From a virus: 25,976 nt of DNA. The notes under the pieces are model-generated. The model saw nothing but the letters and a program-made list of their open reading frames with translations. It made no database searches and had not been told where the DNA came from. The stretch lies in the IMG/VR virus record IMGVR_UViG_3300049855_000051, positions 1 through 25,976 of that record; one strand, written 5' to 3'. The position numbers were made by a program, and so were the translations under genes. Positions 1 through 25,976 of the stretch are shown in pieces. The first letter of the stretch is position 1. Each line of letters begins with the position of its first letter.

Positions 1-131
1 CCCTTGTTCTGTCCGTCACGACAGCGGCGCCCACAAGTTGGGTCTTGTTTGAGCAGCCAAACGGAATTTGGTGCAAAATAGCAACGGTTCTTGTCGGCGA
101 AACTCACACCATCTGCATATCGCAGTTGTAG
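1..131 (+). CDS. C-terminal end of an unidentified protein (partial, starts before window)
   Basis: An open frame enters from the left edge (first full codon at 3) and stops at TAG 129-131, just before the next gene's ATG at 140. About 42 residues are visible, ending in GETHTICISQL. They contain the motif EQPNGIWCKI, which closely matches DQPNGFWAKI near the start of the next protein. The two DNA segments are also alike (about 51-82 and 161-192). The product is therefore probably related to the virion protein that follows, or shares a short β-rich module with it. The stretch is AT-richer than the rest of the window (61-120 has 27 G+C of 60). No function can be assigned from this fragment. Confidence 0.55.
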   Translation, partial: LVLSVTTAAPTSWVLFEQPNGIWCKIATVLVGETHTICISQL

Positions 132-139
132 GTGAAGAA

Positions 140-1450
140 ATGTCAGACGTCGTGTTGACAGATCAGCCAAACGGGTTTTGGGCGAAAATCGGCGCGGCAC
201 CCAGCGGAGACGCGCTTGCGCTGCGTATTGCTCGCTCGATACTGCTGCCAGGGAGCATAGGCGCAGAAATCGCGCTGACACGCAGCCAGCCATCTGAGGC
301 TCGATCAACAGGGCTTAATGCGCTGGGCGTCGGCTGGGCCGAATACCCGGCGGACGTGGCGCGGTTCCTCGGGATCGCGCGGCGCCTCGGCGTGGAAGGC
401 CAGCGCACCAACCTGATCCGCAACCCACGATGCGAAGGTGCGATTGGCGCGACCCCGCCGACGCATTGGGAACTCGTTTTACCAGCCGGTGTGACCGCCG
501 CATGGACGCGCACCACGCGCAACGGTATTGAGGGTGTGGACATTGAATTGTCCGGCACCAGCACCAACGCCCTACAGTTTGTTATCAATTTCGATATCAC
601 CCGACCCGTCGCTGCGAGCGGGCAGACCTGGGCATCTAGCTTCTTTTTTCAAGAATTGGTCGGCGTTGCAGGTGTTACCGCGTCGGAGATTTTAGTCCTG
701 GGCGAAACTGCTGGCGGGGCATTTGTCGAAGGCACTTCGTCAAATTTCTTTGCGTCACGCTCCACTTTGCAGCGCCGATCCATTTCGTTTTCGATGGCCA
801 ACGCTAACACCACGCGCGCAGCGGGACTGTATCGCACCAACACAATCGCAAGCGGCACCAACCTGACCGGCTACCGCATCTTCTTAGGTTGGCCACAGTT
901 GGAACAGGGCGCGTTTGCTTCTTCGCCCATCCTGCCGCCTGTTGGTGCGCCGGCTGCTAGCACGCGCGGCGCCGATCTCGTCACCGCGACGCTGGCCAGC
1001 CTTGGCATCGGTGCGAATGGAGCCTGCACGGTGTTGGGCACGTTCATGCTGCCGCAGCCCACGCCATCGGGGTTTTTCCCGTCCATGTTCACGGTGCAGG
1101 GCGCCACATCGGAAAACAGCTACGGTGTTTTTCAAGACGCCACGGGGGGTGTCCTGTACATCATACGCAGGACGGCCGGCGTGAATGCCGTCGTTCCTGT
1201 CGGAGCGGTAACAGCTGGCACGCAGTTTCGCGTCGGAATGACGGTGAGTGGGGCAGGGGGAGCATCTGTTAGTCTGAATGGCGGTGCCCCAGTATCGATC
1301 ACAGGCGGTCCCACATCAGGCATGTCGATTTTCCGCATCGGATCGGACTACGGCGGCGTATCGCAAATGTTCGGCGAAATCGGCCTCGCGTCCGTGCTGC
1401 CCTTCAGCGTGTCCGATGCCAATCTTCAACAATTGGTAGCGAGGCTATGA
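140..1450 (+). CDS. Virion protein with carbohydrate-binding-like and LamG-like domains
   Basis: 436 aa. The ATG at 140 has an AGGTG ribosome site (130-134). A longer frame from a GTG at 68 overlaps the upstream gene and is not preferred. Residues ~1-75 form a leader with the QPNGFWAKI motif. The region after GQRTNLIRNPRCEG resembles the jelly-roll carbohydrate-binding modules of phage structural proteins and ends in the typical PQLEQGAFASSPI. The last ~150 residues look like a LamG/concanavalin-type β-sandwich ending in SDANLQQLV. Such proteins are usually head fibres, decorations or adhesins. It lies directly before the tail adaptor gene, where T7 has its capsid gene, so a head- or neck-attached fibre is possible (inference). 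Parts are AT-rich relative to neighbours (541-600 has 27 G+C of 60), suggesting separate acquisition. Stop TGA is one base before the next ATG. Confidence 0.6.
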   Translation: MSDVVLTDQPNGFWAKIGAAPSGDALALRIARSILLPGSIGAEIALTRSQPSEARSTGLNALGVGWAEYPADVARFLGIARRLGVEGQRTNLIRNPRCEGAIGATPPTHWELVLPAGVTAAWTRTTRNGIEGVDIELSGTSTNALQFVINFDITRPVAASGQTWASSFFFQELVGVAGVTASEILVLGETAGGAFVEGTSSNFFASRSTLQRRSISFSMANANTTRAAGLYRTNTIASGTNLTGYRIFLGWPQLEQGAFASSPILPPVGAPAASTRGADLVTATLASLGIGANGACTVLGTFMLPQPTPSGFFPSMFTVQGATSENSYGVFQDATGGVLYIIRRTAGVNAVVPVGAVTAGTQFRVGMTVSGAGGASVSLNGGAPVSITGGPTSGMSIFRIGSDYGGVSQMFGEIGLASVLPFSVSDANLQQLVARL

Positions 1451-1451
1451 C

Positions 1452-2243
1452 ATGACGACGGCAGCGGACATCTCGAACCGGGCGCTGGTGGCGATGGGCG
1501 CGCGTAGCACCCTCGCGAACTTCGCGCTCGAACAAACGCCCGAAGCGAAGCAGCTTCGTCTGATCTACGATCCGACGCGCGACGCGCTTCTGCGCGCTGC
1601 ACATTGGAGCTTCGCGCGCAAGATGTTCCCGCTGTCGTTGCTCAAGGCGCAGCCCGGCTTGCCGGGCAGCACCGCGACGCCGGGCGCGTGGAACCCGGCG
1701 ACGATGCCGCCCCCGCCATGGAGCTACGAATATCTCTACCCGGCGGACTGCATCGCGATCCGGTATGTCACCGCAGCGCCGATTTCCTCCGGCGGCGCAG
1801 GGAACATGTTCTCGGTTCCGTCCTACGACAACCCGGTGCGCATGGGGATCACCCCTGCGCATTATGCCGTGGCGACGGACAACGACACGCTGGGCAATGA
1901 GATGACGGTCATCTTGACCGACGTGCAGTCTGCCCTGGCCTGCTACACCGCGCGCGTGCAGGTTGAAGATCGGTGGGATGCGAGCTTCCAGCAGGCGATG
2001 GTCTACGCGCTTGCATCGCAGCTTGCGCTTTCGGTCACGGGCAACCTGCAAACCGCGCAGACGAACGCACGACAGGCGATGGAGACGTTGCAGCAGGCGC
2101 GCGCTCGCGACGGCAACGAAGGCACCGTCACCGTCAACCGAACGCCTGATTGGATCGTCGCGCGCGGCTACGGCAGCGGCGGCCCTTTCCCGACCGCGCC
2201 CAGCGTGTCGGGCTGGGTTGATCCTGCGTTCCTGATCTTCTGA
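1452..2243 (+). CDS. Tail tubular protein A-like head-tail adaptor (T7 gp11 type)
   Basis: 263 aa. The ATG follows GAGG with 8-base spacing and begins one base after the previous stop. The N-terminus (MTTAADISNRALVAMGAR) and the segment with LRLIYDPTRDALLRAAHWSFA are characteristic of the tail tubular protein A family. Its T7 member, gp11 (~196 aa), forms the ring joining the portal to the nozzle. This copy is longer, with a Pro-rich stretch (TPGAWNPATMPPPP) around residues 75-92 and an Ala/Gln-rich helical C-terminal half. The neighbouring nozzle gene supports the call. It acts in the virion, after DNA packaging, to close the head and start tail assembly. Confidence 0.88.
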   Translation: MTTAADISNRALVAMGARSTLANFALEQTPEAKQLRLIYDPTRDALLRAAHWSFARKMFPLSLLKAQPGLPGSTATPGAWNPATMPPPPWSYEYLYPADCIAIRYVTAAPISSGGAGNMFSVPSYDNPVRMGITPAHYAVATDNDTLGNEMTVILTDVQSALACYTARVQVEDRWDASFQQAMVYALASQLALSVTGNLQTAQTNARQAMETLQQARARDGNEGTVTVNRTPDWIVARGYGSGGPFPTAPSVSGWVDPAFLIF

Positions 2244-2250
2244 GGGCGCC

Positions 2251-5200
2251 ATGGCCGCACCGATCATCAAAACGAGCTTCGCCGCCGGGGAACTCGCACC
2301 GTCACTGAACGGGCGCGTCGATCTCGCCAAGTATCAGGTGGGCGCGGCGGTCATGCGCAACTTCTTCGTGGACTATCGCGGCGGCGCGTCCACACGCCCC
2401 GGCACGCAGCACGTCGGGCGGCCTCGCCTTTTCGTGTCGCAGGCGAAGCCCAGGCTGATCCCCTTCGTGTTCAATTCCGATCAAGCCTATGTGCTCGAAC
2501 TGAACGAAAACACGATGCGCATCATCTACCAGGGCGGCTACGTCACGGAGAACGCATTCGCCGTCTCGGCCGGCGCGGACGCTGCGCATCTGACGCTGAC
2601 GGTGCCGGGGCACAACTACGCGCCCGGCAACTTCATCTTCGTCAACAACGTGAACGGGCTGCTGCGCCCGAACGGGATCAGCGGCGTGAATGGCCGCGTG
2701 CTCTACGTTGATGGCGTCGCGGGGGATGTCTTGTCGCTATCGGACATAAGCGGCCCCGTCAGCTACTCGCCTGTCGTCGCATCGTCGTGGACTTCCTATG
2801 CCGGCGGCGGCTACACCGCGCGCATCTATGAGATCGCGACGCCGTGGAACGGAAGCGCCCTGTTCACGCTGAACTACGTGCAAAGCGCCGACGTGATGAC
2901 GATCACTTCGCTGGACTTCCCTGCCTATGACATTCGCCGCCTGGGGCACGCGAACTGGCAGGTGGTGCAGCAGACCTACGGCACCACGCTCTCCCCGCCG
3001 AATGGCGTGACGGCATCGCCGCAGAACACAGGCAGCGCCGCGACGCAGGTGTTCTTCTTCGCCTACGTCGTCACGGTGGTTGATGAAGATGGGCGTGAAA
3101 GCGCGATCTCCGCCGTGGCGACGTGCGAGAACAAGGCGCTCGATCAAACGATCACGCCTGTCCGCACGAACCGCCTCACGTGGAACCCCGTCGCAGGCGC
3201 CTACAAGTATCGCGTCTACAAGGCGCAGCCGATCCCCACCGGCCAGCAGGGCGGTGGCCCCTACTACTATGGCGTCGTCGGCAACGTGTTCGAGACGAGC
3301 TTCGTGGATGTCAACTTCTCGCCGGACTACACCTTCGGGCCGCCCATCGCGCGCAACCCGTTTCTGGACAAAGGCATCGCGAGCACGAACATCGTCAGTG
3401 GCGGCACCGGCTATCTCGCGCCCTACGCGGTGATCACCGATGGCAGCGGCAGCGGTGCGTCCATCGCGCTGTCGTCCGACACGTCGCCCACGGCGCTGCC
3501 TTATGGCGAGATCACCGCTGCGAACGTCGTGGCAGCCGGCACCAACTACGCGGCGCCTTCCATCGCGATCTTCGACGCAGCGCCGGCAGGCAGCGGCCTG
3601 ACGCTGGCCTTCAACGGCTCGTGGGTTGCCAATCCTCTCGGCACCGGCTTCGTGCCGGCGCCGGGCTCGATCACCATCTTGAACAAGGGGCAGAACTACC
3701 ACTTCAAGACGGCGAGCAACTTCATCCGCGCGCGTGCCGGTGCGCCTGTCGGCTCGAACTACCTGTTCATCGACATCGACCTTGTGGCGTATGGGCAGGT
3801 GCAGTCCATCGCGTGGGTCAACGCTGACATCTCGCCCACCGCCAGCACCGGCTTGTCGTCCACTGGCGGAAGCGACACGCTGACGTTCGAGATCGTCGGC
3901 AGCGACGTGGTGCCTTCCGGTGCGGTGATCACCGCTGCGCTCGGCGGCACGACGAACCCGAACTGCTGCGCCTACCTGCAACAACGTCGAGTGTTCGGCG
4001 GCAGTCGCGGCAAGCCTGCGACGTTGTGGATGTCGCGGCCTGGACAGTTCACCAACTTCGACGTGAGCGATCCGATCCAAGATGACGATGCGATCACGGC
4101 CGCGCTGAATGCGCAGGAAGTGAACGTCATCAACGCAATGGTGGCGGCGACCGGCGGGCTCGTGGTGCTGTCGTCCGGCGGCGCTTATCTCGTGTCCGGC
4201 GATGGCAGCGGCATCACCCCCACGACTGTCCAGGCGAACCCCCAAGCGTTCACGGGCGCGCAGGACAACCTGCAACCCCTTCGTGTCGGCAATCAGCTTC
4301 TCTATGCCCAGGCGCGCGGCAGCGCCGTGGCGGAGCTTGCCTACAACTTCTACACGTCGCAGTTCACCAGCATGGACATTTCCGTGCTGTCCGCGCATCT
4401 GCTGGAAGGGCGCAAGATCGTTCAGTGGGCGTATGCCACCGAACCCTTCAAGATCGTGTGGGCGGTGCGCGACGACGGCGTGCTGCTGTCGCTGACGTAT
4501 CTCAAGGAACAGGAAGTCTACGGCTGGGCGCGGCACGACACGACCGGCCCGGTGATCAGCGTTGCCACCGTGCCCGAAGGCCGCGACGACGCGGTGTATG
4601 TCGTCGTGCGCCGCTACACGCCGACGCTGAACTACGTCTACGCCGTCGAGAGGATCGCACCGCGCGCATTCGACGCCGATCCCGCGACGAACATCCCTGC
4701 CAATCCCGAAGAAGCGTGGTGTGTCGATGGCGGCGCGCGCTATCCGCTGACGGAGCCCACCAGCGCCATCGTCTCGGGCGTGCCTGACGTGCTGGGCTAC
4801 ATCTACGAAGTCACCATCGACTTCGGCGGCAGCGGCTACACCGCGCCGGTTGTCGAGATTGACGATCTTACCGGAACCGGCGGCCAGATCACGTTGGGCG
4901 TCACCAGCGGGCAAGTCACCAGCGCGACCATCGTGTTCGCCGGCAGCGGCTACACGAACCCGCAATTCACGATCCGCGACAACACCGGCTCCGGTGCCGA
5001 GATCAGCGCGCGTATCGTCAACGGCATGACGTTCAGCATCGACGGCTCGGGCTTCACGGGCGCGGACATCGGCAAGGTGCTGCGCGTGCGCGGCGGCAAA
5101 GGCGTCGTTCTGTCGGTGCCCGCGAGCAACGCCATCTACTGCGACATGCAGCAGTTGCCGGCGGGGATGCAGAACTACCCGGAATATATCGTGCCGCCCG

Positions 5201-5766
5201 TCAACGCAGGCGAGTGGTCGCTGACGGCGCCCGTGTCCGTGATCGGCGGCCTCGATCATCTCAACGGCGCCACGGTTCAGGTGCTCGTGGACGGCAGCGT
5301 GCAGTCGCCGAAGGTGGTGGTGGACGGCTGCATTACGCTCGATGACGCAGGCACCGCGATCATCGCAGGCCAAGGCTTCACCGCGCAGTTGCAGTCGATG
5401 CGCCTTGAAGTGGGCGACGGCACCTTGCAGGGGCGCCGCAAGACGATCCCGACGCTTGTGATGCGCGCCAAGGACACGCGCGGCCTGACGGTGGGCGCGC
5501 GCTGGGATGACATGGTGGAAGTGAAGCAGCGCGACGACGAAAACTATGGAATGCCCATCGTGTTCCAAGACGGCGGCGAGCGCATGGAACCCCTCTACGA
5601 AGGGGCGCCTTCCGCCTACATTCCGCTGCGCTACCCCGACACGCTGACGCATCTGCAATCGGACTGGACGGAAGAAGGCGTGATCTGCATCCAGCAGTCG
5701 TGGCCGCTGCCCGCGACGGTGCTGGCGATCATCCCGTTCATGTCGGCGGGGGATACCGTGCGATGA
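2251..5766 (+). CDS. Tail tubular protein B-like nozzle protein (T7 gp12 type), enlarged
   Basis: 1171 aa, against ~794 for T7 gp12. The ATG has GAGG upstream. The N-terminus is typical of the family: KTSFAAGELAPSLNGRVDLA, then FVDYRGGASTRPGT. The protein forms the hexameric nozzle below the adaptor. Extra size comes from added β modules. A fibronectin-III-like segment spans residues ~248-355 (around VVDEDGRESAIS and YKYRVYKA). Glycine-rich repeats with the pattern GGxGYxxP occur near residues 385-510 and again near 858-930 (GGSGYTAP, AGSGYTNP). The family core resumes between and after them (AYLQQRRVFGGS, DGVLLSLTYLKEQEVYGWARHD). The end overlaps the next gene by ATGA. Confidence 0.9.
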   Translation: MAAPIIKTSFAAGELAPSLNGRVDLAKYQVGAAVMRNFFVDYRGGASTRPGTQHVGRPRLFVSQAKPRLIPFVFNSDQAYVLELNENTMRIIYQGGYVTENAFAVSAGADAAHLTLTVPGHNYAPGNFIFVNNVNGLLRPNGISGVNGRVLYVDGVAGDVLSLSDISGPVSYSPVVASSWTSYAGGGYTARIYEIATPWNGSALFTLNYVQSADVMTITSLDFPAYDIRRLGHANWQVVQQTYGTTLSPPNGVTASPQNTGSAATQVFFFAYVVTVVDEDGRESAISAVATCENKALDQTITPVRTNRLTWNPVAGAYKYRVYKAQPIPTGQQGGGPYYYGVVGNVFETSFVDVNFSPDYTFGPPIARNPFLDKGIASTNIVSGGTGYLAPYAVITDGSGSGASIALSSDTSPTALPYGEITAANVVAAGTNYAAPSIAIFDAAPAGSGLTLAFNGSWVANPLGTGFVPAPGSITILNKGQNYHFKTASNFIRARAGAPVGSNYLFIDIDLVAYGQVQSIAWVNADISPTASTGLSSTGGSDTLTFEIVGSDVVPSGAVITAALGGTTNPNCCAYLQQRRVFGGSRGKPATLWMSRPGQFTNFDVSDPIQDDDAITAALNAQEVNVINAMVAATGGLVVLSSGGAYLVSGDGSGITPTTVQANPQAFTGAQDNLQPLRVGNQLLYAQARGSAVAELAYNFYTSQFTSMDISVLSAHLLEGRKIVQWAYATEPFKIVWAVRDDGVLLSLTYLKEQEVYGWARHDTTGPVISVATVPEGRDDAVYVVVRRYTPTLNYVYAVERIAPRAFDADPATNIPANPEEAWCVDGGARYPLTEPTSAIVSGVPDVLGYIYEVTIDFGGSGYTAPVVEIDDLTGTGGQITLGVTSGQVTSATIVFAGSGYTNPQFTIRDNTGSGAEISARIVNGMTFSIDGSGFTGADIGKVLRVRGGKGVVLSVPASNAIYCDMQQLPAGMQNYPEYIVPPVNAGEWSLTAPVSVIGGLDHLNGATVQVLVDGSVQSPKVVVDGCITLDDAGTAIIAGQGFTAQLQSMRLEVGDGTLQGRRKTIPTLVMRAKDTRGLTVGARWDDMVEVKQRDDENYGMPIVFQDGGERMEPLYEGAPSAYIPLRYPDTLTHLQSDWTEEGVICIQQSWPLPATVLAIIPFMSAGDTVR

Positions 5767-6212
5767 TCCGCGTCGAGCCCGCCACCGAAGAACACGCTGA
5801 CATCATGGCGCCGTTGATGTCGGCCCAGGATCGCGCCGAGATCGAAGCGGCAGGGTTCACTCCGCGTGAAGCTCTCCGCTACAGCATGACGGGCTCGGTT
5901 GTCGCGGACACGGCGCTGATCGACGGCGTGCCGGCGGCCATGTGGGGTATCTGCCCGCGCAGCCTGATCGGCGAGCGCGCGCTGCTTTGGATGCTGGGCA
6001 CGCCTGCCGTGCAGCGCAACGCCAAGGCGCTGCTGGCATTGTCGCGCTACTTCGCGGATTGGGCTCAAGAGCGATACCCGGTGCTGGAATGTCTGATCGA
6101 CAGCAGGCACGACAAGGCGCTACGCTGGGTTCGATGGCTGGGCTTCACGCCCACTGGCGGCACCGTTCAGATGTGCGGCGTGACGTTCATAGGTTTCGAG
6201 AGGGAGAAGTAA
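5763..6212 (+). CDS. GNAT-fold internal virion protein (T7 gp13-like)
   Basis: 149 aa. The ATG at 5763 overlaps the previous stop (ATGA) with GGGGG upstream; a longer frame from 5700 is rejected because it lies inside the nozzle gene. The order of elements fits a GCN5-related acyltransferase fold: MIRVEPATEEHAD at the start, a central β segment (TALIDGVPAAMWGI) and a C-terminal DKALRWVRWLGF matching the final GNAT motif. T7 gp13 (~138 aa) has a similar fold and the same place between genes 12 and 14. No clear acetyl-CoA loop (Q/RxxGxG/A) is visible, so it is more likely structural or assembly-related than an active acetyltransferase. Confidence 0.72.
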   Translation: MIRVEPATEEHADIMAPLMSAQDRAEIEAAGFTPREALRYSMTGSVVADTALIDGVPAAMWGICPRSLIGERALLWMLGTPAVQRNAKALLALSRYFADWAQERYPVLECLIDSRHDKALRWVRWLGFTPTGGTVQMCGVTFIGFEREK

Positions 6213-6213
6213 G

Positions 6214-6804
6214 ATGGGCTTGGAAGTAGCCGCCCTTGCCGTCACGGCAATCGGTGTCGGCATCTCCGCCTACAGCCAATACCAGCAGGGGCAGGCGCAG
6301 GCGCAGTCGGCAAGCTATCAGTCGCAGGTGGCGGTGAACAACGCCGCGCTGTCGCAGATCAACGCGACCAATGCGCGGCGTGACGCGGCCTTCGCATCGA
6401 CGCAAGCTGCCACCGAAGAACAGAACGTCATCCGGCGCGGCCGTGCGCTGATCGGCTCCCAGGTGGCGAGCACGGCAGGACGCGGCCTGCTGGTGAACGA
6501 AGGCAGCGCCGTCGATCTGCGCGAAAGCACCGCGCGACTGACGGGCGAGGAAGCCGGGAACATCCGCACGCGCGGCGACCGCCGCAACAGTGAGTTCCAG
6601 ATACGCGCCTTCAACTACGAGCAGCAGGCAGGCCAGCAGGCGACGCAGGCGAGCCTATACAGCGATCAGGCGGGCGCTGCGTCGCAAAGCGCGTGGCTCG
6701 GCGCCACGGGCGCGCTGGTGGGCGGCGCGAGCCGCGTCTACAGCCAGTATTCCGACATGGCCCGAACGGGCGTGTCCTTCTCCGGCAACACGGTGGTCGC
6801 ATAA
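6214..6804 (+). CDS. Internal virion protein B-like core/ejection protein (T7 gp14 type)
   Basis: 196 aa, about the length I recall for T7 gp14. The ATG is preceded by AGGGAGAAG, and the previous stop is one base upstream. Residues ~5-23 are hydrophobic (ALAVTAIGVGISAY), followed by Gln/Ala-rich helices and a Gly/Ala-rich hydrophobic segment near the C-terminus (SAWLGATGALVGGAS). In T7, gp14 leaves the head and makes the outer-membrane part of the ejection channel. The hydrophobic ends fit that role. Its stop overlaps the next ATG by one base (TAATG). Confidence 0.78.
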   Translation: MGLEVAALAVTAIGVGISAYSQYQQGQAQAQSASYQSQVAVNNAALSQINATNARRDAAFASTQAATEEQNVIRRGRALIGSQVASTAGRGLLVNEGSAVDLRESTARLTGEEAGNIRTRGDRRNSEFQIRAFNYEQQAGQQATQASLYSDQAGAASQSAWLGATGALVGGASRVYSQYSDMARTGVSFSGNTVVA

Positions 6805-9800
6805 TGGCCCGCACACCTACGAAGGTCACGGTAGACACGCCTGCCGCCGGCCCGATCAATGAAGCCTTCGCGCCTGTCCGCATCGACACGAACGAAGGCA
6901 TGTTCGGCGGCCAGCAGGCGCGTGCGCTCGGCGGGCTCGGCAATGCGCTGATCGAGACGGGCAGTATGCTGTCGCGTGAAGTGATCGCCGAGCAGCAGAT
7001 CAAGAACGAGACGGAAGCGACGAACGCGCAGAACGAATACCAGCAGGAAGCTGGGCGCCTTTGGGGCGAGTATTCCGCCCTGCAAGGCGAGGAAGCGGTG
7101 CGCGCATACCCGGCGTTCCAAGAGAACATGAGGCAGTTGCAGCGCCGCATGACGGAGAGTGCGACAAACCCCGTGGTGCGGCGGCAGTTGACGCGCAGCA
7201 TTGGCGGCAGCGCATCGTCCATGCTCGGGCAGGCGGCCGGAGTGAATGCGCGCAACGTGCGGACTGCCGGCGTGCAGGCGCAGGAAGGATCGAGCACGCT
7301 TGCGATCAACGAAGCGGTGCGCCAGCGCGACAACCCCCAGGCGGTGCAAGAGGCGCTGAACATCGGCCTGCAAGCCGTGCAGCGTGCCGGCGGCCTGACG
7401 GGCGCTGATCCCGACACGGTGGCGAGCAACGTGGCGGCGTATCGTGGACGCTTCTGGTCCGCCGTGATCGCCACGACTGCCGAGAACGATCCGCTGCGCG
7501 CGCAGCAGATGTTCGAGCAGAACCGCAACCAGATGGACGCGCAGGCGCAGATCAGGATCGAGAACTTCCTGCGCGCTCCGGTGCGTGACCGCCGCGCCGA
7601 CGACATCGTGCAATGGGCCACGGCGCCGCGTGGTCCGACGAACCCGGCGCCGCCGGGCGCTCCCGGCAATCGTCAGGGCGGCGTGCCGGCGGCTGCCGAT
7701 CCGAACGCCGTGCGTGATCAGGTGTCGCGCGCGGAAGGCGGCACCGATGCGGCAGGGCAGCCTATCCAGAACCGTCAAGGCAGCAGCGCGTTCGGCCCGC
7801 TGCAAGTCACGCGCGGCACGTGGAACGCCTACGCTGATCGCCTTGGGTTGCAGCGTGACGTGCAGGGGCAGCCGCCGCCTGCGAACCGTGGCGACCGCGA
7901 GACGCAGAACCGGATATGGGACTTGTATCAGGCCGATGCGCGCCAGCAGATCGGCCGCGACCTGACACCGCGCGAGCAATACACCGCATGGTTCCTGGGC
8001 ATCGCCGGGGCCAAGTCGTTCATCATGGCCGATCCGAACGCGGACGCATTCGCCACCTACAGCGCAGCGGCAGGACCGGACATCGCGGCGCAGGCGTTCC
8101 GTCAGAACGGCGCGCTGCTGCGCACCGGCATGACGGTGCAGCAGGCCACGACTGCGATTGGCGCCTACTTCGACAGGCATGGCGGGGGAGGCAATCCGCA
8201 AGCTGGCACCGGGCGGCCTGGGCGCGAGCAGCAGATGGGCGCTGCGCTCGAACGCGCGGGTTCCGATCCCGATCTTCGCGCGGCCGTGCTGTCCAGGCTC
8301 CGCCAGCAATGGGGGATCGAGGACACGATGAACTCGGCCGAGCGCAGCCGCATGGATCGCCGTGTGGAAGCTCTCGGGCAGGCATTGGCGCTCGGCACGT
8401 CCGCCTCGATCCCCGAAGCCGACATCCGGCGGCTGTATCAGCCCGAGCAGGCGCAGGCGATCCTTGACGGGCTCGCGACGCGGCAGATCGAAGGCGACGT
8501 GTTCCGCAGCGTGCAGCTTGCGACGCCGCAGCAGATTGTCGAGATGCAGCAGGACTTGGCTGACGGCAGCGGTCCGATCACGCGGCAGCTTCGCGAACGT
8601 CGCGGCGTGGCGGCGGGCGCGAACGGTGAAGTCGCGGAGGAAGATCGCCCCGGCGACGCCGTGGCACGGCAGCAGCTTGCGACCACGATGCAGCGCGCTG
8701 TCGAAGCGCGCGGCCAGCAGTTGCAGCGTGATCCTGCACAATACGTCATGGCTGATCCTGTCGTGCGTGCTGCCGCCCAGGCGCAGCAGGCAGACCCGAG
8801 CAATCCGGCGATGATGTCCGCCTACGTCGAAGCGACGCTGGCCGCCCAGGCACGTCTCGGCGTGGCGGAGCAGAACCGCCGCGTGCTGTCGGTGAACGTG
8901 GCGGCGGCCGAAGCGGCACGGCTCATGGGGAACGATCCGGGCGGCGGCACGGCGCAGAACCCGGACAACGCGGCGCTGCGGCTGCAAGCCATGCGCCGGC
9001 AATACGGCAGCGCGTGGCCCCAGGTGTTCGGCGATCTCGTGCGCGACGGGCGCCTGCCGCCGGAGTATCAGGTGCTCGCCAACATCCCCACGCCTGTCGG
9101 GCAGGCGGACTACCAGCGCACGCTGAACGGCATCCGCGCACGGGGCGGCCTTGAGCAGTTCGCTGCCGTGGTGCCGCGTGATCAGCGGCGCCTGATTGAC
9201 GACGGGCTGGATCGCGCCATCGAGCCGTTCCGGTCCGCTGCGACGGCAGGCCAGCAGACGGGCGGTGTCGAGCTTACCGGGCACATCCGCGACGCGGTGC
9301 GCAACCTGTCCTACTACTACGCCATCGGCGGCATGAGTGGCGCCGATGCGCTGCGCGCTGCGACGGACCGCATCTTCAACGACAAGTATGAGTTCAGCGG
9401 CACGATGCGTGTGCCGCGTCGTCTCGACAACGGGCAGGAAGTCGGCATCGCGCGCGTCAATCGCTCGGCTTCCGTCGTGCTGCGCGGGCTGCGGCCGGAG
9501 GACATGGCGGCGCCCGAGAGCATCGACCCTGCGCTGACGGAGGATGACCGCCGCCGCAACCTTTGGAACATCGCGCAGCGCGGCGTGTGGGTGCCCAATC
9601 AGGACGACACGGGGCTCGTGCTCATGGGCACGTGGGAGATGGGCGGGCGCGTGCCGGTGCGCCGTCGCGACGGCAGCATGATCGAGATGCGTTTCGACAA
9701 CCTGCCCGATGGGCAGACGACGATCCCTGGTGCGGGGCGTCGTGGTGGCAATCCGGGACAGCGCGCCGTGCAGCCCATCGAAGGATGGAACGAAGGGCCG

Positions 9801-9962
9801 GACGCGCCTGGGCAGGCTCCGCGCGCGCCGCAGCGGCCTGTCGGCGGTCCTGCGCCTGTCGAGCCCAATGCGCCTGTCGCCGGCACGCAGGCCACGCCCA
9901 GGCTGAACAGTCCGGCATCCCGTGGATCGGGGCGCTGGGTTGCGCCGGGAGTTGAACAATGA
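6804..9962 (+). CDS. Internal virion protein with lytic transglycosylase domain (gp15-position)
   Basis: 1052 aa. The ATG at 6804 shares one base with the previous TAA; the frame is open further upstream but only inside the gp14-like gene. The first ~290 residues are helical and Gln/Ala-rich, like T7 gp15-type core proteins. A lytic transglycosylase-like domain follows (~300-430): candidate catalytic Glu311 in SRAEGG, then SSAFGPLQVTRGTW (residues ~327-340), the family's GxxQ-type motif, and later TAWFLGIAGAKSFI. The rest is helical with a Pro-rich C-terminus. It would be ejected into the host envelope and open peptidoglycan for the DNA channel. In T7 the transglycosylase is on gp16, not gp15. 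The end overlaps the next gene by ATGA. Confidence 0.78.
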   Translation: MARTPTKVTVDTPAAGPINEAFAPVRIDTNEGMFGGQQARALGGLGNALIETGSMLSREVIAEQQIKNETEATNAQNEYQQEAGRLWGEYSALQGEEAVRAYPAFQENMRQLQRRMTESATNPVVRRQLTRSIGGSASSMLGQAAGVNARNVRTAGVQAQEGSSTLAINEAVRQRDNPQAVQEALNIGLQAVQRAGGLTGADPDTVASNVAAYRGRFWSAVIATTAENDPLRAQQMFEQNRNQMDAQAQIRIENFLRAPVRDRRADDIVQWATAPRGPTNPAPPGAPGNRQGGVPAAADPNAVRDQVSRAEGGTDAAGQPIQNRQGSSAFGPLQVTRGTWNAYADRLGLQRDVQGQPPPANRGDRETQNRIWDLYQADARQQIGRDLTPREQYTAWFLGIAGAKSFIMADPNADAFATYSAAAGPDIAAQAFRQNGALLRTGMTVQQATTAIGAYFDRHGGGGNPQAGTGRPGREQQMGAALERAGSDPDLRAAVLSRLRQQWGIEDTMNSAERSRMDRRVEALGQALALGTSASIPEADIRRLYQPEQAQAILDGLATRQIEGDVFRSVQLATPQQIVEMQQDLADGSGPITRQLRERRGVAAGANGEVAEEDRPGDAVARQQLATTMQRAVEARGQQLQRDPAQYVMADPVVRAAAQAQQADPSNPAMMSAYVEATLAAQARLGVAEQNRRVLSVNVAAAEAARLMGNDPGGGTAQNPDNAALRLQAMRRQYGSAWPQVFGDLVRDGRLPPEYQVLANIPTPVGQADYQRTLNGIRARGGLEQFAAVVPRDQRRLIDDGLDRAIEPFRSAATAGQQTGGVELTGHIRDAVRNLSYYYAIGGMSGADALRAATDRIFNDKYEFSGTMRVPRRLDNGQEVGIARVNRSASVVLRGLRPEDMAAPESIDPALTEDDRRRNLWNIAQRGVWVPNQDDTGLVLMGTWEMGGRVPVRRRDGSMIEMRFDNLPDGQTTIPGAGRRGGNPGQRAVQPIEGWNEGPDAPGQAPRAPQRPVGGPAPVEPNAPVAGTQATPRLNSPASRGSGRWVAPGVEQ

Positions 9963-11884
9963 GTGGCGTGAACGGCACCACCGGCTTCTTCACGCCGGGC
10001 GAGTTCGGCAACTCGGCGCTGGAAGCGCGAGGCAATGAGGCGCTTCCGTCCACGTTCGGCGAAGCCATGGGATCGCAGTTCAGTCAGGCATTCGCGGACA
10101 ACGTGACGACGCGGCTGGTGCGTCGCGTTGCCCGCAACTTCGACAGCAACGTGCTGGAAATGCCCGTCGAAGAACTGAACCGCGAGTTCGGTGTGCCCGG
10201 CCGCCTGACATTCGACACGCCGATGACGGAGCGGCAGGCGCGCGATCTCTACGAACACCACCGGGCGAACGCGCTGCGCGACGATGCGATCCGGCGCCGT
10301 GGCGACAACGTGGGCGGCGGCACGGGCGCCTCGATCTTGTCCGGCCTGCTGGTGGGCATCATCGACCCCCTGAACATCGCGTCCGCATTCATCCCCGTGG
10401 CGGGGCAGGCGAACATCGCGCGCGTGATCGGCACGAGCGCCGCGCGCGGTGCGCTGGGCCGCGCCACGGTGCGGGGGATCGAGGGCGCGCTGGGCGGCCT
10501 TGTCGGCGGCCTCGCCGTCGAGCCGCTGAACGCCTTCCTGACGATTGGCGACAAAGACGACTACACCATGACGCAGTTCATGGCGAACATCGCCATCGGC
10601 ACCGTGATCGGCGGCGCGCTGAACTCCGGCGTGGGCGCGCTGCGCGACAGGCGCGGGCTGCCGCCGTGGTCGCCCGAGATGCACGACGCAGGACGCACGC
10701 AGGCCATCGCGGCGCTGGCGGAGGGGCGGCCGGTGCAGGCCGCCCAAGCGATGGACTTCATCGCGTCGCGTGATGGCGGCGCGGAGCTTCGCCGCTGGTA
10801 TGACGGGCAGGTGAAGCAGGCGGCCGACGTGGACAACGCGCTCGACAATGCGCGCACACGCGAAGCCGCTGTCGATGCTGCCCGCACGCGGCTGGACGAA
10901 TTGCAGATGGAGGCGCGCAAGGTTCGCCTCGAACTCGATGAAGCGAACGGGCGGCTGTCCGCCTACGGCATCGAGCCCAGCACGCGCGAACGTCTGGACG
11001 ACATCGAAACCGAACTGGCCACGACGATCCCGAAGAAGCGGCGCGCTGATCTTGAGCGCGAGCGCACGATGCTGCTGGAAGGCCGCGATTGGGCGGCGGA
11101 GGCGCGCGCTGGCGGCGATCTGGAAGCCGGACGCACCGAAGCCGAGATCGCCGGCATCGGCGCCGTGGCGGACCGTCTGGCGCAGAAGGAAGCGATGGCT
11201 GCGCTGAACCTGACCGCTGCGCAGCGGCGGTTGCAGGCGGCCGAGACGACGCTTGAGCAGCGGCAGGCGACCTTCGCTGCGCGGCGCGACATGGTGCGCG
11301 ATCTCGCGATGCGCACGCTGCGTGGCGTCGCCTACAAGACTGGCGTGCAGATCGAGCAGCGCGAGTTGTGGGCAGCGGCGATGCGGATCATGCGCGCGGC
11401 TCCCGACGACGTGGATGCGACGATCCGCGCTGAACTCAAGACGATCACGGATCGCGCTGTCGGGCCGTTCCTGCCCGATCAGGTGATCATGCGCCCGCCG
11501 GCACGGAACGCGCAGCTTGAGGCGACGATGGGCGCGCTCGAACGCAACCTGTCGCGCAGCACCGACGATCTGACGAACGGTGTGCGAGGCGCCGCTGACG
11601 ACGTGAGCCCCGAGACGCGCGTGAACGACGCGGACATTGCGCGCGCCCCGAAGTTCGAGGGCACCGTGGACGAAGCGATTGCCGATCTCGACGCGAGCAC
11701 CGCCGATCTCGAACGCGCGCTCAAGGCGGAGGACGACGCCGTGGCGGCACGTGCGAAGCGCGAGGGGCGCGAACCCCCGCCGCGTGATCCCGAGATGGAC
11801 GAAGCGAACGCAATACGTGAAGAAGGGGCGAGCATGTCGCGCGCATACGAAGCGGCGGCGGTTTGCCAGATCGAGAGGCGCTGA
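9959..11884 (+). CDS. Internal virion / ejection protein with membrane-active segment
   Basis: 641 aa. The ATG at 9959 overlaps the previous stop, with GGAG seven bases upstream. Residues ~124-195 are rich in Gly/Ala and hydrophobic residues (LSGLLVGIIDPLNIASAFIP, FMANIAIGTVIGGALNSG). This fits the membrane-inserting parts of phage ejection proteins, where LSGLL..DPLN is a recurrent motif. Residues ~285-450 are a long charged coiled-coil-like region (RTRLDELQMEARKVRLELDE). The C-terminus is acidic and helical. By position and content it corresponds to part of T7 gp16. No enzymatic motif is visible. It would work with the 1052- and 825-aa proteins as the DNA conduit. Confidence 0.68.
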   Translation: MSGVNGTTGFFTPGEFGNSALEARGNEALPSTFGEAMGSQFSQAFADNVTTRLVRRVARNFDSNVLEMPVEELNREFGVPGRLTFDTPMTERQARDLYEHHRANALRDDAIRRRGDNVGGGTGASILSGLLVGIIDPLNIASAFIPVAGQANIARVIGTSAARGALGRATVRGIEGALGGLVGGLAVEPLNAFLTIGDKDDYTMTQFMANIAIGTVIGGALNSGVGALRDRRGLPPWSPEMHDAGRTQAIAALAEGRPVQAAQAMDFIASRDGGAELRRWYDGQVKQAADVDNALDNARTREAAVDAARTRLDELQMEARKVRLELDEANGRLSAYGIEPSTRERLDDIETELATTIPKKRRADLERERTMLLEGRDWAAEARAGGDLEAGRTEAEIAGIGAVADRLAQKEAMAALNLTAAQRRLQAAETTLEQRQATFAARRDMVRDLAMRTLRGVAYKTGVQIEQRELWAAAMRIMRAAPDDVDATIRAELKTITDRAVGPFLPDQVIMRPPARNAQLEATMGALERNLSRSTDDLTNGVRGAADDVSPETRVNDADIARAPKFEGTVDEAIADLDASTADLERALKAEDDAVAARAKREGREPPPRDPEMDEANAIREEGASMSRAYEAAAVCQIERR

Positions 11885-11886
11885 CA

Positions 11887-14364
11887 ATGGCCGTTCCTGC
11901 TGGATACCATCGCTGCATCACGGGCGTCCTTGAGGCGTCCGGCCGCAAGGACTTGAGCGAAGATGATCTCACCGCGATCTTCACGCGCGTTAACGGGCGG
12001 ATCAACCGGCATCTGCGCGCCGGCCTGAACCCCACCGAAGCCGCGTATCAGGCGGGCCGCGAACTCGGCGCCGAGATGAAGCTGGCGGCGGCCATCGAGC
12101 GCCGCAGCCGCCTGATCAACATCGCGCGCAAGCGTGAGATCATGAACGCGCTGCGCCCCGGTAAGGAAGCCGTCGATCTGCGCAAGGTGCTGAACCGCGT
12201 GGACAGCAACATCTACAGCGCCCAGGCCGACGTGCTCGGGCCGCTGGTGAAAGAGATGCGCAGCGCCGGGCTCTTGAAGGTGATCGCAAGCGGCGACCGT
12301 GCGTTCGAGCAGCGCGTGATTGACGAATTGTGGAGCATCGAGAGTGGCACGCCCGGCACCACGGGCGACAAGCTCGCGCGCGAGGCGGCGGAGATCATCA
12401 ACCGCGCGCAAGAGCGCGTGCGTGCGATGCAGAACAGCGCGGGCGCCTACATCGGAAAGCTCGACCATTACGTGACGCGGCAGGCGCACGACATGGACAA
12501 GATCAGGGGCACGATCAAAGGCGCTGACGGGAAGTATGACGCCAATGCGAACTACGCAAAGTGGCGTGATGACATCCTGCCGCGTCTCGATGAACGCACC
12601 TTCGACAATCTGGACGATCAGACGCCGGAGAGCATCGAGAAGTTCATGCGCTCGGTGTGGAACGCGCTCGCTACCGGCGTGCATGAAACGTCGCGCGGCC
12701 GGGAACTGCTGGCGGGCTTCACGGGACCGGCGAACCTTGCGCGCCGCGTCAGCGAAGAACGCAAGCTGATCTTCAAGGACAGCGCGTCCTGGGGCGAGTA
12801 TCAGCGCAGCTATGGGCAGGGCACGCTATGGGAGACGATCCAGCGCGGGCTCGACACCGGGGCGCGCAATGCAGCGATCATGCGCGGCATGGGCACGAAC
12901 CCCGAAGCGATGTTCGAGGGCGTCGTGGCCACGGCGTTGAAGAACGCTGTCGAGCGCAGCGACGTGAAGGCGGCTGACGCGCTCGGCGGGAAGTTCAACG
13001 CGCGCATTCTCGACACGATCACCGGCAAGGCGAACATCCCCGGCAACGACACCTTCTCGAACATCGCGCGCACGGCGATGGTGGTGCAGACGCTTTCCAA
13101 GCTCGGCGGCGTGGTGCTGTCGTCGCTGCCTGATCTCGCCAACAATGCGGCCGTGCTGCGGCACAACGGCGTGGGGTTGTTCGAGAGCTACGCGAACCAG
13201 ATCACATCCCTGTTCCCGAAGAACGCGGCGGGCCGCGAGGCGATGATGACGCTTGGCGTAGGCGTCGATGCCATGATGGGCCGCGTCGCGTCGCGCTTCT
13301 CGACCGCCGAAGGGCTGCGCGGCAAGTCGGCCAAGATTGTCGATACCTTCCACCGGCTGAACCTGCTGAACTTCTGGACCGACAGCTTGAAATACGGCAT
13401 GGGCTCGATGCTGACGCACAACCTGGGCCGCATCGCAGGCAAGAGCTTCGACGCGCTCGATCCCCGCCTGCGCGCGACGCTGGCGCGCTACGACATCACG
13501 GCCGCTGATTGGGATGTGGCGCGTGCCACGGCAGCGAAAGGCGCGGATGGTGTCGAGCGCGTCTTGCCGGCGGAGATGGCGGATAGCGCGTCGCGCACGA
13601 AGTTCCAGAACTACCTGATTGATCAGATCAGGGAGGCGATGAACGAGCCGGACGCGGTGTCTCGAACCGTCGTGACCGGCGGCCTCGCGGCGAACACGGC
13701 GACGGGCATGGCGATGCGCGTGCTCATGCAGTTCAAGACGTATCCGATCACCTTCATCAACCGCACGCTCGGCCGCGAGGGACTGAACCCCTTCGCGGAC
13801 AACTTCATGAAGGGCGGCGCGAACGGCATGGACGCGATGGGCATTGCGCACCTTGTCGTCGCCACGTCGCTGCTGGGCTACGCATCGCTCGAATTGAAGA
13901 ACCTTGCGCGCGGCAAGAACACGCAGACATCGGACGCGGAAAACCAGAAGGCATACGCCGCGCTGGTGGCGCGCGCGATGGTGCAGGGCGGCGGCCTGGG
14001 GCTGCTGGGCGACTTCCTGTTTGGCGAGCCGAAGAACACCGGCAGCGGCTTCTTCACCGGCCTGTTGGCAGGGCCGACTGTCGGCACGTTCGATGAACTC
14101 GGGAAGGAAATCCAGAACCTACTGCTTTGGGCGCGCTCGGGTGACGAACGCGCGCTGAAAGACGCGCGCTCGGGAGCCATCGGCCTGATCAGGAACAACG
14201 CGCCGTTCATCAACATGTTCTATACGCGCTGGGCAGCCGACTACTTCATCTGGTATAGGCTGCAAGAGGCGGCCAATCCGGGCTACCTGCAACGCTATGA
14301 GGACAGGGTGCGCCGAGAGCAGCACCAGACCTTTTGGCTGCGCCCTTCTGACGCCGCGAGGTAG
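11887..14364 (+). CDS. Large internal virion protein (T7 gp16 C-terminal-like)
   Basis: 825 aa. I chose the ATG at 11887 (MAVPAGYHR), two bases after the previous stop with GAGAGG upstream. An upstream in-frame TTG lies inside the previous gene. The protein is largely helical. The segment MRVLMQFKTYPITFINRTLG (residues ~609-628) matches a hallmark of the C-terminal part of gp16-like ejection proteins, where an (M)QFK-(S/T)-(F/Y)P element recurs. It is followed by hydrophobic, glycine-rich helices (GLGLLGDFLFGE, FFTGLLAGPTVG) that could contact membrane. The end is Arg/Glu-rich. It most likely forms the inner-membrane part of the ejection channel. Confidence 0.75.
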   Translation: MAVPAGYHRCITGVLEASGRKDLSEDDLTAIFTRVNGRINRHLRAGLNPTEAAYQAGRELGAEMKLAAAIERRSRLINIARKREIMNALRPGKEAVDLRKVLNRVDSNIYSAQADVLGPLVKEMRSAGLLKVIASGDRAFEQRVIDELWSIESGTPGTTGDKLAREAAEIINRAQERVRAMQNSAGAYIGKLDHYVTRQAHDMDKIRGTIKGADGKYDANANYAKWRDDILPRLDERTFDNLDDQTPESIEKFMRSVWNALATGVHETSRGRELLAGFTGPANLARRVSEERKLIFKDSASWGEYQRSYGQGTLWETIQRGLDTGARNAAIMRGMGTNPEAMFEGVVATALKNAVERSDVKAADALGGKFNARILDTITGKANIPGNDTFSNIARTAMVVQTLSKLGGVVLSSLPDLANNAAVLRHNGVGLFESYANQITSLFPKNAAGREAMMTLGVGVDAMMGRVASRFSTAEGLRGKSAKIVDTFHRLNLLNFWTDSLKYGMGSMLTHNLGRIAGKSFDALDPRLRATLARYDITAADWDVARATAAKGADGVERVLPAEMADSASRTKFQNYLIDQIREAMNEPDAVSRTVVTGGLAANTATGMAMRVLMQFKTYPITFINRTLGREGLNPFADNFMKGGANGMDAMGIAHLVVATSLLGYASLELKNLARGKNTQTSDAENQKAYAALVARAMVQGGGLGLLGDFLFGEPKNTGSGFFTGLLAGPTVGTFDELGKEIQNLLLWARSGDERALKDARSGAIGLIRNNAPFINMFYTRWAADYFIWYRLQEAANPGYLQRYEDRVRREQHQTFWLRPSDAAR

Positions 14365-14369
14365 ATGCC

Positions 14370-16889
14370 ATGACCATCTCCAATGAACTCGTAAGCGTGC
14401 AGGTGTCCGGCGACGGCACGCAGACCTTGTTCAACTACAACTTCCTGATCCCCGCGCAATCCTACGCCACGCTCTACTTGACCGATGGCGACGGGAACCA
14501 GACGGCGCTCGATCCGAACTCGTGGTCGCTGGCGAACGTCGGCGATCCGGCGGGCGGCACGTTCACCTATCCGCGCGCGGGAGCCGGCGGCAGCCCGTGC
14601 CCTGTCGGCAGCTTCCTGACGCTGGTGCGCGACGTGCCGTATGCGCAGATCACGAACCTGCGCAACCAGGGCGCCTACTACCCGAAGGCGGTGGAAGGCG
14701 CGCTCGACTTCATCGTGATGCAGGTTCAGCAGCTTGCCGCGATTTTCCAGCGCACGGTGCGCGTCTCGAACGCCGAGCCGCCGATCTCTCCGCTGATCGG
14801 CCGCGTGCTGCGCGCGAACAAGCTGCTGGGCTTCGGATCGTCGGGCGAACTCGCCTACTACGACGCTACGGACGCCTCGACGGAAACCGTCGTCACGTCC
14901 GGTGGCAACACGCCGCGCACCTTGGCCGCGCGTTTCGATGAACCCGTGAACGTGCTCGACTTCGGCGCCATCGGCGATTGGGATGGCGCCACGGGCACCG
15001 ACAACACCGACGCATTCAACGCCGCTTTCGCCTACGCGAACTCGACGGGGCGCATGGCTGTCGTGCCTGCGCCGCAGCCGGGCAAGCTGGGCTTCTACTG
15101 CGCGACGACGGTGACGCTGCTGGGCGGCGCCGCCGGCCTGTCGATGATCGGCGCAATCTACAGCGGCGGCGGCACCATCGGCCTGCTGATCGGCGACGGG
15201 GGCACGAACGCGAACCGCAGCAAGGTCTATCTCGATCTGCACGTGATCCGCGCCACGCTGTCCGATTGGAGCAGCGAAGCCGACATCGGCATCCGCATCC
15301 GCAACGCGGACGGCTGCGTGATCAGCACGAAGCTCGTGTCGGGCTTCACCATCGGGTTGCAGACGTATGGCGACGGGCGCGGGTTCGAGGACAGCACGCT
15401 GATCCTGGGCAAGCACATCGACAACAAGGTGCAGCTTGACGCGCGCACGAACGCCGCCGGGGCGTGGAACAACTCGATCAAATACATCAGCGGTCACTTC
15501 GCCAATTCGTCCGGCACGAACCCGACGATCAACCGCTACGGCTATCGCTTCTCGAACGAGCCCGGCGGCTATGACCGCCACAACATGCACGCGATCTTCG
15601 GCACCGCGTTCGAGTTGCAGGATCGCAGCACGAGCAGCGCGCAGAAGGCGCGCAACTTCTTGTTCGAGGCGGACGACGGGCGTGGCGTTCACGGCTACGG
15701 GCTGCGCTCGGAAGCCTCCGGCCAGTTCATGGCGGAAGTCATCGGCGGTTGGAATGACAGCATCCTTGAGTTCGACTTCGTGGGCGGTTCGTCTGTCACC
15801 GGCTTCAACCCTCCCGGCCCCGTGCTCGGCACGCCGGGCATCGCCTACAACACGGGCGTCGAGTATGCCGCGACGGCGTATCGCAACGGCGTGACGGTGC
15901 GCGTGAACCATCAAGCCGCTGCTGCGCAGATGACGCAGCGTGTGATCTTGGACATCGACAACCTGCGCGCCACGGCGCACGTCAACGAAACCGTCAGCAC
16001 GGGCGGGATCGCATTCGAGAAGTTGTGCGTGGTGTCGGGCAATCCCAATGGGCCGCCTTCGACGCTGAACGGTTTCTGCTTTCCTGGGCTGTCCTCGATT
16101 GGCCTGCGCGCCGAACATGTGCAGCTTCCCACGTCGCGTGCCATCTGCGCCGTGCTGCCGTGCGACAAGACGAAAGAGTTCTTCGTCGCCATCGACGGCG
16201 ACAACCTGCGTCTCGTGATCCTGCAATTCGACGCGGCGGAGAACGTGCTGGGCGAGAGCTTCCCGCCCACGCTGTCCAATGCGAACGTCGTGTGGCAGCC
16301 GAGCTACGATCCCGGCCCGCCTATCGAGGGGCGTTCGTTCGCGTGGGAGATGTCCACCAATCTCGATCAGCTTACGCCGCCGGTCACGGGCTTCCCGCTG
16401 GCGCGCTACCAGCGCGTGCGCGCTCACGCGAGCGCGGCCTTCATCGTCATCGGCGCGCGCGGCGGCGACATCGTGACGCCGGAGAACAACCGGATGCGCG
16501 CGTTCCGCATCTACACGTCGGCGCTGGACTTCCCTGGTGTCATCTACGGCAACGGCCGCAGCGTGGAGGGCGTGCTGCAAGGTCGCGCCTGGGGCTCGCG
16601 CGAGTGGTCCGATCAGGCCGCCTACGACTTCCCGAGCGTGGCGGCCGGCGCCACGCTGGGCCAAGAGTTCGTGGCGAATGGCTGCCGGCAGGGCGACGCG
16701 GTGGAAATGTCCTACAACCCGTCCAGCGGCTTCCAGAACGGGTTCCTGCGCTACAGCGGCCTGCCGGGCGGCAGTTCGTCGGTCAACCGCGTGTTCATGT
16801 TCGCGGAGAACCGCAGCGGCAGCGCGATCAACCTGAACGCCGGCACCATGCGCATCTTCGGGAAGCGCCCGCGCGCACCGAACAACTGA
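14370..16889 (+). CDS. Tail fibre/tail spike with T7 gp17-type N-terminus and β-helix domain
   Basis: 839 aa. The ATG follows GAGG and the gene starts five bases after the previous stop. Residues ~1-150 match the T7 tail-fibre N-terminal domain, which docks on the adaptor/nozzle: FNYNFLIPAQSYATLYL, then GGTFTYPRAG, TLVRDVPYAQITNLRNQG and VEGALDFIVMQVQQLA. Near residue 194, NVLDFGAIGD marks the start of a pectate-lyase-like right-handed β-helix, as in depolymerase tail spikes. The C-terminal ~200 residues are β-rich and unassigned. It probably binds, and may cleave, a surface polysaccharide; catalytic residues cannot be told from sequence alone. The C-terminal part shows no similarity I recognise and is the expected host-range part. 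Confidence 0.85.
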   Translation: MTISNELVSVQVSGDGTQTLFNYNFLIPAQSYATLYLTDGDGNQTALDPNSWSLANVGDPAGGTFTYPRAGAGGSPCPVGSFLTLVRDVPYAQITNLRNQGAYYPKAVEGALDFIVMQVQQLAAIFQRTVRVSNAEPPISPLIGRVLRANKLLGFGSSGELAYYDATDASTETVVTSGGNTPRTLAARFDEPVNVLDFGAIGDWDGATGTDNTDAFNAAFAYANSTGRMAVVPAPQPGKLGFYCATTVTLLGGAAGLSMIGAIYSGGGTIGLLIGDGGTNANRSKVYLDLHVIRATLSDWSSEADIGIRIRNADGCVISTKLVSGFTIGLQTYGDGRGFEDSTLILGKHIDNKVQLDARTNAAGAWNNSIKYISGHFANSSGTNPTINRYGYRFSNEPGGYDRHNMHAIFGTAFELQDRSTSSAQKARNFLFEADDGRGVHGYGLRSEASGQFMAEVIGGWNDSILEFDFVGGSSVTGFNPPGPVLGTPGIAYNTGVEYAATAYRNGVTVRVNHQAAAAQMTQRVILDIDNLRATAHVNETVSTGGIAFEKLCVVSGNPNGPPSTLNGFCFPGLSSIGLRAEHVQLPTSRAICAVLPCDKTKEFFVAIDGDNLRLVILQFDAAENVLGESFPPTLSNANVVWQPSYDPGPPIEGRSFAWEMSTNLDQLTPPVTGFPLARYQRVRAHASAAFIVIGARGGDIVTPENNRMRAFRIYTSALDFPGVIYGNGRSVEGVLQGRAWGSREWSDQAAYDFPSVAAGATLGQEFVANGCRQGDAVEMSYNPSSGFQNGFLRYSGLPGGSSSVNRVFMFAENRSGSAINLNAGTMRIFGKRPRAPNN

Positions 16890-16911
16890 CGCTGCTTTCA
16901 CGGAGGACACC

Positions 16912-17322
16912 ATGGCGGATGTTTGGCCAGTCAACGGCGCGAACCATATTCCACCCAGGGTTGCAACATGCTACCCTGCCCCTGACAACGGCCGTGCTGA
17001 CGATGACGGGGGCGATATGGATTATGAGAACCGGCTGCGCGCCGTGGAAATGGCGTCGCAGCGCAATACTGACCTGATCGCGGGACACGAACGCGAATGC
17101 TCCCTGCGATACAAGCAGCTTGTCGATGGGCAGGGCCGCATCATGGCGTCGATCAAATATCTCGCCTTTTCCGTGGGGGCGCTCTCCCTGGTGGTCCTGG
17201 GCGTCGCCACGGTGCATGATCTCGCGCGCGGCGCTGCCGCCCGGATTGGCGTGCCCATCCCCGCCCAGGCGGCTCCCCCGCCCGCTTACCCGCAACCCTA
17301 CCCGCAACCCTACCCGAGATAG
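16912..17322 (+). CDS. Holin-like single-TM protein of the lysis cassette
   Basis: 136 aa from the ATG at 16912, which has a good GGAGG site five bases away. A second in-frame ATG at 17017 (Met36, GGGGG upstream) would give 101 aa beginning MDYENRLRAVEM. After Met36 come a short amphipathic helix (residues ~36-78, with Cys63), one transmembrane segment (~82-102, YLAFSVGALSLVVLGVATV) and a Pro/Tyr-rich tail made from a 12-base DNA repeat. Helix plus one TM resembles XhlA-type lysis proteins. It sits just before the endolysin, so a holin or holin-modulator role is likely but not proven. Residues 1-35 look unlike a conserved domain and overlap a promoter-like site, so the true start is uncertain. 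Confidence 0.6.
   Translation: MADVWPVNGANHIPPRVATCYPAPDNGRADDDGGDMDYENRLRAVEMASQRNTDLIAGHERECSLRYKQLVDGQGRIMASIKYLAFSVGALSLVVLGVATVHDLARGAAARIGVPIPAQAAPPPAYPQPYPQPYPR
16956..16978 (+). promoter_or_regulatory. Candidate extended -10 promoter overlapping a hairpin
   Basis: TGCTACCCT at 16969-16977 has the extended -10 form (TG-N-TA-N3-T). No good -35 is visible; TTCCAC at 17-base spacing is the nearest. The same bases are the right arm of an inverted repeat: CAGGGTTGC (16956-16964), loop AACAT, GCTACCCTG (16970-16978), one mismatch. A transcript starting near 16984 would carry the internal ATG at 17017 and the lysis genes after it. The site lies inside the reading frame from 16912, so it could also be chance or an operator. 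Confidence 0.3.
17287..17316 (+). repeat. 12-base tandem repeat, 2.5 copies
   Basis: The unit TACCCGCAACCC is repeated exactly twice, then TACCCG. It is in frame and encodes the Tyr-Pro-Gln-Pro tail of the holin-like protein, ending six bases before the stop. Exact repetition suggests recent slippage expansion. Confidence 0.85.
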
Positions 17323-17331
17323 GAGATCGAC

Positions 17332-17973
17332 ATGGCACGTGACCCCAAGACGACGCGAGGCTACCGGAACAAGAACCCCGGCAATATCGACTGGAATGCG
17401 CGCAACCCCTGGCAGGGGCAGGTGGGCATCGAGGCGACCGGCAACCCGCCGCGCTTCGCCGTGTTCGAGAGCCACGAGTTCGGCATCCGCGCGCTGGCCG
17501 CGCTGCTGACGACCTACTACGACCGCCACGGGCTGAACACCGTGCGCAAGATCATCAACCGATGGGCGCCGCCGAACGAGAACGCCACCAGCGAATACGT
17601 GCTGGCGGTGTCGCGGTTCATGCAGAACCAGCCCGACGACGTGCTCGATCTGCACACCTATGCGCACATGCGCCCGCTGGCGGAAGCGATCATCAAGCAC
17701 GAACTCGGCGGGGTGCCCTACACGGCGGCCGTGCTCGATGAAGGGCTCCGCCGCGCCGGCATCGTCAAGCCCGTCACGACGCTGACGCAGGCGGCCGGCA
17801 CGCGCTCGGGGCAGTCGGCCGGCGCGATCACGGCGGCCGTCGTGGCGGCGGCGCCGGCAGCGCCGATCATCTCCGCCATGGGCGGGCTTCCGCAATGGAC
17901 CGCCGTGGCGCTGATCGCGGCCGTCGCCGTCATCGCGCTGGCGGTGGTCCTGACGAAGCGCAAGGACGCCTGA
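17332..17973 (+). CDS. Endolysin of the 'structural protein P5' type with C-terminal TM anchor
   Basis: 213 aa. The ATG has AGGAG upstream. Residues 9-125 match the phage P5-type lysozyme-like family: RGYRNKNPGNIDWN (9-22), RFAVFESHEFGIRAL (41-55), INRWAPPNENATSEYV (75-90) and IKHELGG near 121. Glu46 in FES is the likely catalytic acid by family comparison (inference). An Ala/Thr/Gly-rich linker (~148-186) leads to a hydrophobic helix (~188-207, TAVALIAAVAVIALAVVL) ending in KRKDA. There is no N-terminal signal peptide. The enzyme would cleave peptidoglycan at lysis; its tail anchor suggests it waits at the inner membrane until the holin acts. The i-spanin gene begins two bases after the stop codon. 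Confidence 0.8.
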   Translation: MARDPKTTRGYRNKNPGNIDWNARNPWQGQVGIEATGNPPRFAVFESHEFGIRALAALLTTYYDRHGLNTVRKIINRWAPPNENATSEYVLAVSRFMQNQPDDVLDLHTYAHMRPLAEAIIKHELGGVPYTAAVLDEGLRRAGIVKPVTTLTQAAGTRSGQSAGAITAAVVAAAPAAPIISAMGGLPQWTAVALIAAVAVIALAVVLTKRKDA

Positions 17974-17974
17974 C

Positions 17975-18214
17975 GTGCCGGCGTGGCTGCTTGCCCTGCC
18001 GGCGCGCGTGTGGGCGTGGACGGTCGCCCTGGGCGTCGCGGTGGCAGCGGGGGCATGGCTGCTGCTGACGGTGCGCCAGGGCGGCCGGGATGCGGAGAAG
18101 ATCGCCCAGGCCGGGCGCGACATGGAGGCGGTGAATGCCCGGATCGAGGAAGATGGCGCTGCGGCTCGTGCCGCTGATCCTGCTGGCGAGTTGCAGCGCA
18201 GGTGGGGGCGGTAG
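17975..18214 (+). CDS. i-spanin (Rz-like inner-membrane subunit)
   Basis: 79 aa with a GTG start at 17975, AAGGA about nine bases upstream. One N-terminal transmembrane helix (~13-33, WAWTVALGVAVAAGAWLLL) is followed by a short charged, helix-prone periplasmic part (GGRDAEKIAQAGRDMEAVNA). The call rests on topology, size, position after the endolysin, and a lipoprotein gene embedded in its 3' end in another frame, the usual Rz/Rz1 arrangement. With the o-spanin it would bridge inner and outer membranes and fuse them at the last step of lysis. The periplasmic part (~45 aa) is short for the class. Confidence 0.72.
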   Translation: MPAWLLALPARVWAWTVALGVAVAAGAWLLLTVRQGGRDAEKIAQAGRDMEAVNARIEEDGAAARAADPAGELQRRWGR

Positions 18215-18344
18215 CTTCTGCCTGACGGCGCGGCCGATCTACACGGCGGCCGAGGATCGCATCTCGGCCGAGACGGCGCGTGCCGTCCTGGCACACAATG
18301 AGACGGGCGCCCGCTTGTGCGGATGGCTGCCCCTCCGCGAGTAG
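18153..18344 (+). CDS. o-spanin (Rz1-like outer-membrane lipoprotein)
   Basis: 63 aa from the ATG at 18153 (MALRLVPLILLASC), with GAGGA a few bases upstream. An earlier in-frame ATG at 18135 would add six polar residues before the signal and is less likely. The lipobox LLAS-C places the lipidated Cys at residue 14 after a short Arg-plus-hydrophobic signal. The mature part carries the recurrent phage motif ARPI...D..S.ETAR..L.HNETGARLCGW, with two more cysteines (23 and 56). Its first 62 bases overlap the i-spanin gene in a different frame. It is the partner of the i-spanin and the last gene of the rightward cluster. Confidence 0.78.
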   Translation: MALRLVPLILLASCSAGGGGSFCLTARPIYTAAEDRISAETARAVLAHNETGARLCGWLPLRE

Positions 18345-18378
18345 CCCACGCTGATCCTGGCAGCAGGGGTGAACGGCG

Positions 18379-18413
18379 AGGCGGTGCTGCGTTCCGGCGG
18401 CACCGCCTTTCTC
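18379..18413 (+). terminator. Rho-independent terminator of the late operon
   Basis: AGGCGGTGC (18379-18387) pairs perfectly with GCACCGCCT (18400-18408). The stem extends by T-G, G-C and C-G to 12 pairs around a GTTCCG loop (18391-18396), then TTTCTC follows. The T-rich side is on the plus strand, so it stops rightward transcription 35 bases after the o-spanin stop. It abuts the end of the convergent helicase gene at 18412. No T tract is seen on the minus-strand side. The rest of the 67-base gap holds nothing recognisable. Confidence 0.82.
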
Positions 18414-20412
18414 ATTGCAGCGTGACCATCCACGTGCCGTTCAACTCGACGCACGACACCAGGGAGCCGTCAGGTAGCGTCACCGGCTGGGCGAGGAACG
18501 CCTGGATGCGCTGCCGCACCACGTCGGCCTTCATCTGCCCGAACAACGGCTCGGACGCGCGCAGCAGCGCCGCAGCGTCCTTCAACGCAATGCCGCCCTT
18601 GCCCGTCGTGCTGGTCATCCCGACGTAGAGCGCACGTGCGATGGCCTGCCGCGTCGCTTCGGTGCGCGCGTGCATGTCGGCTCGATCCAAGCCGCCGACT
18701 TCCTCGCCGTTCCACAACCGCACGGGCACCTTGCGCAGCCAAAGCGTTTCGTCCGTGGCGAGCGTCCTGTTCATCTTGGCGTCGTCCATGCGGAGATACA
18801 TGCGGCGTTCCTGCCCTGTCAGGCCGAAGCGCGTGGCATCTTCATCGCTCGGCGCCATGAGCGTCATCATGATGCGCGAGCTATCCCTGACGGCGCTGGC
18901 ACCCTGCGCAGCGTCCGGGGAGCCGGCGTAGTTCGCGCTGCTGGCAAGGTTCGGCTTGCTGGTATGGTGCGACACCATCATGGCCACGTCGGTCAACTCG
19001 GCAAGCGTCTCGATCTGTTCCATCACGAACGTCATGGCGATGTTGTCGATGCCGTTGACGGTGTGCAGCTTGTTCAGGGGATCGAGCCCCAGCAACGCCA
19101 CGTCGGGATCGCGGGCCGCGTCGATCAGCAGCCTGAACGCTTCTTCGTTGATGCTGGGTTGCTGGCCGCCCACCACGAGCCGCAGCTTGAGATGCGTCTT
19201 GCCCGAGATCAGCATGATGCGCGGGATGACAAGGTTCGCGTCGATGTTCAGCGCGGTGCATAGGGCGTAGAGCCGCATGGACATTTCGTCCAGGCTGTCC
19301 TCTGCGTTGTAGATGATCGACTTCCACCAGCGCCCGTCTGCGTTCTCGAAACCGAACATGTCCTTGCCTGCCGCGAGGAACACCGCCGTCATCAACTGCA
19401 CGAGCGACTTACCCACACCGCCGGGGGCAATGAGGGTAGTGATCTCCCGCCGCAGCAGCAGGCGCCGCAGCACCCACGGACGCGGCTTGAGCGCGGCCAG
19501 GGCGGTCGCATTGCCGAAGGTGAAGGCGCCCGTCTGCAAGGCCACGGCGCGCTCGGGCGTGGGCAGCAGATCGGGGATTGGCGGGATCACGATGCCGCTG
19601 AACAAAACGTCCGGATGCTTCGCGCCGCTGGCATTTTGTGCATACTGGTAGGCGTTCGCGATGCGCACGTTCAGATCGTCACCGACGACATTGGACTGCG
19701 CGCCCCAGGCCGCCATGAGACTGCGGCACATGTGCTCGCTTATGCCGTAGTCGCGCACCTTGCACGCAAGCTCATAGGCACGCTGCGAACGCTCCCCGTC
19801 GATGGCGGCAGGCGTGGCGGCGATGGCCTGCACCGCGAGCGACACGGCGCGAGGATCATCTTCGTCCACCAGCGTCGCCTGGGCGTTCGCTGCGCGCTCT
19901 CCCGGCGGCTTGCAGCGGGCCACGACTTCACGGGGCGCCTGGGCAAGCGGCTGGTCAATCTCGACGGTGTAGGGGCGCCCCTCAATCGTGCTGCCGGGCG
20001 CGAGCACGTAGCCGTGGTGGCTGCGGATGTCGAGCCCGGTGCCGAGCGCGCCCTGGTTCAGCGCGACGTTCGCGCCCGTGTAGTAGAGATGGTAGCCGCC
20101 GCTGGGCGTGCGCACCATCAACGTCTCGAACCCACCGTAGACCTGCATCCACGACGCCATGCCGTCCTTGCCCGGCTTAGTGTCGATGTCCACCACCACC
20201 ATGTCAGTCGTCAGCACGCCGATGTTGAACTCGTGCGCACCCCACCACGAACGGATCGTGGCTTCGTCAGCGGTGGCCCATTCGGTCCACCCCTCCCATA
20301 CAGGCTTCTTTGCGCGACGCTCGTTTCCCTCTTTGCCCGGTTCGTCAGGCAAGCATGGGAACACACGAAAGCCACGCCGCGCCCATTGGACAGCGGCATC
20401 GACTTTCATCAT
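18412..20412 (-). CDS. Prim-Pol primase fused to RepA-type (AAA_25) helicase
   Basis: 666 aa, starting at the first of two adjacent ATGs, one base after the upstream stop (coupled). Residues ~1-170 are a bifunctional primase-polymerase domain: DID metal motif (Asp75, Asp77), TPSGGYHLYY with His108, and GLDIRSHHGYVLAPGS (126-141). Residues ~305-560 are a RecA-like ATPase: Walker A APGGVGKS (329-336), YNAED with Glu371, Walker B-like ALLGLDPLN with Asp444, and VSHHTSK (480-486), as in RepA-type hexameric helicases. It would unwind phage DNA and make primers, doing the job of T7 gp4 with unrelated domains. The C-terminal ~100 residues are unassigned. Confidence 0.88.
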   Translation of the reverse strand: MMKVDAAVQWARRGFRVFPCLPDEPGKEGNERRAKKPVWEGWTEWATADEATIRSWWGAHEFNIGVLTTDMVVVDIDTKPGKDGMASWMQVYGGFETLMVRTPSGGYHLYYTGANVALNQGALGTGLDIRSHHGYVLAPGSTIEGRPYTVEIDQPLAQAPREVVARCKPPGERAANAQATLVDEDDPRAVSLAVQAIAATPAAIDGERSQRAYELACKVRDYGISEHMCRSLMAAWGAQSNVVGDDLNVRIANAYQYAQNASGAKHPDVLFSGIVIPPIPDLLPTPERAVALQTGAFTFGNATALAALKPRPWVLRRLLLRREITTLIAPGGVGKSLVQLMTAVFLAAGKDMFGFENADGRWWKSIIYNAEDSLDEMSMRLYALCTALNIDANLVIPRIMLISGKTHLKLRLVVGGQQPSINEEAFRLLIDAARDPDVALLGLDPLNKLHTVNGIDNIAMTFVMEQIETLAELTDVAMMVSHHTSKPNLASSANYAGSPDAAQGASAVRDSSRIMMTLMAPSDEDATRFGLTGQERRMYLRMDDAKMNRTLATDETLWLRKVPVRLWNGEEVGGLDRADMHARTEATRQAIARALYVGMTSTTGKGGIALKDAAALLRASEPLFGQMKADVVRQRIQAFLAQPVTLPDGSLVSCVELNGTWMVTLQ

Positions 20413-20413
20413 G

Positions 20414-20710
20414 TCAGCGACGCACCGCCTTGCGGCCGTGAACCTTTCTCGGCGCAGCGTGGATGGGATAGACGCGGTAGGTGCGCCGTGCCTTTCCAGG
20501 CCGAACGATGTAGCCGAACTCGGCGAGCTTCACGTTCATGCGCGAGATGTGCGCGCCGACAGCCTGCTGCCGCTGCGTCGGGTTGCGCTTGTCGCTGTAG
20601 AGGCGCTTGAACATGTCCTCGATCAGCACATCATCGCCCAGGCGCAGCAGCGCGAAGATCACATCCTGCATCGGGGATAGCTGCTTCCGCAGCTTGGCTT
20701 CACCCTTCAT
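20414..20710 (-). CDS. Small winged-helix DNA-binding protein
   Basis: 98 aa. The ATG has GGAAG upstream and starts three bases after the polymerase stop. AVGAHISRMNVKLAEFGYIV (residues ~50-69) followed by PGKARRTYRVYPI looks like a recognition helix and wing, similar in layout to OmpR-type C-terminal domains. The C-terminus is very basic (PRKVHGRKAVRR). Position between polymerase and primase-helicase suggests origin binding, helicase loading or control of the operon, but this is inference. No known phage regulator is recognised with certainty. Confidence 0.62.
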   Translation of the reverse strand: MKGEAKLRKQLSPMQDVIFALLRLGDDVLIEDMFKRLYSDKRNPTQRQQAVGAHISRMNVKLAEFGYIVRPGKARRTYRVYPIHAAPRKVHGRKAVRR

Positions 20711-20713
20711 GGT

Positions 20714-23062
20714 TCACTTCCCGTATCTCGAACCTTCCCACCCTTTGGAGGCGAGAGGGCATCCAGGCAGCCATGCCGGATTGGTTGCGAAGATCGTCTC
20801 GAACTCTTTGGCCGAGCCGTAGTTGTGACCGACTTCTGCCACGGCTTCGTCGTGGCAATGGAACACGATGGGGTATTCAGCAGCTTCCAGGCGCAGCATC
20901 CCCTCCGTCAGCACGTCACGCGCCGAGCCCTGGTCAACGTGGTTGAACTGCATCCCGCCGTAGAGGCTGAACGAACCCCAACGCTTCTTCTCCCCTTCGT
21001 AGCCGTCGTAGTCCACCTTCTTCCGTGTCTTGACCATCAGCTTGCCGCCACGCCACGACGCCTCTTGCGTCCACGCGGCGCGGTGTTCTTCTTGGAAGTC
21101 CTCGATCACGAAGTTCGGCCGCCCGTCATCGAACTCGATCCACGCTTCGGTGCGATACGAGATGCGAGGGCGGCAGTAGGCGAGCACGCGGCCACTCGGC
21201 AGGCGGCACCATAGGAAGCCGCGCGTCGAGAGATAGGCGACCTTACCGCCCATGACGAACACGATCTGGTCCGGCGTGCTGACGGCTTCGATTGCTGCGT
21301 CCTGTAAATCCCACCAGCATTGCACCAGCTTCGGATGCGCGCCGCGCCAGCCTGCGACGATGATCTTGATCGCGGTCCACTGATCCTGGGGCAGCTTGTG
21401 CTTGTCGCGCGCGCTGGGGTAGCGCGCCCACGTCGTCAGCCATTCCAGTTCGTTCGTCGCCTCGCGCACGGGCTGCACCAGATCGGCGGGCTTCAATCCG
21501 TAGTTCTTGCCCATGTTGATGAAGCTGCCCACGCTGCCCTGGTAGCCGAGCGCGAGTTCTTCCACCTTGCCGATCTGGCGCTGCTGCTTCGTGACAGTCG
21601 AGACATCGACACCAAAGCTGCGCGAATACGCCACGTTGTAGAGATCAGGACCGTTGCCGCTGTCGTAGAGCCGGAAGGCGTCGAGCTTCCATTCTTCTTC
21701 GGCCAGCCACGCGGCGATGCGCCCTTCGATGTTCGAGAGATCGGCGCCGACGAACTTCTTCCCGTGGTCCGCGATGAACATCCCGCGCAGCGACTTGGCG
21801 AGGCATTCCATCGGCGGCCCAACAAGCGTTTCCAGCATGAAATGCGCTTCGTCCGCGACGGCGTGCTGCAACAGTATCTCGATGGTGCGGCGGATGCTGT
21901 CACCGTCGCGGTCCGGATCGACGCGATACAGGTTGTGCGGCTGTATCAGGCGGCCCGCGTAGCGGCCGGTGCTGGTGCCGTGGTAGTTGAACAGGCCACG
22001 CGCGCGGCCATCGCTGCACGCGCAGTCGAGCATGGCGCCGAGCTTCGCCGTGGATGTCTTGTTCGCCTGCTTGCGCAGCGCCATCGCACGGCGCACGGCG
22101 TTCGGCAGTTCGCTCTCCGCCAGCATGAACTCAAGATCGTCATCGAGTTCTTCATCGGCGGCCAGCAACACCGCTTCCTGCTGATCCTTCGCGATGCTCT
22201 TGCATTCGATGCCGAGCCCGTTGATCCACGTCACCAGCTTCAACGTCATCGTGCATTTCGGCACGGCGCCATCGGTGACGCGCTTCATCTCGACATCGAG
22301 CTTCTTCTTCGCAAGCTCGCGCAGTTCGATGGCGCGCTTCACGAGCGGGATGTCGATCTTGATGCCTCGATCATTCACCGTCTGATCGTGTATCCAGATC
22401 GCGCGTTCAGTCGCGGAAAGCTCCGGCGCCAGCGCGTCGATCTCGCATTCTGTCACCACGTCCTGGGCGCAGTAGAGCATGTTGCGCTCGACGTTCTCGG
22501 GCTGATCCCACCACGTATATGTCTCGCCCGTGCCTTCGCAGTAGTGGCACATCATGTCACCAGCGCCGCCCCCGCCATAGCACGCCGCGCACACCTTGCG
22601 CGAGCGCGGCCGTGCCATCTTCATCATGAGCGCGTGCCCGTCCATGTCCTTCGCGGCCTGGGCGCCGAGCACCTTGGCAGCGATCTCAAGGCTGGACGGG
22701 ATCGAGATCGCGGCGCAGCGCGCCATCGTGCAATCTTGTTGTTCGATGCGCAGCACCGGCCAGTGACGCAGCCCGTAGCGCCAGCGCAGCAGCCAGTTCC
22801 AGACGGTGCGCTCGAATATCGCGTTGTGCGCTACGACGATGCCGCCATTCCTGATCCAATCCAGCAGCATGACCGGATCGGCATCGCCGGGGCGCCACAA
22901 CTTCATATCATCGCGTGTCGGCTTGGAATGCTTCGGCGCAATGCACCAGCGGAAACCCCACGTCCGCGTGCTGGCGTGCTCCATCTGCTTGTGGACGCCG
23001 GCCCGCTTCAACTCGACGGCTGAACCAGTCTCAAAGTCAACGTGCGCCGCCCAGGTTTCCAT
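20714..23062 (-). CDS. Family A DNA polymerase with 3'-5' exonuclease and zinc-finger-like insertion
   Basis: 782 aa from the ATG at 23062 (METWAAHVDFETG), AGG four bases upstream. A longer frame from 23122 overlaps the small upstream ORF and is rejected. Exonuclease motifs: DFE (Asp9, Glu11), AHNAIFE near 78-84, and YCAQD with Tyr197/Asp201. Between motifs II and III are two CxxC pairs (Cys158, 161, 172, 175) in a Gly-rich segment ending CEGTG. Polymerase motifs: A as ADLSNIEGRIAAWL, B as GKVEELALGYQGSVGSF, C as HCHDEAV (735-741). The ALGYQG form of motif B is typical of phage PolA enzymes found with DUF2815/DUF2800 rather than of T7 gp5. It replicates the phage genome. Confidence 0.92.
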   Translation of the reverse strand: METWAAHVDFETGSAVELKRAGVHKQMEHASTRTWGFRWCIAPKHSKPTRDDMKLWRPGDADPVMLLDWIRNGGIVVAHNAIFERTVWNWLLRWRYGLRHWPVLRIEQQDCTMARCAAISIPSSLEIAAKVLGAQAAKDMDGHALMMKMARPRSRKVCAACYGGGGAGDMMCHYCEGTGETYTWWDQPENVERNMLYCAQDVVTECEIDALAPELSATERAIWIHDQTVNDRGIKIDIPLVKRAIELRELAKKKLDVEMKRVTDGAVPKCTMTLKLVTWINGLGIECKSIAKDQQEAVLLAADEELDDDLEFMLAESELPNAVRRAMALRKQANKTSTAKLGAMLDCACSDGRARGLFNYHGTSTGRYAGRLIQPHNLYRVDPDRDGDSIRRTIEILLQHAVADEAHFMLETLVGPPMECLAKSLRGMFIADHGKKFVGADLSNIEGRIAAWLAEEEWKLDAFRLYDSGNGPDLYNVAYSRSFGVDVSTVTKQQRQIGKVEELALGYQGSVGSFINMGKNYGLKPADLVQPVREATNELEWLTTWARYPSARDKHKLPQDQWTAIKIIVAGWRGAHPKLVQCWWDLQDAAIEAVSTPDQIVFVMGGKVAYLSTRGFLWCRLPSGRVLAYCRPRISYRTEAWIEFDDGRPNFVIEDFQEEHRAAWTQEASWRGGKLMVKTRKKVDYDGYEGEKKRWGSFSLYGGMQFNHVDQGSARDVLTEGMLRLEAAEYPIVFHCHDEAVAEVGHNYGSAKEFETIFATNPAWLPGCPLASKGWEGSRYGK

Positions 23063-23067
23063 GATGC

Positions 23068-23184
23068 CTATCCGAATACGATCCACCCCACGAGCGTCCA
23101 GAACGAAACGCCCAATCCGCACCCCACGATGATGCCGCGCACGGGGGCAAGTTCGTCCTCATGCGCGGCATCGTCAGGTATCAC
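23068..23184 (-). CDS. 38-aa single-TM protein (unrecognised small gene)
   Basis: Starts at a GTG overlapping the DUF2815 stop (GTGA) and ends at TAG, five bases before the polymerase ATG. The product is an acidic N-terminus (MIPDDAAHEDELAPVRG) then one hydrophobic helix (~17-37, IIVGCGLGVSFWTLVGWIVF). The layout, an acidic head, LAPVRG and a TM helix, matches short membrane ORFs I recall from other phage replication regions. It fills the gap between its neighbours almost exactly, which supports a real, coupled gene. Function unknown; it could tether replication proteins to the membrane or act on host membrane proteins. No strong ribosome site precedes it. Confidence 0.66.
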   Translation of the reverse strand: MIPDDAAHEDELAPVRGIIVGCGLGVSFWTLVGWIVFG

Positions 23185-24029
23185 CGCAGCATCGCTTCCA
23201 TGTCGAAGGCGGGCGCAGCGGCGGCAGGCGGTGCCGGCGGCGGCATGAGAGGCACCACGCCGGGCATCGGCGGCGGGCCGCCCACGATCTGCGGCGGCGG
23301 CATGAACGCCGCACCGGGAGGCATGGGCGGGGAGCCCGGCGGCATCGGCGCCCCCGTGCCAAACGCCGCAGCGGCATCGAAGCGGGCTTCGACGTTGACG
23401 CCACTGAACGCCTGCTTGAGATCGGGGCCGCCGCCCGACAGCACGTCATCGTCGGCGATCAACATGACGCCTTGCAGCCCCAGGCCGACACCGGACTTCT
23501 TGTTGTCGAAGGTGTAGAGATTGAACAGGATCACCGCCCAGGCGCCCGCGTAGATGCGCCGTTCGTCCACCACCGGGTTGCCCAGGTTGTCCACGACCTG
23601 GGGCTTGTATTCGGTGACGAACTGCATGGACGGCAGGCCGGGCGTCATGCCGTTGTGAAGCTGCCCGGACTTGCGCGAGATGCGCTCGCCCTGGTCACGC
23701 CACGGCACGTGCAGGCCGATGGGCGCACCGTTCGGGGCGAAGCGCGTGGGCCATTTTTCCTTCATCTTCGCGTAGACATCCGGCCACACGACGGCGTTGA
23801 TCTGGTCCTGCGATCCCGGCGGGCAAAGCGCCGACACTTCGTAGCGCGGCTTGGCCGCCGGGGTGCCGTCGTCGTTCTTCCGGTCCGGGTTCGGCGTGAT
23901 CAGATGCACGAACGCCATGCGCACGGGGCATGTGCGGAAGTTGCCGTCCGGGTTCTTCGTGAAGGGCGCGGACTGGACGGCGCGAGCCACCCAATCGTCC
24001 GGCATACGCGAGGCTTTCATGATGGGCAT
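23181..24029 (-). CDS. DUF2815-family single-stranded DNA-binding protein
   Basis: 282 aa. The ATG at 24029 has GGAG nine bases upstream; the second Met (residue 4) lacks its own site. The core fits DUF2815, an OB-fold-like ssDNA-binding family: YEVSALCPPGS (63-73), AVVWPDVYAKMKEKWP (79-94), then RIYAGAWAVILFNLYTFDN (158-176) and GVGLGLQGVMLIAD (180-193). Residues ~226-275 are a Pro/Met/Gly-rich low-complexity tail with PPGSPPMPPGA-type repeats, replacing the acidic tail of cellular SSBs. It would coat single strands during replication and recombination. Context with PolA and DUF2800 is the standard one for this family. Confidence 0.85.
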   Translation of the reverse strand: MPIMKASRMPDDWVARAVQSAPFTKNPDGNFRTCPVRMAFVHLITPNPDRKNDDGTPAAKPRYEVSALCPPGSQDQINAVVWPDVYAKMKEKWPTRFAPNGAPIGLHVPWRDQGERISRKSGQLHNGMTPGLPSMQFVTEYKPQVVDNLGNPVVDERRIYAGAWAVILFNLYTFDNKKSGVGLGLQGVMLIADDDVLSGGGPDLKQAFSGVNVEARFDAAAAFGTGAPMPPGSPPMPPGAAFMPPPQIVGGPPPMPGVVPLMPPPAPPAAAAPAFDMEAMLR

Positions 24030-24044
24030 TGGTGTGATCTCCGT

Positions 24045-24314
24045 TCAGTTCCAGGGGGTGACGGGGCGCGCGACGCTGCGCACGAGACGCATGAACGCCG
24101 TCTCGAACTCGGTGCGCGCGATGGCGACGTTCCGCCTGCGCTCGGCGATCTCGCTGTCATAGCGATCTTCGTGCGCGGGCGGCCCGATCAGCGCCGACAC
24201 CTTGCGGTGCAGTTCGGCGGTCGCCTTCTCGTGCGCCTTGATCTCGTTCATCACGTCGATCTCGGCCTGCGTGAGATCACGATAGCCCGTGATCTTCTGG
24301 TGCTGGTTGTCCAC
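24045..24314 (-). CDS. Acb2/Tad1-type hairpin protein, putative cyclic-nucleotide sponge (anti-CBASS/Thoeris)
   Basis: 89 aa with a GTG start at 24314; GGAGG lies five bases upstream, inside the end of the previous gene. The pattern NQHQKITGYRDL, then EIDVMNEIK, and near the end TEFETAFMRLVRSVARP, matches the Acb2/Tad1 hairpin family of small phage proteins. These sequester signal nucleotides made by CBASS (Acb2) or Thoeris (Tad1) immunity. Tyr11 and Lys26, which I recall as cyclic-dinucleotide contacts in Pseudomonas phage PaMx33 Acb2, are at the same positions here. The middle (residues ~50-65, PPAHEDRYDSEIAERR) is more variable. Expression with the replication genes would give early protection. 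Family membership is fairly secure; which nucleotide it binds is not. Confidence 0.8.
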   Translation of the reverse strand: MDNQHQKITGYRDLTQAEIDVMNEIKAHEKATAELHRKVSALIGPPAHEDRYDSEIAERRRNVAIARTEFETAFMRLVRSVARPVTPWN

Positions 24315-24315
24315 T

Positions 24316-24492
24316 TTAGCCTCCGGTTTGTGTTGCGTCCACGACCGCCTGCGTGTCGGCGGTGCGAGGCTCGGGCTTCGGCGCAGCAGGCACGTATTTC
24401 GTGACTGCTGCCCAGGCGCGGCGCGAAGCAGCGTATGCCGCCTGCTTCGCTTCTGCGTCCGCGATGAACGCCTTGCGATCTTCGGCGGTCAT
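24316..24492 (-). CDS. 58-aa protein of unknown function
   Basis: The ATG at 24492 overlaps the stop of the DUF2800 gene (ATGA). The TAA ends one base before the GTG of the Acb2-like gene. The first 32 residues form a charged, Ala-rich helix (MTAEDRKAFIADAEAKQAAY), followed by a Pro/Thr-rich tail (YVPAAPKPEPRTADTQ). No family is recognised. Tight coupling on both sides supports a real gene. The tail end of its coding sequence contains the GGAGG for the next gene. Confidence 0.7.
   Translation of the reverse strand: MTAEDRKAFIADAEAKQAAYAASRRAWAAVTKYVPAAPKPEPRTADTQAVVDATQTGG
24320..24324 (-). promoter_or_regulatory. Ribosome binding site fixing the GTG start of the Acb2-like gene
   Basis: GGAGG followed by CTAAA and then GTG at 24314. 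It is a perfect Shine-Dalgarno at five-base spacing and the only good start signal for this frame. It lies within the final codons of the 58-aa gene. Confidence 0.8.
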
Positions 24493-25727
24493 GTCGGTGG
24501 CGCCGGCAGCGTCAGGCCAGCGAAGCCCGACGTGATGCGGTTCACGGCGGGCCGCGTGTCGCTCATGTGGGCGAGCACGAGATTGCCGCTGCTGGCGCGA
24601 GGCGTCAAGAATGCGAGCCGTTCGAGGATGTCCTTCGCGGCCTGCCGCTGCGATCCGGGCGGCGCGTATTTCGTCGCCACTTCCGTCAGCATGGCTTCGA
24701 CCTTCGTGACGCCCAGCAGCTTCTTCTCGGTGAAGTCGTCGGGCTCAAGCACGCCGCCCGTCAGCGCCGACAGGGCGGCGGCCGTGCCGTCCACGTCGTC
24801 CGGGAAGCTGCGCCGCGCCTGGGCCGCCACCAGCTTGTGCTCGGGCACCGGCTGCCCTTCCATAGCACGACGTAGCGCCTCGCGATCCGCTGCGTTCAGC
24901 CACGCGCGCAGTTCGTCGCCGTGGCGCAGGATGTAGGCGAGCCGGTCCATGCCAAGCTCGACCACGGGCGGTAGCGGGAGCCCTTCGACTTGCTCGATGG
25001 CGGTGGCGTAGGGCTCGATCACGGACACCGCCTGACGCTCGCGCGCAGGGCACGTCAGTTCGCATTCGCAGAAGCGGCAATGCGTGCCGGGCGTCAGCGC
25101 GCCGCCGGGGCTCTCGGCCGCTGCGATGGCGGCGACGGTGCTGGCGTGAAACTCCGCCATCTCGACGGCGCCCACGATGTCGGTGCGCACCGGATCGGCG
25201 CCGTGTCCGTTCGGCTGGATGACGACAAGGTTCAGCTTGCGGATGGGCTGCGCCCACCACTTCGCGACCGAGTTGAACAGCAGTTGCGGGTTGCGACGCT
25301 CGTTCACGTAGACGTGCCCGAACTTGTATTCGACAGCCCACCCTTCGCATTCGATGTGATCGAACACCATGAGATCGGCGATGCCGGCCGCGTCATCTTG
25401 GGGCACCACGTCCTGGGGGAACACGACACGTTCCTCGACGTAGGTAACGAGATGCGGACCGTGCGAGATGTAGAGCCCTTCAAGGAAGTCCAGCACCATC
25501 TCGGCGCCACGGATCATATCCTTCGTCGCGGCGAAGCGGTCCTGCGCCATGCGCATCCCGCCCTTGATCGCGTAGGCAAGGAACTCGTGAGCTTCCGTGC
25601 CTTCGTCGGCCGCCTCACTCGCGACGCGCGGTGTGCGCGCCGCGAGTGCGACGTAGCCGGCGCACGCGCGAACCCGATGGATGCGGCTGCTGCCGTATTT
25701 GGCGTGCTGTCGATCCACGTGGTTCAT
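24489..25727 (-). CDS. DUF2800-family PD-(D/E)XK nuclease, probably with Fe-S cluster
   Basis: 412 aa. The ATG at 25727 has GGAGG eight bases upstream. The N-terminal GSSRIHRVRACAGYV and DEGTEAHEFL (41-50) are typical of DUF2800, a RecB/Cas4-like nuclease family. Likely catalytic residues are Asp118 (GIADLMVF) and Glu133-x-Lys135 (AVEYKFG), with Gln148 downstream. Cys22 plus Cys217, 220 and 226 (HCRFCECELTCPARE) are spaced like the four ligands of a 4Fe-4S cluster in AddB/Cas4-type nucleases. It probably acts as a DNA exonuclease in phage recombination or end processing together with DUF2815 protein. The C-terminal ~170 residues are helical. It ends with an ATGA overlap to the 58-aa gene. Confidence 0.82.
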   Translation of the reverse strand: MNHVDRQHAKYGSSRIHRVRACAGYVALAARTPRVASEAADEGTEAHEFLAYAIKGGMRMAQDRFAATKDMIRGAEMVLDFLEGLYISHGPHLVTYVEERVVFPQDVVPQDDAAGIADLMVFDHIECEGWAVEYKFGHVYVNERRNPQLLFNSVAKWWAQPIRKLNLVVIQPNGHGADPVRTDIVGAVEMAEFHASTVAAIAAAESPGGALTPGTHCRFCECELTCPARERQAVSVIEPYATAIEQVEGLPLPPVVELGMDRLAYILRHGDELRAWLNAADREALRRAMEGQPVPEHKLVAAQARRSFPDDVDGTAAALSALTGGVLEPDDFTEKKLLGVTKVEAMLTEVATKYAPPGSQRQAAKDILERLAFLTPRASSGNLVLAHMSDTRPAVNRITSGFAGLTLPAPPT

Positions 25728-25752
25728 CGCGTGCGCCTCCCTGGTCCGCCGA

Positions 25753-25976
25753 TCAGGCGGCCGTCGCTTCGGCGTAGACCTGCGGCCAAAGCGCCGGGTT
25801 GATGCCCGTCACGGACTTGACGCCATACTTGGCGAGCAGCGCGGCGACGGCGGCCGGACCGCCCTTCGCGGCGTTCGCGCCAAGCGCCTGCAAGGCGCCC
25901 GTGATGTGCGCCAGCGTCCAGCCCGGCGGGGCTTCGCCCTGGGGCGCGGCGACCGGGGCGGCCACGGGAGCCGGCG
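25753..25976 (-). CDS. C-terminal part of an Ala-rich phage replication-region protein (partial)
   Basis: The frame is open to the window edge, so a GTG at 25965 is not taken as the start. The visible ~74 residues begin with a Pro/Ala linker (PAPVAAPVAAPQGEAPPGW). A small helical domain follows, with AAKGGPAAVAALLAKYGVKS and then INPALWPQVYAEATAA to the stop. This domain (A..G..AV.ALL.KYGV.SV..L.P) recurs at the C-termini of small phage proteins encoded near DUF2815/DUF2800 genes, sometimes mislabelled after eukaryotic Rrp5. Function is unknown. It is first in the visible part of the leftward operon, 25 bases before the DUF2800 start. Confidence 0.65.
   Translation of the reverse strand, partial: PAPVAAPVAAPQGEAPPGWTLAHITGALQALGANAAKGGPAAVAALLAKYGVKSVTGINPALWPQVYAEATAA

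Follow-up and report, generated by a model that had tools for sequence, protein, structure and literature searches.

A probable Acb2-family nucleotide sponge gene in a variable slot of a phage replication cluster

Gene neighborhood

The window analyzed here, 25,976 bases of DNA, is the entire linear IMG/VR record IMGVR_UViG_3300049855_000051 and probably represents a fragment of a phage genome. Its minus strand harbors a compact replication cluster (Table 1), in which the genes for an exonuclease, a 58-aa protein, an 89-aa Acb2 homolog, an SSB, a family A polymerase, a 98-aa protein and a primase/helicase follow each other in this order, with successive gaps of -4, 1, 15, 58, 3 and 1 bases. 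The 89-aa product, the subject of this study, begins MDNQHQKITGYRDLTQAEIDVMNEIK and ends TAFMRLVRSVARPVTPWN; its full translation reads MDNQHQKITGYRDLTQAEIDVMNEIKAHEKATAELHRKVSALIGPPAHEDRYDSEIAERRRNVAIARTEFETAFMRLVRSVARPVTPWN.

The open reading frame is coding: it is preceded by a GGAGG ribosome-binding site, and its G+C content by codon position (0.64/0.42/0.90) follows the pattern of the neighboring exonuclease, SSB and polymerase genes. An earlier note on this DNA had named no strand for the gene, and on the plus strand the same coordinates yield an unrelated frame. In the minus-strand product, all three motifs quoted there (NQHQKITGYR, MNEIK and FMRLVRSVARP) are found, and Tyr11, Arg12 and Lys26 carry the numbers that they had been given.

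Table 1. Features of the replication cluster in the window and of the corresponding slot in sister phages
Feature	Position	Strand	Remarks
Exonuclease, DUF2800 / PHROG 69	24489..25727	minus	PF10926, 124 bits; phrog_69, 165.6 bits; upstream of acb2
58-aa ORF between exonuclease and acb2	24316..24492	minus	shares 4 bases with the exonuclease end; 1-base gap to acb2
GGAGG ribosome-binding site of acb2	24320..24324	minus	directly upstream of start, GGAGGCTAAA-GTG
acb2 homolog, 89 aa	24045..24314	minus	GTG start at 24314-24312, stop at 24045
N-terminal segment, residues 1-26	24237..24314	minus	Tyr11 and Lys26 as predicted cyclic-dinucleotide contacts; neither varies across the 23-sequence alignment, and they align with T4 Y8 and K23
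Second hairpin helix, residues 54-81	24072..24155	minus	predicted helix; Thr68 and Arg79 conserved, Arg61 near-invariant
Enc34/Gp2.5-like SSB	23181..24029	minus	PF10991, 70.6 bits; phrog_112; downstream of acb2
Family A DNA polymerase	20714..23122	minus	PF00476, 46.9 bits; phrog_17, 279.8 bits
98-aa ORF of replication cluster	20414..20710	minus	same place in several sister phages; tblastn matches to L093, L094, L095, L098, L100
Primase-polymerase / AAA helicase	18412..20412	minus	PF09250, 104.2 bits; PF13481, 80.1 bits
~100-aa slot family	L093:about 7868-8191; L094:about 2232-2497; L095:about 7496-7795		motif [VM]F[MV]L..RD.QAP
65-aa intact ORF, Acb2 hairpin	L095:7792-7986 (IMGVR_UViG_3300033076_000881)		start overlaps preceding stop (ATGA)

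The gene thus lies inside the replication cluster, as had been claimed, co-directional with the exonuclease and SSB genes on either side. Searches of positions 18300-25976 returned neither a terminator-like site on the minus strand nor, on plus or minus strand, a sigma-70-like promoter. Early expression from the same transcript as the polymerase had also been proposed. Of these two points, the shared transcript stands in part, for the co-directional order, the tight spacing and the lack of a minus-strand terminator-like site make it likely that acb2 is co-transcribed with the replication genes, and the early timing is conjectural.

Family membership and predicted fold

Against the Pfam profile PF24729 (Acb2_Tad1_hairpin), the acb2 product scores 62.3 bits (E = 5e-17), more than twice the cut-off of 27 bits, and covers the profile from end to end (positions 1-58 of 58), whereas 0 of 14 control genomes contained this domain. 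The match is far above chance and bears out the earlier claim that the protein belongs to the Acb2/Tad1 hairpin family. The product also matches PHROG 717, to which no function is assigned. In the PDB, a single-sequence phmmer search retrieved solely Acb2 p26 (8ixz, 8h2j; E = 6.4e-11), and a profile of seven sequences retrieved p26 (1.2e-28) and T4 Vs.4 (7uq2; 5.8e-7). NCBIfam gave no match for the acb2 product, PADLOC models matched neither it nor five neighboring ORFs, and a search for the cGAS-related domain AGS_C (PF18134) elsewhere in the record found none.

The AlphaFold2 monomer, modeled from a 23-sequence alignment with a mean pLDDT of 85.1, consists of a short N-terminal helix and a long helical hairpin (helices at residues 4-9, 16-43 and 54-81), the same architecture as published for Acb2 (PMC12043709; PMC10419184); residues 1-10 are modeled with low confidence (mean pLDDT 57). 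A helical-hairpin fold had been set beforehand as a test of the family claim, and the predicted fold agrees with it: in a Foldseek search of the PDB, ranks 1-8 are taken up by Acb2 chains alone, at a probability of 1.00 and with TM-scores of 0.65-0.72 by query length, among them the 3'3'-cGAMP complex 8h2j and the cGAMP-bound T4 Vs.4 structure 7uq2, and at rank 9 the probability drops to 0.38. BFVD yielded a single weak match without a name. Based on sequence and model, we confidently assign the protein to the Acb2 family, which is already known.

Given that PF24729 is common to Acb2 and Tad1, the protein might instead be a Tad1-like sponge, whose main job would be to capture gcADPR and thereby block Thoeris, which the earlier note had listed as a possible target. 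Tad1, however, carries an N-terminal antiparallel β-sheet (β1-β4) ahead of its two helices and binds gcADPR, a ligand reported for Tad1 and Tad2, whereas Acb2 is a bare hairpin and takes cyclic di- and trinucleotides (PMC12043709). The window protein, with its 89 residues and its all-helical model, lacks this β-sheet domain, and the above-background matches in the sequence and fold searches of the PDB are Acb2 chains only, with no Tad1 among them. We therefore regard a Tad1-like role as highly improbable and reject the Thoeris reading because of the architecture. For a bare hairpin of this kind, the expected target would be CBASS, perhaps including cA3-using systems.

Ligand-pocket residues

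In the crystal structure of T4 Vs.4, an Acb2 hexamer holds three cGAMP molecules; base stacking is provided by Y8 and F82, polar contacts by Y8, H11, K23 and R79, and a helix cap by T12, and L29, A66, A73 and A77 are located at hexamer interfaces (PMC10097602). The substitution T68M weakens binding (PMC12657230). For 3'3'-cGAMP, the Kd of T4 Acb2 is about 31 nM. Despite an identity of just 25% and the lack of a DNQHQK segment in T4, the two proteins share their fold and can be aligned at these sites: T4 Y8, T12, K23, A66, T68, A73 and R79 correspond to Y11, T15, K26, A66, T68, A73 and R79 in the window protein. By this alignment, the cyclic-dinucleotide contact set (T4 Y8, K23 and R79, together with T68) is conserved throughout, as are the interface positions A66 and A73, and the earlier suggestion that Tyr11 and Lys26 occupy contact positions agrees with the roles of Y8 and K23 in the crystal structure (PMC10097602).

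The window protein departs from T4 at H11, which is replaced by L14, and at the stacking residue F82, the loss of which cuts binding more than 25-fold and which is replaced by A82. The second homolog of known structure, p26/gp24 of the Pseudomonas phages PaMx35, PaMx33 and PaP2 (PDB 8h2j, 8h2x, 8ixz), has identical residues at both positions and has been co-crystallized with 3'3'-cGAMP. As F82 is an alanine in p26 too, it is not a defining feature of the family. The window protein is 39% identical to p26 and matches its fold with a Foldseek probability of 1.00. Both share the N-terminus DNQH.KI.GYRDL, with Y11, R12 and K26 identical, and window T68, R79 and P84 correspond to p26 T74, R85 and P90. 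They differ in the hairpin loop, which is shorter in the window protein, in N62, which is W68 in p26, and in the C-terminus (...RPVTPWN compared with ...QPDSF). No variation is seen at Y11, R12, K26, R79, A82 or P84 across the 23-sequence alignment, and hardly any at R61.

Some of these differences could be taken to indicate an Acb2 homolog whose ligand range has narrowed or shifted, for instance to trinucleotides only, and which would thereby escape decoys such as Panoptes, which penalize sponges for cyclic dinucleotides. Such a reading can draw on Trp88 near the C-terminus (Phe in most relatives), on the shorter loop and Asn62, on a sister phage, L095, that entirely lacks the dinucleotide-binding N-terminus (see below), and on the natural loss-of-function alleles of acb2 in T2 and in PaMx41, where a premature stop interrupts the gene and for which Panoptes has been proposed as the selective force (PMC12657218). 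We nevertheless consider it very unlikely, given that the dinucleotide-contact residues common to p26 and T4 Acb2 are intact in the window protein. A further argument, namely that residue 12 is Arg where the earlier note had expected Asn, fails. Arg12 is present in p26, to which the PaMx35 protein (L092, reading GYRDL) is identical over the aligned part, and it is invariant in our alignment; being the family norm, it gives no basis for a shift in ligand range and was dropped as a sign of one.

Relatives and their gene neighborhoods

Relatives of the protein occur in 223 records of the named-phage collection, all with less than 60% identity and mostly from Vibrio and Pseudomonas phages, and in viral contigs 290 candidate stretches encode them; genome contigs scanned with the acb2 product contained none. 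The closest named-phage relatives are the Acb2 homologs of the Pseudomonas phages MR5-MR7, annotated as 'NAD/FAD-utilizing enzyme', which share 51% identity with the window protein over 99% of its length. These phages, however, are Autographiviridae and carry acb2 at the late genome end after the lysis genes, as opposed to the replication genes of the window.

Two relatives of acb2 are interrupted, one by a premature stop (L064:6001-6078, 25 aa) and one by a frameshift (L007:7998-8330), much as PaMx41 is by its reported stop; these interruptions may reflect either genuine losses or errors of assembly. Moreover, in MT104468.1 (L009:5998-6228) and other Pseudomonas phages, GenBank describes Acb2 homologs as 'NAD/FAD-utilizing enzyme apparently involved in cell division'; this description seems to be an annotation error.

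The location between exonuclease and SSB genes might suggest a small helical protein that serves replication or recombination, for instance as a partner of either neighbor, and that resembles Acb2 in fold alone. Acb2 genes in recombination or replication clusters are also found in L058, where acb2 adjoins a Cas4-type exonuclease and a helicase and a Sak4-like protein is encoded immediately upstream, and in PaMx35, where it ends a polymerase-primase-MazG cluster instead of lying inside it as in the window (exo-58aa-acb2-SSB-PolA). The placement is therefore recurrent, is shared with phages from which Acb2 was first described, and is not new. Yet the likeness to Acb2 extends beyond the fold to the sequence of the ligand-binding segment, most sister phages that keep the exo-SSB-PolA-primase order have no acb2 in this place, and elsewhere acb2 adjoins integrase, PAPS reductase or methyltransferase genes, or lies near late genes. 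Of the readings considered here, we regard a role as replication partner as the most improbable.

Variation of the exonuclease-SSB slot

The sister phages were recruited from viral contigs by polymerase and primase queries; scans of the same contigs with the exonuclease or the SSB as single query gave no match. They keep the exo-SSB-PolA-primase order and differ in what lies between the first two genes. In L096-L100 and L107-L109 this slot is empty, with about 40-70 bases between exonuclease and SSB as judged from the aligned ends. In L093 and L094 it is occupied by one ORF of ~100 aa that is unrelated to Acb2, and in L095 by an ORF of the same kind followed by a 65-aa Acb2-hairpin ORF. The ~100-aa family has no match in Pfam and no significant one in PHROG, and is possibly another small accessory or anti-defense gene. 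The 58-aa ORF of the window, for which family searches returned no significant match, shows no evident kinship to it.

The 65-aa ORF resembles the window protein from about residue 21 on (tblastn 6e-9, hmmsearch 1.8e-8), and both have RTEFE.AFMRL.R.V..P..PW in common. It scores 21.6 bits against PF24729, which is under the cut-off, and possesses neither the DNQH.KITGYRDL segment nor Lys26; a search for the missing N-terminus in other frames upstream found it absent. A search for further hairpin-only relatives in viral contigs recovered L095 itself alone, and in the phage collection its matches were all weak (lowest E 0.07) and chiefly involved Acb2 homologs of the usual form. In the simplest reading of these sequences, which is suggestive only, acb2 entered the slot in an ancestor shared by L095 and the window phage, and then lost its binding segment in L095. 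As the short form stems from one contig, we take a decaying gene as the default view. Within this phage lineage, the slot holds the Acb2 hairpin in two forms, full-length in the window and shortened in L095. The short form is the one unusual lead among these phages, although it is rather unlikely to be a functional derivative with a new role, be it as a trinucleotide-only sponge, a decoy or a partner subunit. If it were functional, selection for it might have come from decoy systems directed against dinucleotide sponges.

As a separate observation, the family A polymerase gene of L095 is split (9001-12469): a stop follows the exonuclease part, the remainder lies in another frame, and the ~1.2 kb between the parts hold an open frame of 418 aa that contains the DPPY motif of DNA methyltransferases.

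Proposed function and significance

We propose that the gene product is a nucleotide sponge of the Acb2 family directed against CBASS, a reading to which we assign a probability of about 0.88 and in which ligand binding is inferred. During infection, the 89-aa protein would be expected to form a hexamer of helical hairpins, in which N-terminal segments, paired and carrying Tyr11 and Lys26, would combine with the second helix (Arg79 and the Thr68 region) into pockets for the cyclic dinucleotides that CBASS cyclases of the host produce. With these sequestered, CBASS effectors would stay inactive, and the cell would survive long enough for the phage to replicate. Like p26, the protein probably has another site that takes cyclic trinucleotides. 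The gene itself may have been acquired as an accessory in the variable slot between the exonuclease and SSB genes.

Since the family, its mechanism and this kind of gene placement are already known, the interest of the finding is only modest, and the known mechanism of Acb2 is unchanged by it. What it adds is an uncultivated phage lineage among the carriers of Acb2, and a case in which acb2 is swapped in and out at one fixed place of an otherwise conserved replication cluster. With another unannotated family in the same place in L093, L094 and L095, the exonuclease-SSB slot may yield further small anti-defense genes.
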